From: Roseovarius sp.
GTDB lineage: Bacteria > Pseudomonadota > Alphaproteobacteria > Rhodobacterales > Rhodobacteraceae
Length of the DNA: 64,000 bases
Assembly: GCA_014359765.1 (NCBI GenBank)
Contig: JACIYT010000006.1
Span: 1-64,000 of the forward strand
Direction: 5' to 3'
The position numbers and the translations under genes are program-made. The notes beneath the pieces were generated by a model, which was not told the DNA's origin, did no database searches, and was given only the letters and a program-made list of their open reading frames with translations. Positions within the stretch are counted from its first letter, which is position 1, and every line of letters begins with the position of its first letter. Shown here piece by piece: positions 1 to 64,000 of the stretch.

Positions 1-77
1 TCGAGAAGGTCATGGCGCTGCGCATTCCCGCAGCGCGGGTCGGGTATCTCGCGAAAGATCGTGATCAGCGACGGCAT
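1..77 (-). CDS. ISAs1-type transposase, N-terminal 25 residues (cut by window edge)
   Basis: The reading frame opens at an ATG ending at position 77 and runs off the left edge. Its 25 visible residues contain FREIPDPRCGNAQRHDLL, which matches the N-terminal DPR...N..H.L pattern of ISAs1-family DDE transposases. A strong Shine-Dalgarno (GGAGGAATCCG) stands directly before the ATG. Only the N-terminus is visible, so intactness and the inverted repeats of the element cannot be judged. It would mark an insertion sequence lying 5' of moaA. Family assignment is by motif recognition from a short stretch. Confidence 0.7.
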   Translation of the reverse strand, partial: MPSLITIFREIPDPRCGNAQRHDLL

Positions 78-205
78 CGGATTCCTCCATCCAGGCAACC
101 CCCAGAAGAATCCACATCACCCCGCCGCGCCAGCGCTATTTCTCAAATGCGATTCCCCTGCAGATGCCCCTTGCCGTGATGCGGGGGGCGCAATAGGTTT
201 GCCCC

Positions 206-1213
206 ATGACAGCACCGCTCATCGACCCGTTTCGGCGCGCCATCTCCTATCTGCGCGTCTCCGTCACCGACCGCTGCGATTTTCGCTGCGTCTATTGCAT
301 GTCGGAGAACATGACCTTTCTGCCCAAGCGCGAATTGCTCACGCTGGAAGAGCTCGATCGCATGTGCTCGACCTTCATCCGCCTCGGCGTGGAAAAGCTG
401 CGCATCACCGGCGGCGAGCCGCTGGTGCGCAAGGGGATCATGACGTTCTTCAACGCCATGACCCGGCATCTGGAGGCGGGCGCGCTGAAGGAGCTGACGC
501 TGACCACCAATGGCTCGCAGCTGGAGCGGTTTGCCGCCGATCTTCATGGGGCGGGGGTGCGGCGGGTCAATGTCTCGCTCGACACGCTCGACGAGGGCAA
601 ATTCGCCGAGATCACCCGCTGGGGTCGCCTGCCGCAGGTGCTGCGCGGCATCGACGCGGCGCAGGCGGCGGGATTGCGCGTCAAGATCAACACCGTGGCG
701 CTCAAGGGCTTCAACGAGGATGAGCTGTTCTCGCTGGTCGAGTGGTGCCAAGGCCGCGACATGGATCTCACCTTCATCGAGGTGATGCCGATGGGCGATA
801 TCGGCAACGAGGACCGGCTGGGCCAATACTGGAAACTGTCGGACCTGCGCGCGCGGCTGGCGGAGCAATACACCCTCACCGATCTGCCTGAGCGCACCGG
901 CGGACCCGCGCGCTATGTCCGGCTTGAGGAAACGGGGCAGAAAATCGGCTTCATCACCCCGCTCACGCATAATTTCTGCGAAAGCTGCAACCGTGTGCGG
1001 CTCACCTGCACGGGTGAGCTCTACATGTGCCTCGGACAGGAGGACATGGCCGACCTGCGCGCGCCGCTGCGCAACCATCCGCGCGACGATGCCCCGCTCG
1101 AGGCGGCGATCCGTGCGGCGATTGCGCGAAAGCCCAAGGGCCACGATTTCGACTATTCGCGCCAGTCGGTCGATGGCCGCGTCTCGCGCCACATGAGCCA
1201 TACCGGCGGCTGA
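206..1213 (+). CDS. moaA: GTP 3',8-cyclase MoaA
   Basis: Radical-SAM enzyme that, with MoaC, turns GTP into cyclic pyranopterin monophosphate, the first step of molybdenum cofactor synthesis in the cytosol. The 335-residue protein has the N-terminal CxxxCxxC cluster (C24, C28, C31) for the SAM-binding [4Fe-4S] and the C-terminal CxxC...C cluster (C258, C261, C275) that binds the substrate-side [4Fe-4S]. It ends in the Gly-Gly tail typical of MoaA. The length is normal. It stands alone, convergent with der, with no other moa gene in view. The start is ATG 206, which gives the usual N-terminus ending in the [12 protein letters not shown] block. Confidence 0.96.
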
Positions 1214-1229
1214 TCGCGACCCTTCCGGA

Positions 1230-2678
1230 TCAGAGATGCTTGCGCAGGCGTGACGGCCCCGGCTTCTTGCGGTCCTTGTAGGGGTTCTTGTCCGACTGCC
1301 CGCGCACGAACAGGCGAATCGGCGTGCCCGGCATGTCAAAGCTCTCGCGCAGCCCGTTCACGAGGTAGCGCGAATAGCTCTCGGGCAGCTTGTCGGGATG
1401 GCTGCACATCACCACGAAACCGGGCGGCCGCGTCTTGGCCTGCGTCATGTAGCGCAGCTTGACGCGGCGGCCGCCGGGGGCGGGGGGCGGGTGCGCCTCC
1501 AGCATCCCCACCAGCCAGCGGTTGAGCTGCGCCGTGCTCACGCGCCGGTTCCAGACCTCATGCGCCTTTTCCACCGCCGCGCGCAGCCGGTCGAGCCCCT
1601 TGCCGGTCTTCGCCGAGACCGTGACCAGCGGCGCGCCCCGAAGCTGCGGCAAGAGCCGCTCGAACGCCTCCTTGAGCGCGGCAAGCTTGCCCTGCCGGTC
1701 CTCCTCCACGTCCCATTTGTTGACCGCCACCACCACGGCGCGGCCCTCGCGCTCGGCCAGATCGGCGATGCGCAGGTCCTGTTGCTCGAAGGGGATCGCG
1801 GCATCGAGCAGCACGACGACCACCTCGGCGAAACGAACCGCGCGCAGCCCGTCGGCGACCGACAGCTTTTCGAGCTTGTCCTGCACACGCGCCTTCTTGC
1901 GCATCCCGGCGGTGTCGAAGATGCGCACCGGCATCCCGTCCCAGTCGAGCCGGAGCGAGATCGCGTCGCGGGTGATCCCCGCCTCGGGGCCGGTCAGCAG
2001 CCGGTCCTCGCCGAGGATCTTGTTGATGAGCGTGGATTTCCCGGCATTGGGCCGCCCCACCACCGCGATCTGGAGCGGGCGGGCAGGGGTGGGCCGCCAT
2101 TCCGGCACCTCGCCCGCCTCATCGACATCGGCATCGACCAGAACATCCGTCTCCGGCGCCTCCGCCGCGGCGCGCGCGGCAAATTGGTCCGCCAGCGGCA
2201 TCAACCGGGAATAGAGATCGTTCATCCCCTCGCCATGCTCGGCCGAGAGGCGAATGGGATCGCCAAGGCCCAGCCCATAGGCCTCGTAGAGCCCGGCATC
2301 GGCGGCCGCGCCCTCGGCCTTGTTGGCGGCCAGGATGACGTGGCGCGCGCGCTTGCGCAGGATATCGGCAAACAGCTCGTCGGTCGGCGTGACACCTGCG
2401 CGCGCGTCGATCACGAAAAGGCAGATATCGGCCATGTCCACCGCGCGCTCGGTCAGCCGCCGCATCCGGCCCTGTAGGCTCTCGTCGGTGGCCTCTTCCA
2501 GCCCCGCCGTGTCGATCACGGTAAAGCGCAGATCGCCCAGCCGCGCCGCCCCCTCGCGCAGGTCGCGCGTCACGCCGGGGCGGTCATCGACCAGCGCGAG
2601 GCGCTTGCCGACCAGCCGGTTGAACAGCGTGGACTTGCCCACATTGGGCCGCCCCACGATGGCGAGGGTGAAGGACAT
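1230..2678 (-). CDS. der: Ribosome biogenesis GTPase Der (EngA)
   Basis: Essential double GTPase needed for maturation of the 50S ribosomal subunit. The 482-residue protein shows two complete G domains, each with a P-loop (GRPNVGKST near residue 8 and GRPNAGKST near residue 208), DTAG switch motifs and NK(x)(D/E) motifs, followed by the C-terminal KH-like domain and a basic tail. It is the last gene of a minus-strand run with the TPR protein and bamB, the same order as the yfgM-bamB-der block of enterobacteria, so the three are probably cotranscribed. Length and motifs are normal. Confidence 0.97.
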
Positions 2679-2729
2679 GGCTCGAGGCTCCTGTCGGGCG
2701 TCAGGCGGCGGTCATAGCCGATCGCGTGC

Positions 2730-4061
2730 TCAACGAAAAGCCAGAAGCTGCCCCTTTTTCGTCACCACATAGAGCGTGCCGCCCGCCACCACCGGGTTGG
2801 AACTGGCACCGCCGGGCAGATCGACGCTGCGCAGCTGCCGCCCCGAGACCGGATCGAAGAGCCGCAGCCTGCCATCGGCCGAGGCGAGGATCAGCTGCCC
2901 GCCCGCGATCACCGGCCCGTAATGGCCGACAATGCCCGCCTGACGCCTTGGCCTGCGCTCGGTAAAGAGCGGCAGCGGCTGGCCCCAGATGCGGCTTCCA
3001 TCCGCGGCGGAGAGGCGCACGAGCTCGTTGCGGTCGCTCACCAGAAAGAGCGAGTCGCCCGCCGGCCAGGCCGGGTTGAGCGGGCCTTCCTCGGCGGTCC
3101 AGAGCCGCCGGCCACTGCCAAGGGTGAGAGCGACCATCCGCCCCGAATGGGTGCCGACAAAGACGCGATCGCCCACCACCACCGGATCGCCGGTGACGTC
3201 GCGCACCCGGCCGGAGGCCACGCCGCGCCGTTCGCCGGCGATCTGCGCATCCCACAGCCGCAGCCCCCCCTTGCGGAACGCGCCCTGCACCTCGCCCGCG
3301 CCGAAGGGCAGGACCACGTAGGTATCGGTGATCGCCGGGGCGGGGCCGCCCAGCACATTGTGGATATCGGGCGTGCCCGAGAGCTGCCAGCGCACGCGGC
3401 CCGTGTCCGTCTCGATCGCCCAGGCGACCTCGTCGCCCGCGACGATATAGACCAGCCCGTCATGGACCGAGGGCGCGGCGGTGGTGGGCGCGTCGAGCTT
3501 CTGACGCCAGATCACCGCGCCGCTGGCCGGGTCGAGCGCGCTCAGCTCTCCGAAATTCGTGGAGACGAAGAGCTTGCCCTCGCCAAAGGCCAGCCCGCCG
3601 CCCGAGGCGCTGCTGCTGCTCTGCCCGGCGGGCGTCAGATCGCGCGACCAGAGCACCTGCCCCGAGGTCGAGACCGCCGACACCCGCGCCCGCGCGTCGA
3701 GGGTAAAGACACGCCCGCCCGCCACCACCGGATCGGCGGTGATGCGCCCGCGCCGCCCGTCGCCCGCGCCGATATTGGCCGACCAGGCCAGCCTCGGCGC
3801 CGCCGAGAGGGCGGGATGCGCGCTGCGCCCGATCGGCGTGCCGTGGCGCTGACGCCATTCGGGATTGGCCTCGGGCGCGGGCAGCGCGAGGGGCAGGGCG
3901 CGATTGACCGGGATTTCGTCCGATTGCGCGCGCCGCTCCTCGGTCTGGAGCACCTCGCGGATATCCTCGCGCGGGCCGGGCAGGATCGGATCCTTGCTGC
4001 CGCACCCCACGAGGGTCAGGGCCGCAAGCGCCCCGATCAGAACCGTTTTCGCCGCTGTCAC
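2730..4061 (-). CDS. bamB: BamB-like outer-membrane assembly lipoprotein (PQQ-type beta-propeller)
   Basis: Probable BamB, a lipoprotein of the outer-membrane beta-barrel assembly complex. The 443-residue protein starts at a GTG with GAGGGAG upstream and carries a short lipoprotein signal whose lipobox is LVGC (Cys about residue 20). The rest is a beta-propeller with repeated blades of the type AxDxxSGxxxWxxxL and GDPVVVGDRVFVGT. Position between the YfgM-like protein and der supports BamB over an unrelated PQQ-dehydrogenase-like protein. It lacks dehydrogenase catalytic features. Targeting to the periplasmic face of the outer membrane is inferred from the lipobox. Confidence 0.88.
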   Translation of the reverse strand: MTAAKTVLIGALAALTLVGCGSKDPILPGPREDIREVLQTEERRAQSDEIPVNRALPLALPAPEANPEWRQRHGTPIGRSAHPALSAAPRLAWSANIGAGDGRRGRITADPVVAGGRVFTLDARARVSAVSTSGQVLWSRDLTPAGQSSSSASGGGLAFGEGKLFVSTNFGELSALDPASGAVIWRQKLDAPTTAAPSVHDGLVYIVAGDEVAWAIETDTGRVRWQLSGTPDIHNVLGGPAPAITDTYVVLPFGAGEVQGAFRKGGLRLWDAQIAGERRGVASGRVRDVTGDPVVVGDRVFVGTHSGRMVALTLGSGRRLWTAEEGPLNPAWPAGDSLFLVSDRNELVRLSAADGSRIWGQPLPLFTERRPRRQAGIVGHYGPVIAGGQLILASADGRLRLFDPVSGRQLRSVDLPGGASSNPVVAGGTLYVVTKKGQLLAFR

Positions 4062-4109
4062 CGCCGCTCCCTCACTGCCGCCCCCATTGGTATCCCGTCG
4101 CGCGCCGTT

Positions 4110-4796
4110 CTATCGCCCCGCGGGCAGGTCCCCGGCGAGGCCCGGCATTTCGGGCGGGACTTCGCCCAGGGCCACAATCACCTGTGTCGCGCGGCGGCGC
4201 AAGGCCGCCGTCGCCTCGGCATCCACGGCGAGGGCGGCGAGGCGCGCGATCGCGGCATCGCGCGCGCCGGTCTCGATGTCGATCAGCGCCAGCTGCTCCT
4301 CGGCCAGGAGCCGCAGCAGGCCGGTGCCTGCGGCGAGCGGCGCGAGCCGCGCCCGGCGGTCCTCCACGCCGAGCCCGCTATCGGGCAGCGCCACCGCCTT
4401 GAGCGTGGCGATCTGCCGATAGACCTGCGGCACCTCCGCATTGTCGGCCACCGCCAGAAGCCGCGTCGCGGCGCCCTGGGGGTCGGTCTCGGCGCGCGTG
4501 GCGGCGGCGAGCAGGTCGCGCAGCGCGCTCCCCCCGGGGCCCGGGGCCGTGACGGTGTCGAGCGCCGCCGCCCGCGCCTCTGCCTCGGGCAGGGCGAGCG
4601 CCGCGACGAGGGCATCGCCAAAGGCCTCGGCGCGGGCCTGCGCCTGCGCCTTGCGCCATTCGTTCCAGGCGGCACCGCCGACCAGCAGCAGGATCGCCAG
4701 CACCGCGATCCAGCCATAGCGCCGCATCAGCGCATAAAGCCGGTCGCGGCGCACCTCTTCGGTGACTTCCTCGATGAAACTGTCGCTGTTGCTCAC
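4110..4796 (-). CDS. YfgM-like membrane-anchored tetratricopeptide protein
   Basis: A 228-residue protein with a cytoplasmic N-terminus of about 30 residues, a single membrane segment (WIAVLAILLLVGGAAW, about residues 29-44) and an Ala-rich helical C-terminal domain that resembles TPR repeats of the YfgM/YfgM-like family. In enterobacteria YfgM joins periplasmic chaperones and the Sec translocon; that role here is inferred from family and gene order. It begins with GTG and is first in the run that continues with bamB and der. No catalytic motif is visible. Confidence 0.8.
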   Translation of the reverse strand: MSNSDSFIEEVTEEVRRDRLYALMRRYGWIAVLAILLLVGGAAWNEWRKAQAQARAEAFGDALVAALALPEAEARAAALDTVTAPGPGGSALRDLLAAATRAETDPQGAATRLLAVADNAEVPQVYRQIATLKAVALPDSGLGVEDRRARLAPLAAGTGLLRLLAEEQLALIDIETGARDAAIARLAALAVDAEATAALRRRATQVIVALGEVPPEMPGLAGDLPAGR

Positions 4797-4859
4797 GCCG
4801 TGCCCCTTGTCGGATATTCGCCCCTCTTAGCGTGATGGCCCGGTCCTGCCAAGGGGCGC

Positions 4860-4895
4860 GCGCCGGCGCCGGGGCTCTGGTCCCGACGCCGGCGC
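4860..4895 (-). terminator. Long GC-rich hairpin after icd
   Basis: The nine bases at 4860-4868 (GCGCCGGCG) pair perfectly with 4887-4895, and further pairing is possible inside the loop. It sits just downstream of the icd stop on the minus strand. There is no T-tract, so it may stabilise the 3' end or act with Rho rather than as an intrinsic terminator. Confidence 0.4.
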
Positions 4896-4907
4896 TTCCG
4901 GGGGTGT

Positions 4908-7109
4908 TCAGCCCTCGATGATCGCGTTAAGCGTGGCGGAGGGCCGCATCACCGCGACGAGCTTCGCCGGGTCGGGGTGATAGTAGCCGCCGATATCCGC
5001 CGGCCTACCCTGCACTGCGGCCAGTTCGGCCACGATGGCCGCCTCGTTTTCGGCGAGCGCCTGCGCGAGCGGCGCGAATTCGGCGGCGAGCTCCGCATCC
5101 TCGCGCTGCGCGGCCAGTGCCTCGGCCCAGTAGCGCGCGAACCAGTAATGGCTGTCGCGGTTGTCGGGCTCGCCCACCTTGCGCGAGGGCGAGCGGTCAT
5201 GGTCGAGGATGCCCTGCGTCGCCGCCTCGACCGCCTCGCCGAGGATGCGCGCGCGGGCATTGCCCTTGGCATCGGCGAGGAACTTGAGGCTCTCGCCGAG
5301 GGCGCAGAACTCGCCCAGGCTGTCCCAGCGCAGGTGGTTTTCGGCCAGCAGTTGCTGCACATGCTTGGGGGCCGAGCCGCCGGCGCCCGTCTCGAAGAGG
5401 CCGCCGCCATTCATCAGCTTGACGATCGAGAGCATCTTGGCCGAGGTGGCCAGCTCCAGGATCGGGAAGAGGTCGGTGAGATAGTCGCGCAGCACGTTGC
5501 CGGTGATGGCGATGGTGTTCTCGCCCCTGGTGATCGTCTCCAGGCTGGCGCGGGTTGCCTCGCGCGGGGCCATGATCTCGAATTTATCCGCAACGCCCGC
5601 GGCTTCGAGGATGGGCTTGACATAGGCAATCAGCTCCGCGTCATGGGCGCGCGCGGCATCGAGCCAGAAGATCGCGCGATAGCCGGTGGCCTTCTGCCGC
5701 TCGATGGCGAGGGCCACCCAGTCCTCGATCGGCGCCTTGCGCGCCGAGGCCGAGCGCCAGATATCGCCCTTCTGCACCTCATGCGCGTGCAGCACCGTGC
5801 CGTCGTCGAGGATCATCTTGGCCGTGCCGTTTTCGGGGATCTCGAAGGTGGTCGGGTGGCTGCCATATTCCTCCGCCTTCTGCGCCATGAGCCCCACGTT
5901 CTGCACCGTTCCGGCGGTGGCGGGGTCCAGCTTGCCGTGCTCCTTGAAGAAGCGGATCGTCTCGTCATAGACCGTCGCATAGGAACTGTCGGGGATGACG
6001 CAGGTGCAGTCGTGCTCCTTGCCGTCAGGGCCCCAGCCCTTGCCGCCGGCGCGGATGAGCGCGGGCATGGAGGCATCGACGATCACATCCGAGGGAACAT
6101 GCAGGTTGGTGATGCCGCGGTCCGAATCGACCATGTAGAGCGGCGGGCGCTCGGCCAGGCAGGCGTCGATCGCGGCGAGGATGTCGGCGCGCTCCTTCAC
6201 ACGGCCCAGCAGGTCGGCCAGCCCCGAATTGGGATTGACGCCAAGCGCGGCCATGTCCTCGCCATATTGCTCGAAAACGGGTGCGAGGAAGGTGCGCACC
6301 GCGTGGCCGAAGATGATCGGGTCCGAGACCTTCATCATCGTGGCCTTGAGATGGATGGAAAAGAGCGTGCCTTCGGATCTGGTGCGCGCGATCTCATCGG
6401 CGAGAAAGGCGTCGAGGGCGCTCGCGCTCATATAGGTGGCATCGACCACGGTCCCCGCCGGGTAGCTCACCGCCTCCTTGAGCACGATCTCGCCTGTCGC
6501 CGTCTCCAGCACGATCTTCGCGGTCGCGGCGCGCGGCAGCGTGGCAGAACGCTCGTTGGCAAAGAAATCGCCTCCCGACATGGTGGCGACGCGGGTCTTG
6601 CTGTCCGGCGTCCAGTCGCCCATGCGGTGCGGGTTCTGCTGCGCGTATTTCTTGACGGCCGCAGCGGCGCGGCGGTCGGAATTGCCCTCGCGCAGGACCG
6701 GGTTCACCGCCGAGCCCTTGATCGCGTCATAGCGCGCGCGCGCCTCTTTCTCGGCCTCGGTCGCGGGGGTCTCGGGATAGTCGGGGATGGCGTAGCCCTT
6801 GGCCTGCAATTCGCGGATGGCGGCCACGAGCTGCGGCACCGAGGCCGAGATATTGGGCAGCTTGATGATGTTGGCCTCGGGTTGCCTGACCAGTTCGCCA
6901 AGCGCCGCGAGATCATCGCAGATGCGCTGCTCGTCGGTCAGGTGCTCGGGGAAGGCGGCGAGGATGCGGCCCGCGAGCGAGATGTCGCGCGTCTCGACGG
7001 TGACGCCGGCCGCGGCGGCAAAGCGGCGGATGATCGGCAGGAGCGAGGCCGAGGCGAGCTCGGGTGCTTCGTCAACCTTGGTGTAGATGATGTCGGGGGT
7101 CCTGGCCAT
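4908..7109 (-). CDS. icd: NADP-dependent isocitrate dehydrogenase, monomeric type
   Basis: Oxidatively decarboxylates isocitrate to 2-oxoglutarate in the TCA cycle, using NADP. The 733-residue length and the N-terminal block ([15 protein letters not shown]) identify the monomeric IDH class rather than the ~400-residue homodimeric class. Recognisable blocks include SNSxxR-like EGNSDRRAA near residue 140, [15 protein letters not shown] near residue 255 and [16 protein letters not shown] near residue 585. A Shine-Dalgarno AAAGGAG precedes the ATG. It is transcribed alone; the adjacent exporter is on the same strand but 143 bp upstream. Confidence 0.97.
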
Positions 7110-7252
7110 CGGGGGGCTCCTTTGCGGTCCGGGTCGCTCTGGGGACGACTCGTCGTTGCCGTCCGTTCGCCCGCCTCATAGCGGAAAAGCCTGCTGCGCG
7201 AAAGATGGTATGCGACGGTATACACGGAAAATGCCGCGCACGGCGCGCACGA

Positions 7253-8467
7253 TCAGAGATCGCGCGCCGAGACGTGCAGCGGTCGCAGGATCACCAGCCC
7301 CGCCAGAACCGCGCCCAGCACCCCCAGATGCGCAGGCATCGGCGTGCCGGCAAAGCTCTGGCCGATGGGAATGGCGAGCGCCACGCTGCCCAGCGTGGCC
7401 ACCGCGCCGGTGACGCTCGCCGCCATGCCGGCCATGGCGCCCATCGGCGCCATGGCCAGCGCGTTGAGATTGCCCAGCGTGAATCCCGCCTGCATGAACA
7501 CGCCCGTCTGCCAGATCAGGAACACCGCGAATTGCGGCCCCGGTGGCAGGCCCACGACCCAGGCGAGGATCGCCAGCACCGACAGCCCCACCTGCACACG
7601 CAGCGCCGCGCGCACCATCCGCACCATGCCCAGCCGCAGCACGAGGCGCGCGTTGATCAGGTTTCCGCCACCCGCCACCAGCGCCATGCCGAAGAACCAG
7701 AAGGGAAATTCCGCACCGCGCCCGAAGCTCTCGGCAAAGACCGGCTGCACCATCGACAGCGAGGTGAAGAGCGTGGTCATCGCCAGCATCTGCACGAGGA
7801 TCGCGCGACGGGTGACGGGATGGGCCACCACCTCGCGCGCCGCCCGCACGAGCGACCGCGGGCGGAACGGGCGGCGGCGTTCCGGCGGCAGCGGCTCGGG
7901 CAGGCGCAGCATCATCCAGCTCGACAGCACCAGCGCAAACAGCACGAAGGCGGCAAAGATCGCGCGCCAGCCCGCCAGCGCGATGAGCCCCGCCCCGATC
8001 AGCGGCGCAAAGGCCGGCGTCAGGGCAAAGACCGTCATCACGAAGGACATGAGCCGCGCCATCTCGCGCCCCGATGTGAGGTCGCGAATGATGGCGAGCG
8101 AAACGATGCGAAACCCCGCCGCCCCCAGCCCCTGCAACGCGCGCGCGACCAGCAGCGCCTCGAGCGACGGGGCGAGCATGGCCAGCACCGCGCCACCGGC
8201 ATAGATCGCCCCTCCCCAGAGGATCACCCGCCGGCGCCCGAAACTGTCCGAGAGCGGCCCGGCCAGCAAGGTGCCGAGGCCGAGCCCCGCCAGGAAGGCG
8301 GTGATGACGAGCTGGGCGCGGTTCGGCGCCTCGGGGCTGAGCGACGCGGCAATCTGCGGCAGGCCGGGCAGCATGGCGTCGATGGAAAAGGCCACGGTCG
8401 CGGCCATCATCGCCATCAGGGCGATGAATTCGGCGGGTCGGAGGGGCAGGGCAGGGGTGCCGGACAT
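7253..8467 (-). CDS. Bcr/CflA-type MFS drug-resistance transporter
   Basis: A 404-residue major facilitator with about twelve hydrophobic segments. The motif GLGLGTLLAGPLSDSFGRRRV between segments 2 and 3 is the MFS motif A (G.L.D..GRR), and the overall pattern is that of the Bcr/CflA proton-coupled drug exporters. I chose the ATG ending at 8467 because GAAAGG stands in front of it; the frame stays open for another 52 codons upstream but without family-like sequence. The substrate cannot be told from sequence. It is divergent from the first DegT aminotransferase gene, 127 bp away. Confidence 0.86.
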   Translation of the reverse strand: MSGTPALPLRPAEFIALMAMMAATVAFSIDAMLPGLPQIAASLSPEAPNRAQLVITAFLAGLGLGTLLAGPLSDSFGRRRVILWGGAIYAGGAVLAMLAPSLEALLVARALQGLGAAGFRIVSLAIIRDLTSGREMARLMSFVMTVFALTPAFAPLIGAGLIALAGWRAIFAAFVLFALVLSSWMMLRLPEPLPPERRRPFRPRSLVRAAREVVAHPVTRRAILVQMLAMTTLFTSLSMVQPVFAESFGRGAEFPFWFFGMALVAGGGNLINARLVLRLGMVRMVRAALRVQVGLSVLAILAWVVGLPPGPQFAVFLIWQTGVFMQAGFTLGNLNALAMAPMGAMAGMAASVTGAVATLGSVALAIPIGQSFAGTPMPAHLGVLGAVLAGLVILRPLHVSARDL

Positions 8468-8594
8468 CGGGGCCTTTCGCACAAGTGGCGCCTCGTAACA
8501 CGGGCGGCAGAGCGGGGCCAGAGGGGCCGGCGATCGCCTGCGCTTGTGACCCGTCCCCATTGACGCAACGCGCTGCGCGCGCCACAACAGCCGC

Positions 8595-9818
8595 ATGACC
8601 GAGGTATTCAAGGGCAGTTTCACCCAGCAGGAACCGATCCCCGAGGAGGGGATCGCGGCGGCGGTGGCGGTGCTGCGCTCGGGGCGGCTGCATCGCTACA
8701 ACCTTGCCGATGGCGAGACGGGCGAGGTGGCGGCTCTCGAGCGCGAATTTGCGGCCTGGACAGGCGCGCGCCATGCGCTCGCCGTCACCTCGGGCGGCTA
8801 TGCGCTGGCGACGGCCTTGCGCGCCCTGGGCGTCGGGCCGGGCGATCGGGTGCTCACCAATGCCTTTACCCTCGCGCCGGTCCCGGGCGCGATTGCCAGC
8901 CTCGGCGCGGTGCCGGTCTATGTCGGCGTGACCGAGGGGCTGACCATCGACCTTGACGATCTCGCGGCCAGGGCGGGGGGCGCGCGCGTGCTGCTTCTGA
9001 GCCACATGCGCGGGCATCTGGCGGATATGGAGCGGCTGATGGCGATCTGCGACGCGGCGGGCGTGACCGTCGTGGAGGATTGCGCGCATACGATGGGGGC
9101 GGCCTGGCGCGGCGTGCCCTCGGGGCGCTGGGGCAAGGTGGGCTGCTATTCGACCCAGACCTACAAGCATGTGAATTCCGGCGAGGGCGGGTTTCTCATC
9201 ACCGACGATGACGAGGTGATGGCGCGCGCCGTGATCCTGTCGGGATCCTACATGCTCTATGAGCGGCACGGCACGGTGCCGCCTGAAGAGGTGTTCGAGC
9301 GGGTGAAATACGACACGCCCAATGTCTCGGGGCGGATGGACCATCTGCGCGCGGCGATCCTGCGGCCACAACTGCGCGCGCTCGAGGCGCAATGCGGGAA
9401 ATGGAACGCACGCTACCGCGTGGTCGAGGAGGGGCTGCGCGGCACGCCGGGCCTCACGCTGGTGGAGCGGCCCGAGGCGGGGCGTTTTGTCGGCTCCTCG
9501 ATCCAGTTCCTGCTGCTCGACTGGCCCGCGCCGCGGATCGAGGAGGTGCTGACGCGCTGCGCCGCGCGGGGGGTGGAGCTCAAATGGTTCGGCGCAGCCG
9601 AGCCCAGGGGATTCACCAGCCGCTATGACAGCTGGCGCTATGCGCCCCATCCCGCCATGCCCGCGAGCGACCGGATCCTGCGCGCGATCCTCGACATGCG
9701 CCTGCCGCTGACCTTCAGCCTTGCGGATTGCGCGCAGATCGCGCGGATCATCCGCGCCGAGGTGGGGGCGGTGTGGCAGGCCGCTGCGCCGCATGAGGAT
9801 CGCACGACAATCACTTGA
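8595..9818 (+). CDS. DegT/DnrJ/EryC1-family PLP aminotransferase, copy 1
   Basis: A 407-residue type I fold PLP enzyme of the DegT/DnrJ/EryC1/StrS family. The Schiff-base lysine is expected at K191 in the QTYKHVNSGEGG motif, and the ED of VVEDCAHTMGA (near 161) binds the pyridine nitrogen. Family members transaminate nucleotide-sugar ketones or aminocyclitols, but no sugar or polysaccharide gene is nearby, so the substrate is unknown. A second family member lies at 39170-40378 with the same SHMRGH..DM...MA.CDA core. It is a monocistronic gene divergent from the exporter. Confidence 0.85.
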   Translation: MTEVFKGSFTQQEPIPEEGIAAAVAVLRSGRLHRYNLADGETGEVAALEREFAAWTGARHALAVTSGGYALATALRALGVGPGDRVLTNAFTLAPVPGAIASLGAVPVYVGVTEGLTIDLDDLAARAGGARVLLLSHMRGHLADMERLMAICDAAGVTVVEDCAHTMGAAWRGVPSGRWGKVGCYSTQTYKHVNSGEGGFLITDDDEVMARAVILSGSYMLYERHGTVPPEEVFERVKYDTPNVSGRMDHLRAAILRPQLRALEAQCGKWNARYRVVEEGLRGTPGLTLVERPEAGRFVGSSIQFLLLDWPAPRIEEVLTRCAARGVELKWFGAAEPRGFTSRYDSWRYAPHPAMPASDRILRAILDMRLPLTFSLADCAQIARIIRAEVGAVWQAAAPHEDRTTIT

Positions 9819-9820
9819 TA

Positions 9821-10000
9821 TCACGGACGAAACACGGATCTCCTCGGCTCGAGCGTCAGCGCCTCGGGCCAGCCGATGAAATACTCGATCCCGGCGATTG
9901 TCAGCGCCACACCGATCACGATCAGCCAGAGCCGCACGGTGCGCGGCCCCGGCGGGCGGCGCGCCCATCGCGCCAGGCGCAGGAGCCAGGTGATGTTCAT
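9821..10000 (-). CDS. Small single-pass membrane protein, 59 residues
   Basis: The frame encodes 59 residues with a very basic N-terminal half (several Arg in RLARWARRPPGPR) followed by one membrane helix (LWLIVIGVALTIAGIEYF, about residues 24-41) and a short tail with GWPEALTLEPRR. The positive-inside rule predicts a cytoplasmic N-terminus. The start ATG overlaps the stop of a 14-codon ORF (9997-10041) by ATGA, and only that upstream ORF has a good Shine-Dalgarno. The composition and single helix look like a real short membrane protein, but I assign no function. Confidence 0.6.
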   Translation of the reverse strand: MNITWLLRLARWARRPPGPRTVRLWLIVIGVALTIAGIEYFIGWPEALTLEPRRSVFRP

Positions 10001-10041
10001 CCGGTCACGAACCGATCCCGGCCAGGCTGTGGCTGCGTCAT
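9997..10041 (-). CDS. 14-codon ORF overlapping the 59-residue membrane protein
   Basis: It opens at an ATG preceded by a strong Shine-Dalgarno (AGGGGAAG, spacing about 2-5) and encodes 14 residues (MTQPQPGRDRFVTG). It stops in an ATGA overlap with the start of the 59-residue membrane ORF. It may be a leader peptide providing translational coupling, or the true N-terminus of the downstream protein interrupted by a frame change. Neither can be decided from one sequence. Confidence 0.35.
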   Translation of the reverse strand: MTQPQPGRDRFVTG

Positions 10042-10113
10042 GTCTTCCCCTTGCAAAACCGGCCCCAGTCTAGGAAAAACCGCGCGACTGTCACGCGGAA
10101 AACCGGGAAAGCG

Positions 10114-10560
10114 ATGCCCTCACATGCCGAAACGCGGGTGCTGCCCTATACGGCGGCGCAGATGTATGGGCTGGTGGCCGACGTGGCGCGCTATCCCGAA
10201 TTCCTGCCCTGGACGGCGGCGGCGCGGGTGCGCAAGGTGGTGCCGCAGGCGGATGGATCGGAGGTGATGGAGGCCGATCTGGTGATCAGCTTCAAGGTCT
10301 TCCGCGAGCGATTCGGCAGCCGCGTCGTGCTCTGGCCCGAGGCGCGCCGGATCGAGACCGAATATCTCGACGGGCCGTTCCGGCACATGCGCTCCAACTG
10401 GGTGTTTCGCGATGTGGAAGGGGGCTGCGAGGTCAGCTTTGACGTGGATTTCGCGTTCAGGAACAGGCTCTTGCAGTCGGCGGCCGAGATGTTCTTTCAC
10501 GAGGCGATGAAGCGGATCGTGCGCGCCTTCGAGACGCGCGCCGCGGCGCTTTACGGCTGA
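10114..10560 (+). CDS. COQ10/RatA-like START-domain protein (ubiquinone-binding)
   Basis: A 148-residue protein of the polyketide cyclase/START family (COQ10 in mitochondria, RatA-like annotation in bacteria). These proteins bind ubiquinone or related lipids and help respiration. The blocks TAAQMYGLVADVARYPEFLPW at the start and a C-terminal amphipathic helix after FHEAMKRIVRAFETRA fit the family. I chose ATG 10114, preceded by GGGAAAG, giving the usual family N-terminus. Its last 10 bases overlap the 3' end of the convergent pncC gene. The older toxin annotation of RatA is not supported by the context. Confidence 0.87.
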   Translation: MPSHAETRVLPYTAAQMYGLVADVARYPEFLPWTAAARVRKVVPQADGSEVMEADLVISFKVFRERFGSRVVLWPEARRIETEYLDGPFRHMRSNWVFRDVEGGCEVSFDVDFAFRNRLLQSAAEMFFHEAMKRIVRAFETRAAALYG

Positions 10561-11036
10561 GCGCCCTTCCTGAGCGCGGCGAGGAGCAGCGTCAGCGCGT
10601 GATCGCGGCTCAGGCGGCGGACCTCGGCGCGGCCCGGCGCGCCGAATTCGCGCGTCTCGGTATGGGTGGCAAAGCCCGTCCTGGCGAGGCCGAAACAGAC
10701 CCGACCCTCGGGCTTGAACTCCGATCCGCCAGGCCCGGCAATGCCGGTGATGGCCACGGCAAGCTGCGCGCGGCTATGGGACAGCGCGCCCTCGGCCATC
10801 TCGCGCGCGACCTCCTCCGAGACGGCGCCATGCGCCGCAAGCGTGGCGGGGCAAACGCCGAGCATCTCGGTCTTGGCGGCGTTGGAATAGGTGACAAAGC
10901 CGCGCTCGACCACCGCCGAGGATCCCGCCACATCGGTGAGCGCAACCGCCACCATGCCGCCTGTGCAGCTCTCGGCAGTGGCGACCATTATGCCATGTTT
11001 AATTGCTATATCAAGTATCTGCGCAGCAATGCTCAT
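10551..11036 (-). CDS. pncC: CinA C-terminal-type nicotinamide-nucleotide amidase PncC
   Basis: A 161-residue stand-alone CinA C-terminal domain, which deamidates nicotinamide mononucleotide to nicotinate mononucleotide in pyridine nucleotide salvage. The family signatures ATAESCTGG (near residue 19) with the catalytic Ser, the GSS-AVVERGFVTYSN block and AVAITGIAGPGG (near residue 93) are present. The N-terminal molybdopterin-like domain of full CinA is absent, as usual for PncC. Its ATG overlaps the pgpA stop as ATGA, so it is translationally coupled in an ispDF-pgpA-pncC unit. Confidence 0.93.
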   Translation of the reverse strand: MSIAAQILDIAIKHGIMVATAESCTGGMVAVALTDVAGSSAVVERGFVTYSNAAKTEMLGVCPATLAAHGAVSEEVAREMAEGALSHSRAQLAVAITGIAGPGGSEFKPEGRVCFGLARTGFATHTETREFGAPGRAEVRRLSRDHALTLLLAALRKGAQP

Positions 11037-11527
11037 GCAGGAACCCCATGCGCGAGTGCCGCCCCCAGAACCACGCAAACCGCCGCCGCAAGACCGGCGA
11101 GCAGGTCGTCGGCCATCACCCCGAAGGCACCGCCGCGCCGGTCGGCCCAGCCGATTGGCCCCGGTTTCCAGATATCGAAGAGGCGAAAGGCCGCGAAGGC
11201 CACGATCCAGCCGGGCCAGAGCGCGGTGAGCGGCGCGCCCACATGCGCCGCGCCGATCGAGACCGGCAGAAAGGCAACCCATTGCCCCGCCACCTCGTCG
11301 ATCACGATCCAGGACGGGTCCTTTTCCGTTTTTCCCATGATTTCCAGATGTGTGGCCCACCATCCTGATGCGATGACCACGATCAGCCCGAGCCCGAGAA
11401 GGCCCGGCCCCCCAAGCACATGCAGCGCCCAGGCCACCGGCAACGCCGCGAGCGAGCCCCAGGTGCCGGGCGCGGGGCGCAGGTGGCCAATTCCGAAAAA
11501 CGAGGCAATCAAGGTGGTTACGCGCAT
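11033..11527 (-). CDS. pgpA: Phosphatidylglycerophosphatase A
   Basis: Inner-membrane phosphatase that makes phosphatidylglycerol from phosphatidylglycerol phosphate. The 164-residue protein shows the PgpA signatures [19 protein letters not shown] at the N-terminus, a central [10 protein letters not shown] motif and the [18 protein letters not shown] block, with about three or four membrane segments. The start overlaps the 3' end of ispDF by 10 bases and the stop overlaps pncC by 4, which indicates cotranscription. Length is normal. Confidence 0.95.
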
Positions 11528-12651
11528 GTCTTCACCAAGGTCACGACGGTCTGCGCGGCGATGCCCTCTTCGCGCCCGGCAAAGCCGAGCCGCTCGGTCG
11601 TCGTCGCCTTGACCGAGATGCGCCCCAACTCCACGCCGGCAATCGCGCCAAGGCGCGCGCGCATGGCCTCCGAATGGGGGCCGATCCTCGGTCGCTCGCA
11701 GATGAGAGTGACATCCATATTGCTGATAGCAAAACCTTTTTTAGCCGCGAGCGCGACCGCATGGCGCAGGAAGACATGGCTCTCGGCCCCCTTCCATTGC
11801 GGATCGGAGGGCGGGAAATGCCGCCCGATATCGCCCTCGGCCAGCGCCCCATAGATCGCATCGGCGAGCGCGTGCAGCCCGACATCGGCGTCCGAATGCC
11901 CCTGGAGCCCGCGCCCATGCGGCACGGCCACGCCGCAGATCATGCAGTGATCCCCCGGCCCGAAGCGGTGCACGTCAAAGCCGGTGCCGGTGCGAATGTC
12001 CATATGCCCTCCGAGAATGCGCCCTGCGCGCTCGAAATCGCCGGGCGCTGTGATCTTGAGATTGTCGGGATGACCCGGTGTGATCGTGACCGCAAGCCCC
12101 GCCGCCCGCGCCACTGCCACATCGTCATCGGCCTCACCCTCATGGGCGCGATGCGCAGTGAGAATGGCCTCGAAATCAAAGCCTTGCGGCGTCTGCGCGG
12201 CAAACAGCCCGGCGCGATGCAGCGTGCCTGTGACGCGGCCATCGGCCCCGGTCCAGAGCGCATCGGTCACGGCGCATCCGGGCGCGGCGGCGGGCGCGCC
12301 AGCCTCGAGCGCGTCGAGCACGCCGCGCGTGACAGCGGCAGGCAGGGTGGCGCGGGCAGCATCGTGGATGAGCACATGGCGCGGCGCCGCGCCGTGGCGC
12401 GCGAGATGGTCGAGCCCGTTGAGCACCGAGGCGCGGCGCGTCGCGCCGCCCGCCGTGACCTCGACGCCGGCCGGCGCGCGGTCCATGTCGTCGGGATGCA
12501 GCACGAGGACCGTGCGCCTGACAAGGGGGGCAAGCGCGGCGATGCTCCAGTCGATCACGCGGCGGCCAGCGAGGGGCTGCCACTGCTTGGGCAGCGCCCC
12601 GCCCGCGCGTGTGCCCCGGCCAGCGGCAAGGATGAGTGCGGCGACGGTCAT
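11518..12651 (-). CDS. ispDF: Bifunctional IspD/IspF of the MEP isoprenoid pathway
   Basis: A fusion of 2-C-methyl-D-erythritol 4-phosphate cytidylyltransferase (IspD, residues about 1-215) and MECDP synthase (IspF, about 218-377). IspD shows [17 protein letters not shown] and the LIHDAARA motif; IspF starts with [11 protein letters not shown] and has the zinc-site [15 protein letters not shown] and the C-terminal [10 protein letters not shown] block. The fused form is common in alphaproteobacteria. It skips the separate CMK step, so IspE is expected elsewhere. It leads the pgpA-pncC unit and is divergent from dusB. Confidence 0.97.
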
Positions 12652-12811
12652 GCGCCCTGATTACGGCGCGGCGCGGGCGAGCGCAATGGCGGGGCAACTG
12701 CCCATAATTCAGGCAGATGCACCGGGGCGGGCAGCGAATTCGCCGTTGCGGCGTTGTTCGCCGGGGGGGCGCGGGGTAAAAGGGCGGGGTTGCACAAGGA
12801 ATGGGCAAACC

Positions 12812-13795
12812 ATGCTGACTTTGGGCCAGAGGCCCCTCACCCCGCCGGTCCTGCTCGCGCCGATGGCCGGAATCACCGATCTGCCGTTTCGCGAACTGGT
12901 GAGCGGGTTTGGCGCGGGGCTGGTGATGAGCGAGATGATCGCCAGCCAGGAGATGCTGAGCGCGCGCCCCGGCGTGCGCGAAAAGGCGGAGCTGGGGCTT
13001 GGCGCGGCCAATACCTCGGTGCAGATCGCGGGCTGCGAGGCGGGACCGATGGCGGAGGTGGCGCGCCGGCTTGTCGGCGAAGGCGCGCGGGTGATCGACA
13101 TCAACATGGGCTGCCCGGCGAAAAAGGTGACGCGGGCGCGCGGTGCAGGCGCCGCCGGATCGGCGCTGATGCGCGACCCCGATCACGCGCTGCGGCTGAT
13201 CGCGGCGGTAACCGCGGCGGTCGATGTGCCGGTGACGCTCAAGATGCGGCTGGGCTGGGATGACGCGAGCCGCAACGCGGCGCAGATCGCGGCGCGTGCC
13301 GAAGGCGCGGGCGTGGCGATGATCACGGTGCACGGGCGCACGCGCTGTCAGTTCTACAAGGGGCACGCGGACTGGGTGGCGATTCGGGCGGTCAAGGACG
13401 CGGTGCGCGTGCCGGTCATCGCCAACGGCGACATCACCGATCTCGAATCGGCGCGGCGCGCGCTGGCGCTCTCGGGGGCGGACGGCGTGATGATCGGGCG
13501 CGGCGCGCAAGGCCGGCCCTGGTTGCTGGCGGAAATCGCGGCGGCGCTATTCGGTGCGCCCGCGCCGCGCATCCCCGATGGCGCGGCGCTGGCCGATCTG
13601 GTGGCGGGGCATCACGCGGCGATGCTGTCCTTCCACGGCACGGATCTCGGCGGGCGCGTCGCGCGCAAGCATCTGGGCTGGTACATGGACCGCGCTGCCA
13701 CGCCGCCCGGCCTGCGCCGCGAGGTGCTGACCGCCGCACCGGGGCAGGTGGCGCGCCTTCTGCCCGATGCCTTCGGGCTGAGGCGCGCGGCATGA
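12812..13795 (+). CDS. dusB: tRNA-dihydrouridine synthase (DusB/NifR3)
   Basis: FMN-dependent enzyme reducing uridine to dihydrouridine in tRNA. The 327-residue protein carries LAPMAGITDLPFRELV, the INMGCPAKKVT motif with the catalytic Cys (near residue 105), and the VIANGDI and MIGRGAQGRPWL phosphate-binding blocks. I chose ATG 12812, with AAGGA about 10 bases upstream; a longer open frame upstream has no family-like sequence. The gene is the nifR3 of rhodobacters and its stop overlaps the ntrB ATG as ATGA, the classic nifR3-ntrB-ntrC order. Confidence 0.95.
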   Translation: MLTLGQRPLTPPVLLAPMAGITDLPFRELVSGFGAGLVMSEMIASQEMLSARPGVREKAELGLGAANTSVQIAGCEAGPMAEVARRLVGEGARVIDINMGCPAKKVTRARGAGAAGSALMRDPDHALRLIAAVTAAVDVPVTLKMRLGWDDASRNAAQIAARAEGAGVAMITVHGRTRCQFYKGHADWVAIRAVKDAVRVPVIANGDITDLESARRALALSGADGVMIGRGAQGRPWLLAEIAAALFGAPAPRIPDGAALADLVAGHHAAMLSFHGTDLGGRVARKHLGWYMDRAATPPGLRREVLTAAPGQVARLLPDAFGLRRAA

Positions 13796-14862
13796 GCGCG
13801 GATGAGCCGCTCTGGGCCTCCTTGCCCGTGCCCGCCCTGGTCATCGACGCAGGCGACCGGATCGTGCGGGTGAACCCTGCGGCGGAGGATTTCCTGATCG
13901 GCTCGGCGCGGGCGCTCATGGATGTGCCGCTCTGGGACCGGCTGGCGGTCGATGCGCCGCTCGAAGAGGCCTTTGCCCGCGCGAGGCAGAGCGGCGCGCC
14001 GCTCTTTGTCAACGATGTGGACGTGGGCACGGGCGCGCGCGCGCCGGTGATGTGCAACCTCCAGATTGCGCCGCTGGCGGGGGCGCCGGGGCAGATGCTG
14101 CTGCTGATCGCCCCGCGCGAGCTCGCCGGGCGGGTGGGGCAGAATTCCACCGTCCGGGCCGCCGCGCGCTCGGCCATCGGCATGGCCGAGATGCTGGCGC
14201 ATGAGATCAAGAACCCCCTCGCCGGGATCACCGGCGCGGCGCAGCTTCTGTCGATGACGCTCGGACCCGAGGATCGCGAGCTGACCGATCTCATCGTGAG
14301 CGAGAGCCGCCGGATCGTGGCGCTGCTGGAGCGGGTGGAGCAATTCGGCAATATCAGCGCGCCGCACCTTGCCGCGGTCAACCTGCATGACGTGCTCGAC
14401 CGGGCGCGGCGCTCGGCGATGCTGGGCTTTGCCGCGGGGATGCGCATCGTCGAGGATTACGACCCCTCGCTGCCGCCCGCGCTTGGCGATGGCGACCAGC
14501 TGTTGCAGGTGGTGCTCAACCTGCTCAGGAACGCCGCCGAGGCCGCGCCGCAGGGCCATGGCACGATCCGGCTGCGCAGCTGTTACGACGCGACGCTGCG
14601 GGTGCGGCGGAAAGGCGGCACACGCGCCCTGCCGCTGCATCTGGAGGTGATCGACGACGGGCCGGGCCTGCCGCCGGAAATCGCCGGCGAGGTGTTCGAG
14701 CCGTTCGTGTCCGGGCGCGAGAACGGCACCGGGCTCGGCCTCGCGCTGGCGGCAAAGATCGTCGCGGATCATGGCGGCTGGATCTCGGTCGAATCGGTGC
14801 CGGGGCGCACGGTGTTCCGGATTTCGCTGCAACGCGCGGACGCGCAGGAAGAGGGAGGCTGA
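13792..14862 (+). CDS. ntrB: Nitrogen-regulation sensor histidine kinase NtrB
   Basis: Cytosolic kinase/phosphatase that sets NtrC phosphorylation according to nitrogen status, usually through PII. The 356-residue protein has a PAS domain (about 10-115), the H-box MLAHEIKNPLAGI (His near 139) and HATPase motifs (NLLRNAAEAA, DDGPGLPPE, GTGLGLALA). No membrane segment is seen. It overlaps dusB by four bases and is followed 3 bp later by ntrC, so it sits in one operon with its partner. Confidence 0.95.
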   Translation: MSADEPLWASLPVPALVIDAGDRIVRVNPAAEDFLIGSARALMDVPLWDRLAVDAPLEEAFARARQSGAPLFVNDVDVGTGARAPVMCNLQIAPLAGAPGQMLLLIAPRELAGRVGQNSTVRAAARSAIGMAEMLAHEIKNPLAGITGAAQLLSMTLGPEDRELTDLIVSESRRIVALLERVEQFGNISAPHLAAVNLHDVLDRARRSAMLGFAAGMRIVEDYDPSLPPALGDGDQLLQVVLNLLRNAAEAAPQGHGTIRLRSCYDATLRVRRKGGTRALPLHLEVIDDGPGLPPEIAGEVFEPFVSGRENGTGLGLALAAKIVADHGGWISVESVPGRTVFRISLQRADAQEEGG

Positions 14863-14865
14863 GGC

Positions 14866-16227
14866 ATGGATGGCACGGTTCTGGTGGCCGATGATGATCG
14901 CACGATCCGCACGGTCCTGACCCAGGCGCTGACGCGCGCGGGCTGCAAGGTCCATGCCACCTCGTCGCTCACCACGCTGATGCGCTGGGTGGCGGAGGGG
15001 CGCGGCGACGTAGTGATTTCGGATGTGATGATGCCCGATGGCAACGGGCTCGAGATGCTGCCCAGGATCGCCCAGGACCGGCCCGGCCTGCCGGTGATCG
15101 TGATCTCGGCGCAGAACACGATCATGACCGCGATCAAGGCCGCCGAGGCGGAGGCGTTCGACTATCTGCCCAAGCCGTTCGATCTGCCCGACCTGATGAA
15201 GCGCACGGCGCGGGCGCTCGCCGCGCGCGAGCGCATGGAGGGGCGGACGATCCCCGAGGAGCGGCCCGAGGACCTGCCGCTGATCGGCCGCAGCCCGGCG
15301 ATGCAGGCGCTCTACAAGGTGGTGGCGCAGGTGATGCATGCCGACCTGCCGCTGATGATCTGTGGCGAATCGGGCACCGGCAAGAGCCTCGTGGCGCGCG
15401 CGATCCACGATTACTCGGACCGGCGCAGCCTGCCCTTCGTCACCGTGACCGCGGCGGATCTGCACGATCTGGAGGGGCCCGCGCAGGTCATGGCGCGGGT
15501 GCGCGGCGGCACGCTCGTGCTCGACGAGGTGAGCGACCTGCCGCCGGAGATCCAGGGCCGGGTGGTGCGGATGATGGAGGCGCCGGGCGAGAGCGTGCCG
15601 CGTTTCGTCGCGACGAGCCGGGTGGCGCCTGCGCGCGCGCTGGAGGAGGGGGGCCTGCGCGAGGATCTCTATTACCGGCTGAGCGGGGTGGTGATCGACG
15701 TGCCCGCGCTGCGCAACCGGATCGAGGACATCGCGATCCTTGCCACGCATTTCCTCGGCCGCGAGGACCGCCCCGGCGCGCCCGAGCGGCGGCTCTCGGA
15801 GGAGGCGCTGGAGCTCATGCGCGCCTATAGCTGGCCGGGCAACGTGCGCCAGCTCGAGAATGCGATGCGGCGGCTGGCGCTCACCGCGCAGGCCGAGGTG
15901 ATCGGGCGGGCCGAGCTGGCCGCGGTCATCGGCGCCGAGCCCCGCGCCGAGCCGGTGATGCGTCCGGGCCGTGGCGAGACCCTCTCCGGCGCGGTCGCCG
16001 CGCATCTGCGGCGCTATTTCGACCTGCACGGCGGCGAGATGCCGCCCTCGGGGCTTCATGCGCGCCTGCTGCGCGAGGTGGAGGCGCCGCTCATCGAGAT
16101 CGCGCTCGAGGCGACGGGGGGCAACCAGATCCGCTGCGCCGAGCTTCTGGGCATCAACCGCAACACGCTGCGCAAGAAGATGACCGATCTGGATATTCGC
16201 GTGACACGGCGCCGCAAGTTGATGTAA
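14866..16227 (+). CDS. ntrC: Nitrogen-regulation response regulator NtrC, GAFTGA-less
   Basis: A 453-residue response regulator: receiver domain (about 1-120, with DDDR and the phospho-acceptor in [13 protein letters not shown]), AAA+ domain with Walker A GESGTGKS, and a Fis-type HTH at the C-terminus ([19 protein letters not shown]). The segment between Walker A and the Walker B-like block [13 protein letters not shown] is shortened, and the ELFGHEKGAFTGA loop that contacts sigma-54 is missing. Rhodobacter capsulatus NtrC has the same loss and is known to activate sigma-70 promoters. Activation of sigma-70 promoters is therefore likely here too. Confidence 0.95.
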
Positions 16228-16242
16228 AACTGCAACAGATAT

Positions 16243-18591
16243 GTGGCGATGATGGCATGGGCCGCGTTCGTCGCCCATATGTTGAGGGGTGGCGCGGGCC
16301 GCCCACAACCAGGGCCAGGGGGCGGCGTGGCGAAACGGACACGCGATGCGGATGGATCGGCGCGGGGCGGGCGCAGGCGCGGGCGGCTGCGCAACCTCCG
16401 GGGCTGGGGGGGCTTTGGCCTCGTGCTGCTCGGCCCGGTGATGGCGGTGCTCACCTATCTGGTGATGGGGCCGCTCGACCGGGGGAGCGGGTCGGACGTG
16501 CTGCGGCTCGTGCTGCTGACGGACATGATCTATGTGCTGGTGGTCGCGGGGCTGGTGCTGCGGCAGGTGGCGCGGATGGTGGCGGCGCGGCGCTCGCGCT
16601 CGGCGGGATCGCGGCTGCACCTGCGGCTGACCGGCGTTTTCGCGGTCATGGCGCTCTTGCCGACGGTCTCGGTCGCGCTGTTTGCCATGCTGTCGATCAA
16701 CATGGGGCTGGAGGCATGGTTTTCCGACCGGGTGGGGCGCGTGGTGGACAGTTCGGTGGCCGCGGCGCAGGCCTACGAGGAGGAACACCGCCGCGATCTG
16801 GTGGCCGACGCGCAGGTTCTGGCGCGGGTGATCGACGCCACGCGGCGCGCCACGGTGTTCATGGGCGATGGCGATATCCGGCAGGTCCTCTCCTCCGGCC
16901 AGCGCGAGATCCAGCGCGGCCTCAAGGAAGCCTTCGTGATCGACGGCACCGGCGAGATCCGGGCGCGCGGCGAGCGGTCCTATCTCTTCGATTACGAGCG
17001 CCCGAGCCCCGGGCAGATCGCGCAGGCGCGCGCCGAGGGCGTGCTCGTGATCCGCGACTGGGACAATGACGAATTCCGCGCGCTGCTGCCGCTCGCGGCC
17101 TTCCCCGACCGGCTGCTTTATGTCAGCCGCGAGGTGGATGGCGCGATCCTCAACCTGCTCGACGATACGCAGGAGACCGCCGTCTTCTACAAGCAACGCG
17201 AGAGCGAGCGCGGTCGCGTGCTGTTCGAGTTCGGGCTGGTCTATCTCGGCTTTGCGGTGATCCTGATCCTCGCGGCGATCTGGCTGGGCATGTGGTTCGC
17301 CGAGCGGCTGTCGCGGCCGGTGGGGCGGCTCACCTCGGCGGCGCAGCGGGTGGGCGAGGGGGATCTCGACACGCAGGTGCGCGAGGAGGCGGGCGATGAC
17401 GAGATTGCCCAGCTGAGCCGCTATTTCAACCAGATGACCCGCCAGCTCAAGCGCCAGCGCGACCGGCTGCTGGCCAATACCCGCCAGATCGAGCGGCGGC
17501 GCCGGCTGTTTGATTCGGTTCTCGGCTCGGTCTCGTCCGGGGTTGTGGGGCTCGATGCGCAGGGGCGGGTGACCTTTGTCAACCGCGCCGCCGCGCGGCT
17601 GCTCGACTGGCAGGAGGATCAGCAGTCGCTGCCGATCAGCGTCGCGGTGCCCGAGTTCGGCGCGCTCTTCGAGCGCCTCACCCAGAGCGCGGCCGGCTTC
17701 GTTCAGGAGGAAATCCGCGTCAGCCGCGGACCGCGGCAGGAGAACCTGCTGGTGCGCATGTCCACGCGCCAATCCGAGGGCGGCGCGCGCGAGGGATATG
17801 TGGTGGCCTTCGACGATGTGACCGACCTGGTGAGCGCGCAGCGCATGGCCGCCTGGGGCGACGTGGCGCGGCGCATCGCGCATGAGATCAAGAACCCGCT
17901 CACCCCGATCTCGCTGAGCGCCGAGCGAATCAAGCGCAAATTCGCCCGCCAGCTGCCCGAAGGCGAGGCGCGCCAGCTCGAGGAGCTGACCGATGTGGTG
18001 GTGCGCCAGACCAACGACCTGCGCCGCATCGTCGATGAATTCTCGCGATTCGCCCGGATGCCCGAGCCGCAGACCCGCGTCGAGAGCCTGAGCCGCGTGC
18101 TGCGCGAGGCGGTGCTGTTGCAGGAGGCCGGGCAGCCCGGGGTGCTTTTCGAGCTGGCGCTCGAGGACGGGCCGCTGCCGGCGCGGATCGACGCGGCGAT
18201 GATCGGGCAGGCGCTCACCAACCTGATCAAGAATGCCGGCGAGGCGATCGAGAGCCTCCGGGAGGCGGGCGCGCCCGAGGGCCATGCACCGCAGATCCGC
18301 ATCGAGAGCCGCGAAGAGGCGGGGCAGGCGGTGATCGCCATTTCCGACAACGGGATCGGCCTGCCCGAGGACCGCGCGCGGCTGTTCGAGCCCTACGTGA
18401 CCACGCGCGACAAGGGCACCGGCCTCGGCCTGCCCATCGTCCGCAAGATCATCGAGGAGCACGGCGGCACGCTGGTGCTCGAGGATGCCGCGCCTTTCGC
18501 GCCCGGCGCGCGCGCGGGCGCGCGGGCGGTTGTGCGGCTGCCGCTCCTGCCGGCAAGCGAAACCAGCGAGGCGGCCCGCGCGGCCGAGTGA
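16243..18591 (+). CDS. ntrY: Membrane sensor histidine kinase NtrY
   Basis: A 782-residue kinase partnered with NtrX. It has an Arg-rich N-terminus, membrane segments (about 50-70, 80-105, 130-150 and 330-350) enclosing a periplasmic sensor region, HAMP (from about 350), PAS (about 425-530), the H-box RRIAHEIKNPLTPI and HATPase motifs (NLIKNAGEAI, GTGLGLPIV). The 5' end is uncertain: GTG 16243 gives the longest form, while GTG 16327 (AGGGGG upstream) gives a start MAKRTRDADG closer to family members. Ten bases separate it from ntrX. Confidence 0.93.
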   Translation: MAMMAWAAFVAHMLRGGAGRPQPGPGGGVAKRTRDADGSARGGRRRGRLRNLRGWGGFGLVLLGPVMAVLTYLVMGPLDRGSGSDVLRLVLLTDMIYVLVVAGLVLRQVARMVAARRSRSAGSRLHLRLTGVFAVMALLPTVSVALFAMLSINMGLEAWFSDRVGRVVDSSVAAAQAYEEEHRRDLVADAQVLARVIDATRRATVFMGDGDIRQVLSSGQREIQRGLKEAFVIDGTGEIRARGERSYLFDYERPSPGQIAQARAEGVLVIRDWDNDEFRALLPLAAFPDRLLYVSREVDGAILNLLDDTQETAVFYKQRESERGRVLFEFGLVYLGFAVILILAAIWLGMWFAERLSRPVGRLTSAAQRVGEGDLDTQVREEAGDDEIAQLSRYFNQMTRQLKRQRDRLLANTRQIERRRRLFDSVLGSVSSGVVGLDAQGRVTFVNRAAARLLDWQEDQQSLPISVAVPEFGALFERLTQSAAGFVQEEIRVSRGPRQENLLVRMSTRQSEGGAREGYVVAFDDVTDLVSAQRMAAWGDVARRIAHEIKNPLTPISLSAERIKRKFARQLPEGEARQLEELTDVVVRQTNDLRRIVDEFSRFARMPEPQTRVESLSRVLREAVLLQEAGQPGVLFELALEDGPLPARIDAAMIGQALTNLIKNAGEAIESLREAGAPEGHAPQIRIESREEAGQAVIAISDNGIGLPEDRARLFEPYVTTRDKGTGLGLPIVRKIIEEHGGTLVLEDAAPFAPGARAGARAVVRLPLLPASETSEAARAAE

Positions 18592-18600
18592 GGGGGACCC

Positions 18601-19983
18601 ATGAGTGACATCCTGATCGTCGATGACGAGCGCGATATCCGCGAGCTGATCTCGGACATTCTCGAGGATGAGGGCTATGCCACGCGACGCGCGGGCAATT
18701 CCGACGAGGCAATGGCCGCGATCCGCGCCGAGCCGCCCGGCCTCCTGATCCTCGATATCTGGCTCAAGGACAGCCGGATGGACGGCATCGACATCCTCAA
18801 GACGGTCAAGCGCGATTACCCGGACGTGCCGGTGGTGATCATCTCCGGCCATGGCAATATCGAGATTGCCGTCGCCGCGATCAAGCAGGGCGCCTATGAC
18901 TTCATCGAAAAGCCGTTCAACATCGACCAGCTGATGGTGGTGATCCGGCGCGGCATGGAGACGAGCCGGCTGCGCCGCGAGAACCAGGCGCTGAAACGGC
19001 GCGAGACCGCGCCCTCGGAGATGCTGGGCGATTCGCCCGCCTTTCGCGCGCTCATGGGCAAGCTCGAGAAGGTCACGCGCTCCAATGGCCGGGTGATGCT
19101 CACCGGCCCGTCCGGGTCGGGCAAGGAACTGGCCGCGCGCTACATCCATGCCAATTCGGCCCGCAGCCAGTGCCCGTTCGTCACCGTCGCCTGTGCCTCG
19201 GTCGCGGCCGAGCGCATGGAGGAGGTGCTGTTCGGGCGCGAAGACCCCGAGACGGGTATCGCGCAGGGGCTTCTGGAGGAGGCGAATGGCGGGGTGCTCT
19301 ATCTCGACGAGGTGGCCGACCTGCCCGGGGGCACGCAATCCAAGCTGCTGCGCGTGCTGGTCGATCAGACCTTTTCGCGCGTGGGGGGCGCGGCGCGGCT
19401 CAAGGTCGATATGCGGGTGATTTCCTCGACCAGCCGCGACCTCGAGGCCGAGATCGCCGCCGGCCGGTTCCGGCGCGAACTCTATCACCGGCTCAACGTG
19501 GTGCCGGTGCCGGTGCCGGGGCTGGAGGAGCGGCGCGAGGATATCCCGCGCCTGGCCGAGCATTTCATCGGCCTTCTGCACGCCACGCAGGGCCTGCCCT
19601 TGCGCGCGCTCTCGGAGGAGGCGGCGGCACTGCTCCAGACGATGAACTGGCCCGGCAATGTCCGGCAGTTGCGCAACGTGATCGAGCGGGTGCTGATTCT
19701 CGGCGAGGGCAGCGGCCCGATCGCTGCCGCCGAAATCCCCGCCGAGGCCGTGACCCCTGCCGGGGAGGGGCGGATCGTGATCTCGGGATCGGTCGCCATG
19801 CTGCCGCTGCGCGAGGCGCGCGAGGCCTTCGAGCGCGAATATCTCACCACCCAGATCAACCGCTTCGGCGGCAATATCAGCCGCACCGCGGAATTCGTCG
19901 GCATGGAGCGCAGCGCGCTCCACCGCAAGCTGAAGTCGCTCGGCGTGGTGGGCAATCCGCGCGAGAGCGAGGCGGCGGAGTAA
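18601..19983 (+). CDS. ntrX: Response regulator NtrX
   Basis: A 460-residue regulator acting with NtrY in nitrogen and redox/envelope control in alphaproteobacteria. The receiver domain (DDERDIRELI, phospho-Asp in LLILDIWLKDSRMDG), AAA+ domain (Walker A TGPSGSGKELAARYIH) and Fis-type HTH (NISRTAEFVGMERSALHRKLK) are in order. As is usual for NtrX, no GAFTGA motif is present (the loop reads LFGREDPETGIAQG), so it is not expected to activate sigma-54. It ends the ntr cluster; the hfq/hflX genes that often follow in relatives are not here. Confidence 0.95.
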   Translation: MSDILIVDDERDIRELISDILEDEGYATRRAGNSDEAMAAIRAEPPGLLILDIWLKDSRMDGIDILKTVKRDYPDVPVVIISGHGNIEIAVAAIKQGAYDFIEKPFNIDQLMVVIRRGMETSRLRRENQALKRRETAPSEMLGDSPAFRALMGKLEKVTRSNGRVMLTGPSGSGKELAARYIHANSARSQCPFVTVACASVAAERMEEVLFGREDPETGIAQGLLEEANGGVLYLDEVADLPGGTQSKLLRVLVDQTFSRVGGAARLKVDMRVISSTSRDLEAEIAAGRFRRELYHRLNVVPVPVPGLEERREDIPRLAEHFIGLLHATQGLPLRALSEEAAALLQTMNWPGNVRQLRNVIERVLILGEGSGPIAAAEIPAEAVTPAGEGRIVISGSVAMLPLREAREAFEREYLTTQINRFGGNISRTAEFVGMERSALHRKLKSLGVVGNPRESEAAE

Positions 19984-20070
19984 GCCGCCGCCGACCGGCC
20001 GGCCAGGCCAACGCATGAAGGCGAAACGGGCCGCGCCGCCCGGCGACCGGCGGCGGGCGATTGGCGGGCG

Positions 20071-20508
20071 CTAGGCCCGGCGCTTGCGGCGCAGGCGGAT
20101 CACCACATCGACGCTGGCGATCTCGGCGCCCTCGGGGGCCGCGGGCAGGCGGGCAATCTCGAGCTGCTCGGCCGGCGCGTCGGTCAGCCGGTTCTCGTCC
20201 TCCCAGTAGAAATGAGGGTGGTCGTGGGTGTTGGTGTCGAAATGGCTCTTGGAGCCGTCAACGGTGATCTCCTGAAGCAGCCCCGCCTCGCAGAACGCCT
20301 TGAGCGTGTTGTAGACCGTGGCGAGCGACACGCGCTCGCCCTGCGCGCGGGCGCGGGCAAAGAGGCTCTCGGCGGTCACATGACGGTGCTGCCCGTCACC
20401 CACAAGCAACCGGGCGAGCGCCACGCGCTGCCGCGTCGGTCGCAGCCCGACCGCGCCGAGCCAGTCGGCGGCAATCCCGGTAGCGTGCGATGCGCTGGGC
20501 GTGGTCAT
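20071..20508 (-). CDS. irr: Iron response regulator Irr (Fur superfamily)
   Basis: A 145-residue Fur-family regulator. It has the winged helix with GLRPTRQRVALARLL and VSLATVYNTLKAFCEAGLLQEI, and the HDHPHFYWEDE metal/haem-binding region typical of alphaproteobacterial Irr rather than Fur. Irr represses or activates iron genes and is degraded or inactivated when haem is available. It lies divergent from fabA across 190 bp, the usual irr-fabA arrangement in Rhodobacteraceae. No confident iron-control element was recognised in the intergenic region. Confidence 0.9.
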   Translation of the reverse strand: MTTPSASHATGIAADWLGAVGLRPTRQRVALARLLVGDGQHRHVTAESLFARARAQGERVSLATVYNTLKAFCEAGLLQEITVDGSKSHFDTNTHDHPHFYWEDENRLTDAPAEQLEIARLPAAPEGAEIASVDVVIRLRRKRRA

Positions 20509-20699
20509 GGCAGATCCTTCCGTCTCGTTCCCGCCATATTAAGGGGCGTGCGCGCAGGATTTCAAACGAAAACCCCACCCGCGAAAGATGGACGCAGGGG
20601 CCTCCCGGCGCTGCGACAGGGTTGCAACGGAGAATTGCGCGGTGTTACAGGGGCTGAAACAAATGCCCCCTCGTCCTGACCATGAAAGGGTCGCCTGAA

Positions 20700-21208
20700 T
20701 GGCCGATTATCCGACCAGTTTCGACCGCGACGCCCTGCTGAAATGCGCGCGCGGAGAGCTTTTCGGGCCGGGCAACGCACAGCTGCCCGAACCGCCGATG
20801 CTGATGATGGACCGCATCACCGACATTTCCGAGGATGGCGGCGCGCACGGGCGCGGGCATGTGGTGGCCGAGTTCGACATCCACCCCGATCTGTGGTTCT
20901 TCAAGTGCCATTTCCCGGGCAACCCGATCATGCCGGGCTGTCTGGGGCTCGACGGGCTGTGGCAGCTCACCGGGTTCAATCTCGGCTGGCGCGGCTGGCA
21001 GGGGCGCGGCTATGCGCTTGGCGTGGGCGAGGTCAAGCTGACGGGCATGGTGCGCCCGGACCGCAAGATGCTGACCTATCACGTCGATTTCACCAAGGCG
21101 GTGCAGACGCGGCGCCTGACCATGGGCGTGGCCGATGGCCGCGTCGAGGCCGATGGCGAGATCATCTACCAGGTCCGGGACATGAAGGTGGCGCTCAGCG
21201 AGACCTGA
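20700..21208 (+). CDS. fabA: 3-hydroxydecanoyl-ACP dehydratase/isomerase FabA
   Basis: Bifunctional enzyme that dehydrates 3-hydroxydecanoyl-ACP and isomerises it to the cis-3 form, the branch point to unsaturated fatty acids. About 169 residues; the catalytic His is in the [14 protein letters not shown] motif and the Asp in [17 protein letters not shown] lies 9 bases before the ATG. In most relatives fabA is followed directly by fabB and often fabI, but here 379 bp without a gene follows and then ivd. FabB must be encoded elsewhere if the pathway is used. Confidence 0.96.
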
Positions 21209-21587
21209 GCGCAGCCGCGCCACGACCGCGCGACCCCGACCGCGCCGGTGCCCGCCGGGCCAGTGGCTGCGTGGTTCCCGCGTTGCGCGGCCGATATGCG
21301 TCACGCGGTCGTGCGCGCGGCCACGAAGGGTGGTCGTGCATAAGCGGGCACGTTGTGTCAGGTGTCGAACAACAGGTGGTCTGGTCCACCCATGTGTGGT
21401 GACGGACGCTACCCCCTCATTCGAGATCATCCGCGATCATCGCAGTCCGGAGTGTGAGACAGCGGGCGCTGTGGATATTGCATGTGGCAAACAGGTTTGA
21501 ATCCTCTCACGCGCGGGATTGACGGGGGGGAGGTTGGGGGATATAAATGAACAATCGTTCAATAAACCTTTTCGGGAGGAGGGTGCG
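21209..21587 (+). other. 379 bp between fabA and ivd without a supported gene
   Basis: No frame shows a family-like protein and no fabB remnant is recognisable. The stretch holds a direct repeat GATCATC-CGC-GATCATC near 21424-21440, a lone DnaA-box-like TGTGGATAT near 21470, a tRNA T-arm-like GGTTTGAATCC near 21495 without an acceptor stem, and near its end the palindrome at 21548-21561 that belongs to the ivd promoter. Confidence 0.6.
21548..21561. promoter_or_regulatory. TGAACAATCGTTCA palindrome before ivd
   Basis: TGAAC and GTTCA form a perfect 5-bp inverted repeat around AATC, 27 bp before the ivd ATG. This size and symmetry fit a TetR-family operator, and TetR or MerR regulators are known to control leucine/isovalerate genes. 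The regulator itself is not in the window. Confidence 0.55.
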
Positions 21588-22751
21588 ATGTTCAACGCGG
21601 TGATGACGTTCGACCTGGGCGAGGATGTGAACGCCTTGCGCGAGACGGTGCATCGCTGGGCGCAGGAGCGGGTCAAGCCGATGGCCGCGCAGATCGACCG
21701 CAGTAACGCCTTTCCGGGCGAACTCTGGCGCGAGATGGGCGAATTGGGCCTTCTGGGGATCACCGTGCCCGAGGAATACGGCGGCGCGGGAATGGGCTAT
21801 CTCGCCCATGTCGTCGCGGTGGAAGAGATCGCGCGCGCCTCGGCCTCGGTCTCGCTCAGCTATGGGGCGCATTCCAACCTCTGCGTCAACCAGATCAAAT
21901 TGAACGGCTCGCCTGAGCAGAAGGCGAAATACCTGCCGGGGCTCGTCTCTGGCGCGCATGTCGGCGCGCTCGCCATGTCCGAGGCAGGCGCGGGCAGCGA
22001 TGTCGTCTCGATGAAGCTGCGCGCCGAGCGGCGCAACGATCACTACCGGCTCAACGGCAACAAATACTGGATCACCAACGGCCCGGATGCCGACACGCTG
22101 GTGGTCTATGCCAAGACCGACCCCGAGGCCGGATCGAAGGGGATCACCGCCTTTCTCATCGAGAAAACGATGAAGGGCTTTTCGACCTCGCCCCATTTCG
22201 ACAAGCTGGGGATGCGCGGTTCCAACACCGCCGAGCTGATCTTCGAGGATGTCGAGGTGCCGTTCGAGAACGTGCTGGGCGAGGAGGGGCGCGGCGTGCG
22301 GGTGCTCATGTCCGGGCTCGATTACGAGCGGGTGGTGCTGGCGGGGATCGGCACGGGGATCATGGCGGCCTGCCTCGACGAGATCATGCCCTACATGGCC
22401 GAGCGCCGCCAGTTCGGCCAGCCGATCGGGAATTTCCAGCTCATGCAGGGCAAGATCGCCGATATGTATACGGCGATGAACTCGGCCCGCGCCTATGTCT
22501 ACGAGGTGGCCAAGGCCTGCGACCGGGGCGAGGTCACGCGCCAGGACGCCGCCGCCTGCTGCCTTTATGCGTCTGAGCAGGCCATGGTGCAGGCGCATCA
22601 GGCGGTGCAGGCCATGGGCGGGGCGGGGTTCCTCAATGATGCGCCCGTCGCGCGGCTCTTCCGCGACGCGAAGCTGATGGAGATCGGGGCCGGGACGAGC
22701 GAAATCCGCCGGATGTTGGTGGGGCGCGAGTTGATGGCGGCGATGGGGTGA
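21588..22751 (+). CDS. ivd: Isovaleryl-CoA dehydrogenase
   Basis: FAD enzyme oxidising isovaleryl-CoA to 3-methylcrotonyl-CoA in leucine degradation. The 387-residue protein has the acyl-CoA dehydrogenase signatures ([17 protein letters not shown] near 130, [19 protein letters not shown] near 270, QAMGGAGF near 340). The catalytic Glu is expected in the [15 protein letters not shown] block, the position characteristic of isovaleryl-CoA dehydrogenases, which separates it from other family members. The start is ATG 21588, preceded by GGGAGGAGGG. It opens a leucine catabolic region with mccB, mccA and mvaB further down. Confidence 0.95.
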
Positions 22752-22793
22752 GGCAGGCTCTGGCAAGGCCGGACGCGGGAGGGAGAGAGGGCC

Positions 22794-24371
22794 GTGATGG
22801 ATATGCGCCCCATATTGCCGCGCGCGTCCCATGAGGCGCTGCGCGAGGGGTTTCGCTGGGAGATCCCCGCGCGGCTCAACATGGCGGTGCAGGCCTGTGA
22901 CAGCTGGGCCGAGGCCGCGCCCGGGCGGCTGGCGATCCGGGATCTGTCAGGCGATGGCCCGCGCGAGGTGAGCTATGGCGCGCTGCGGGCCATGGCGGAT
23001 GCGCTGGCGCGCGCGTTGCTGGCGCGCGGCGTGGCGCGCGGCGACCGGGTGGGCGTGCTGCGCAGCCAGGGGGCGTGGTGCGCGGCGGCCCATATCGCGA
23101 TCTGGAAAATCGGCGCGATTTCAATCCCCTTGTTCAAGCTCTTCAAGCATGACGCGCTCCTGAGCCGGGTGGGGGATGCGGGCGCGAATGTCGTGATCAC
23201 CGATGCCGAGGGCGCGGCGATGCTGGCGGCGATGCCCGAGGTCGCGGCGCTCATCCCCGAGGCCGGGGCGCTGCCCGAGGGGCGCTTCGAGACGGTGGAG
23301 ACGGGCGCGGAAGAGCCCGCGGTGCTGATCTACACCTCCGGCACCACGGGCAGCCCCAAGGGCGCGCTGCACGCGCATCGGGTGCTCACCGGCCATTTGC
23401 CGGGGGTGGAGCTGAGCCATGATTTCCTGGGGCAGGAGGGCGATTGCCTCTGGACGCCCGCCGACTGGGCCTGGATCGGCGGGCTGTTCGATGTGCTGAT
23501 GCCGGGGCTGGCCATTGGCGTGCCGGTGGTGGCGGCGCGGATGGCGAAATTCGGGGTGGAAGAGTGCCTGAAGATCGTCCGGGAAGGCGCTGTCAGGAAT
23601 GTGTTTTTTCCGCCTACGGCGCTGCGGATGCTGAAGGCGGAGGATGCCCGTATCGAGGGCTTGCGCAGCGTGGCGAGCGGCGGCGAGCCCCTGGGTGCCG
23701 AGATGCTCGACTGGGGGCGGCGGGCGCTTGGCGTGACGATCAACGAATTCTACGGCCAGACCGAATGCAACATGGTGGCCGCGTCCTGCGCCACGCTGTT
23801 CGACCCGGTGCCGGGCTCGATGGGTCGCGCCGTGCCGGGGCACCGCGTGGCGGTGATCGACGGCGCGGGGCGCGAGGTGTCGGGCGAAGGTGATATCGCC
23901 ATTGCACGAGGGTCAGCCTCCATGATGCTGGAATACTGGAGAAAACCGCGCGAAACGGCGGCGAAGTTTCGCGGCGACTGGATGCTCACCGGCGACCGCG
24001 GCGTGATCGAGGGCGGCCATATCCGCTTTGTCGGGCGCGAGGATGACGTGATCACCTCCGCCGGCTACCGGATCGGCCCCGCCGAGATCGAGGATTGCCT
24101 GCTGACCCATCCGGCGGTGGCGACGGTGGGCGTGGTGGGCAAGCCCGACGCGCTGCGCACCGAGATCGTCAAGGCCTATGTGGTGCTGCGCGCGGGCGTG
24201 ACAGGTTCCGAGGCGCTGGCACAGGAATTGCAGGCCCATGTCAGGGAACGGCTTGCAAGCTATTCCTATCCAAGGGAAATCGCCTTTCTCGACGCGCTGC
24301 CGATGACCGTGACCGGCAAGGTGATCCGCAGGGAGCTGAAGGCGCGCGCGGCGGCGGAGGCGGGCGCGTGA
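22794..24371 (+). CDS. AMP-forming acyl-CoA synthetase
   Basis: A 525-residue ANL-superfamily ligase that activates a carboxylic acid to its CoA thioester through an acyl-adenylate. Motifs are the P-loop YTSGTTGSPKGALHAH (near 180), EFYGQTECN (near 320), GREDDVITSAGYRIGPAEIE (near 415) and the C-terminal catalytic Lys in PMTVTGKVIRREL. It resembles medium-chain/acetyl-CoA-synthetase-like enzymes. Next to ivd it may activate isovalerate or another branched acid, but the substrate is inferred only from position. Start is GTG 22794 or ATG 22797 after a GGGAGGGAGAG Shine-Dalgarno. Confidence 0.87.
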   Translation: MMDMRPILPRASHEALREGFRWEIPARLNMAVQACDSWAEAAPGRLAIRDLSGDGPREVSYGALRAMADALARALLARGVARGDRVGVLRSQGAWCAAAHIAIWKIGAISIPLFKLFKHDALLSRVGDAGANVVITDAEGAAMLAAMPEVAALIPEAGALPEGRFETVETGAEEPAVLIYTSGTTGSPKGALHAHRVLTGHLPGVELSHDFLGQEGDCLWTPADWAWIGGLFDVLMPGLAIGVPVVAARMAKFGVEECLKIVREGAVRNVFFPPTALRMLKAEDARIEGLRSVASGGEPLGAEMLDWGRRALGVTINEFYGQTECNMVAASCATLFDPVPGSMGRAVPGHRVAVIDGAGREVSGEGDIAIARGSASMMLEYWRKPRETAAKFRGDWMLTGDRGVIEGGHIRFVGREDDVITSAGYRIGPAEIEDCLLTHPAVATVGVVGKPDALRTEIVKAYVVLRAGVTGSEALAQELQAHVRERLASYSYPREIAFLDALPMTVTGKVIRRELKARAAAEAGA

Positions 24372-24383
24372 GGATGCGTGCAG

Positions 24384-24411
24384 AAAAAAGGGCCGGTGCG
24401 ATCACCGGCCC
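24384..24411 (-). terminator. Intrinsic terminator of ompW
   Basis: GGGCCGGTG (24390-24398) pairs with CACCGGCCC (24403-24411) around a CGAT loop. On the minus strand it is followed by a run of T (AAAAAA at 24384-24389 on the plus strand). It lies 29 bp after the ompW stop. Confidence 0.85.
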
Positions 24412-24439
24412 CATGATCCTGATCCCGGGAGGAGGGAGA

Positions 24440-25051
24440 TCAGAATTTCATCACATAGGCGAGGTTGAACACCCAGGGGTCGATCTTGACCTTGCCGATA
24501 TCGACGCCGTCCACCTTGGTGTCGGTCTCGATGTCGATGTAGCGGACATCGACGCGCAGGGCGGAGCGTTCGTTGATCGCGTAATCGATGCCGGCATGGA
24601 GCGCGAGGCCCCAGCTGTCGTCGAGATCGACCTTGGAACCGGCGAGCGCGCCCGTGCCGTCCTCGTCGAAGAAATAGGTGTAGTTGATGCCGGCACCGAT
24701 GAAGGGGGTTACGGGGCTTGTATTGACGAAGTGGTATTGCAGCGAGAGGGTGGGCGGCAGATGCTTGACCTCGGCGACCGTTCCGGCGCCCTGGAGGTTC
24801 ACGTCATGCTGGAAGGGCCAGGCGGCAAGCAATTCGATGCCGATGCGGTCGGCGATGAAATATTCCACCGTGATCGTCGGGCGCAGGTTGCCATCCACGT
24901 CGATCCGGCCGGCGGCGGTATTGGATTTCTCGCTCGGATCGACATAACCGATGCCGAGACCGATCAGGAAATCGCCTTTGTCCTGCGCAAGCGCGGGCGC
25001 GGCCGTGCTGGCCATGAGAGCGGCGAGGGTGAGGGCAGTGATCTGTTTCAT
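24440..25051 (-). CDS. ompW: OmpW-family outer-membrane beta-barrel protein
   Basis: A 203-residue protein with a cleavable signal (about residues 1-22, ending APALA-Q) and an eight-strand barrel of the OmpW family: GDFLIGLGIGYVDP at the start, TPFIGAGINYTYF in the middle and a C-terminal strand ending in Phe (VFNLAYVMKF), the usual BAM recognition end. OmpW channels small hydrophobic compounds across the outer membrane. An FNR-type box lies 59 bp upstream of its ATG and a strong terminator follows it. It is inserted on the opposite strand between the ivd and mcc genes. Confidence 0.9.
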   Translation of the reverse strand: MKQITALTLAALMASTAAPALAQDKGDFLIGLGIGYVDPSEKSNTAAGRIDVDGNLRPTITVEYFIADRIGIELLAAWPFQHDVNLQGAGTVAEVKHLPPTLSLQYHFVNTSPVTPFIGAGINYTYFFDEDGTGALAGSKVDLDDSWGLALHAGIDYAINERSALRVDVRYIDIETDTKVDGVDIGKVKIDPWVFNLAYVMKF

Positions 25052-25109
25052 GGTCTTTCCACCTTGATGCTGACACGGTTCGGTATGGGGCGGAAGGCGG
25101 GGCCGCACA

Positions 25110-25123
25110 TTGACGTGAATCAA
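25110..25123. promoter_or_regulatory. FNR/CRP-type box upstream of ompW
   Basis: TTGACGTGAATCAA matches the FNR consensus TTGAT-N4-ATCAA at 9 of 10 defined bases. It lies 59 bp before the ompW ATG and 65 bp before mccB. OmpW is an FNR target in enterobacteria, so control of ompW by FnrL is the likelier reading. Confidence 0.6.
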
Positions 25124-25188
25124 ATTCGCCGCGCGGTGCCGCGCTGCGGCAAAATTGCAACAGGCCCGGGGGAAGGGGAGCAAGCGAC

Positions 25189-26793
25189 ATGCGTCTGAAA
25201 TCATCGGCCCTGCCGTCATCGGAGGCTTTTGCCGCCAATCGCGCGGCCCATCTCGAGGCGCTCGGCGAGATCGAGGCGGCGGCGGCACTGGCGGCCGAGG
25301 GCGGCGGCGAGGCGGCGCGCGCGCGCCATGTCGCGCGTGGCAAGATGCTGCCGCGCGAGCGGGTGGCGGGGCTTCTCGATCCCGGCAGCCCGTTTCTGGA
25401 GGTGGGCGCAACGGCGGCGCATGGCCTCTATGACGGGGCCGCGCCCTGCGCGGGCGTGATCGCGGGCGTGGGCCGCGTCATGGGGCGCGACGTGATGGTG
25501 GTCTGCAACGATGCCACGGTGAAGGGCGGCACCTATTACCCGATGACCGTCAAGAAACACCTGCGCGCGCAGGAGATTGCCGAGGAATGCCACCTGCCCT
25601 GCGTCTATCTCGTCGATTCGGGCGGCGCGAACCTGCCCAATCAGGACGAGGTGTTCCCCGACCGGGACCATTTCGGGCGGATTTTCTACAATCAGGCGCG
25701 GATGTCGGCCAAGGGCATCGCGCAGATCGCCGTGGTGATGGGAAGCTGCACCGCCGGGGGGGCCTATGTGCCCGCGATGTCGGATGTCACCATCATCGTG
25801 CGCGATCAGGGCACGATCTTTCTGGCCGGGCCGCCGCTGGTCAAGGCCGCCACCGGCGAGGTGGTGAGCGCCGAGGATCTGGGCGGCGGCGATGTGCATA
25901 CGCGGCTGTCGGGCGTGGCGGATTATCTGGCCGAAGATGACGCACATGCCTTGGCGCTGGCACGGCGCGCGGTGGGAAGCCTCGGCCCCGCGCCCGATCC
26001 GCGCGCGGGCTGGCAGACACCCGAGGAGCCCGCCTATGACCCCGAGGAGATCCTCGGCGTGGTGCCGGCCGATCTGCGCACCCCCTACGACATCCGCGAG
26101 GTGATCGCGCGGCTGGTCGATGGATCGTATTTCGACGAGTTCAAGGCGCGCTTCGGCGAGACGCTGGTCACGGGCTTTGCCCATGTGAAGGGCTGCCCGG
26201 TCGGGATCGTCGCCAATAACGGCGTGCTGTTTTCCGAAGCGGCGTCAAAGGGCGCGCATTTCGTGGAATTATGCAGCCAGCGGCGCATCCCGCTGGTCTT
26301 CCTGCAGAACATCACCGGCTTCATGGTGGGGCGCAAATACGAGAACGAAGGCATCGCGCGGCACGGGGCCAAGATGGTGACGGCGGTGGCGACGACCTCG
26401 GTGCCCAAGATCACGATGCTGGTGGGCGGCTCTTTCGGTGCGGGCAATTACGGCATGGCGGGGCGGGCCTATTCGCCCCGGTTCCTCTGGACCTGGCCGA
26501 ATTCACGCATCTCGGTCATGGGCGGCGAGCAGGCGGCGGGGGTGCTGGCCACGGTCCGGCGCGACGCGATGGAAAAGCGCGGCGAGACCTGGTCGGCGGA
26601 GGAAGAGGCCGCGTTCAAGCGCCCCACGGTGGAGATGTTCGAGCGGCAATCGCACCCGCTCTATGCCTCTGCGCGGCTCTGGGATGACGGGATCGTGGAC
26701 CCGCGCAAGAGCCGGGATGTGCTGGCGCTCAGCCTGCGCGCGGCGCTCAATGCGCCGGTGGAGGAGACGCGCTTTGGCGTCTTCCGGATGTGA
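25189..26793 (+). CDS. mccB: 3-methylcrotonyl-CoA carboxylase, carboxyltransferase subunit
   Basis: The beta subunit that moves the carboxyl group from biotin to 3-methylcrotonyl-CoA in leucine degradation. The 534-residue carboxyltransferase has [19 protein letters not shown] at the start, the [22 protein letters not shown] block typical of MccB rather than PccB, and the C-terminal [18 protein letters not shown] and [16 protein letters not shown] motifs. It is followed by the biotin-carrying subunit across 57 bp containing a 30-bp repeat. Length is normal. Confidence 0.95.
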
Positions 26794-26808
26794 GGGTGGC
26801 GATGTCGG

Positions 26809-26838
26809 GATTCGAGTATTTATGGAAAGATGAAGCGA
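26809..26838 (+). repeat. 30-bp interspersed repeat, copy 1
   Basis: Twenty-eight of 30 bases are identical to 37759-37788. The shared parts are GATTCGAGTATTT, two variable bases, then GGAAAGATGAAGCGA. Both copies sit in a short gap between two plus-strand genes and just before the next start codon, here 12 bp before the mccA ATG. Confidence 0.75.
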
Positions 26839-26850
26839 GGGGCGCGGCCC

Positions 26851-28788
26851 ATGTTTGAACGTATCCTGATCGCCAACCGGGGCGAGATCGCGTGTCGCGT
26901 CATGCGAACGGCGCAGGCCATGGGCGTCGAGGTGGTGGCGGTCTGGTCCGACGCCGACCGGGGGGCAGCGCATGTGGCGATGGCCGATCACGCGGTGCAT
27001 ATCGGCGGCGCGGCGCCCGCCGAGAGCTATCTCAGGGGCGAGGCGATCATCGCCGCGGCGCTGGAGACGGGGGCCGAGGCGATCCATCCCGGCTATGGCT
27101 TTCTCAGCGAGAACCCCGATTTCGTCGAGGCGGTGGAGGCGGCGGGACTGGTCTTTATCGGGCCGTCGGCGCGGGCGATCCGGGCGATGGGGCTCAAGGA
27201 CGCGGCCAAGGCGCTCATGGAGGAGGCGGGCGTGCCGGTGGTGCCGGGCTATCACGGGGCCAACCAGGACCCCGAGCATCTGGCGGGGGCGGCCGATGCC
27301 ATCGGCTATCCGGTTCTCATCAAGGCCGTGGCCGGTGGTGGCGGCAAGGGGATGCGGCTGGTGGAGGAGCCGCGCGCGTTCATGGAGGCGCTGGAAAGTG
27401 CCAGGGGGGAGGCGAAAACCGCTTTCGGCAATGCCGATGTGCTGATCGAGAAATACATCCAGAAACCCCGCCATATCGAGGTGCAGGTCTTTGGCGACGG
27501 CACGCGCGCGGTGCATCTTTTCGAGCGCGATTGCTCGCTTCAGCGCCGTCATCAGAAGGTGATCGAGGAGGCCCCCGCGCCGGGCATGACGCCCGAGATG
27601 CGCGCGGCGATGGGGCAGGCGGCGGTGCGCGCGGCGGAGGCGATCGGCTATTCGGGCGCGGGCACGGTGGAATTCATCGTTGACGGTTCCGCCGGGCTAC
27701 GGCCGGACCGGTTCTGGTTCATGGAGATGAACACGCGCCTTCAGGTCGAGCATCCGGTGTCTGAGGCGATCACCGGCGTCGATCTGGTGGAATGGCAATT
27801 GCGCGTGGCCGCCGGTGAGGGGCTGCCCGTGGTTCAGGAGGATCTGGCCATCCATGGCCACGCCTTCGAGGCCCGGCTTTATGCCGAGGATGTGCCCAAG
27901 GGGTTTCTGCCCGCGACCGGGCGGCTCTCGCATCTTCGGTTCCCTGAGGGCTGCCGTGCCGATAGCGGCGTGCGCGCGGGCGACGAGATCAGCCCCTGGT
28001 ATGACCCGATGATCGCCAAGGTGATCACCCATGGCCCGACGCGGGAGGTGGCGCTGCGGCGGCTCTCGGCGGCGCTCGGGGGCACGCAGGTGGCGGGGAC
28101 GGTGACGAACCTTGCCTTTCTCGGCGCGCTGGCGCGGCATGAGGGATTCGGGCGCGGCGAGGTCGATACCGGGCTGATCGCGCGCGATATCGACGCGCTG
28201 GTGGTGGCGCCCGAGCCGGGGCCGCGCGAGGTGGCGCTGGCTGTGCTCGCGGGGCTGGGCCTGCTGGAGGAGGCGCGCGAGGCGGCTGGTTTCGCGCTCT
28301 GGCGGCCGCTCTGGCGGGAAGTGCGGCTGATGCGGGATGGCGAGGAGATCGCGGTGCGGCTCGGCACGCGATCGGGCGATGCGCATGACGTGGAGATTGG
28401 TGAGACCCGTGTCGAGGCGCGGCGCGTGGCGGGGCGCTGGCTGCTCGATGGCACACCGGCGGCGCCGGTGGCGGTGGCTGGGCGGCAGGTCACGGTGTTC
28501 GCGCAATACGGGCTGACCTTCGAGCTGGTCGATCCGCTCGACCGCGAGACGGCAGCGGGCGGGGATGCCGATATCGTCGAGGCGCCGATGCCGGGGCTCG
28601 TCAAGGCGGTCTTTGCCGAGGCGGGGCGGGCGGTGCACAAGGGCGACCGGCTGGCCGTGCTCGAGGCGATGAAGATGGAGCACAGCCTGCTGGCCGCGCG
28701 CGACGGGGTGGTGGCCGAGGTGCTGGCGCGCCCGGGCGATCAGGTCAGCGCGGGCGCGGCGCTGGTGCGGCTGGAGGCGGAGGAATGA
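26851..28788 (+). CDS. mccA: 3-methylcrotonyl-CoA carboxylase, biotin subunit
   Basis: The alpha subunit (645 residues) with biotin carboxylase at the N-terminus (MFERILIANRGEIACRV, the ATP-grasp loop KAVAGGGGKGMRL near 157, EMNTRLQVEHPV near 292) and the C-terminal biotinyl domain with EAMKMEH (biotinylated Lys near 608). The middle BT-like region links the two. I chose ATG 26851, which gives the standard N-terminus; the in-frame ATG inside the repeat at 26830 would add seven residues. The stop overlaps the GST start as ATGA. Confidence 0.95.
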   Translation: MFERILIANRGEIACRVMRTAQAMGVEVVAVWSDADRGAAHVAMADHAVHIGGAAPAESYLRGEAIIAAALETGAEAIHPGYGFLSENPDFVEAVEAAGLVFIGPSARAIRAMGLKDAAKALMEEAGVPVVPGYHGANQDPEHLAGAADAIGYPVLIKAVAGGGGKGMRLVEEPRAFMEALESARGEAKTAFGNADVLIEKYIQKPRHIEVQVFGDGTRAVHLFERDCSLQRRHQKVIEEAPAPGMTPEMRAAMGQAAVRAAEAIGYSGAGTVEFIVDGSAGLRPDRFWFMEMNTRLQVEHPVSEAITGVDLVEWQLRVAAGEGLPVVQEDLAIHGHAFEARLYAEDVPKGFLPATGRLSHLRFPEGCRADSGVRAGDEISPWYDPMIAKVITHGPTREVALRRLSAALGGTQVAGTVTNLAFLGALARHEGFGRGEVDTGLIARDIDALVVAPEPGPREVALAVLAGLGLLEEAREAAGFALWRPLWREVRLMRDGEEIAVRLGTRSGDAHDVEIGETRVEARRVAGRWLLDGTPAAPVAVAGRQVTVFAQYGLTFELVDPLDRETAAGGDADIVEAPMPGLVKAVFAEAGRAVHKGDRLAVLEAMKMEHSLLAARDGVVAEVLARPGDQVSAGAALVRLEAEE

Positions 28789-29444
28789 TCCGGCTGCATC
28801 ACGTCCCGCTGGCGCGGTCCTTCCGGGTGCTCTGGCTGATGGAGGAGATGGGGCTCGATTACGAGCTGCGGTATCATTCGATCCGCGAGGGCACGATGCG
28901 CAGCCCCGAGTTCCGCGCGCTCTCGCCTGCGGGGCGGGTGCCGGTGCTGGAGCATCACGGCGCCGTCTGGTTCGAGAGCGGGGCGATCGTGCAGTTGCTG
29001 TGCGAGAGCTACCCGCAGGCCGGGCTGATGCCGCCGCCGGAGAGCCCCGAGCGCGCGCGCTGGCTGGAAATGCTGCATTATGCCGAGACGATGGGCAGCA
29101 TCCTGGAGAATCTCAACCTCAACCTCGTCTTCCTGCGCCCGCCCGCGCGCCCCTCGGTGCCGGTGGTCAAGCTGCTCAAGGCGCGGCTCGGGGCGAGCCT
29201 CGCGGGGCTGGAGGCGCGGCTCGAAGGCGATCATCTGCTGCCCACGGGCTTCTCGGCGGCCGATATCATGGTCGGCTACGGGTTCGAGCTTGCGCGCTAC
29301 TATGTCGATCTGGAGGACTGGCCGCGGCTTGCGGCTTATTGGCAGCGATTGCGCGCGCGTCCTGCTCATGTCCGGGCCAGGGCGCGCGACGGCGAACAGG
29401 ATATCTATGCGCGGGATTTCTACCCCGTGCCGGAGGAGGGATGA
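28785..29444 (+). CDS. Glutathione S-transferase family protein
   Basis: A 219-residue protein with an N-terminal thioredoxin-like GST domain (LHHVPLARSFRVLWLMEEMG, then RVPVLEHHGAVWFESGAI with the glutathione-binding ES) and a C-terminal helical domain (about 90-210). Coupled by ATGA overlaps to both mccA and mvaB, so it is translated as part of the leucine operon. Its role there is unknown; it may detoxify a reactive enoyl-CoA-derived species, which is only a guess. Confidence 0.88.
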   Translation: MIRLHHVPLARSFRVLWLMEEMGLDYELRYHSIREGTMRSPEFRALSPAGRVPVLEHHGAVWFESGAIVQLLCESYPQAGLMPPPESPERARWLEMLHYAETMGSILENLNLNLVFLRPPARPSVPVVKLLKARLGASLAGLEARLEGDHLLPTGFSAADIMVGYGFELARYYVDLEDWPRLAAYWQRLRARPAHVRARARDGEQDIYARDFYPVPEEG

Positions 29445-30322
29445 TGGCCGGGAGTGTCGAGATCTTCGAGGTGGGCCCGCGCGACGGGTTGCAGAACGAA
29501 AAGCGGCGGATCGCCACGCGCGACAAGATCGCGCTCGTCGATTGCCTGAGCGAAGCGGGGTTCGCGCGGATCGAGGTGGCGAGCTTCGTGAGCCCCAGAT
29601 GGGTGCCGCAGATGGCCGATTCGGCGGAGGTGCTGCGCGGCATCAGGCGCGCGCCGGGTGTGCGCTATGCTGCGCTCACGCCGAACCTGCGCGGGCTGTC
29701 GGACGCGCTCGAGGCGGGGGCGGACGAGGTGTCGGTGTTCGCCTCGGCCTCGGAGGGGTTCTCGAAGGCCAATATCAACGCCACGATCGAGGAAAGCCTC
29801 GCGCGCTTTGCCCCGGTGATGGAGGCGGCGGGGGCCGAGGGGCTGCGGGTGCGCGGCTATGTCTCCTGCGTGGTCGAGTGCCCCTATGACGGGCCGGTGG
29901 ATCCGGCACAGGTGGCGCGGGTGGCCGAGGCGCTGTGGGAGATGGGCTGCTATGAGGTGAGCCTTGGCGACACCATCGGGCGCGCCCGCCCCGAGGCGGT
30001 GGACGCGATGCTCGCGGCGGCCTGCGAAGCGGTGCCGGTGGCGCGGCTGGCGGGGCATTTCCACGATACGGGCGGGCGGGCGCTCGACAATATCGAGGTG
30101 GCGCTGGCGCGAGGTGTGCGGGTGTTCGATGCGGCGGTCGGCGGGCTGGGAGGGTGCCCCTATGCGCCGGGGGCGGCGGGCAACGTGGCCACCGAGGCAG
30201 TGCACGCGCGGCTCACGGCACTGGGCTGGGAGACCGGGCTCGACGCCGATGTGCTGGCGCGCGCGGCACAGATGGCTCGGGCCATGCGGAGCCCCCCTGA
30301 CGGTGCCGGACAGGCCGGCTGA
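29441..30322 (+). CDS. mvaB: Hydroxymethylglutaryl-CoA lyase
   Basis: Cleaves HMG-CoA to acetyl-CoA and acetoacetate, the last step of leucine degradation. The 293-residue TIM barrel shows VGPRDGLQNEKR at the start, SLGDTIG, the metal-binding HFHDTGGRALDN and the signature GGLGGCPYAPGAAGNVATE with the catalytic Cys. It overlaps the GST gene as ATGATG. A methylglutaconyl-CoA hydratase gene, needed between MCC and this enzyme, is not found after it as in many relatives. Confidence 0.95.
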   Translation: MMAGSVEIFEVGPRDGLQNEKRRIATRDKIALVDCLSEAGFARIEVASFVSPRWVPQMADSAEVLRGIRRAPGVRYAALTPNLRGLSDALEAGADEVSVFASASEGFSKANINATIEESLARFAPVMEAAGAEGLRVRGYVSCVVECPYDGPVDPAQVARVAEALWEMGCYEVSLGDTIGRARPEAVDAMLAAACEAVPVARLAGHFHDTGGRALDNIEVALARGVRVFDAAVGGLGGCPYAPGAAGNVATEAVHARLTALGWETGLDADVLARAAQMARAMRSPPDGAGQAG

Positions 30323-30357
30323 GACTGGCGGCGGGGGTCACAAGGGGCAGCGCGAAG

Positions 30358-30371
30358 TTGATCCGCGTCAA
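30358..30371. promoter_or_regulatory. FNR-type box upstream of the YdcH-like gene
   Basis: TTGATCCGCGTCAA matches TTGAT-N4-ATCAA at 9 of 10 bases and lies 59 bp before the ATG of the YdcH-like gene, the same distance as the ompW box from its start. Confidence 0.55.
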
Positions 30372-30429
30372 GGCAGGGCTGGGGCCCGCCCTCTAGGGTC
30401 GTGCCGACATCGATTCAAGGAGACGCACG

Positions 30430-30666
30430 ATGACCCATACGCCCCACGAGTTGCACGAGGAATTTCCCCAGTTCGCCGACCGGATCCGGGAGTTGAGGCA
30501 GACCGACAGCCATTTCGCACGCCTCGCGGAGGAATATCACGAGGTCAACCGCCAGGTGCACCGCGCGGAATCGTTGCTCGAGCCGATGGACGAACTGGCC
30601 GAGGTGGAGCTGCGCAAGACGCGCGCCCGGCTGAAGGATGAAATCCATCGCCTCCTGAACGCCTGA
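30430..30666 (+). CDS. YdcH-family (DUF465) small protein
   Basis: A 78-residue, highly charged helical protein. The block FARLAEEYHEVNRQVHRAES followed by LRKTRARLKDEIHRLL is the DUF465/YdcH signature and predicts an antiparallel helical hairpin. Its function is not known. The sequence ATTCAAGGAGACGCACG-ATG gives a very good Shine-Dalgarno. An FNR-type box upstream suggests expression under low oxygen. Confidence 0.88.
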   Translation: MTHTPHELHEEFPQFADRIRELRQTDSHFARLAEEYHEVNRQVHRAESLLEPMDELAEVELRKTRARLKDEIHRLLNA

Positions 30667-30782
30667 GCGCGTGCGCGTCCCCCGCCCGGACCCCGGGCGG
30701 GGGCGCGGGCGATCGGCACGCCGCGCCGGTCACGGCCCTTTGCGGCATCCCATTTGCGGCATCAACGATCTTTTCATCATCG

Positions 30783-30808
30783 TTAACCGGATGTTAAGAC
30801 TTCGTTAA
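30783..30808. promoter_or_regulatory. Triple CtrA-type half-site array (TTAA-N7-TTAA-N7-TTAA)
   Basis: TTAA occurs at 30783, 30794 and 30805, each exactly 11 bp from the next, giving two overlapping perfect TTAA-N7-TTAA CtrA boxes. TTAA is rare in this GC-rich sequence. The array ends 46 bp before the glycosyltransferase ATG, in a promoter position. Confidence 0.8.
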
Positions 30809-30854
30809 CCAACCGCCTCCTAGCCTCGTTTCCGCAAGAGGAAGGAGAACGGGC

Positions 30855-32777
30855 ATGGGGATCTCCGAATTGCGGCGGGCGGGGCTGGCGGGCGATCCGC
30901 GGGCAATCGATTCGCTCGGTCGCGATCTGGTCCGGCGCGGGCTGCTCAGCCGCGCCGATGCCGCGCGCGCGGCGCTGGTGGGGCGGCAATGCGCGACCTC
31001 GCCCGACCGCATCCTTCTGGCCGAGGGGCTCGCGCGCGAGGCGGATCTTCTCGACATCCATGCGCGCCATCACAACTGCCGCAGGCTCGATTCGGACGCC
31101 GTCGCACGCGCGGAACTGATCGAGACCGGCCTCGATCCCCGCCTCCTCTTGCGCAATGGCGCGGCGCTCCTGCGCGACGAACATGGCGCGCCGCGCCTCG
31201 CCCATGACGGGGCCGGGAACCCGCAGGCGCTGCGCCGCCTGCTGCCCGACGATCTCGCGCGCGCCCGCCCGATCATCGCGCCGCGCGCGGCGGTGCAGGC
31301 GCGGGTGGCCGAAATCCACCGCGAGACCCTGCGCGACAGCGCCGCCGCGCGCACACCCGAGGCCGAGAGCTGCCGCACCTGGCAAGGGCAGGGGGCGCGG
31401 CGCATGGGGCTCACCTGTGCCGCATTGCTGGTCATCGGCGCGCTCTGCCTGGCCTTTCCGCTCGGGGTGCTCGGGGTTCTGGCAGGCTGGGCGGCGTTCA
31501 CGCTGCTGATCGCCACCGGCCTCAGGATCGCGGCCTTCGTCGCGGCCATGGCGGGGCGGGACGCGCCGCAGGTCGCAACCGCGCCCGCGCCGCTGCCGCG
31601 CGTCTCGATCCTCGTGCCGCTCTTTCGCGAGACCGAGATCGCCCACGCCCTCGTCGCGCGGCTGTCGCGGCTGACCTATCCGAAATGTCTGCTCGACGTG
31701 ATCCTGGTGCTGGAGGAGACCGATCATCTCACCCGCGACACGCTGGCCGGGATCGACCTGCCGCCCTGGATGCGCCCGGTGATCGTGCCCGATGGCCAGC
31801 CCCGCACCAAGCCGCGCGCGATGAATTACGCGCTCGATTTCTGCGAGGGCGAGATCATCGGCATCTTCGATGCCGAGGATGCGCCCGAGCCCGACCAGAT
31901 CACCCGCGTCGCGCGCCGTTTTCTGAGCGCGCCGCGCGATCTCGCCTGCATTCAGGGGGTGCTCGATTATTACAATCCGCGGCAGAACTGGCTCGCGCGG
32001 TGCTTTACCATCGAATATGCGACCTGGTTCCGCACGCTGATGCCGGGCATGGCGCGGCTCGGCCTCGCGCTGCCGCTCGGCGGCACGACGCTCTATATCC
32101 GGCGCGACGTGCTCGAGGATCTGGGGGGGTGGGATGCGCATAACGTCACCGAGGATGCCGATCTGGGCTTTCGCCTCGCGCGCCACGGCTGGCGCACCGA
32201 GATGATCGACAGCGTGACCGAGGAAGAGGCCAATTGCCGCCCCTGGGCCTGGATCAGGCAGCGTTCGCGCTGGCTCAAGGGCTACATGACCACATGGCTG
32301 GTGCACATGCGCGCGCCGCGCCGCCTCCATGCGCAACTGGGGGCGCGGAAATTCTGGGGCTTTCAGGCGCATTTCATCGCCGCCGTCAGTCAGGTGCTGC
32401 TCGCGCCGGTGCTGTGGTCCTTCTGGCTGGTGATCCTCGGCCTGCCGCACCCTCTCGATCCGGTGGTGCCGCGCCCGCTCCTGGCGGGGCTCTGCGCGAT
32501 GTTCCTGGTTGCCGAGGTCATGACCATGTGCATCCACGCGGTGACGGTCTCGGGCGCGCGCCACCGGCATCTGCTGGCCTGGGTGCCGACGATGCATTTC
32601 TACGCCCCGCTCGCCGCGTTTGCCGCCTACAAGGCGCTCTACGAGCTGGTCTTCAGGCCGTTCTTCTGGGACAAGACCACGCATGGCCTGTCGGTTGCCG
32701 CGCGCGGGCGGGCGCGCTCAGACGGCGGGGTTGACCTCGCCGGAGTCAAGCTTGAGCCGGGTCACGAAGGCGTTTGA
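30855..32777 (+). CDS. Membrane family-2 glycosyltransferase with N-terminal GspE-N/MshEN-like domain
   Basis: A 640-residue protein in three parts. Residues 15-150 resemble the GspE-N/MshEN fold (SLGRDLVRRGLLSRADAARA), which binds c-di-GMP in some proteins. Two membrane helices lie at about 186-232. The GT2 catalytic domain (about 245-480) has DGQP, FDAEDAP (near 338), TED (433) and QRSRW (469-473), the D,D,D,QxxRW set of processive, BcsA-like enzymes. Further membrane helices follow. It probably makes or exports a surface polysaccharide; the product is unknown. The last 60 bp overlap the convergent GntR gene. Confidence 0.85.
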   Translation: MGISELRRAGLAGDPRAIDSLGRDLVRRGLLSRADAARAALVGRQCATSPDRILLAEGLAREADLLDIHARHHNCRRLDSDAVARAELIETGLDPRLLLRNGAALLRDEHGAPRLAHDGAGNPQALRRLLPDDLARARPIIAPRAAVQARVAEIHRETLRDSAAARTPEAESCRTWQGQGARRMGLTCAALLVIGALCLAFPLGVLGVLAGWAAFTLLIATGLRIAAFVAAMAGRDAPQVATAPAPLPRVSILVPLFRETEIAHALVARLSRLTYPKCLLDVILVLEETDHLTRDTLAGIDLPPWMRPVIVPDGQPRTKPRAMNYALDFCEGEIIGIFDAEDAPEPDQITRVARRFLSAPRDLACIQGVLDYYNPRQNWLARCFTIEYATWFRTLMPGMARLGLALPLGGTTLYIRRDVLEDLGGWDAHNVTEDADLGFRLARHGWRTEMIDSVTEEEANCRPWAWIRQRSRWLKGYMTTWLVHMRAPRRLHAQLGARKFWGFQAHFIAAVSQVLLAPVLWSFWLVILGLPHPLDPVVPRPLLAGLCAMFLVAEVMTMCIHAVTVSGARHRHLLAWVPTMHFYAPLAAFAAYKALYELVFRPFFWDKTTHGLSVAARGRARSDGGVDLAGVKLEPGHEGV

Positions 32778-33362
32778 GATGTGACTGCGCAGCGCCTGCG
32801 CCGCCGCCGCCCCGTCGCGCGCCTCGATCGCGGCGACGATCGCGGCATGTTCGGCCAGCGCATCCTCGCCGCGCCCCTCGGCCGCCAGCGATGTCGTCGC
32901 CAGCAGCGCCATGGAGCGATGCACGAGATCGAGCTGCTGCACGAGAAAGCGGTTATGCGAGGCGAGGTGGATCTGCTTGTGAAACCGCCGGTTGGCGCGC
33001 GACAGTTCCTTGGGGCGCCCGAGCAGCGTGCGATCCTTCTCCACCATGTCGCGCAGCACGCGCACCTCCTCGGGGGTGGCGTGGCGCGCGGCGAGCTGCG
33101 CGGCCAGCCCTTCGAGCTCGGCGCGCACGACGTAAAGCTCGGCCAGCTGGTTGTAATCGAGCGAGGCGACGATCAGGCTGCGCCCGTCGCGGGTCAGCAT
33201 GGATTGCGTCTCGAGCCGTTGCAGCGCCTCGCGGATCGGGGTGCGCGAGACGCCGAAGCGTTCGGCCAGATCGCTTTCCACGAGGCGGTCGCCGGGCCGG
33301 AAGGTGCCGGTGTCGATCGCTTCGAGGATCAGCGCATAGGCATCCGTGCTCGGGGTCTTCAT
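32718..33362 (-). CDS. GntR-family (FCD) transcriptional regulator
   Basis: A 214-residue regulator with an N-terminal winged helix (RPGDRLVESDLAERFGVSRTPIREALQRLE) and a C-terminal all-helical FCD effector domain (from about 80; RFHKQIHLASHN carries the metal-binding His). FCD regulators respond to carboxylates and amino acid derivatives. It lies one gene upstream of the glutamine-synthetase-like cluster and may control it through the TTTGATCAAA site at 34242. Its 3' end overlaps the convergent glycosyltransferase gene by 60 bp. Confidence 0.9.
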   Translation of the reverse strand: MKTPSTDAYALILEAIDTGTFRPGDRLVESDLAERFGVSRTPIREALQRLETQSMLTRDGRSLIVASLDYNQLAELYVVRAELEGLAAQLAARHATPEEVRVLRDMVEKDRTLLGRPKELSRANRRFHKQIHLASHNRFLVQQLDLVHRSMALLATTSLAAEGRGEDALAEHAAIVAAIEARDGAAAAQALRSHISNAFVTRLKLDSGEVNPAV

Positions 33363-33484
33363 CGGCGGTTCCGTCGGTTTGCTCGGGTTCGCGGGAGATT
33401 ACGCGCTTTGGGCAGGGGTGCAAGGCCGCGCGACGATGACGATGGCGGCTTGTCAGGGCGGGGCCCGGGCCTCATATCCGGGTC

Positions 33485-34177
33485 ATGCTTCGCGTCCTGC
33501 CCATCCTGCTGGCGGTGCTCTATGCGCTGGCGCTCTATCGCCTCTCGGCCTGGCGCACGGCGCGCGAGCTCGACGCGCGTTCGAGCGCGCTGGCCGATCC
33601 GCGGCTCAAGGCCGTGACCGACCGGCTCGCCCGCGCGCTCGACCTGCCGGGCGTGCGCGTTTACATCTACGAGATCGCGCCGGTGAACGGGCTTGCCGCG
33701 CCCGACGGGCGCATCTTCATTACCCGCGGATTCTATGAGAAGTTCCAGTCCGGCGAGGTGACGGCCGAGGAAATGGCCTCGGTGATCGCCCATGAGATCG
33801 GTCATGTCGCGCTCGGCCATTCGCGGCGGCGGATGATCGACTTTTCGGGACAGAACGCGCTGCGCACCGCGCTTGCGATGGTGCTGTCGCGCCTGTTGCC
33901 GGGGGTGGGGGTGCTGATCGCCAACGGGCTGACGATGATGCTGGCGGCGCGGCTGTCGCGCAGCGACGAATTCGAGGCCGACGCCTATGCCGCGGCGCTG
34001 CTGACCAGGGCCGGCATCGGGACCGAGCCGCAGAAATCGCTCTTTGGCAAGCTCGAGGCGCTGACCGGCGGGGCAGGGGGGGCGATGCCCGCCTGGCTCC
34101 TGAGCCACCCGAAGACCGCCGCGCGCATCGCTGCCATCGAGGCGCTCGAGGCGCGCTGGCAGGGTGTCACGCGATAG
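33485..34177 (+). CDS. M48-family membrane metalloprotease
   Basis: A 230-residue protein with an N-terminal membrane anchor (LRVLPILLAVLYALALY), the zinc-binding HEIGH motif at 103-107 and the downstream third ligand region DEFEADAYAA (near 162), as in M48/HtpX-like peptidases. A hydrophobic stretch (LPGVGVLIANGLTMMLAARL) lies between them. It probably works in membrane protein quality control with the active site toward one face of the inner membrane. No strong ribosome site is visible before the ATG. Confidence 0.88.
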   Translation: MLRVLPILLAVLYALALYRLSAWRTARELDARSSALADPRLKAVTDRLARALDLPGVRVYIYEIAPVNGLAAPDGRIFITRGFYEKFQSGEVTAEEMASVIAHEIGHVALGHSRRRMIDFSGQNALRTALAMVLSRLLPGVGVLIANGLTMMLAARLSRSDEFEADAYAAALLTRAGIGTEPQKSLFGKLEALTGGAGGAMPAWLLSHPKTAARIAAIEALEARWQGVTR

Positions 34178-34241
34178 CGCCATTCGCGGGCCTGACGGGC
34201 GATGAGGGTGCGAAACACGCCCCCCCCTGCATCACGATGCT

Positions 34242-34251
34242 TTTGATCAAA
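34242..34251. promoter_or_regulatory. TTTGATCAAA palindrome before the glutamine-synthetase-like cluster
   Basis: A perfect 10-bp palindrome in an AT-rich patch 65 bp before the first gene of the cluster. Its size and TTGATCAA core fit operators of FCD-type GntR regulators, and such a regulator is encoded at 32718-33362. Binding is inferred. Confidence 0.5.
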
Positions 34252-34315
34252 TCGCGCTTGGCAAGCCCCCGGCGGCGCGTTAGGCTCGGGGATATTCCGA
34301 TCAGGTGCCTTTCAG

Positions 34316-35632
34316 ATGGATCTCACCCAGTTCCAGACCTTCCGCGTGGCCGCGTGCGATCTCAACGGCCGGATGCGCGGCAAGCGCCTGCCCGCCAGCT
34401 TTGCCGACAAGCTCGCCGACGGCACGGTGCGGATGCCGCTAAGCTCGCTCAATCTCGACATTTTCGGGGCGGATATCGAGGGATCTCCGCTGGTGTTCGA
34501 GAGCGGCGACATGGATGGCCGCCTGTTCCCGACCGAGCGCGGCGCGGTGCCGCTTCCATGGCTGGAGGAGCCGCAGGGCCTGGTGCCGATGGTCATGCAT
34601 CACGAGGATGGAACGCCCTTCAGGGGCGACCCGCGCCACGCGCTCGCCGATGTGCTCGCGCGTTTCGATGCGCGCGGATGGGAGGTGTTCGCGGCGACCG
34701 AGCTGGAATTCACGCTGGTCGATCCCGATGGCAAGTCATTGAAAACCGTGCGCGATCCGCGCTCCGGGCGGCGCATGAAGGCGCCCGGCATCCTCAGCCT
34801 CGGGCAGATGGACGCCTTTGATGCCTTCATCTCGGCGCTCTATGCCGCCGGGGCGGAGATGGAAATCCCGGTGGAATCGGCCATTTCCGAGGCCGGGATC
34901 GGGCAGTTCGAGCTGACACTGCACCACCAGTCCGCGATGCGCGCCGCCGATGATACCTGGCTGTTCAAGAATTTGATCAAGGGCCTCGCGCGGCGCCATG
35001 GTTTCGTGGCCACCTTCATGGCCAAGCCCTTCCCCGACGACAGCGGCAACGGGATGCACATGCATTTCTCGGTGCTCGACCGCGAGGGTCGCAATGTCTT
35101 TGACGACGGCACGCCGCGCGGCACCGAGGTGCTGCGGCAGGCGGTGGCGGGGTGTCTTGCGGCGATGCCCGGCGCGACGCTGATCTTTGCCCCCCATGCC
35201 AACAGCTATGCGCGTCTCGTGCCGGGGGCCCATGCGCCGACCGGGGCGGGCTGGGGCTATGAGAACCGCACTACCGCGCTGCGCATCCCCGGCGGTCCCG
35301 GTGCCGCGCGGCGCATCGAGCATCGCGTGGCAGGTGGCGACATCAACCCCTATCTCACCTTCGCGGCGATCCTGGGTGCCGCCATCATCGGCATCGAGGA
35401 CGCCATGACCCCGCCCGAGCCGCTCACCGGCAATGCCTATGCGGCCGATCTGCCGCAGCTTGCGCCCGACTGGGCCACGGCGATCGCCCGGTTCGAGAGC
35501 GATCCGCTGATCGCGCGCATCCTGCCCCCCGAGATCATCGCCAATCTGGTGATGACCAAGCGCCAGGAGCTGCGCCACATCTCCGGGATCGCCGCGCATG
35601 ACCACTGGAAGACCTATCTCGAAACGGTGTAG
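34316..35632 (+). CDS. Glutamine-synthetase-like gamma-glutamyl ligase, copy 1
   Basis: A 438-residue glutamine synthetase-fold protein. Blocks EVFAATELEFTLVDPDG, SEAGIGQFELTLHHQSAMRAADD, GNGMHMHFSV and GYENRTTALRIPGG match the metal and ATP/glutamate sites. It is of the PuuA/GlnA-like class, which ligates glutamate to amines, rather than the dodecameric nitrogen-assimilating GlnA, whose adenylylation loop is absent. With the amidotransferase and FAD oxidoreductase next to it, it probably starts gamma-glutamylation of putrescine or a related amine. The amine is not identifiable from sequence. Confidence 0.85.
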   Translation: MDLTQFQTFRVAACDLNGRMRGKRLPASFADKLADGTVRMPLSSLNLDIFGADIEGSPLVFESGDMDGRLFPTERGAVPLPWLEEPQGLVPMVMHHEDGTPFRGDPRHALADVLARFDARGWEVFAATELEFTLVDPDGKSLKTVRDPRSGRRMKAPGILSLGQMDAFDAFISALYAAGAEMEIPVESAISEAGIGQFELTLHHQSAMRAADDTWLFKNLIKGLARRHGFVATFMAKPFPDDSGNGMHMHFSVLDREGRNVFDDGTPRGTEVLRQAVAGCLAAMPGATLIFAPHANSYARLVPGAHAPTGAGWGYENRTTALRIPGGPGAARRIEHRVAGGDINPYLTFAAILGAAIIGIEDAMTPPEPLTGNAYAADLPQLAPDWATAIARFESDPLIARILPPEIIANLVMTKRQELRHISGIAAHDHWKTYLETV

Positions 35633-35694
35633 GCTCACGGCAGTCCGACCCCGACCCCGACCATGATCCCGACATGGCACATCCGCGAGGCCCC

Positions 35695-36381
35695 ATGAAG
35701 ATCGGCATCCTCAAGACCGGCCATGCCCCGGATATCGTCCTGGACGAGCTCGGCGATTATGACGCGATGTTCGCGCGCCTGCTCGACGGGCGGGGGTTCG
35801 AGTTCGCGCCCTTCAACGTGGTGGACGGAGAGTTTCCCGACGGGTCGCACGCCGCCGATGGCTGGCTGGTCACCGGCTCGAGACACGGGGTCTATGAGGA
35901 TCATCCCTGGATCGCCCCGCTCGAGGCGCTGATCCGTGCGATCCGCGATGCGGGGCGGCCGCTGGTCGGCGTCTGTTTCGGCCATCAGATCATCGCGCAG
36001 GCGCTCGGCGGCAAGGTGATCCGCCATCCCGGCGGCTGGCGCGTCGGCCCCACCACCTACGAGATCGACGGCCGCCCCCTCACCCTCAACGCCTGGCATC
36101 GCGATCAGGTGGTGGAGGTGCCCCCCGGCGCCGAGGTGGCGGGCCGCGCCGAGGGCTGCGAGATCGCGGCGCTGCGCTATGGCCCGAGGATCCTGACCAT
36201 CCAGCCCCATCCGGAATTCGATGCCACCATGATGGACCGGCTGATCGAGCACCGCGCCGTCGGCGTCGTGCCCGATCCGCTGCGCGCGCAGGCGCGCGCG
36301 CGGCTCGACACGCCCACCGACAGCGCGGCCATGGCCGACACCATCGCCGCCACCCTCAGGAAAGACGCGCCCCATGGCTGA
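35695..36381 (+). CDS. Class I glutamine amidotransferase / gamma-glutamyl hydrolase-like
   Basis: A 228-residue triad-type GATase domain protein. The nucleophile is C94 in VGVCFGHQIIAQALGG, with the His and Glu in LTIQPHPEF near residue 173. It stands without a synthetase domain. Family members of this GuaA-like type hydrolyse gamma-glutamyl amides, so in this cluster it may release the product from a gamma-glutamyl intermediate, taking the role PuuD (a different subfamily) has in E. coli. I chose ATG 35695 with GAGG upstream. It overlaps the next gene by 8 bp. Confidence 0.85.
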   Translation: MKIGILKTGHAPDIVLDELGDYDAMFARLLDGRGFEFAPFNVVDGEFPDGSHAADGWLVTGSRHGVYEDHPWIAPLEALIRAIRDAGRPLVGVCFGHQIIAQALGGKVIRHPGGWRVGPTTYEIDGRPLTLNAWHRDQVVEVPPGAEVAGRAEGCEIAALRYGPRILTIQPHPEFDATMMDRLIEHRAVGVVPDPLRAQARARLDTPTDSAAMADTIAATLRKDAPHG

Positions 36382-37741
36382 TCTGAGCCAGCTCATCGCC
36401 GCCCTGCCGCCCGCCGCGCAGGCCTATCTCCAAGATCGCCGCCTCGACGAGGTGGAATGCGTCATCGCCGATCTGCCCGGCATCGCCCGCGGCAAGGCGG
36501 TGCCGGCGACCAAATTCGCGCGCCAGCAGTATTTCCACCTGCCCGACTCGATCTTTTACCAGACCATCACCGGCGACTGGGGGGAGGCCGCGGGCGAGGA
36601 GGGCTTCATCGAGCGCGACATGATCCTGCGCCCCGACATGAGCACCGCCACCGCCGCGCCCTGGACGGCGGACTGGACGCTTCAGGTGATCCACGATGCC
36701 TTTGACCGGGAGGGCGCGCCGATCCCGTGCAGCCCGCGCAACGTGCTGCGCCGGGTGGTCGAGATGTATCATGCGCGCGGCTGGAAACCGGTGGTCGCGC
36801 CGGAGATGGAATTCTATCTCGTCGCGCGCAATCTCGACCCGGCCAAGCCGATCGAGCCGATGATGGGCCGCTCGGGCCGTCCCGCCGCCGCGCGCCAGGC
36901 CTATTCGATGACCGCGGTGGACGAGTTCGGCCCGGTGATCGACGATATCTACGATTTCGCCGAGGCGCAGGGCTTCGAGATCGACGGCATCACCCAGGAG
37001 GGCGGCGCCGGCCAGCTCGAGATCAACCTGCGCCATGGCGATCCGGTCAGGCTCGCCGATGAGGTGTTCTATTTCAAGCGGCTGATCCGCGAGGCGGCGC
37101 TGCGCCACGATTGTTTTGCCACCTTCATGGCCAAGCCGATCGCCGACGAGCCGGGCAGCGCGATGCATATCCACCATTCGATCATGGACATGCAGACCGG
37201 GCGCAATCTCTTTGCCGGCCCGCAGGGGGGCGAGACGGATCTCTTCTTTCATTTCATTGCCGGCCTGCAGAAACACCTGCCCTCGGCGATCGCGGTGCTG
37301 GCGCCCTATGTCAATTCCTACCGCCGTTACGTCAAGGCACACGCCGCGCCGATCAACCTCGCCTGGGGGCGCGACAACCGCACCACGGGGATCCGGGTGC
37401 CGCTCTCGGGGCCTGAATCGCGGCGGATCGAGAACCGGATGGCGGGGATGGATTGCAACCCCTATCTCGGCATCGCGGTGAGCCTCGCCTGCGGGCTCCT
37501 GGGCATCCTCAAGGAGGAATGGCCCGACAAGCAGTTCAAGGGCGATGCCTATTCGGGCGAGCCGGACATTCCCAACGTGATGGGCGATGCGCTCGACCTG
37601 TTCGAGGAGGCGAGCGATCTGCACGCGATCCTCGGCACCGAATTCGCGCGCGTCTATGGTATCGTCAAGCGCACCGAATACGAGGAATTCCTGCAGGTGA
37701 TCAGCCCGTGGGAGCGCGAGCACCTGCTGCTCAACGTCTGA
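36374..37741 (+). CDS. Glutamine-synthetase-like gamma-glutamyl ligase, copy 2
   Basis: A 455-residue second glutamine synthetase-fold protein (PVVAPEMEFYLVARNLDP, QEGGAGQLEINLRHGDPVRLADE, GSAMHIHHSI, WGRDNRTTGIRVP). It differs clearly from copy 1, so the two are not a recent duplication and may act on different amines or form a hetero-oligomer. An N-terminal AAA-type extension is absent. It is followed across 46 bp, including a 30-bp repeat, by the FAD oxidoreductase. PuuA-like function is inferred from family and context. Confidence 0.85.
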   Translation: MADLSQLIAALPPAAQAYLQDRRLDEVECVIADLPGIARGKAVPATKFARQQYFHLPDSIFYQTITGDWGEAAGEEGFIERDMILRPDMSTATAAPWTADWTLQVIHDAFDREGAPIPCSPRNVLRRVVEMYHARGWKPVVAPEMEFYLVARNLDPAKPIEPMMGRSGRPAAARQAYSMTAVDEFGPVIDDIYDFAEAQGFEIDGITQEGGAGQLEINLRHGDPVRLADEVFYFKRLIREAALRHDCFATFMAKPIADEPGSAMHIHHSIMDMQTGRNLFAGPQGGETDLFFHFIAGLQKHLPSAIAVLAPYVNSYRRYVKAHAAPINLAWGRDNRTTGIRVPLSGPESRRIENRMAGMDCNPYLGIAVSLACGLLGILKEEWPDKQFKGDAYSGEPDIPNVMGDALDLFEEASDLHAILGTEFARVYGIVKRTEYEEFLQVISPWEREHLLLNV

Positions 37742-37758
37742 GCAGAAGGCGCGCGGGC

Positions 37759-37788
37759 GATTCGAGTATTTGGGGAAAGATGAAGCGA
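37759..37788 (+). repeat. 30-bp interspersed repeat, copy 2
   Basis: Twenty-eight of 30 bases are identical to 26809-26838, differing only at positions 14-15. It ends exactly on the first base of the ATG of the FAD oxidoreductase gene, so its purine-rich GGAAAGATGAAGCG supplies the ribosome-binding region. Confidence 0.75.
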
Positions 37789-39092
37789 TGAACCTGCTCT
37801 ACGCAAACGACCGGCCGGGCGAATATCCCCCGAGCTGGTATCGCGCGACGGTCACGCCCCTGCCGCGTCTCGCCCCGCTCGGGGGGGCGGCGCGGGCGGA
37901 TGTCTGCGTGGTGGGGGCGGGTTATACCGGGCTTTCGGCGGCGCTGCACCTGGCGGGCGCGGGGCTCGATGTGGTGGTGCTCGAGGCGCAGCGGGTGGGT
38001 TTTGGCGCCTCGGGGCGCAATGGCGGGCAGCTTGGCAGCGGGCAGCGCCTCGACCAGATCACGCTCGAGCGGATGGTGGGGCGGGACGATGCCGCGCATC
38101 TGTGGCGGCTGGCCGAGGAGGCCAAGGATCTGGTCAGGGATCTCGTGGCGCGACACGCGATCGACTGCCACCTCAAGCCCGGCGTGGCCCATGCCTGTTT
38201 CACCGCCCGCGAGGTGGCGCAGGAGCACGCCCATGCCGAGCATCTGGCGGCGCGCTACGGCTATGACCGGATCGAGATGCTCGACGCCGAGGGCTTTGCC
38301 GCGCTCTGCCCCTCGCCCGCCTATCGGGGGGGCACGCTCGACATGGGGGCGGCGCATCTGCATCCGCTGGCCTATGCGCTCGGCCTGGCGCGGGCGGCGT
38401 TGGGCGCGGGGGCGCGGATCCACGAGGGATCGGAGGTGCGCGGGATCGAGCGTGGCGCGCGGCTGCGGGTGACGACCGATGCCGGCCATGTCGAGGCCGA
38501 TCATGTGATTCTGGCGTGCAATGGTTATCTGGGCGGGCTCGACGCGCGGATCGCGGCGCGGGTCATGCCGATCAACAATTTCATGGTGGCGACCGCGCCG
38601 CTGGGGGCGGAGGCCGCGCGTGTGCTCACCCGCGACGTGGCGGTGGCGGATACGAAATTCGTGGTGAATTACTTTCGGCTGAGCCATGACGGGCGGCTGC
38701 TGTTCGGGGGCGGCGAGAGCTATGGTTATCGCTTTCCGCGCGACATCCGCGCCACGGTGCGCAAGCCGATGCTGAAGATCTTTCCGCACCTGGCGGATGT
38801 GCCGCTCGATCATGCCTGGGGGGGGACGCTGGCCATTACCATGCGGCGGATGCCCTGTTTCGCGCGGCCGGCGCCCGGTATCCTCTCGGCCTCGGGCTAT
38901 TCGGGGCACGGGGTGGGGATGGCGACGCTTGCCGGGCGGCTGATGGCCGAGGCGGTGCGCGGTCAGGCGTCAGGCTTTGACGTGATGGCGCGGCTGCCTG
39001 TGCCCGCCTTTCCCGGCGGCGCGGCGCTGCGCGGCCCGCTGCTGGTGCTGGCGATGAGCTGGTTTGCGCTGCGCGACCGGCTGGGACTGTGA
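37788..39092 (+). CDS. FAD-dependent amine oxidoreductase (PuuB-like)
   Basis: A 434-residue D-amino-acid-oxidase-fold flavoprotein. The N-terminal Rossmann motif ADVCVVGAGYTGLSAALHLA and the RNGGQLGSGQRLDQ block that follows match gamma-glutamylputrescine oxidoreductase, which oxidises the glutamylated amine to an aldehyde. The C-terminal SGYSGHGVGMATLAG is the second FAD contact. Together with the glutamine-synthetase-like genes it makes a Puu-type pathway likely. The expected aldehyde dehydrogenase is not in the window. The GTGA overlap at its end is with a weak alternative start of the next gene. Confidence 0.87.
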   Translation: MNLLYANDRPGEYPPSWYRATVTPLPRLAPLGGAARADVCVVGAGYTGLSAALHLAGAGLDVVVLEAQRVGFGASGRNGGQLGSGQRLDQITLERMVGRDDAAHLWRLAEEAKDLVRDLVARHAIDCHLKPGVAHACFTAREVAQEHAHAEHLAARYGYDRIEMLDAEGFAALCPSPAYRGGTLDMGAAHLHPLAYALGLARAALGAGARIHEGSEVRGIERGARLRVTTDAGHVEADHVILACNGYLGGLDARIAARVMPINNFMVATAPLGAEAARVLTRDVAVADTKFVVNYFRLSHDGRLLFGGGESYGYRFPRDIRATVRKPMLKIFPHLADVPLDHAWGGTLAITMRRMPCFARPAPGILSASGYSGHGVGMATLAGRLMAEAVRGQASGFDVMARLPVPAFPGGAALRGPLLVLAMSWFALRDRLGL

Positions 39093-39098
39093 CGGGCT

Positions 39099-39128
39099 TT
39101 GACAAAGCGTCACAAATCGGCGCTATAT
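39099..39128 (+). promoter_or_regulatory. Sigma-70-type promoter before the second DegT gene
   Basis: TTGACA (39099-39104) and CTATAT (39123-39128) are 18 bp apart. They place transcription just upstream of ATG 39170, supporting that start over the GTG at 39089. Confidence 0.55.
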
Positions 39129-39169
39129 GTTCGGGTAAGCCGAAGGCCATTTTCAGGAAAGCCGAAGAC

Positions 39170-40378
39170 ATGACGCAGCCCCTCGATGTCCACGCCGCAG
39201 AACCCATCCCCGAAGCCGCCCGCGCCGAGATCGACCGGCTGCTCGCGAGCGGCGATCTCTTTCGCTATACCGCGCCGCAGGATGCGCCGGTGGCGCTGCT
39301 GGAGCGCGAATTCGCCGCGGCGATGGGGGCGCGCCATGCGCTGGCGGTGTCGTCCTGTTCGGCGGCGCTCTTCCTGTCGCTCAGGGCGCTCGATCTGCCG
39401 CAGGGCGCGCGCGTTCTGATCCCCGGCTTTACCTTTGCCGCCGTGCCCTCATCGGTGATCCATGCCGGGTGTGTGCCGGTGCTCTGCGAGGTGGGTGAGG
39501 ATTACCGCATCGACATGGGCGATTTCGCGGCGAAGCTCGGCGATGTGGATGCGGTTCTGGTCAGCCACATGCGCGGGCATACCTCGGACATGGATGCGAT
39601 CATGGCGCTCTGCGACGCACGCGGCCTGCCGGTGATCGAGGATGCCGCGCATTCGCTCGGCACGATCTGGCGCGGGCGCAGGATCGGCACGATCGGGCGG
39701 GTCGGCTGCTTCAGCTTTCAGTCCTACAAGCTGGTGAATGCGGGTGAGGGCGGGATCCTGATCACCGACGATGCCGATCTGGTGGCGCGCGCGGTGATCA
39801 TGTCGGGCGCCTACGAGCATAACTGGGCCAAGCATCTGGCCGCGCCCGATCCCGCGCTCGAAGCCGCATTCGCGCGCTGGCAGAACCGGCTGCCGCTCTA
39901 CAATCTGCGCCTTTCGAACCTGTCGGCGGCGATCATCCGCGCGCAACTGCCTGAAATCGCGGATCGGGTGCGGGCAGGGCGGGCCAATCATGACCGTGTG
40001 GCGGCCGCGCTCGATGCCGCGCCATGGTTCTCGGTGCCCGAGGCGCTGCCGGGCGAGGAGCGCGCGCCCGATTCGATCCAGTTCAACCTCGTCGGCATGG
40101 ATGACGCCGAGACCCGCGCCTTTGCCCGCGAGGCCGCGGCGCGCGGCGTCAAGGTTCAGGTCTTCGGGATGAGCGCGGACAATGCGCGTGCCTTCTGGAA
40201 CTGGCAGTTCCTGCCCGGGGAGGTGCCGGATCTGCCGCGCACGCGGGCGATGCTGATGCGGGCCTGCGACGTGCGCCTGCCCACCCGTCTCACCGGGGAG
40301 GAGTGCGACATGATCGCCGCGGCGCTGCTGGCGGCTGCCGAGGCGATCACCGATGCGCCCCGCGCCTACGGCACCTGA
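39170..40378 (+). CDS. DegT/DnrJ/EryC1-family PLP aminotransferase, copy 2
   Basis: A 402-residue type I PLP enzyme paralogous to the one at 8595-9818. The PLP lysine lies in QSYKLVNAGEGGILITDD and the ED motif in VIEDAAHSLGTIWRG. I prefer ATG 39170: AGGAAAG stands before it and the resulting N-terminus aligns with copy 1, while the frame could also open at GTG 39089. No nucleotide-sugar gene is nearby, so the substrate is unknown. Position after an amine-catabolic cluster might hint at an amine acceptor or donor, but this is weak. Confidence 0.85.
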   Translation: MTQPLDVHAAEPIPEAARAEIDRLLASGDLFRYTAPQDAPVALLEREFAAAMGARHALAVSSCSAALFLSLRALDLPQGARVLIPGFTFAAVPSSVIHAGCVPVLCEVGEDYRIDMGDFAAKLGDVDAVLVSHMRGHTSDMDAIMALCDARGLPVIEDAAHSLGTIWRGRRIGTIGRVGCFSFQSYKLVNAGEGGILITDDADLVARAVIMSGAYEHNWAKHLAAPDPALEAAFARWQNRLPLYNLRLSNLSAAIIRAQLPEIADRVRAGRANHDRVAAALDAAPWFSVPEALPGEERAPDSIQFNLVGMDDAETRAFAREAAARGVKVQVFGMSADNARAFWNWQFLPGEVPDLPRTRAMLMRACDVRLPTRLTGEECDMIAAALLAAAEAITDAPRAYGT

Positions 40379-40407
40379 GGGCCGGGCACCAGGACCGAAG
40401 CAAGGAC

Positions 40408-40441
40408 ACAAAAAGGGCCGCCCGCGTGCTGCGGACGGCCC
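40408..40441 (-). terminator. Intrinsic terminator of yceI
   Basis: GGGCCGCCCGC (40415-40425) pairs with GCGGACGGCCC (40431-40441), with one mismatch. On the minus strand a TTTTTGTG tract follows, 28 bp after the yceI stop. It could also weakly stop transcription from the DegT side. Confidence 0.75.
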
Positions 40442-40468
40442 TTCATGTGCAGGGTGCGGGGCGCCGGA

Positions 40469-41041
40469 TTACTCGGGCTTGCCAGCCTCGATCGAGATGT
40501 GCACCGCGACCTCGTCGCTGACGAAGGGCGCGAACATGTCCACGCCGAAATCGCTGCGCTTGAGCGTGGTGGTGGCGTCAAAGCCCAGCCAGGGGCGGTT
40601 GGCCATCGGGTGATCCGCCTTCTGGTTGAGCACGGTGTCGAGCACGACGGATTTCGTCACGCCGTTCATGGTCAGATCGCCGGTGATCAGCCCGGTATTC
40701 TCGCCCGTCACCTCGATCGCGGTGGAGGTGAAGGTGATGAGATCACCCTCGCTGGCGTCGAAGAAATCCCCGGACATGAAATGCGCGTCGCGCTCTTCCC
40801 AGCCGGTGAACATCGACATGAGCGGGATCGACACGCTCACCGAGGAATTCGCGGGATTTTCCTCATCGAAGGCGATCGTGCCCTCGAACCCCCCGAACAT
40901 GCCCGTCGTGGTCGAGAATCCGAGGTGATCGTAGGTGAACACCACCTGGCTGTGGCTGGGGTCGAGTTCGTAGGTCTCGGGCGCGGCGAGGGCCGGAGTG
41001 ACGCCGAGGGCGAGGGCAGCGGCAAGCAGGATGCGGTTCAT
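40469..41041 (-). CDS. YceI-family periplasmic lipid-binding protein
   Basis: A 190-residue protein with a cleavable signal (about residues 1-19, ending ALA) and the YceI lipocalin-like fold: YELDPSHSQVVFTYDHLGFSTT at the start, GDLTMNGVTKSV in the middle and FGVDMFAPFVSDEVAVHI near the end. YceI proteins bind isoprenoid lipids in the periplasm. I chose the ATG ending at 41041, which gives the signal peptide and has GGGAG upstream; the frame stays open 36 codons further without family-like sequence. Confidence 0.93.
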   Translation of the reverse strand: MNRILLAAALALGVTPALAAPETYELDPSHSQVVFTYDHLGFSTTTGMFGGFEGTIAFDEENPANSSVSVSIPLMSMFTGWEERDAHFMSGDFFDASEGDLITFTSTAIEVTGENTGLITGDLTMNGVTKSVVLDTVLNQKADHPMANRPWLGFDATTTLKRSDFGVDMFAPFVSDEVAVHISIEAGKPE

Positions 41042-41188
41042 GCGGAAATCTCCCTTGTTGGATGACGTGACGCTGTATAGCAGATTCGAAGGCGGGCGGG
41101 AAAAGCTCAGGGCCGCAGTTTCAAACAGGGGTTGTGAACTGGCGAACACCCCCGCGTCCCGGGAGGCAGCCCGCCGCGCAGGCGGCGC

Positions 41189-41217
41189 TTGCAGGCGGGC
41201 GCGCGGCGGGCTATACG
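41189..41217 (+). promoter_or_regulatory. Promoter of the rpsF operon
   Basis: TTGCAG (41189-41194) and TATACG (41212-41217) are 17 bp apart and would start a leader of about 100 nt ahead of rpsF. Confidence 0.5.
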
Positions 41218-41260
41218 CGCCCGACCCTTCGCAATCACGATGATCCGCGCAGACTCTCGT

Positions 41261-41289
41261 GGACGGGCCGCGAAGGGGCTTGCCCGTCC
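41261..41289 (+). promoter_or_regulatory. Possible S6:S18-binding leader hairpin
   Basis: GGACGGG (41261-41267) pairs perfectly with CCCGTCC (41283-41289), and a CCG follows the 5' arm. rpsF leaders of many bacteria carry an S6:S18 autoregulatory motif built on a CCG next to a stem before the start codon. The match here is by layout only. Confidence 0.4.
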
Positions 41290-41322
41290 TATGAAATGCG
41301 CCCTGACAGAAATGGAGACGAC

Positions 41323-41685
41323 ATGCCGCTCTACGAGCATGTGATGATCGCGCGCCAGGATCTTTCCAACGCGCAGGCCGAAGGGCTGATCGAGCATTTT
41401 GGCGCCGTTCTCGCCGATAACGGGGGCAAGGTCCTCGACAGCGAGTATTGGGGCGTCAAGACGATGGCCTACAAGATCAACAAGAACCGCAAGGGCCATT
41501 ACGCCTTTCTCAGGACCGACGCGCCTGCCGCCGCCGTGCAGGAAATGGAGCGCCTGATGCGGCTGCATGATGACGTGATGCGCGTGCTCACCATCAAGGT
41601 GGACGCCCACCAGGAGGGTCCCTCGGTGCAGATGCAGAAGCGTGACGAGCGCGGGGACCGTCCCGAGCGTCGCGAACGCCGCTGA
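41323..41685 (+). CDS. rpsF: 30S ribosomal protein S6
   Basis: A 120-residue S6 that binds S18 in the platform of the small subunit. MPLYEHVMIARQDLS and the ESEYWGVKTMAYKINKNRKGHY-type block (near 41) are diagnostic. A charged, Arg-rich tail after residue 100 is common in this class. ATG 41323 is preceded by AATGGAG. It heads rpsF-rpsR-rplI. Confidence 0.97.
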   Translation: MPLYEHVMIARQDLSNAQAEGLIEHFGAVLADNGGKVLDSEYWGVKTMAYKINKNRKGHYAFLRTDAPAAAVQEMERLMRLHDDVMRVLTIKVDAHQEGPSVQMQKRDERGDRPERRERR

Positions 41686-41714
41686 TCCAGGCTGTGAGAA
41701 AAGGACGATAACCC

Positions 41715-41942
41715 ATGGCTACCAAACCGTTTTTCCGCCGCCGCAAGGTCTGCCCCTTCTCGGGTGAGAACGCGCCCGCGATCGACTACAAGGACACGCG
41801 CCTCTTGCAGCGCTACATCTCCGAGCGCGGCAAGATCGTGCCGTCGCGCATCACCGCCGTTTCGGCCAGGAAGCAGCGCGAACTGGCGCGCGCGATCAAG
41901 CGCGCGCGCTTCCTCGCGCTCCTGCCCTATGCCGTGAAATAA
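41715..41942 (+). CDS. rpsR: 30S ribosomal protein S18
   Basis: A 75-residue S18, the S6 partner. [13 protein letters not shown] at the start, [25 protein letters not shown] in the middle and [15 protein letters not shown] at the end are the conserved blocks. Spacing of 29 bp from rpsF and 11 bp to rplI fits one operon. Confidence 0.97.
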
Positions 41943-41953
41943 GGAGTGACCCG

Positions 41954-42529
41954 ATGCAAGTGATCCTTCTGGAGCGCGTGGCCAGGCTTGGCCAGATGGG
42001 CGACGTGGTCGATGTCAAGCCGGGCTTTGCCCGCAACTTCCTGCTGCCGCAGGGCAAGGCGCTGACCGCCTCGCCGCGCAACATCGCCGATTTCGAGGCG
42101 CGCAAGGCGCAGCTCGAAGCGCAGAACCTCGAGACCCGCAAGGAGGCCGAGGCCATGGCCGAGCGGCTCGACGGGCAACAGTTCGTGGTGATTCGCCAGG
42201 CCTCCGACGGCGGCGCGCTCTACGGCTCGGTGAGCACGCGCGACGCCGCCGAAGCGGCGACCGAGAATGGCTTTGCCCTCGATCGCAAGCAGGTGACGCT
42301 GATCCGCCCGATCAAGGAGCTGGGCCTGCATGACGTGACGGTGACGCTGCACCCCGAGGTGAGCGTGACGATACAGATCAACGTCGCCCGCTCGCCCGAA
42401 GAGGCCGAGCTTCAGGCCTCGGGCAAGACCATCCAGGACGCCGCCGCCGAGGCCGAAGCAGCCGCCGAGTTCGAGATCGCGGAGCTTTTCGACGATATCG
42501 GCAGCGCCGCCTCGGAGGAGGACGTATAA
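41954..42529 (+). CDS. rplI: 50S ribosomal protein L9
   Basis: L9 is 191 residues here, longer than the ~149 of E. coli. The N-terminal RNA-binding domain ([36 protein letters not shown]) and the connecting helix are standard; the C-terminal domain is followed by an acidic tail ([19 protein letters not shown]) typical of alphaproteobacteria. A strong terminator follows 58 bp later, ending the rpsF operon. Confidence 0.97.
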
Positions 42530-42587
42530 GCGCCCCCTGGACGGGGCGATGACAAAATCGCCTGAACAAGGCCAGACACCGAAGAAC

Positions 42588-42620
42588 GCACCGCGCCGTA
42601 AGTTGCGCGGTGCATTTTCG
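42588..42620 (+). terminator. Intrinsic terminator of rpsF-rpsR-rplI
   Basis: GCACCGCGC (42588-42596) pairs perfectly with GCGCGGTGC (42605-42613) around an 8-base loop, followed by ATTTTCGTTT. Confidence 0.88.
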
Positions 42621-42849
42621 TTTCTGCGCGTTCGGCTCGACAGGCTGCGCGCTCCTGTGCTAGTTTGGCGGCTACCTTACCGGTTGTGCGGAGGGGTGCG
42701 TAATGCCAATCATGACCGGGGCAGTGACGAGAACTGTCTAGCCGCTTGGACCGCCAATCCTGGCGACGCCGCAGCGGACGTGACGAGAGAGAGCGTGTTC
42801 AATCGGTCCTTGCACCACACCGGCGCAGGCCCTTCTCGGAGGCGACAGG
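42621..42849 (+). other. Long luxR leader/promoter region
   Basis: This stretch is noticeably less GC-rich than its surroundings. A possible promoter is TCGACA with CTAGTT about 17 bp on (42637-42666). At 42703-42741 a 12-codon ORF (MPIMTGAVTRTV) has the Shine-Dalgarno GGAGGGG. No lux-box palindrome was recognised. Confidence 0.45.
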
Positions 42850-42924
42850 ATGGACGAAGCGTTTGACTGGGCAGGCCTGATTAACTGCGACGCTGAGTCA
42901 GCGCAGCCCGCAGGGGCATGGTAA
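42850..42924 (+). CDS. 24-codon ORF abutting luxR
   Basis: ATG 42850 follows a GGAGG Shine-Dalgarno by about 8 bases and encodes 24 residues that begin MDEAFDWAGLINCD. The stop codon TAA is directly followed by the luxR ATG with no base between. The abutting layout and own ribosome site suggest translational coupling or a leader peptide. It resembles no family known to me. Confidence 0.4.
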   Translation: MDEAFDWAGLINCDAESAQPAGAW

Positions 42925-43599
42925 ATGGCGCAGCAGGACGCATTCCGCCAGTTTCTCGATGACTTGCGCGACAGGTTCGAGCTCGATCATGTTGCCTATG
43001 CCGGGATTAACCCGATCAGCGGCACTTCTCACGGACACATGACCTATGGCGAGGACTGGGCGGAACATTATCTCAAGAGCAAGTTCTACGAAATCGATCC
43101 CACGCTTCTCAAGGCGCGTCACAGCATCGCACCGGTGCATTGGAGCAGACTGGAGCGCGGTGCCGAATTTCAGACCGTCTTTCGCGCGGCGCGCGAGTTC
43201 GGGATTTCGGATCGTGGTTTGACGGTTCCCATTCACGGCCCCTTCGGCGATGTCGGCAGCCTCAGCATCAACCGTGATTGTTCCGTGCGCGAGTGGGAAC
43301 TGCTCGTGTCGGGGATCATCGGCGACCTCCAGGTGGCAGCCGTGCACATGCACGACATGGTGATCCGCACCGACCCCCTTACCCGGAGCCTCAATGCACC
43401 CTCTCTTTCGACCCGCGAGATCGAGATACTGCAGTGGACGGCGGCGGGAAAGTCACAGCAGGATATCGGAGATATCCTGTCGATTTCTCACCGCACGGTT
43501 GAGGTCCATCTGCGCTCCGCCCGCCAGAAACTCAACGCGCTGACCACTCCGCAGGCCATCGGTCGTGCGATCAATCTCGGCTTGATCTATCCGCGCTGA
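42925..43599 (+). CDS. LuxR-family AHL-responsive regulator
   Basis: A 224-residue quorum-sensing regulator. The N-terminal autoinducer domain keeps the canonical pocket residues in LuxR/TraR order: W45, Y49, D58, P59, W73 and G98. The C-terminal HTH (LSTREIEILQWTAAGKSQQD and HRTVEVHLRSARQKL) is intact. It should therefore bind an N-acyl-homoserine lactone. It is followed on the same strand by its luxI partner 207 bp later. The start directly follows the stop of a 24-codon ORF. Codon use is less GC-biased than that of neighbours. Confidence 0.93.
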   Translation: MAQQDAFRQFLDDLRDRFELDHVAYAGINPISGTSHGHMTYGEDWAEHYLKSKFYEIDPTLLKARHSIAPVHWSRLERGAEFQTVFRAAREFGISDRGLTVPIHGPFGDVGSLSINRDCSVREWELLVSGIIGDLQVAAVHMHDMVIRTDPLTRSLNAPSLSTREIEILQWTAAGKSQQDIGDILSISHRTVEVHLRSARQKLNALTTPQAIGRAINLGLIYPR

Positions 43600-43635
43600 C
43601 CGGTCTCGGCCTTCGATCAAATTTTTGAGGGGTTT

Positions 43636-43664
43636 GGCGGCTTCAACCGCCTTTCTTCGTTGTT
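43636..43664 (+). terminator. Weak terminator after luxR
   Basis: GGCGG (43636-43640) pairs with CCGCC (43647-43651) and is followed by TTTCTTCGTTGTTT. The stem is short, so it may only partly separate luxR from luxI transcription. Confidence 0.45.
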
Positions 43665-43717
43665 TCAGAGGCTTCAAGCGATCGGCTACGGGATTTCCCC
43701 AATAGTTTGTCGCTCGA

Positions 43718-43810
43718 ATGCCGCTACGCTGCGGATTGTACGAAGCACTCTCGTTACGCACCACTCGCGATGCACCACTCACGATGCGCTTTCCTAGGGA
43801 GATGGAATGA
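43718..43810 (+). CDS. 30-codon ORF overlapping the luxI start
   Basis: ATG 43718 opens a 30-codon frame that ends in an ATGA overlap with luxI. It has no visible Shine-Dalgarno and contains two tandem 14-bp repeats (GCACCACTCGCGAT at 43758 and GCACCACTCACGAT at 43772). It could be a chance frame through a repeat-bearing promoter. Confidence 0.2.
   Translation: MPLRCGLYEALSLRTTRDAPLTMRFPREME
43758..43785 (+). repeat. Two tandem 14-bp repeats before luxI
   Basis: GCACCACTCGCGAT (43758-43771) is followed directly by GCACCACTCACGAT (43772-43785), differing at one base. A shorter related GCACTCTCGTTAC lies just upstream at 43745. They end about 21 bp before the luxI ATG and could be regulator binding sites. 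Confidence 0.6.
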
Positions 43811-44604
43811 TGATTCTGGTTATCGATGCCGTTAACAAGGACAGGTTCGGCCATGTGCTGGACGAGATGTTCAAACTCCGGGCGCGGGTCTTCGGGGACA
43901 GGCTCGGCTGGCAGGTCGAAGTCAAGGATGGTCGAGAACGCGACGTGTTCGACGACCTGGACCCGGCCTATGCTGTGGGGCTTGATGACGAAGGCAACGT
44001 CGTGTCCTGCGTTCGTGCCTTGCAGACCACGGGGCCGCATATGCTGGCCGATGTCTTTGCCGACATTCTCGACGGAGAACCGCCGTTGCGCAGCGCGACA
44101 CTTTGGGAATCCACCCGGTTTTGCGTGGATACGCGCCGTCTTGGGCGGGGGCGCGGCCACAATTCGGTGTCCTACGCCACCTGTGAATTGATGATTGCCT
44201 CTATCGAGGCCGCAAAACGTGCCGGTGTAAGCGATATCGTGACGGTGATCGACCCGGTGATGGACCGCGTGCTCAAGCGTTCGGGTAACGCCCCTTATGA
44301 TTACGTCGGAAAGACGGTCAATATGGGCAAGGTGCCGGCGCTCGCCGCGTTGATTGACTGCACCGAGGAGCGTGTCGCGCGCATCCGCGAGTTCGCGGGT
44401 ATCACCGGTGATGTGTTTCTGACCGATGAAGAAGCGCTGGCGCTGCCGGCGATCGCGGGCCTCACGGCACCGAAAACCCCGCTCGATATCTATTGCGACG
44501 AGCAGATCGCCAGCGCCACTACCGCAAAGGAAAGGGTCGATGCGCTGCGCCTCAGGGCCGCGCTGGTCGGCAAGGTTCGTTCGCGCTCGGATATCGGCGC
44601 CTGA
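43807..44604 (+). CDS. Acyl-homoserine-lactone synthase (LuxI family)
   Basis: Makes the AHL signal from SAM and an acyl-ACP. The 265-residue protein has all invariant LuxI residues in order: R25, F29, W35, D46, D49, R70, E101 and R104 (blocks LRARVFGDRLGW and LWESTRFCVD). It is longer than LuxI (about 193 residues), with a C-terminal extension of about 60 residues beginning near VFLTDEEALALP. AGGGAG stands before the first ATG; ATG 43810 is an alternative. Acyl chain length cannot be predicted safely from sequence. Confidence 0.95.
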   Translation: MMILVIDAVNKDRFGHVLDEMFKLRARVFGDRLGWQVEVKDGRERDVFDDLDPAYAVGLDDEGNVVSCVRALQTTGPHMLADVFADILDGEPPLRSATLWESTRFCVDTRRLGRGRGHNSVSYATCELMIASIEAAKRAGVSDIVTVIDPVMDRVLKRSGNAPYDYVGKTVNMGKVPALAALIDCTEERVARIREFAGITGDVFLTDEEALALPAIAGLTAPKTPLDIYCDEQIASATTAKERVDALRLRAALVGKVRSRSDIGA

Positions 44605-44655
44605 TCCAGGATCGTGTGCGCCGGTCGGGTCCTGCCCGGTCCGGGCGTCCGAACG

Positions 44656-44692
44656 AAAAGGGCCGCCCTTTCTCTCCCCGGGGCGGCCCTTG
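44656..44692. terminator. Bidirectional terminator between luxI and tig
   Basis: GGGCCGCCC (44660-44668) pairs with GGGCGGCCC (44681-44689). The minus strand continues with TTTTCG, serving tig, and the plus strand with TTGATTT, serving luxI. Confidence 0.8.
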
Positions 44693-44728
44693 ATTTCAGC
44701 AATGCGTTCCGGCAATGCCCTGCGCGGA

Positions 44729-46060
44729 TCAAGCCGCGTCGAGTTCCTCGATCGCCTTTTCCAGATCTTCGCGCGAGATTTCCCTCTCGGTGACCGAGGC
44801 CAGTTCGACGACGTAATCGATCACCTTGTCCTCGAAGATCGGCGCGCGCAGCTGCTGGCGCATCTGCGGGTTCTTCTGCACGAATTCGAAGAATTCCCGC
44901 TCGTGGCCCGGATATTGCCGCGCCTGGGCGATGACCGCCTGGGTCATCTCGGCGTCGGACACTTCCACCTCGGCCTTCTGGCCCAGATCCGCAAGCAGCA
45001 GGCCGAGGCGCACGCGGCGCTCGGCGAGCGTCACCTGTTCTTCGGTCGGGGTGATTTCGGGGTGATCATGGTCGTGCACATCGGGGTTTTCCTCGTGCCA
45101 GAGCTGATGCGCGATCTGTTTCGCCTCGCTCTCGACCAGGCTGGGCGGCAGTTCGAAACGCACCCGCTCGTCGAGCGCGTCGAGCACGCGGCGCTTGAGG
45201 ATGGCGCGCGCGGCGCCGGCATATTCGTGCTCGAGCCGCTCGCGGATCTGCTCCCTGAGCGCGTCGAGGCTCTCGGCGCCGTATTTCTGCGCCAGATCGT
45301 CGTTGATCTCGGCGGCGACCGGCGCGCGGACGGCCTTCAGCGTGCAGTCGAACACCACCTCCTTGCCGGCCAGATGCTCTGCCTGGTAATCCTCGGGAAA
45401 GGTGACGGTGACGGATTTTTTCTCGCCTGCCTTCGCGCCGACGAGCTGTTCCTCGAATCCGGGGATGAAGCTGCCCGAGCCGAGCGTGAGCGGATAATCC
45501 TCGGCGCTGCCACCCTCGAAGGGCTCGCCGTCGAGCTTGCCGATGAAGTCGATCACCACCTGGTCGCCATCCTGCGCCGCGGCCCCTTCCTCACGGTCGC
45601 GAAAATCCTGCGCGCTCGCGGCGAGATTGCCGAGGGCCTCCTCGACGGCGGCATCATCGGCCTTGACCACCAGCCGTTCGAGGGTGATGCCCGCCAGATC
45701 GACCTCGGGGATCTCGGGCAGGGCCTCGTAGCTCATCTCGATTTCGACATCGTCGCCCTCTTTCCAGTCCTCGTTGGCCATCTTGACATCGGGCTCGAAG
45801 GCCGGACGCTCGCCCGTTTCCTCGAAATGGGCGCGCATCGCGGCATCGACGCTTTCCTGCATCGCCTCGCCGAGCATCCGCTGGCCAAACTGCTTCTTGA
45901 GCAGCGGCAGCGGCACCTTGCCCTTGCGAAAGCCCTTGATCTCGATCTCGGGCTGGGCCTCTTTCAGCTTTTCGGTGACCTTGTCATCGAGGGCCTGCGC
46001 CGTCAGGATCAGCCTGTAGCCGCGCTTGAGGCCTTCGTTGAGGGTTTCGGTGACCTGCAT
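44729..46060 (-). CDS. tig: Trigger factor
   Basis: Ribosome-bound chaperone and peptidyl-prolyl isomerase. The 443-residue protein has the N-terminal ribosome-binding signature [12 protein letters not shown] (near residue 43), the FKBP-type PPIase domain (about 155-245) and the helical C-terminal substrate domain, ending in an acidic tail. Length is normal. It is monocistronic, with the shared terminator after it. Confidence 0.97.
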
Positions 46061-46171
46061 GTTCGTCCTTTCCTATGCATCGTCCGCGGAGGCGTCCGCG
46101 GGGGTCGCGTTCAGGCGCGTTCTAGGGGGGCGTGGACGGCATCGCAAGGGAATTCGCGGCTTTGCGCGGGT

Positions 46172-47317
46172 TCAGTCCCCGCGCCGGATCCAGCCGCCAC
46201 CCAGCACCCGGCTGCCCCCGGTTTCATAGAAAACGCAGGCCTGTCCGGGCGATACCCCCTCTTCCGGGGTCAGCAATTCGACCATGGCCGCGCTCTCGGA
46301 GAGCGGCCGCAGGATCGCCTCGCGCGGGGGGCGGGTGGAGCGGACCTTGACCGAGATCGGCCATTCGGCGCGCGAGCTGAGCGGCGCATCGCCCAGCCAG
46401 TTGATCTCGCCCACCGGCACGGTGCGGGTGGCCAGCATCGCCTTGGGCCCGACGATCACGCGGCGCGCCTCGACATCGAGGCGCACCACATAGAGCGGCT
46501 CCTCCAGCCCGCCGATGCCAAGGCCCCGCCGCTGGCCGATCGTGTAGTGGATCACCCCCTCGTGCCGCCCGAGGATGCGCCCGTCGGCATGGACGATCTC
46601 GCCCGGATCGGCGGCGCCGGGGCGCAGCTTTTGGATGACGGAGGCATAATCGCCGTTCGGCACGAAGCAGATATCCTGGCTGTCGGGCTTGTCCGCGACG
46701 ATCAGCCCGTGGCGCGCGGCCAGCGCCCGCGTCTCGGCCTTCGAGGCCAGCCCGCCGAGCGGAAAGCGCAGGAATTCGAGCTGCTCGGGCGTGGTGGAGA
46801 AGAGGAAATAGGACTGGTCGCGCGCCGGATCGGCGGCGCAATGCAGCTCCGGCCCGTTCGGCCCCGTCTCGCGGCGGATGTAATGCCCCGTCGCCATGCA
46901 ATCGGCGTCGAGGTCGCGCGCGGTCTCCAGCAGATCCTTGAACTTGACGCGTTCGTTGCAGCGGATGCAGGGCACGGGCGTGGCCCCGGCGAGGTAGCTG
47001 TCGGCGAATTCGTCGATCACGGCATCGCGGAAGATGTTCTCGTAATCGAGGACATAATGCGCAAAGCCCAGGGCTTCGGCCACGCGGCGCGCATCGTGGA
47101 TATCGGTCCCGGCGCAGCACGCGCCCTTTTTCGCCAGCGCCGCGCCATGATCGTAGAGCTGGAGCGTGACGCCCACCACATCATAACCCTGGCGCGCAAG
47201 CTCCGCCGCGACCACCGAGGAATCGACGCCGCCCGACATCGCCACCACCACCCGCGTCTCGGCGGGGGGCTTGGCAAAACCCAGCGAATTGAGGGGCATG
47301 GCGGGGTCGAGGGACAT
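46172..47317 (-). CDS. mnmA: tRNA-specific 2-thiouridylase MnmA
   Basis: Adds sulfur to the wobble uridine of Lys, Glu and Gln tRNAs. The 381-residue protein has the PP-loop [13 protein letters not shown], the catalytic cysteines in [15 protein letters not shown] and [15 protein letters not shown], and the [13 protein letters not shown] block. It is divergent from sciP over 123 bp. Length is normal. Confidence 0.97.
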
Positions 47318-47440
47318 GGGACGCTCCGGTGGAATAGATAGAGATATAGGAAAATCCTAAACATTCTCAAGGCTTGGCTTCACCCCCTGTTAAGCGCGTT
47401 TGCGCATCCTGATGGTGCATCAGGAAAAGGGGTGAGTGCG

Positions 47441-47710
47441 ATGTATCTCAAGAAAGTCGAAGGGCCAAGGGCGGTCACGCTGCCCGACGGGAGCGTGCTG
47501 AGCCGGGCCGACCTGCCGCCAGCCGATATTGCACGCTGGGTCGCCTCGCGCAAGCTCGCGGTCGTGAATGGAATCACCTTCGGGTTGATTTCCCGGAGCG
47601 AGGCGATGCGCACCTACGGGTTGAGCGACGAGGAGCTGGACAGCTGGATTCGTGCGGCGCGAAAGAGGGGAAAGAACGGCCTCAAGGTCACGAAATACCG
47701 CGAAAAATGA
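47441..47710 (+). CDS. sciP: DUF1153 protein, SciP-type CtrA inhibitor
   Basis: An 89-residue DUF1153 protein. [25 protein letters not shown] and [14 protein letters not shown] match the SciP family, which binds CtrA and blocks its activation of transcription in Caulobacter. Its place directly before ctrA supports that role. I chose ATG 47441, giving [12 protein letters not shown], with AAGGGG about 8 bases upstream; GTG 47432 would add three residues. The stop is 119 bp before ctrA. Confidence 0.85.
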
Positions 47711-47761
47711 TCGACAGCGCAAACACAACCGTTGCGCGAGTTTTGAAAATGTTCTCTGCTG

Positions 47762-47776
47762 GTAACCGTAGGTTAA
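47762..47776. promoter_or_regulatory. CtrA-type box before ctrA (GTAA-N7-TTAA)
   Basis: GTAA (47762) and TTAA (47773) are 7 bp apart, one base off the TTAA-N7-TTAA CtrA consensus, 53 bp before the ctrA ATG. Autoregulation of ctrA is usual in alphaproteobacteria. Confidence 0.65.
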
Positions 47777-47829
47777 CCATTTCGGATCAGTGTTGTGAAC
47801 AAAGCGGCACCATTGAACGGAGAAACGCC

Positions 47830-48546
47830 ATGCGTGTATTGCTCGTCGAGGACGACCCCACCACGACCCGCAGCATCGAGATGATGCTGAGCCATGCCAA
47901 TCTCAATGTCTACACGACCGACCTCGGCGAGGAGGGGATCGATCTGGCGAAACTTTACGATTACGATCTGATCCTGCTCGATCTCGGCCTGCCCGACATG
48001 AACGGCCATGAGGTGCTTCGGCAATTGCGGCTGGCGCGGGTCTCGACGCCGATCCTGATCCTCTCGGGCGCCAATGACACCGAGAACAAGCTCAAGGGCT
48101 TCGGTTTCGGGGCCGACGACTACCTCACCAAACCGTTCCATCGCGATGAGCTCGTGGCGCGCATCCACGCGATCATCCGCCGCTCCAAGGGGCATTCGCA
48201 ATCGGTGATCCGCACCGGCAAGATCAACGTCAATCTCGATGCCAAGACAGTGGAGGTGGCCGGCCAGCCGGTGCATCTGACCGGCAAGGAATACCAGATG
48301 CTCGAGCTTCTGTCGCTGCGCAAGGGCACCACGCTCACCAAGGAAATGTTCCTCAACCATCTCTACGGCGGCATGGACGAGCCCGAGCTCAAGATCATCG
48401 ACGTGTTCATCTGCAAGCTGCGCAAGAAGCTGGTCGAGGCCACGGGCGGCGACAACTACATCGAGACGGTCTGGGGCCGTGGCTATGTGCTGCGCGATCC
48501 CGAACCCGGCGCGCGCTCCGGCGCGCCGCTCGCCATCGGCGCCTGA
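47830..48546 (+). CDS. ctrA: Cell-cycle/motility response regulator CtrA
   Basis: A 238-residue OmpR-type regulator. The receiver domain has [15 protein letters not shown], phospho-acceptor D51 in [11 protein letters not shown] and the T/S and K in ILSGAND and YLTKPF. The C-terminal winged helix ([26 protein letters not shown], then [14 protein letters not shown]) is diagnostic of CtrA. In Rhodobacteraceae it governs motility, gene transfer agent and quorum-sensing-linked genes and is usually non-essential. A CtrA-type box lies before it. Confidence 0.96.
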
Positions 48547-52820
<4,274 letters not shown>

Positions 52821-52840
52821 GTTTTGTTCGCACAAGTTCG

Positions 52841-52855
52841 TTAAAAGTTCTTTAC
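52841..52855. promoter_or_regulatory. CtrA-type box before the 40-residue ORF (TTAA-N7-TTAC)
   Basis: TTAA (52841) and TTAC (52852) are 7 bp apart, one base off the CtrA consensus, 51 bp before the small ORF start, the same layout as before ctrA. Confidence 0.55.
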
Positions 52856-52906
52856 CCCGGCGCCATGATGTGAGAACATTATAGCAACAAGTCGGAGGAA
52901 CTCGCC

Positions 52907-53029
52907 ATGCTGCACCAGATCAGAACCACCGCCGCCCGCGCCGGGGAGACGCTCGCCGGCGATGCGATCGGGGCCTGCGCCCTGATCGTGATGCTCATAG
53001 GCGCGCTCTTCCTGCCCGCGTTCCTCTGA
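52907..53029 (+). CDS. Small single-pass membrane protein, 40 residues
   Basis: The ATG follows the strong Shine-Dalgarno GTCGGAGGAAC. The 40 residues have a basic N-terminus (MLHQIRTTAARAGETL) and one membrane helix (GACALIVMLIGALFLPAFL). It stands between recG and a strong intrinsic terminator and has its own CtrA-type box, so it forms a complete small transcription unit. The function is unknown; a toxin-like or signalling peptide is possible but unsupported. Confidence 0.75.
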   Translation: MLHQIRTTAARAGETLAGDAIGACALIVMLIGALFLPAFL

Positions 53030-53051
53030 TCGCTTTCTGCCTGCCGGTCGC

Positions 53052-53075
53052 GCCCCCGCTGTCCCGCTCGGGGGC
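53052..53075 (+). other. Hairpin after the 40-residue ORF
   Basis: GCCCCCG (53052-53058) pairs with CGGGGGC (53069-53075), followed by CTTGTTCC. It lies between the ORF stop and the main terminator and may be a first, leaky stop. Confidence 0.4.
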
Positions 53076-53093
53076 CTTGTTCCGGCCACTGAC

Positions 53094-53131
53094 CCGCCGC
53101 CGTTTCCCGGGGAAACGCGCGGCGGTTTTTT
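53094..53131 (+). terminator. Strong intrinsic terminator after the 40-residue ORF
   Basis: CGTTTCCC (53101-53108) pairs with GGGAAACG (53110-53117), extended by CCGCCGC (53094-53100) with GCGGCGG (53119-53125) across a single bulged C, then TTTTTT. Confidence 0.93.
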
Positions 53132-53162
53132 CATCCAGCGCCCGGCGGGGCAGGCAGGGCGA

Positions 53163-53618
53163 TCAGGCGCAGGAGGTCTGCGCCGCGATCTTCTCCATCG
53201 CCTCGGTGGCGGCCTCGAGCGTCAGCAGGATCGAGGCGTGGCGGTTCTTGTAGTTGCGCGCCGGGCGCAGCACCTCGAGCCCGTCAAAGGGCGGAGGCGG
53301 GGTCGGGCCGTCGGCGGTCAGCATCGCGCGCAGCGCGTCGCGCGCCGCGCGCACCTGCGCCAGATCGCAGCCGACGATATTGGCCCCCACCACGCTCGCC
53401 GCCGCCTGGCCGAGCGCGCAGGCCCGCACCTCGGCGGCGTATTCGCTCACCCGGCCGTCGCGCATCGACAGGTCCACCGTCACCGTCGAGCCACAGAGTG
53501 GCGCGCGGCGCGTCACGCTGGCCTGCGGCGCGGCCAGCCGCCCGTGGCGGGGGATATCCGCGGCCAGTTCGAGAATGCGCCCGGAATAGAGCTTGATCAG
53601 GTCGGTTTCGCCGCTCAT
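53163..53618 (-). CDS. NifU/IscU-like iron-sulfur scaffold protein
   Basis: A 151-residue protein of the NifU N-terminal/IscU family. It has two of the family cysteines in APLCGSTVTVDLSMRDGRV and EVRACALGQAAASV, and a C-terminal helix followed by TSCA. The third canonical Cys position is not clear. Such proteins assemble or deliver Fe-S clusters. It is convergent with the 40-codon ORF and divergent from hisI. The start ending at 53618 is preceded by GGGAAAG. Confidence 0.85.
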   Translation of the reverse strand: MSGETDLIKLYSGRILELAADIPRHGRLAAPQASVTRRAPLCGSTVTVDLSMRDGRVSEYAAEVRACALGQAAASVVGANIVGCDLAQVRAARDALRAMLTADGPTPPPPFDGLEVLRPARNYKNRHASILLTLEAATEAMEKIAAQTSCA

Positions 53619-53684
53619 GGCTTTCCCTTTCGTGATTTGCCCCATAAATAGACCCGACACGCCCCGATGCAAAAGGATTCCGCC

Positions 53685-54071
53685 ATGGGATTCGATCCCG
53701 CGACACTGAGCTATGACGCCCGCGGCCTGATCCCCGCCATCGCGCAGGAGGCCGGGACCGGCGAGGTTCTGATGCTCGCCTGGATGAATGCCGAGGCGGT
53801 GGCGCGCACCCTCGGCAGCGGGCGCGCGACCTACTGGAGCCGCTCGCGGCAGGATTTCTGGGTCAAGGGCGAGAGCTCGGGTCATGTGCAGGAGCTGGTG
53901 GAGATGCGGCTCGATTGCGACCGCGACTGCCTGCTGCTTCTGGTGCGCCAGACCGGCCCGGCCTGTCATACCAACCGGCGCAGCTGCTTCTACACGGCGG
54001 TGCGCGAGGGCGCGGAGGCGGAGATCCTGACCCCCGAGGCGGCGGCGCAGGACATGGCGGCAGATCGGTGA
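53685..54071 (+). CDS. hisI: Phosphoribosyl-AMP cyclohydrolase HisI
   Basis: Opens the adenine ring of PR-AMP in histidine synthesis. The 128-residue protein has [36 protein letters not shown] and the zinc-binding Cys/His set [20 protein letters not shown]. It lacks the HisE domain, as usual in alphaproteobacteria. I chose ATG 53685 with AGGA upstream over ATG 53667. Confidence 0.95.
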
Positions 54072-54081
54072 AGGGCGCGAC

Positions 54082-54723
54082 ATGAACAGGCGGAGGGGGC
54101 TTCTCATCATTCTTTCGTCGCCCTCGGGCGCGGGCAAATCGACCCTGTCGCGACGGCTGCGCGACTGGGATCCGAGCCTGCGGTTCTCGGTCTCGGCCAC
54201 GACGCGCGCGCCGCGCCCGGGCGAGGTGGCGGGGCAGGACTATCATTTCATGTCCGAGGAGGCGTTCAAGCAGGCCGTCGCCGGGGGCGAGATGCTCGAA
54301 CACGCGCATGTCTTCGGCAATTTCTATGGCTCGCCGCGCGGGCCGGTGCAGGCGGCGATCGATGCCGGGTGCGACGTGCTGTTCGATATCGACTGGCAGG
54401 GCGCGCAGCAGATCCGCAACTCGGCGCTTGGGGCGCATACGCTGTCGATCTTTCTTTTGCCGCCTTCAATCCATGAGCTGCACCGCCGCCTGAAGGAGCG
54501 CGGGCAGGACAGCGCGGAGGTGATCGCGCGGCGGATGCAGAAGAGCTGGGACGAGATCAGCCATTGGGACAGCTATGATTTCGTGCTGGTGAACGACGAT
54601 CTGGACACCACCGAGGCGCAGCTTCGCACGATCATCGAGGCGACGCGGCTGCGCCGCACCCAGCAACCCTGGCTGACCGAGCATGTGCGCGCGCTCCATG
54701 CCGAATTCGAGGAGACACGATGA
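54082..54723 (+). CDS. gmk: Guanylate kinase
   Basis: Phosphorylates GMP to GDP. The 213-residue protein starts with the P-loop [19 protein letters not shown] and has [21 protein letters not shown], the GMP-binding region, and [12 protein letters not shown]. It follows hisI by 10 bp and overlaps the carbonic anhydrase-like gene. Confidence 0.97.
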
Positions 54724-55241
54724 TGATCCATGCGCTGGACGGCCATGCGCCGCAGATCGACCCGGATACCTGGATCGCCCCCGATGCCAACGTGATCGGC
54801 AAGGTGGTGATCGAGGCGGGGGCCTCGGTCTGGTTTGGCGTGACCTTGCGGGGCGACAACGAGGTGATCCATATCGGCGCGGGCACGAATGTGCAGGAGC
54901 ACAGCGTGATGCATACCGACATGGGCTTTCCGCTGGTGATCGGGCAGGGGTGCACCATCGGCCACAAGGTGATGCTGCACGGCTGCACCATCGGCGAGAA
55001 TTCCCTCATCGGCATGGGGGCGGTGGTGCTCAACGGGGCGCGGATCGGGCGCGATTGCCTGATCGGGGCGGGCGCGCTGGTCACCGAGGGCAAGGTGATC
55101 CCCGATGGCAGCCTGGTGATGGGGGCGCCGGGGCGGGTGGTCCGGGCGCTCGACGCGGCGGCGATCGAGGGGCTGCGCGGCTCGGCCGCGCGCTATCAGG
55201 ACAACATGCGCCGGTTTCGCGCCGGGCTCCGGACGCTCTGA
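54720..55241 (+). CDS. Gamma-class carbonic anhydrase-like hexapeptide-repeat protein
   Basis: A 173-residue left-handed beta-helix protein of the YrdA/PaaY type. Hexapeptide repeats and the metal-binding His ([20 protein letters not shown]) are present and it may hydrate CO2, though several relatives are inactive. The start is ATG 54720, overlapping the gmk stop. It ends 6 bp before the kinase gene. Confidence 0.9.
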
Positions 55242-55247
55242 GACGCG

Positions 55248-56288
55248 ATGCAGGGCTTTGCCTCGGTCCTTGCCGGGATGCCCTTCGCGGCGCTGCTGAT
55301 CGGGCCGGACGCGCGCATCCATGCCACCAATGCGGCGGCGCGCGAACTGCTGGGCGAGGGCATCGAGGGGCGGCATTTCCTCACCGCGCTGCGCCAGCCC
55401 GACGTGCTCGACGCCATCGAGGAGACCGGGCGCGACAGGCAGCCGCGGCGCACCACCATCCAGACCTCCGAGGCTGGACGCGACAGCACCTTCCAGGTGC
55501 ATGTGGCGCATGTCGATGCGGGCCCCGCGGCGCGCGGCGTGCTGGTCTCCTTCGAGGATCTGACCGAGCGCGAGCAGGCCGCGCAGATGCGCCGCGATTT
55601 CGTCGCCAATGTCAGCCACGAATTGCGCACGCCGCTGACCGCGCTCATGGGCTTCATCGAGACGTTGCAGGGTCCGGCGCGCCACGATCAGGCCGCCATC
55701 GACCGCTTTCTGGCGATCATGGCGCGCGAGGCGGCGCGGATGGAGCGGCTGGTGCACGATCTGCTGTCGCTGAGCCGGGTCGAGAGCGAGGAGCGCGTGC
55801 GCCCGCGCACGCCGGTCGATCTCGCGGCGACCATCGGCACGGTGATCACCATGCTGCGCCCGCTGGCACAGGAACGCGGCTGCACCATGGATTTCGCGGG
55901 CGGCGAGGGCTTTGTCGTTCCCGGCAATGCCGACCAGTTGCAGCAGGTCTTTACCAATCTCGTGGAGAACGCGATCAAGTATGGCGGCGCCGGCAATCGT
56001 GTCGAGATCACGCTCGCGCATCATGCCCGCGACGCCACGCTGCGAATGCCCGCCATCCAGGCCAGCGTGCGCGATCATGGTCCCGGCATCGACCCGCTGC
56101 ACATCCCGCGCCTGACCGAGCGCTTCTATCGCGTCGATACGCATCGCTCGCGCGAAATGGGGGGCACCGGGCTGGGCCTCGCCATCGTCAAGCATATCGT
56201 CAATCGCCATCGCGGGCGGCTGCGAATCACCTCCGAGCCGGGCGCCGGCTGCACCTTTGCGGTCATCCTGCCGCGCTGGACCGGCTGA
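55248..56288 (+). CDS. PhoR-like sensor histidine kinase
   Basis: A 346-residue kinase: PAS domain (about 1-110), the H-box RRDFVANVSHELRTPLTAL (His near 125) and HATPase motifs (NLVENAIKYGG, DHGPGI, GTGLGLAIV). The sequence is close to PhoR of the phosphate regulon, but it has no N-terminal membrane segments and no pst/phoU/phoB follows. It could work with a regulator elsewhere. It follows the carbonic anhydrase-like gene by 6 bp. Confidence 0.85.
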   Translation: MQGFASVLAGMPFAALLIGPDARIHATNAAARELLGEGIEGRHFLTALRQPDVLDAIEETGRDRQPRRTTIQTSEAGRDSTFQVHVAHVDAGPAARGVLVSFEDLTEREQAAQMRRDFVANVSHELRTPLTALMGFIETLQGPARHDQAAIDRFLAIMAREAARMERLVHDLLSLSRVESEERVRPRTPVDLAATIGTVITMLRPLAQERGCTMDFAGGEGFVVPGNADQLQQVFTNLVENAIKYGGAGNRVEITLAHHARDATLRMPAIQASVRDHGPGIDPLHIPRLTERFYRVDTHRSREMGGTGLGLAIVKHIVNRHRGRLRITSEPGAGCTFAVILPRWTG

Positions 56289-56353
56289 GGCGCGGCGCGG
56301 CAGGGCAGGGCAGGGGATCCTTGCTTGCTGCCTTTCGGGCGTGGGCCGGTGAC

Positions 56354-56381
56354 TGTGAAAACTTCCCGATCATTGTGAAAA
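56354..56381. promoter_or_regulatory. Direct repeat TGTGAAAA spaced by 20 bp before gcdH
   Basis: TGTGAAAA occurs at 56354-56361 and 56374-56381, exactly two helical turns apart, about 75-100 bp before the gcdH ATG in an AT-rich patch. It could bind a LysR-type or other dimeric regulator. Confidence 0.4.
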
Positions 56382-56453
56382 TATCGTTATTCGCCGCCGT
56401 TTCATCGGTATATGCAGTGCGCAAATCACAGGATTTCTCATGAGGAGGCCAAG

Positions 56454-57677
56454 ATGACCGTGGAAAGACCCGCCCTGCGCGCCAAGGATGCGCCCGATCT
56501 CGACAGGTTCGAGTGGAGCGATCCGTTCCGCCTGAACGATCAGCTCTCGCAAGAGGAGCGGATGATCGCCGAGAGCGCGCGCACCTTCGCTCAGGAGGTG
56601 CTGCAACCGCGTGTCACCGACGCCTTTCGCGAAGAGCGCGTGGATGCGGAGATCTTTCGCGAGATGGGGCGCATGGGCCTGCTCGGCACCACGATTCCCG
56701 AGGAATATGGCGGGCTGGGCGCCAATTACGTGAGCTATGGCCTCGTCGCGCGCGAGATCGAGCGGGTCGATTCGGGCTATCGCTCGATGATGAGCGTGCA
56801 ATCCTCGCTGGTGATGTATCCGATCTACGCCTATGGCTCCGAGGAGCAGCGGCGCAAATACCTGCCGGGGCTGGCCAGCGGGGAGTTGATCGGCTGTTTC
56901 GGCCTGACCGAACCCGATGCCGGCAGCGATCCGGCGGGCATGAAGACGCGCGCCGTGCCCATCGAGGGCGGCTATCGCCTGACCGGCAACAAGATGTGGA
57001 TTTCCAACAGTCCGATCGCCGATGTCCTTGTCGTCTGGGCCAGATCGGACGCGCATGACGGCAAGATCCGCGGGTTCGTTCTGGAAAAGGGCATGAAGGG
57101 GCTGAGCGCGCCCAAGATCGGCGGCAAGCTGTCCTTGCGCGCCTCGGTGACGGGCGAGATCGTGATGGACGGGGTGGAGGTGCCGGAATCGGCGCTCCTG
57201 CCGCATGTTCAGGGGCTCAAGGGGCCGTTCGGATGTCTGAACCGGGCGCGCTACGGCATCGCCTGGGGTGTCATGGGGGCGGCGGAATTCTGCTGGCACG
57301 CGGCGCGGCAATACGGGCTCGACCGGCAGCAGTTCAACCGCCCGCTGGCACAGACGCAGCTTTTCCAGCTCAAGCTCGCCAACATGCAGACCGAGATCGC
57401 GCTCGGGCTTCAGGCCTGCCTGCGTGTCGGGCGGCTCATGGACGAGGCCCGGGCCGCGCCCGAGATGATCAGCCTCATCAAGCGCAACAATTGCGGCAAG
57501 GCGCTCGAAATCGCGCGCCACGCCCGCGACATGCATGGCGGCAACGGCATTTCCGAGGAATTCCAGGTCATCCGCCATATGGTCAACCTCGAGACGGTCA
57601 ATACCTACGAGGGCACGCATGACGTGCACGCGCTGATCCTCGGGCGGGCGCAGACCGGGCTCCAGGCATTCTCCTGA
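56454..57677 (+). CDS. gcdH: Glutaryl-CoA dehydrogenase
   Basis: Oxidises and decarboxylates glutaryl-CoA to crotonyl-CoA in lysine and tryptophan degradation. The 407-residue acyl-CoA dehydrogenase has [35 protein letters not shown] and the catalytic Glu in [13 protein letters not shown], the GCDH-specific end. TGAGGAGG precedes the ATG. The usual partner CaiB-type transferase is not in view. Confidence 0.96.
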
Positions 57678-57708
57678 GCCGAACCGCGCCGCGGCGCGAC
57701 CGGGCAGG

Positions 57709-57741
57709 GAACGCCCCCCATAGGGGGCGTTCATGACATTT
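57709..57741 (+). terminator. Terminator-like hairpin after gcdH
   Basis: GAACGCCCCC (57709-57718) pairs perfectly with GGGGGCGTTC (57723-57732) around CATA, then ATGACATTTTT. The stem is strong and the T-tract is offset. Confidence 0.7.
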
Positions 57742-57824
57742 TTGCACAAGCCATGTGACAGTTCCGCAGCTTGGCGGGCTCCGACCGCGCACCTATCTGC
57801 CCGCCACACGGAATGGAGCGGCAC

Positions 57825-59231
57825 ATGGCCCTGACAGAAACCGATGCGCGGTTCACCCACGGCAACATCTTCCGGCATGTCGCGATCATGTCGCTCACCT
57901 CGAGCCTCGGGATCGCGGCCATCTTTGCCGTTGACCTGATCGACGTGCTGTTCATCTCGATGCTGGGGCAGGCGGCGCTCGTGGCGGCGGCGGGATATGC
58001 CGGGGTGGTGATGTTCTTTGCCTCGGCGATGAATATCGGGCTGTCGGTTGCGGCCGGGGCGCTGGTGGCGCGCGGGCTTGGCGCGGGCGATACGCGGCTT
58101 GCCGCCGAACACGCGACGAACGCGGCGCTGGTGGCGGCGGGATTCGGCATCCTGGTGCCGGTGCTGGTGCTGCCCAATGTGCACGTTCTGCTCGGGCTGA
58201 TCGGGGCGGAGGGCACCGAGGCGGCGCTTGCGGCGCGCTATCTCTGGATCATCCTGCCGACGACGGCGGTCTCGGGGCTGTCGATGACCGCGGTGGCGGT
58301 GCTGCGGGCCCATGGCAACGCCCGCGATGCGGTGACGCCCGCGCTGCTGGGGGCGCTGGTCAACGGGGTGGCAGATCCGATCCTGATCTTCGCGCTCGGG
58401 CTCGGGCTGGACGGGGCGGCGATGGCGACGGTGCTGGCGCGCGTGACCACGGCGGCGGCGGCGCTCTGGCTGGCACAGCAACAGCATCGCGCCTTCTGCC
58501 GGCCGGGCCTTGCCTGCCTGCGCCGCGACCTCGGCGATGCGCTCGGGATCGCGCTTCCGGCGATGCTGGCCGCGGTGGCGACACCGGTCGGCACGGCCTT
58601 TGTGACGCGGGAAATGGCGCGATACGGGTCGGATGCGATGGCGGGCATGGCGGTGATCAACCGGCTCATGCCCTTTGTCTCGGCGGTCGTCCTGGCATTG
58701 TCGGGGGCGCTCGGGCCGATCATCGCGCAGAATTTCGGCGCAAGGCGGATGGACCGGGTGCTGGACACGTTTCACGAGGGGCTTCGGTTTCTGGTGATCT
58801 ATGTCCTGGGGGCTGCGGCGCTGCTCTTCGTGCTGCGCGCGCCGGTGGCCGATCTTTTTGACGCGACCGGCAAGATGCGCGATCTCCTGTATCTTTTCAT
58901 GGGTCCATTGGCGATTGCCATGGTGTTCAACGGCGCGATCATGGTGTGCAACGCGGCGTTCAACAATCTCGGGCATCCCGGTTATTCCACGATGCTGAAC
59001 TGGGGGCGCCACACGCTCGGGACCTGGCCGTTTGCGGTGGGCTTCGGGATGATCTGGGGACCCGAGGGCGTGCTCCTGGGACAGGCGATCGGCGGGGCGG
59101 TCTTTGCGGCGATCGGGATCTGGCTGGCGCTGCGGGTGATCGCGGAACCATGTCGCGATCCGTTGATCCGGGCGCATTACACATGCCCGGATCAGCGAAT
59201 GCAGGTGGTGTCGCATCGCAACTATCGCTGA
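57825..59231 (+). CDS. MATE-family efflux transporter
   Basis: A 468-residue membrane protein with about twelve hydrophobic segments in two halves, as in MATE exporters (NorM/DinF-like). The two halves are internally similar (LIDVLFISMLGQAALVAAAGYAG against the second-half PFVSAVVLALSGALGPIIAQNFGARRMDRV). It exports cationic drugs or metabolites in exchange for Na+ or H+; the substrate is not predictable. I chose ATG 57825 with GGAG upstream over ATG 57813. Confidence 0.88.
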   Translation: MALTETDARFTHGNIFRHVAIMSLTSSLGIAAIFAVDLIDVLFISMLGQAALVAAAGYAGVVMFFASAMNIGLSVAAGALVARGLGAGDTRLAAEHATNAALVAAGFGILVPVLVLPNVHVLLGLIGAEGTEAALAARYLWIILPTTAVSGLSMTAVAVLRAHGNARDAVTPALLGALVNGVADPILIFALGLGLDGAAMATVLARVTTAAAALWLAQQQHRAFCRPGLACLRRDLGDALGIALPAMLAAVATPVGTAFVTREMARYGSDAMAGMAVINRLMPFVSAVVLALSGALGPIIAQNFGARRMDRVLDTFHEGLRFLVIYVLGAAALLFVLRAPVADLFDATGKMRDLLYLFMGPLAIAMVFNGAIMVCNAAFNNLGHPGYSTMLNWGRHTLGTWPFAVGFGMIWGPEGVLLGQAIGGAVFAAIGIWLALRVIAEPCRDPLIRAHYTCPDQRMQVVSHRNYR

Positions 59232-59251
59232 TGGCCCCCGGCGCCAATTCG

Positions 59252-59277
59252 CATAATCAGTATTATGTAACATAATG
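59252..59277. promoter_or_regulatory. Alternating CATAAT/ATTATG half-sites before aroQ
   Basis: CATAAT (59252-59257), ATTATG (59262-59267) and CATAAT (59271-59276) form two overlapping inverted repeats with 4- and 3-base centres. This is an AT-rich island in GC-rich DNA, 68-93 bp before aroQ, fitting an operator or a -10-rich promoter. Confidence 0.5.
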
Positions 59278-59344
59278 CCATGTGCGCGGCCCCTCGACAG
59301 AGGTGGCCCGCACGGTTTATCTCCCTGACAGAGGAGCATTTCGC

Positions 59345-59788
59345 ATGGCATCCATCCTGATTCTCAACGGTCCGAACCTCAACCTGCTCGGCACGCGGCA
59401 GCCCGAGGTCTATGGCACCACCACGCTCGCGGATATCGAGGCCATGTGCCGCGCCCATGCGGCGGCGCGCGGGCTCGAGATCGGCTTCTTGCAGAGCAAT
59501 CACGAAGGCGCGCTGATCGACGCGATCCATGCCGCGCGCGGATGTCACGACGGGATCATCCTCAATGCCGGCGCCTATACGCACAGTTCGGTGGCGCTGA
59601 TGGATGCGATCAGCGCGGTGGCGCTGCCGGCGATCGAGCTGCACCTCTCCAACATCCACGCGCGCGAGAGCTTTCGCCATGTCTCCCATATCGCGCGGGT
59701 TGCGGTCGGGGTGATCTGCGGCTTTGGCGCGCAGGGCTATCTTCTTGCGATCGACGCGATGCGCGGCCACCTCGGGGGCGCCGGATGA
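59345..59788 (+). CDS. aroQ: Type II 3-dehydroquinate dehydratase
   Basis: Makes 3-dehydroshikimate in the shikimate pathway. The 147-residue protein has [19 protein letters not shown] with the catalytic Tyr, the [17 protein letters not shown] block and [24 protein letters not shown] precedes the ATG. Its stop overlaps the LuxR-type gene as ATGA, so the two are coupled. Confidence 0.97.
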
Positions 59789-60540
59789 TCGCTGCGGCGG
59801 ATGTCCTTCGGCTGCTCGATGCCACCACCATGGAGGAGCTGTGGGATATCCACACCCGCGCGATGGCGGGCTACGGCTTTGACCGGTTGCTCTATGGCTG
59901 CACACAGTTCCGGACCCCGACCTCGCTGGGCGATCCGGAGGATTTCGTCATCCTGAGCAACCACGCCCCCGGATATATCGAGGGATTCGTTCATGGCGGG
60001 CTGTTTTTCCACGCGCCGATGGTGCGTTGGTCACTGGACAACGACGGCGCGTGTTCCTGGTCCGTTCTGGCGCTGCGGGATGCGCAGGATGATTTCACCG
60101 CTGACGAGCGCGCGGTGATCGCCTTCAACCGCAAGCACGATGTCCTTGCGGGATATTCCATCAGTTTCAAGTCGCTGCGCCCGCGCATGAAGGCTGCGAT
60201 CGCGCTGACCGCGCGCGCCGACATGACACAGGCCGAGGTCGATGCGCTCTGGCAATGCCATGGCGAGACGATCCAGGCGCTCAACACGATCGTGCATCGC
60301 TGCATCCAGTCCCTGCCCTACGAATCGCCCAGGCGCGCCCTGACCCCGCGTCAGCGCGAGGTGCTCGGATGGGTCGGCGACGGCAAGACGGTGCAGGATA
60401 TCGCGCTGGTGATGGGGCTCACACCCGCAACGGTCGAAAAGCACCTGCGCCTTGCGCGCCACGCCCTCGGCGTGGAGACCACGGCGCAGGCCGTGCTCAA
60501 GGCGGCCTTCCAGAACCAGATCTTCGTGCTCGACCGGTGA
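59785..60540 (+). CDS. LuxR-type solo regulator with altered ligand pocket
   Basis: A 251-residue protein with an N-terminal autoinducer-domain-like region and a C-terminal LuxR HTH ([20 protein letters not shown] and [13 protein letters not shown]). Of the canonical pocket residues, the Trp that aligns with TraR W85 is kept (W92), but the first Trp is Tyr (Y64), the Tyr is Phe (F68) and the essential Asp is Ala (A77). It is therefore unlikely to bind a standard AHL in the usual way. No luxI adjoins it. It is cotranslated with aroQ. Confidence 0.82.
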
Positions 60541-60926
60541 GATTTCCGCCGCGCCGGAGAAACCGACGCAGGGTAAGGGATTCCTGACTTTTGCCGTCAC
60601 GCGCAATGGCGCATCCTGTCACCGTTCCGTGAGTGGTGGCTTTGAGCTTGGAACACGGCGTCAGGCCCGAGCCCGTGTATTTCCGGGGGGTCGTGCGCCT
60701 CCGGTCCTGCCGGAGCTGGCTGTGGATCTTTATATTCGAGAGACGCAGCCGGCGCTCCTGCTTGTCGTTCACATCCCCATGTTGCGACCGGTCGGAATGG
60801 TGCGTCCTCCTCCGGGGGGCGCGCCATGCGCTTTCGGCGGGGTTTACGAGGATTGCGGCGAGGGGCCGCCCATGAAAAAGCCCCCGGCGTGACCGGGGGC
60901 TTTCCTCGCGTTCCGTCGCGCCGGGT
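60541..60926 (+). other. 386 bp between the LuxR solo and tsf without a supported gene
   Basis: Open frames here run through the terminator or through luxR in other frames and have no family-like sequence. The stretch is unremarkable apart from the tsf terminator at its right end. A small RNA cannot be excluded. Confidence 0.5.
60875..60903 (-). terminator. Intrinsic terminator of rpsB-tsf
   Basis: GCCCCCGG (60880-60887) pairs with CCGGGGGC (60893-60900) around CGTGA. On the minus strand TTTTTCATG follows, 27 bp after the tsf stop. Confidence 0.85.
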
Positions 60927-61799
60927 TCAGCCCTGGGCGGCCTTGGCCACCTCGGCGGCGAAATCTTCCTGTTTCTTCTCGATCCCCTCGCCCACCTCGA
61001 AGCGCACGAAACCGGTGATCGTGGTGCCGGCCTCTTTCGCGGCGGCGGCGACCGTGAGATCGGGGTTCACCACGAAGGGCTGGCCGAGCAGCGTCGATTC
61101 GGCCATGAATTTCTTCATCCGGCCCTCGATCATCTTCTCGATCACGGCCTCGGGCTTGCCCGATTCGCGGGCGATATCGATCTGCACCTGGCGCTCCTTC
61201 TCGACCAGCGCCGGATCGAGCGCGGCCTCGTCGAGCGCCGCCGGGTTCGAGGCGGCGATATGCATGGCAACCTGGCGGGCAAAGCCCTCATCGCCGTCGA
61301 AGGCCACCAGAACGCCGATCTTGCCCATGCCATCCCCCGCGGCATTGTGGACATAGGAGACGATGCCCGGCCCCTCGATCCGCGCCATGCGGCGCAGCGA
61401 CATGTTCTCGCCGATCTTGGCGATCTTGTCGGTGAGGATGTCGGCCACGCTCTTGCCGTCGATCTGCGCGGCGGCCAGCGCCTCGACATCGTCCACCTCG
61501 AGCGCGGCGCCGGCGATATCGGCCACCATGGCCTGGAATTCCGCGTTCTTGGCGACGAAATCGGTCTCGGCATTGACCTCCACGGCAACCCCGCGCGTGC
61601 CGTCCACGCGCAGCGCGACAAGCCCCTCGGCGGCGGTGCGCCCGGATTTCTTGGCGGCCTTGGCCAGCCCCTTGGTGCGCAGCCAGTCGATCGCCGCCTC
61701 CATGTCGCCGCCGGTTTCGGTCAGCGCCTTCTTTGCATCCATCATGCCTGCGCCCGTGCTGTCGCGCAGTTCCTTCACCATTGCAGCAGTGATCGCCAT
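60927..61799 (-). CDS. tsf: Elongation factor Ts
   Basis: Nucleotide exchange factor for EF-Tu. The 290-residue protein has [20 protein letters not shown] at the N-terminus (UBA-like domain), [17 protein letters not shown] (near 80) and the C-terminal [16 protein letters not shown] block. I chose the ATG ending at 61799; the frame extends 10 codons upstream without homology. It follows rpsB by 72 bp on the minus strand. Confidence 0.97.
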
Positions 61800-61871
61800 C
61801 TGGGATCTCCTCAAAGTCTGACAGGTCACGGGGGCGCAATAGCCCTGCCCCCGTGACGGTTTCGTGACGGT

Positions 61872-62648
61872 TCAGGCCTCGTCCGGCGCGGTGATCTCGG
61901 CCAGGACATCCTCGACCGGGGTATTCTCGAGCGCGCCGACATCGACGCCGGCAGCGCCGAGTTGCGCCGACATCCCGTCGAGCGCGGCGCGGCTGACCAG
62001 ATCGCAATAGAGCGCGATGGCGCGCGCGGCGTCATCGTTGCCGGGGATGATGTAATCGACGCCCTCGGGCGAACAGTTGGTATCGACCACGGCCACCACC
62101 GGGATGCCGAGCTTGTTCGCCTCGGCGACGGCGAGTGCCTCCTTCTTCACGTCGATCACGAACAGAAGGTCCGGCAGGCCGCCCATCTCGCGGATGCCGC
62201 CGAGCGTCGCCTGGAGCTTGGCCTGTTCGCGTTCCATGCCCAGACGCTCCTTCTTGGTGAGCCCCTCGGCCCCCTGCGAGAGCGCCTCGTCGATCTCGCG
62301 CAGGCGCTGGATGGATTGCGACACGGTCTTCCAGTTGGTGAGCGTCCCGCCGAGCCAGCGGTGATTCATGTAGTATTGCGCGCATTTCTCGGCCGCCTCG
62401 GCGATCGGCTGCGCGGCCTGACGCTTGGTGCCGACAAAGAGAACCCGGCCGTTCCTGGCCACGGTTTCGCGAATCACATTGAGCGCCGCGTCGAGCATCG
62501 GCACGGTCTGGGTCAGGTCGATGATGTGAATGCCGTTGCGCGCGCCGTAGATGAATTCGCCCATGCGGGGATTCCAGCGCTGCGTCTGGTGGCCGAAGTG
62601 AACGCCCGCTTCCAGGAGCTGACGCAGATTGAACTCGGGAAGAGCCAT
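61872..62648 (-). CDS. rpsB: 30S ribosomal protein S2
   Basis: A 258-residue S2. [20 protein letters not shown] at the start, [19 protein letters not shown] and the [18 protein letters not shown] blocks are diagnostic. A charged C-terminal tail is present. It leads rpsB-tsf, and the ATG ending at 62648 is preceded by AAAAGGAAACG. Confidence 0.97.
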
Positions 62649-62770
62649 TTTCGTTTCCTTTTCCGGTTTGCGCCCTGGCACGGGAAGAGAAGCGGATGCT
62701 TCAACCGGTGGACCGCCGGGGATGTCTCCCCCGGAAGGCCCGCCCGTGCCTGCGGATTTGAAGTGCCGCG

Positions 62771-62799
62771 CATATAGCGCCCCGCGCGGGCGGGCGCAA
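62771..62799 (-). promoter_or_regulatory. Promoter of rpsB-tsf
   Basis: On the minus strand TTGCGC (62794-62799) and TATATG (62771-62776) are 17 bp apart, about 120 bp before the rpsB ATG. Confidence 0.55.
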
Positions 62800-62892
62800 G
62801 CGCCCATGGCGCGGGCGCGGCGCGCGATTTCGGTCATTGTGGCGGCTGCGCATGACGCCTAGATTGGCGCGTGAGCCCGCTATGGATCCCCG

Positions 62893-63591
62893 ATGAACGC
62901 GCCTTTCGACGATCCCCCCCCCGAACCCAAGAGGCCCTCGCGCCTCGGCGGGTTGCGCGCCAGTTTCCTCACCGGCCTCGTGGTGATCGCGCCCGTGGGT
63001 CTCACGCTCTGGCTGATCTGGACGGTGGCGGGCTGGGTGGACGGGATGGTTCTGCCGCTCATCCCGGAGCAATTCCAGCCCGAGCAATATATCGGCATCA
63101 ACCTGCGCGGCCTCGGCGTCATCATCTTCCTGATCTTCACGATCATCGTCGGCTGGGTGGCCAAGGGGCTGATCGGGCGGTCGCTGATTTCCCTGGCCGA
63201 ATCGCTGGTGGAGCGGATGCCGGTGGTGCGCTCGGTCTATTCGGGGGTGAAGCAGATCGCCGAGACGATCTTTGCCCAGTCCGAGCGCAGCTTCGAGACC
63301 GCCTGCCTCGTGCAATACCCGCGTGAGGGCCTCTGGGCGATCGGCTTCATCTCGACCGCGGCAAAGGGCGAGATCAGCGACAAGCTCCATCCCGGCACCG
63401 AATTGCTGAGCGTCTTTGTCCCGACCACCCCGAATCCGACCTCGGGTTTTCTGCTCTTCGTGCCGCGCTCGGAGGTGGTCGCGCTCGACATGAGCATCGA
63501 GGACGCGGCCAAGCTGGTGATTTCGGCCGGGCTGGTCTATCCCCCCGAGCGCCGGCCCACAGCCGGATCCGCGCGGCGCGGACGCGGCTGA
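62893..63591 (+). CDS. DUF502 membrane protein
   Basis: A 232-residue protein with two N-terminal membrane helices (about 25-45 and 75-98) followed by a soluble region. The blocks LLSVFVPTTPNPTSGFLLFVPRSEVVALDMSIEDA and VYSGVKQIAETIF are the DUF502 signatures. Function is unknown; a plant homologue (COV) affects vascular patterning. It is divergent from rpsB. Confidence 0.9.
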   Translation: MNAPFDDPPPEPKRPSRLGGLRASFLTGLVVIAPVGLTLWLIWTVAGWVDGMVLPLIPEQFQPEQYIGINLRGLGVIIFLIFTIIVGWVAKGLIGRSLISLAESLVERMPVVRSVYSGVKQIAETIFAQSERSFETACLVQYPREGLWAIGFISTAAKGEISDKLHPGTELLSVFVPTTPNPTSGFLLFVPRSEVVALDMSIEDAAKLVISAGLVYPPERRPTAGSARRGRG

Positions 63592-63621
63592 GCCTCTTGC
63601 GTCTCCCCCCTGCCCCGTTTC

Positions 63622-64000
63622 TCAGGCCAGCCGCGCCAGCCGCGCCGCGCGCAGCCGCGCGAAATCCTCGCCCGCGTGATAGGAGGACCGGGTGAGCGGC
63701 GTGGCCGACACCATCAGGAATCCCTTGCCATAGGCCGCCTTTTCATAGGCGGCGAATTCGTCGGGATGCACGAAGCGCGCCACCGCGTGATGCTTGGGCG
63801 TGGGTTGCAGATATTGCCCGATGGTCAGGAAATCGACATCGGCCGCGCGCATGTCGTCCATCACCTGATGCACGCCCTGCCGGTCCTCGCCCAGGCCCAC
63901 CATGATGCCCGACTTGGTAAAGATCGCAGGGTCGAGCTCCTTCACCCGCTGCAACAGGCGCAAGGAGTGGAAATAGCGCGCGCCCGGGCGCACCGTGGGA
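63622..64000 (-). CDS. lipA: Lipoyl synthase, C-terminal part (cut by window edge)
   Basis: The C-terminal 126 or so codons of LipA, the radical-SAM enzyme that inserts two sulfurs into octanoyl-protein. The visible part has [51 protein letters not shown] and the terminal [10 protein letters not shown]. The conserved Ser near the end is the auxiliary-cluster ligand. The frame continues past position 64000. Confidence 0.96.

Follow-up and report, generated by a model that had tools for sequence, protein, structure and literature searches.

An interlocked array of CtrA-type half-sites upstream of an MshEN-fold glycosyltransferase gene in Roseovarius

In the Rhodobacterales papers considered here (PMC12363192, PMC4046655), flagella, gene transfer agents, quorum sensing and c-di-GMP turnover are the main processes to which CtrA is linked. 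Its consensus site reads TTAAC-N5-GTTAAC in a study of D. shibae and R. capsulatus (PMC7232146) and TTAA-N7-TTAAC by ChIP-seq in a stalked budding bacterium (PMC7200025). The nearest experimental precedent for extra CtrA sites is the pilA promoter of Caulobacter, where the upstream sites delay and repress expression (PMC11264516), and E. coli NfrB is the precedent for an MshEN domain that acts on a GT2 synthase (PMC8669469). Box, regulator, GT2 fold and MshEN domain are all of known kinds at the locus described here; the interlocked array of half-sites is unusual. Because related marine bacteria keep the box so faithfully, the CtrA site in front of this glycosyltransferase (GT) gene is very probably a real control point.

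The array and its conservation

Direct reading of the 64 kb stretch of Roseovarius DNA analysed here (the window) places TTAA on the + strand at 30783, 30794 and 30805. The three tetramers, which together span 30783-30808 and stand exactly 11 bp apart, make two interlocked TTAA-N7-TTAA boxes with the middle half-site in common:

30783..30797, + strand: distal CtrA box TTAACCGGATGTTAA, from the sequence, the window and genome counts and the column profile
30794..30808, + strand: proximal CtrA box TTAAGACTTCGTTAA, with CC directly after it; this pair is conserved family-wide

The initial annotation had described this geometry as two overlapping perfect boxes in DNA where TTAA is rare, and both statements were borne out. 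TTAA occurs 12 times in the window against 18.4 expected, and the only two TTAAN7TTAA matches are those of the array (100 shuffles gave 0.02 on average and never as many as 2). In the genome that carries the window (2.65 Mb scanned, 97.27% complete), the exact three-tetramer array occurs once and its reversed control not at all, and the longer pattern TTAACN5GTTAA has the array as its single place. These scans used exact regular expressions, which can miss near-motifs. Genome-wide enrichment of TTAAN7TTAA was looked for in the same genome and was not found (8 places, compared with 13 for the reversed pattern); the case therefore rests on conservation.

A reference-genome scan with the GT protein gave 266 loci, of which the best 80, most of them from Roseovarius and its neighbours, were used. 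Three (L066, L075 and L082) were removed because the match begins within the gene or at the edge of a contig, leaving 77 readable promoters. Among these, drawn from the best 80 of 266 loci, all 77 carry the pair in the 250 bp upstream, 52 of them exactly and the other 25 with a single mismatch. Exact pairs number 82 in 19,250 bp of promoter DNA versus 4 in 1,003,109 bp elsewhere in the same near loci, a density about 1000 times that of the flanking DNA. Three or four exact half-sites in phase are present at 22 of the 77 near loci, and 63 of 77 have a three-half-site array once a single mismatch is allowed, against 0 of 1540 shuffles. The shuffles behind the mismatch counts, like those for the 61-region set below, keep base composition only. 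At the Roseovarius loci, some 50 bp separate the last TTAA from the start codon. The promoter of Roseovarius mucosus DSM 17069 (L019) carries an exact array of three half-sites. We rejected the third half-site as a trait of the Roseovarius clade, as 8 of the 22 near loci with at least three exact half-sites (L069, L072, L077, L080, L081, L083, L085 and L089) are not titled Roseovarius. Additional TTAA sites lie upstream of the main array in L069 (at -274) and in L017, L020 and L021 (around -112).

Across the family (Rhodobacteraceae), the GT had a match in 139 of 149 sampled genomes, one per genus. The first family set comprised 61 upstream regions, 60 fetched ones plus L098; it skipped 28 of the 29 loci L098-L126, where the local match began too late, and all of these except L103 (27 of 28) returned in the wider set. 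With a spacer of 7, the paired tetramer is found in 54 of the 61 regions (0.16% of mononucleotide shuffles), compared to 0-2 of 61 for each spacer from 3 to 6 and from 8 to 12. The wider set of 128 genomes is the 139 with a match minus the genome of the window and ten others whose match is fragmentary, weak or partial. An exact pair precedes the gene in 108 of these 128 genomes, again one per genus, although in one of the 108 (L315) the box starts 8 bases inside the match and not upstream. Of the 20 genomes with no exact pair, 17 have one with a single mismatch, compared with 23 of 400 shuffles at no more than one mismatch. The alignment of this promoter in relatives, proposed in the initial annotation, thus finds the pair kept both near Roseovarius and family-wide.

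The column profile, built from 78 near and 60 of the 61 family rows, reads TTAA(C)-N5-(G)TTAACC with a weak A at +16/+17. The first half-site of the distal box (30783-30786) is conserved in near relatives and falls to background level in the family-wide profile. At least three exact half-sites occur in 9 of the 128 family genomes, compared with the 22 of 77 near loci. The array had been called denser than the ordinary paired box, and it is; the feature conserved in the family is nevertheless the pair. Genus-wide, the exact triple is found in 34 of 84 genomes (43 sites, overlapping ones counted apart) and the reversed control triple in 15 of 84 (17 sites). Of the 43 sites, 30 were fetched: 16, including the window's own, lie directly before the GT gene and 14 lie elsewhere.

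To look beyond the family, we scanned 25 of 30 loci over roughly 300 bp of DNA preceding the open frame and the initial 330 bp of the frame itself. Four had no open reading frame by a simple rule and one (L335) runs off its contig; at the other 20, the box is present in 3 of 3 family members (window included) and in none of the 17 outside homologues with readable upstream DNA. The MshEN-GT2 homologues in other alphaproteobacterial families (L331-L352) have no CtrA box in the scanned stretch, and two of these outside homologues, L332 and L333, still have the relaxed c-di-GMP motif in both copies. Since the box is found within the family, is absent from the 17 homologues outside it and gains half-sites near Roseovarius, its link to the gene looks like a family innovation that was elaborated mostly near Roseovarius. 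The 20 family genomes with no exact pair, together with the outside homologues, indicate that this link is not universal. An order-wide search with a stricter pattern that includes a -10 element matched 30 of 292 genomes; the pattern is over-specified, misses the window itself and was discarded.

Predicted control by CtrA

The window also encodes the presumed regulator, an intact ctrA gene 17 kb downstream of the array:

47830..48546, + strand: ctrA, presumed binder of the array (NF045991, 429 bits, cut-off 350)

A ChpT-type protein (HPTransfase) is encoded elsewhere in the genome. Both the array and the column profile agree with the two published CtrA consensus sequences, the second from a bacterium that we take to be Hyphomonas. 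CtrA control of the GT promoter, as the initial annotation had proposed, is strongly supported at the sequence level by the orthologous boxes, the intact ctrA, the ChpT-type protein and the matching consensus. Searches by term found the GT as a CtrA target in none of the main texts of PMC4046655, PMC12363192, PMC7232146, PMC6473078 and PMC7200025, and the main-text parts of the D. shibae and P. inhibens CtrA studies do not name it; supplementary tables, among them that of 101 D. shibae promoters, may list it.

The layout of the predicted promoter is as follows:

30820..30825, + strand: putative -10 region (CTAGCC), from the weak column profile and the R. sphaeroides rule
30832..30834, + strand: predicted transcription start, placed 23-25 nt after the array end
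30842..30847, + strand: Shine-Dalgarno-like AAGGAG, from the sequence

The proximal box is expected to overlap the -35 region, and a consensus scan of the promoter for a sigma-70-like site found none. In R. sphaeroides, transcription starts 23-24 nt after the CtrA site and an A stands at -11 (PMC6180460). Applied from the end of the array, this spacing rule predicts a start at about 30832-30834. The A at 30822, at +17 from the last TTAA start, falls within the A-rich column pair at +16/+17, which sits where the rule expects an A and is only weakly conserved. A 78-residue open reading frame lies just upstream of the promoter (30430-30666, + strand) and presumably encodes a small coiled-coil protein of the YdcH/DUF465 type. 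Among the other TTAAN7TTAA places of the genome (8 in all), one (L007, G000:C37:92654-92668) lies about 1 kb before a gene whose product, judged by eye, resembles the flagellar hook protein FlgE. Genes with flagellar rod or hook domains occur at 6 places in this genome, and for the hook gene type a CtrA site has been predicted in D. shibae (PMC4046655).

We consider it likely that the array is a CtrA-responsive promoter activating a surface-polysaccharide GT2 synthase, with extra half-sites that act cooperatively and an MshEN domain blind to c-di-GMP. Phosphorylated through the CckA-ChpT-CtrA relay, a CtrA dimer would occupy the -35 region through the proximal TTAA-N7-TTAA box, and the bound CtrA~P would recruit RNA polymerase for transcription of the membrane synthase, whose product would be a surface polysaccharide. 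The box would be lengthened, in this genome and in near relatives, by one or two additional half-sites that keep the 11-bp register. The distal half-site would form a second interlocked box, load extra CtrA cooperatively and give a sharper or higher response to CtrA~P. What we infer in this scheme is that CtrA binds, that it activates instead of repressing, that loading is cooperative and that the product is a surface polysaccharide.

It is possible, if unlikely, that CtrA binds the array and the extra half-site delays or dampens expression, as at Caulobacter pilA. There, sites 2-4 repress while site 1 drives transcription, and the promoter becomes more sensitive to the level of CtrA (PMC11264516). 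The extra pilA sites are, however, separate, off-consensus and partly N6-spaced, whereas the third half-site in the window is interlocked with the others in exact register. The natural series of promoters with two, three and four phased half-sites, with or without an intact MshEN pocket, forms a set in which the number of CtrA sites could be related to output.

The synthase and its MshEN-fold domain

The gene behind the array encodes a protein with two recognizable domains and overlaps a convergent regulator gene:

30855..32777, + strand: GT2 glycosyltransferase with an N-terminal MshEN-fold domain, 640 aa (Pfam, alignment, model)
30912..31319, + strand: MshEN-fold N-terminal domain, about residues 20-155, with a degenerate c-di-GMP motif (profile, fold)
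31596..32279, + strand: GT2 catalytic domain, residues 248-475, with DAED, TED and QRSRW (Pfam, alignment, fold)
32718..33362, - strand: GntR/FCD regulator, tail-to-tail with the GT gene (Pfam, neighbour comparison)

A 41-sequence alignment shows E287/D290, D339-A-E-D342, T432-E433-D434 and Q469-R-S-R472-W473 to be invariant. The structural model of the GT (mean pLDDT 86.7) has long helices on both sides of the GT2 domain, which we read as membrane helices, and its best solved fold matches are BcsA cellulose synthases. The description of the enzyme as a BcsA-like "D,D,D,QxxRW" glycosyltransferase therefore holds for the GT2 assignment, the TED and QxxRW motifs and the fold; its wording is loose for what the alignment resolves as E287/D290, DAED, TED and QRSRW. 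Identity as a cellulose synthase was rejected, as the CelA equivalog model (TIGR03030) scores 56 bits against a cut-off of 699. A Pfam search of the GT protein found no PilZ domain.

The 3' ends of the GT and GntR/FCD genes overlap by 60 bp, stop codons included. Among the best 80 of 266 loci, the regulator is kept in the same opposite orientation at 79 of the 80 (74-94% identity), and seven other tested neighbours from the window recur in 0-2 of the 80. The C-terminal tail of the GT (residues 608-640) is of low confidence in the model and lies partly within the overlap, and the regulator gene may thus be what keeps it conserved.

Assignment of the N-terminal domain required more than Pfam, whose MshEN family (PF05157) matches 32 of 40 orthologue N-termini at E values up to 1 (best 1.1e-16) and has no match in the window's own protein or in the close L010 and L013. 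A family profile searched against the PDB hit MshE (5htl) at 7.9e-18, and Foldseek returned the same structure as the best match of the domain's own model (pLDDT 94.2; E 5.6e-4; TM 0.76 by target and 0.63 by query). Profile and fold overturn the conclusion of "no MshEN" that Pfam alone would give for this protein, and the GspE-N/MshEN call made from the sequence was right as to fold and family, even though Pfam misses the very protein for which it was made.

The c-di-GMP motif of MshEN receptors consists of two copies of RLGxx(L/V/I)(L/V/I)xxG(L/V/I)(L/V/I)xxxxLxxxLxxQ (PMC5013675). We looked for two such 24-residue motifs joined by a 5-residue linker and did not find them in the window protein, where Ser replaces both Arg residues, Gly and His replace the two Gln residues and Asp replaces the Gly in motif II. 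None of the 78 near proteins (the window's and 77 near orthologues) has the relaxed motif as published. Among 128 family members, 17 have both relaxed copies, 24 have one and 87 none; the counts of motif bearers are lower bounds, as they come from exact regular expressions. Orthologues L116 and L125 are examples that bear the motif. These substitutions do not support c-di-GMP sensing by the window protein, which the initial annotation had raised. The domain keeps its fold, has probably lost c-di-GMP binding and may serve as a scaffold or a partner-binding domain.

The distribution of the motif bears on two further readings, both of which give c-di-GMP a role. In the first, which we regard as doubtful, the GT is a core member of the family's CtrA regulon that originally had two inputs, CtrA and c-di-GMP, the second of which decayed near Roseovarius while the array grew to three or four phased half-sites; control in the Roseovarius group would then have moved from the enzyme to the promoter. 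This reading is weakened because motif loss is widespread in the family and does not track half-site number. Loss of the motif as a trait of the Roseovarius clade was rejected, given the 87 of 128 family members with no relaxed copy, as was a trade-off between half-site number and motif, since at least three half-sites occur in 2 of the 17 genomes that keep both motifs and in 7 of the other 111. According to the second, which the substitutions make decidedly doubtful, the domain still senses c-di-GMP or another ligand, so that the synthase is under dual control. The confirmed MshEN fold, the four places with GGDEF in this genome and the 17 family members with both relaxed motifs speak for such control. 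Against it stand the replaced motif residues of the window protein, the absence of the relaxed motif in every near protein, and Xanthomonas GspE (2D27), in which several key residues are changed and binding is said to have been lost (PMC5013675).

Other readers of the array and comparison with known systems

We find it very unlikely that the main reader of the array is another OmpR-family regulator or an Fnr/Dnr protein. The OmpR-type DNA-binding domain does have 8 matches in the genome, one of them ctrA, and the Dnr/Fnr site has the TTAAC half-site in common with that of CtrA (PMC7232146). Yet the conserved signal consists strictly of N7 direct repeats, which fits the ChIP-seq consensus of CtrA, whereas the Fnr-type site, TTAAC-N4-GTCAA, is an inverted repeat with another spacer. 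That the array is just an AT-rich stretch of promoter that arose by chance and is read by no regulator has almost no probability, because the window shuffles, the spacer specificity and the 82 versus 4 exact pairs in the near loci reject it, even if the motif is not enriched genome-wide. If the reading of the array as a CtrA-responsive promoter is correct, a CtrA box at a surface-polysaccharide synthase in 108 of 128 sampled genera would bring the "stick" half of the swim-or-stick choice under the same regulator.

The enzyme resembles BcsA in its GT2 fold, TED and QxxRW motifs and several predicted membrane helices, and BcsA is its best fold match, but it has no PilZ match and scores far below the CelA equivalog cut-off. 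E. coli NfrB has the same types of domain, GT2 (with TED and QxxRW) and MshEN, yet its MshEN domain is C-terminal and binds c-di-GMP, whereas that of the window protein is N-terminal and has a degenerate motif (PMC8669469). Identity with NfrB (GT2 followed by a C-terminal MshEN) was rejected on this domain order. With the pilA promoter of Caulobacter and the ctp promoter of Agrobacterium, the locus has in common more than one CtrA box at a gene for a surface structure (PMC11264516). The pilA sites, however, are 31, 3 and 78 bp apart and off consensus, while the boxes in the window are perfect and have a half-site in common (PMC11264516). The locus also resembles CtrA-activated promoters with TTAA-N7-TTAA near -35, such as R. 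sphaeroides fla2 and the predicted flagellar sites of D. shibae, which match the array in motif, spacer, position before the start and TTAAC context. The locus differs from them in its target, a polysaccharide-type synthase, and in the three to four interlocked half-sites of its near relatives.
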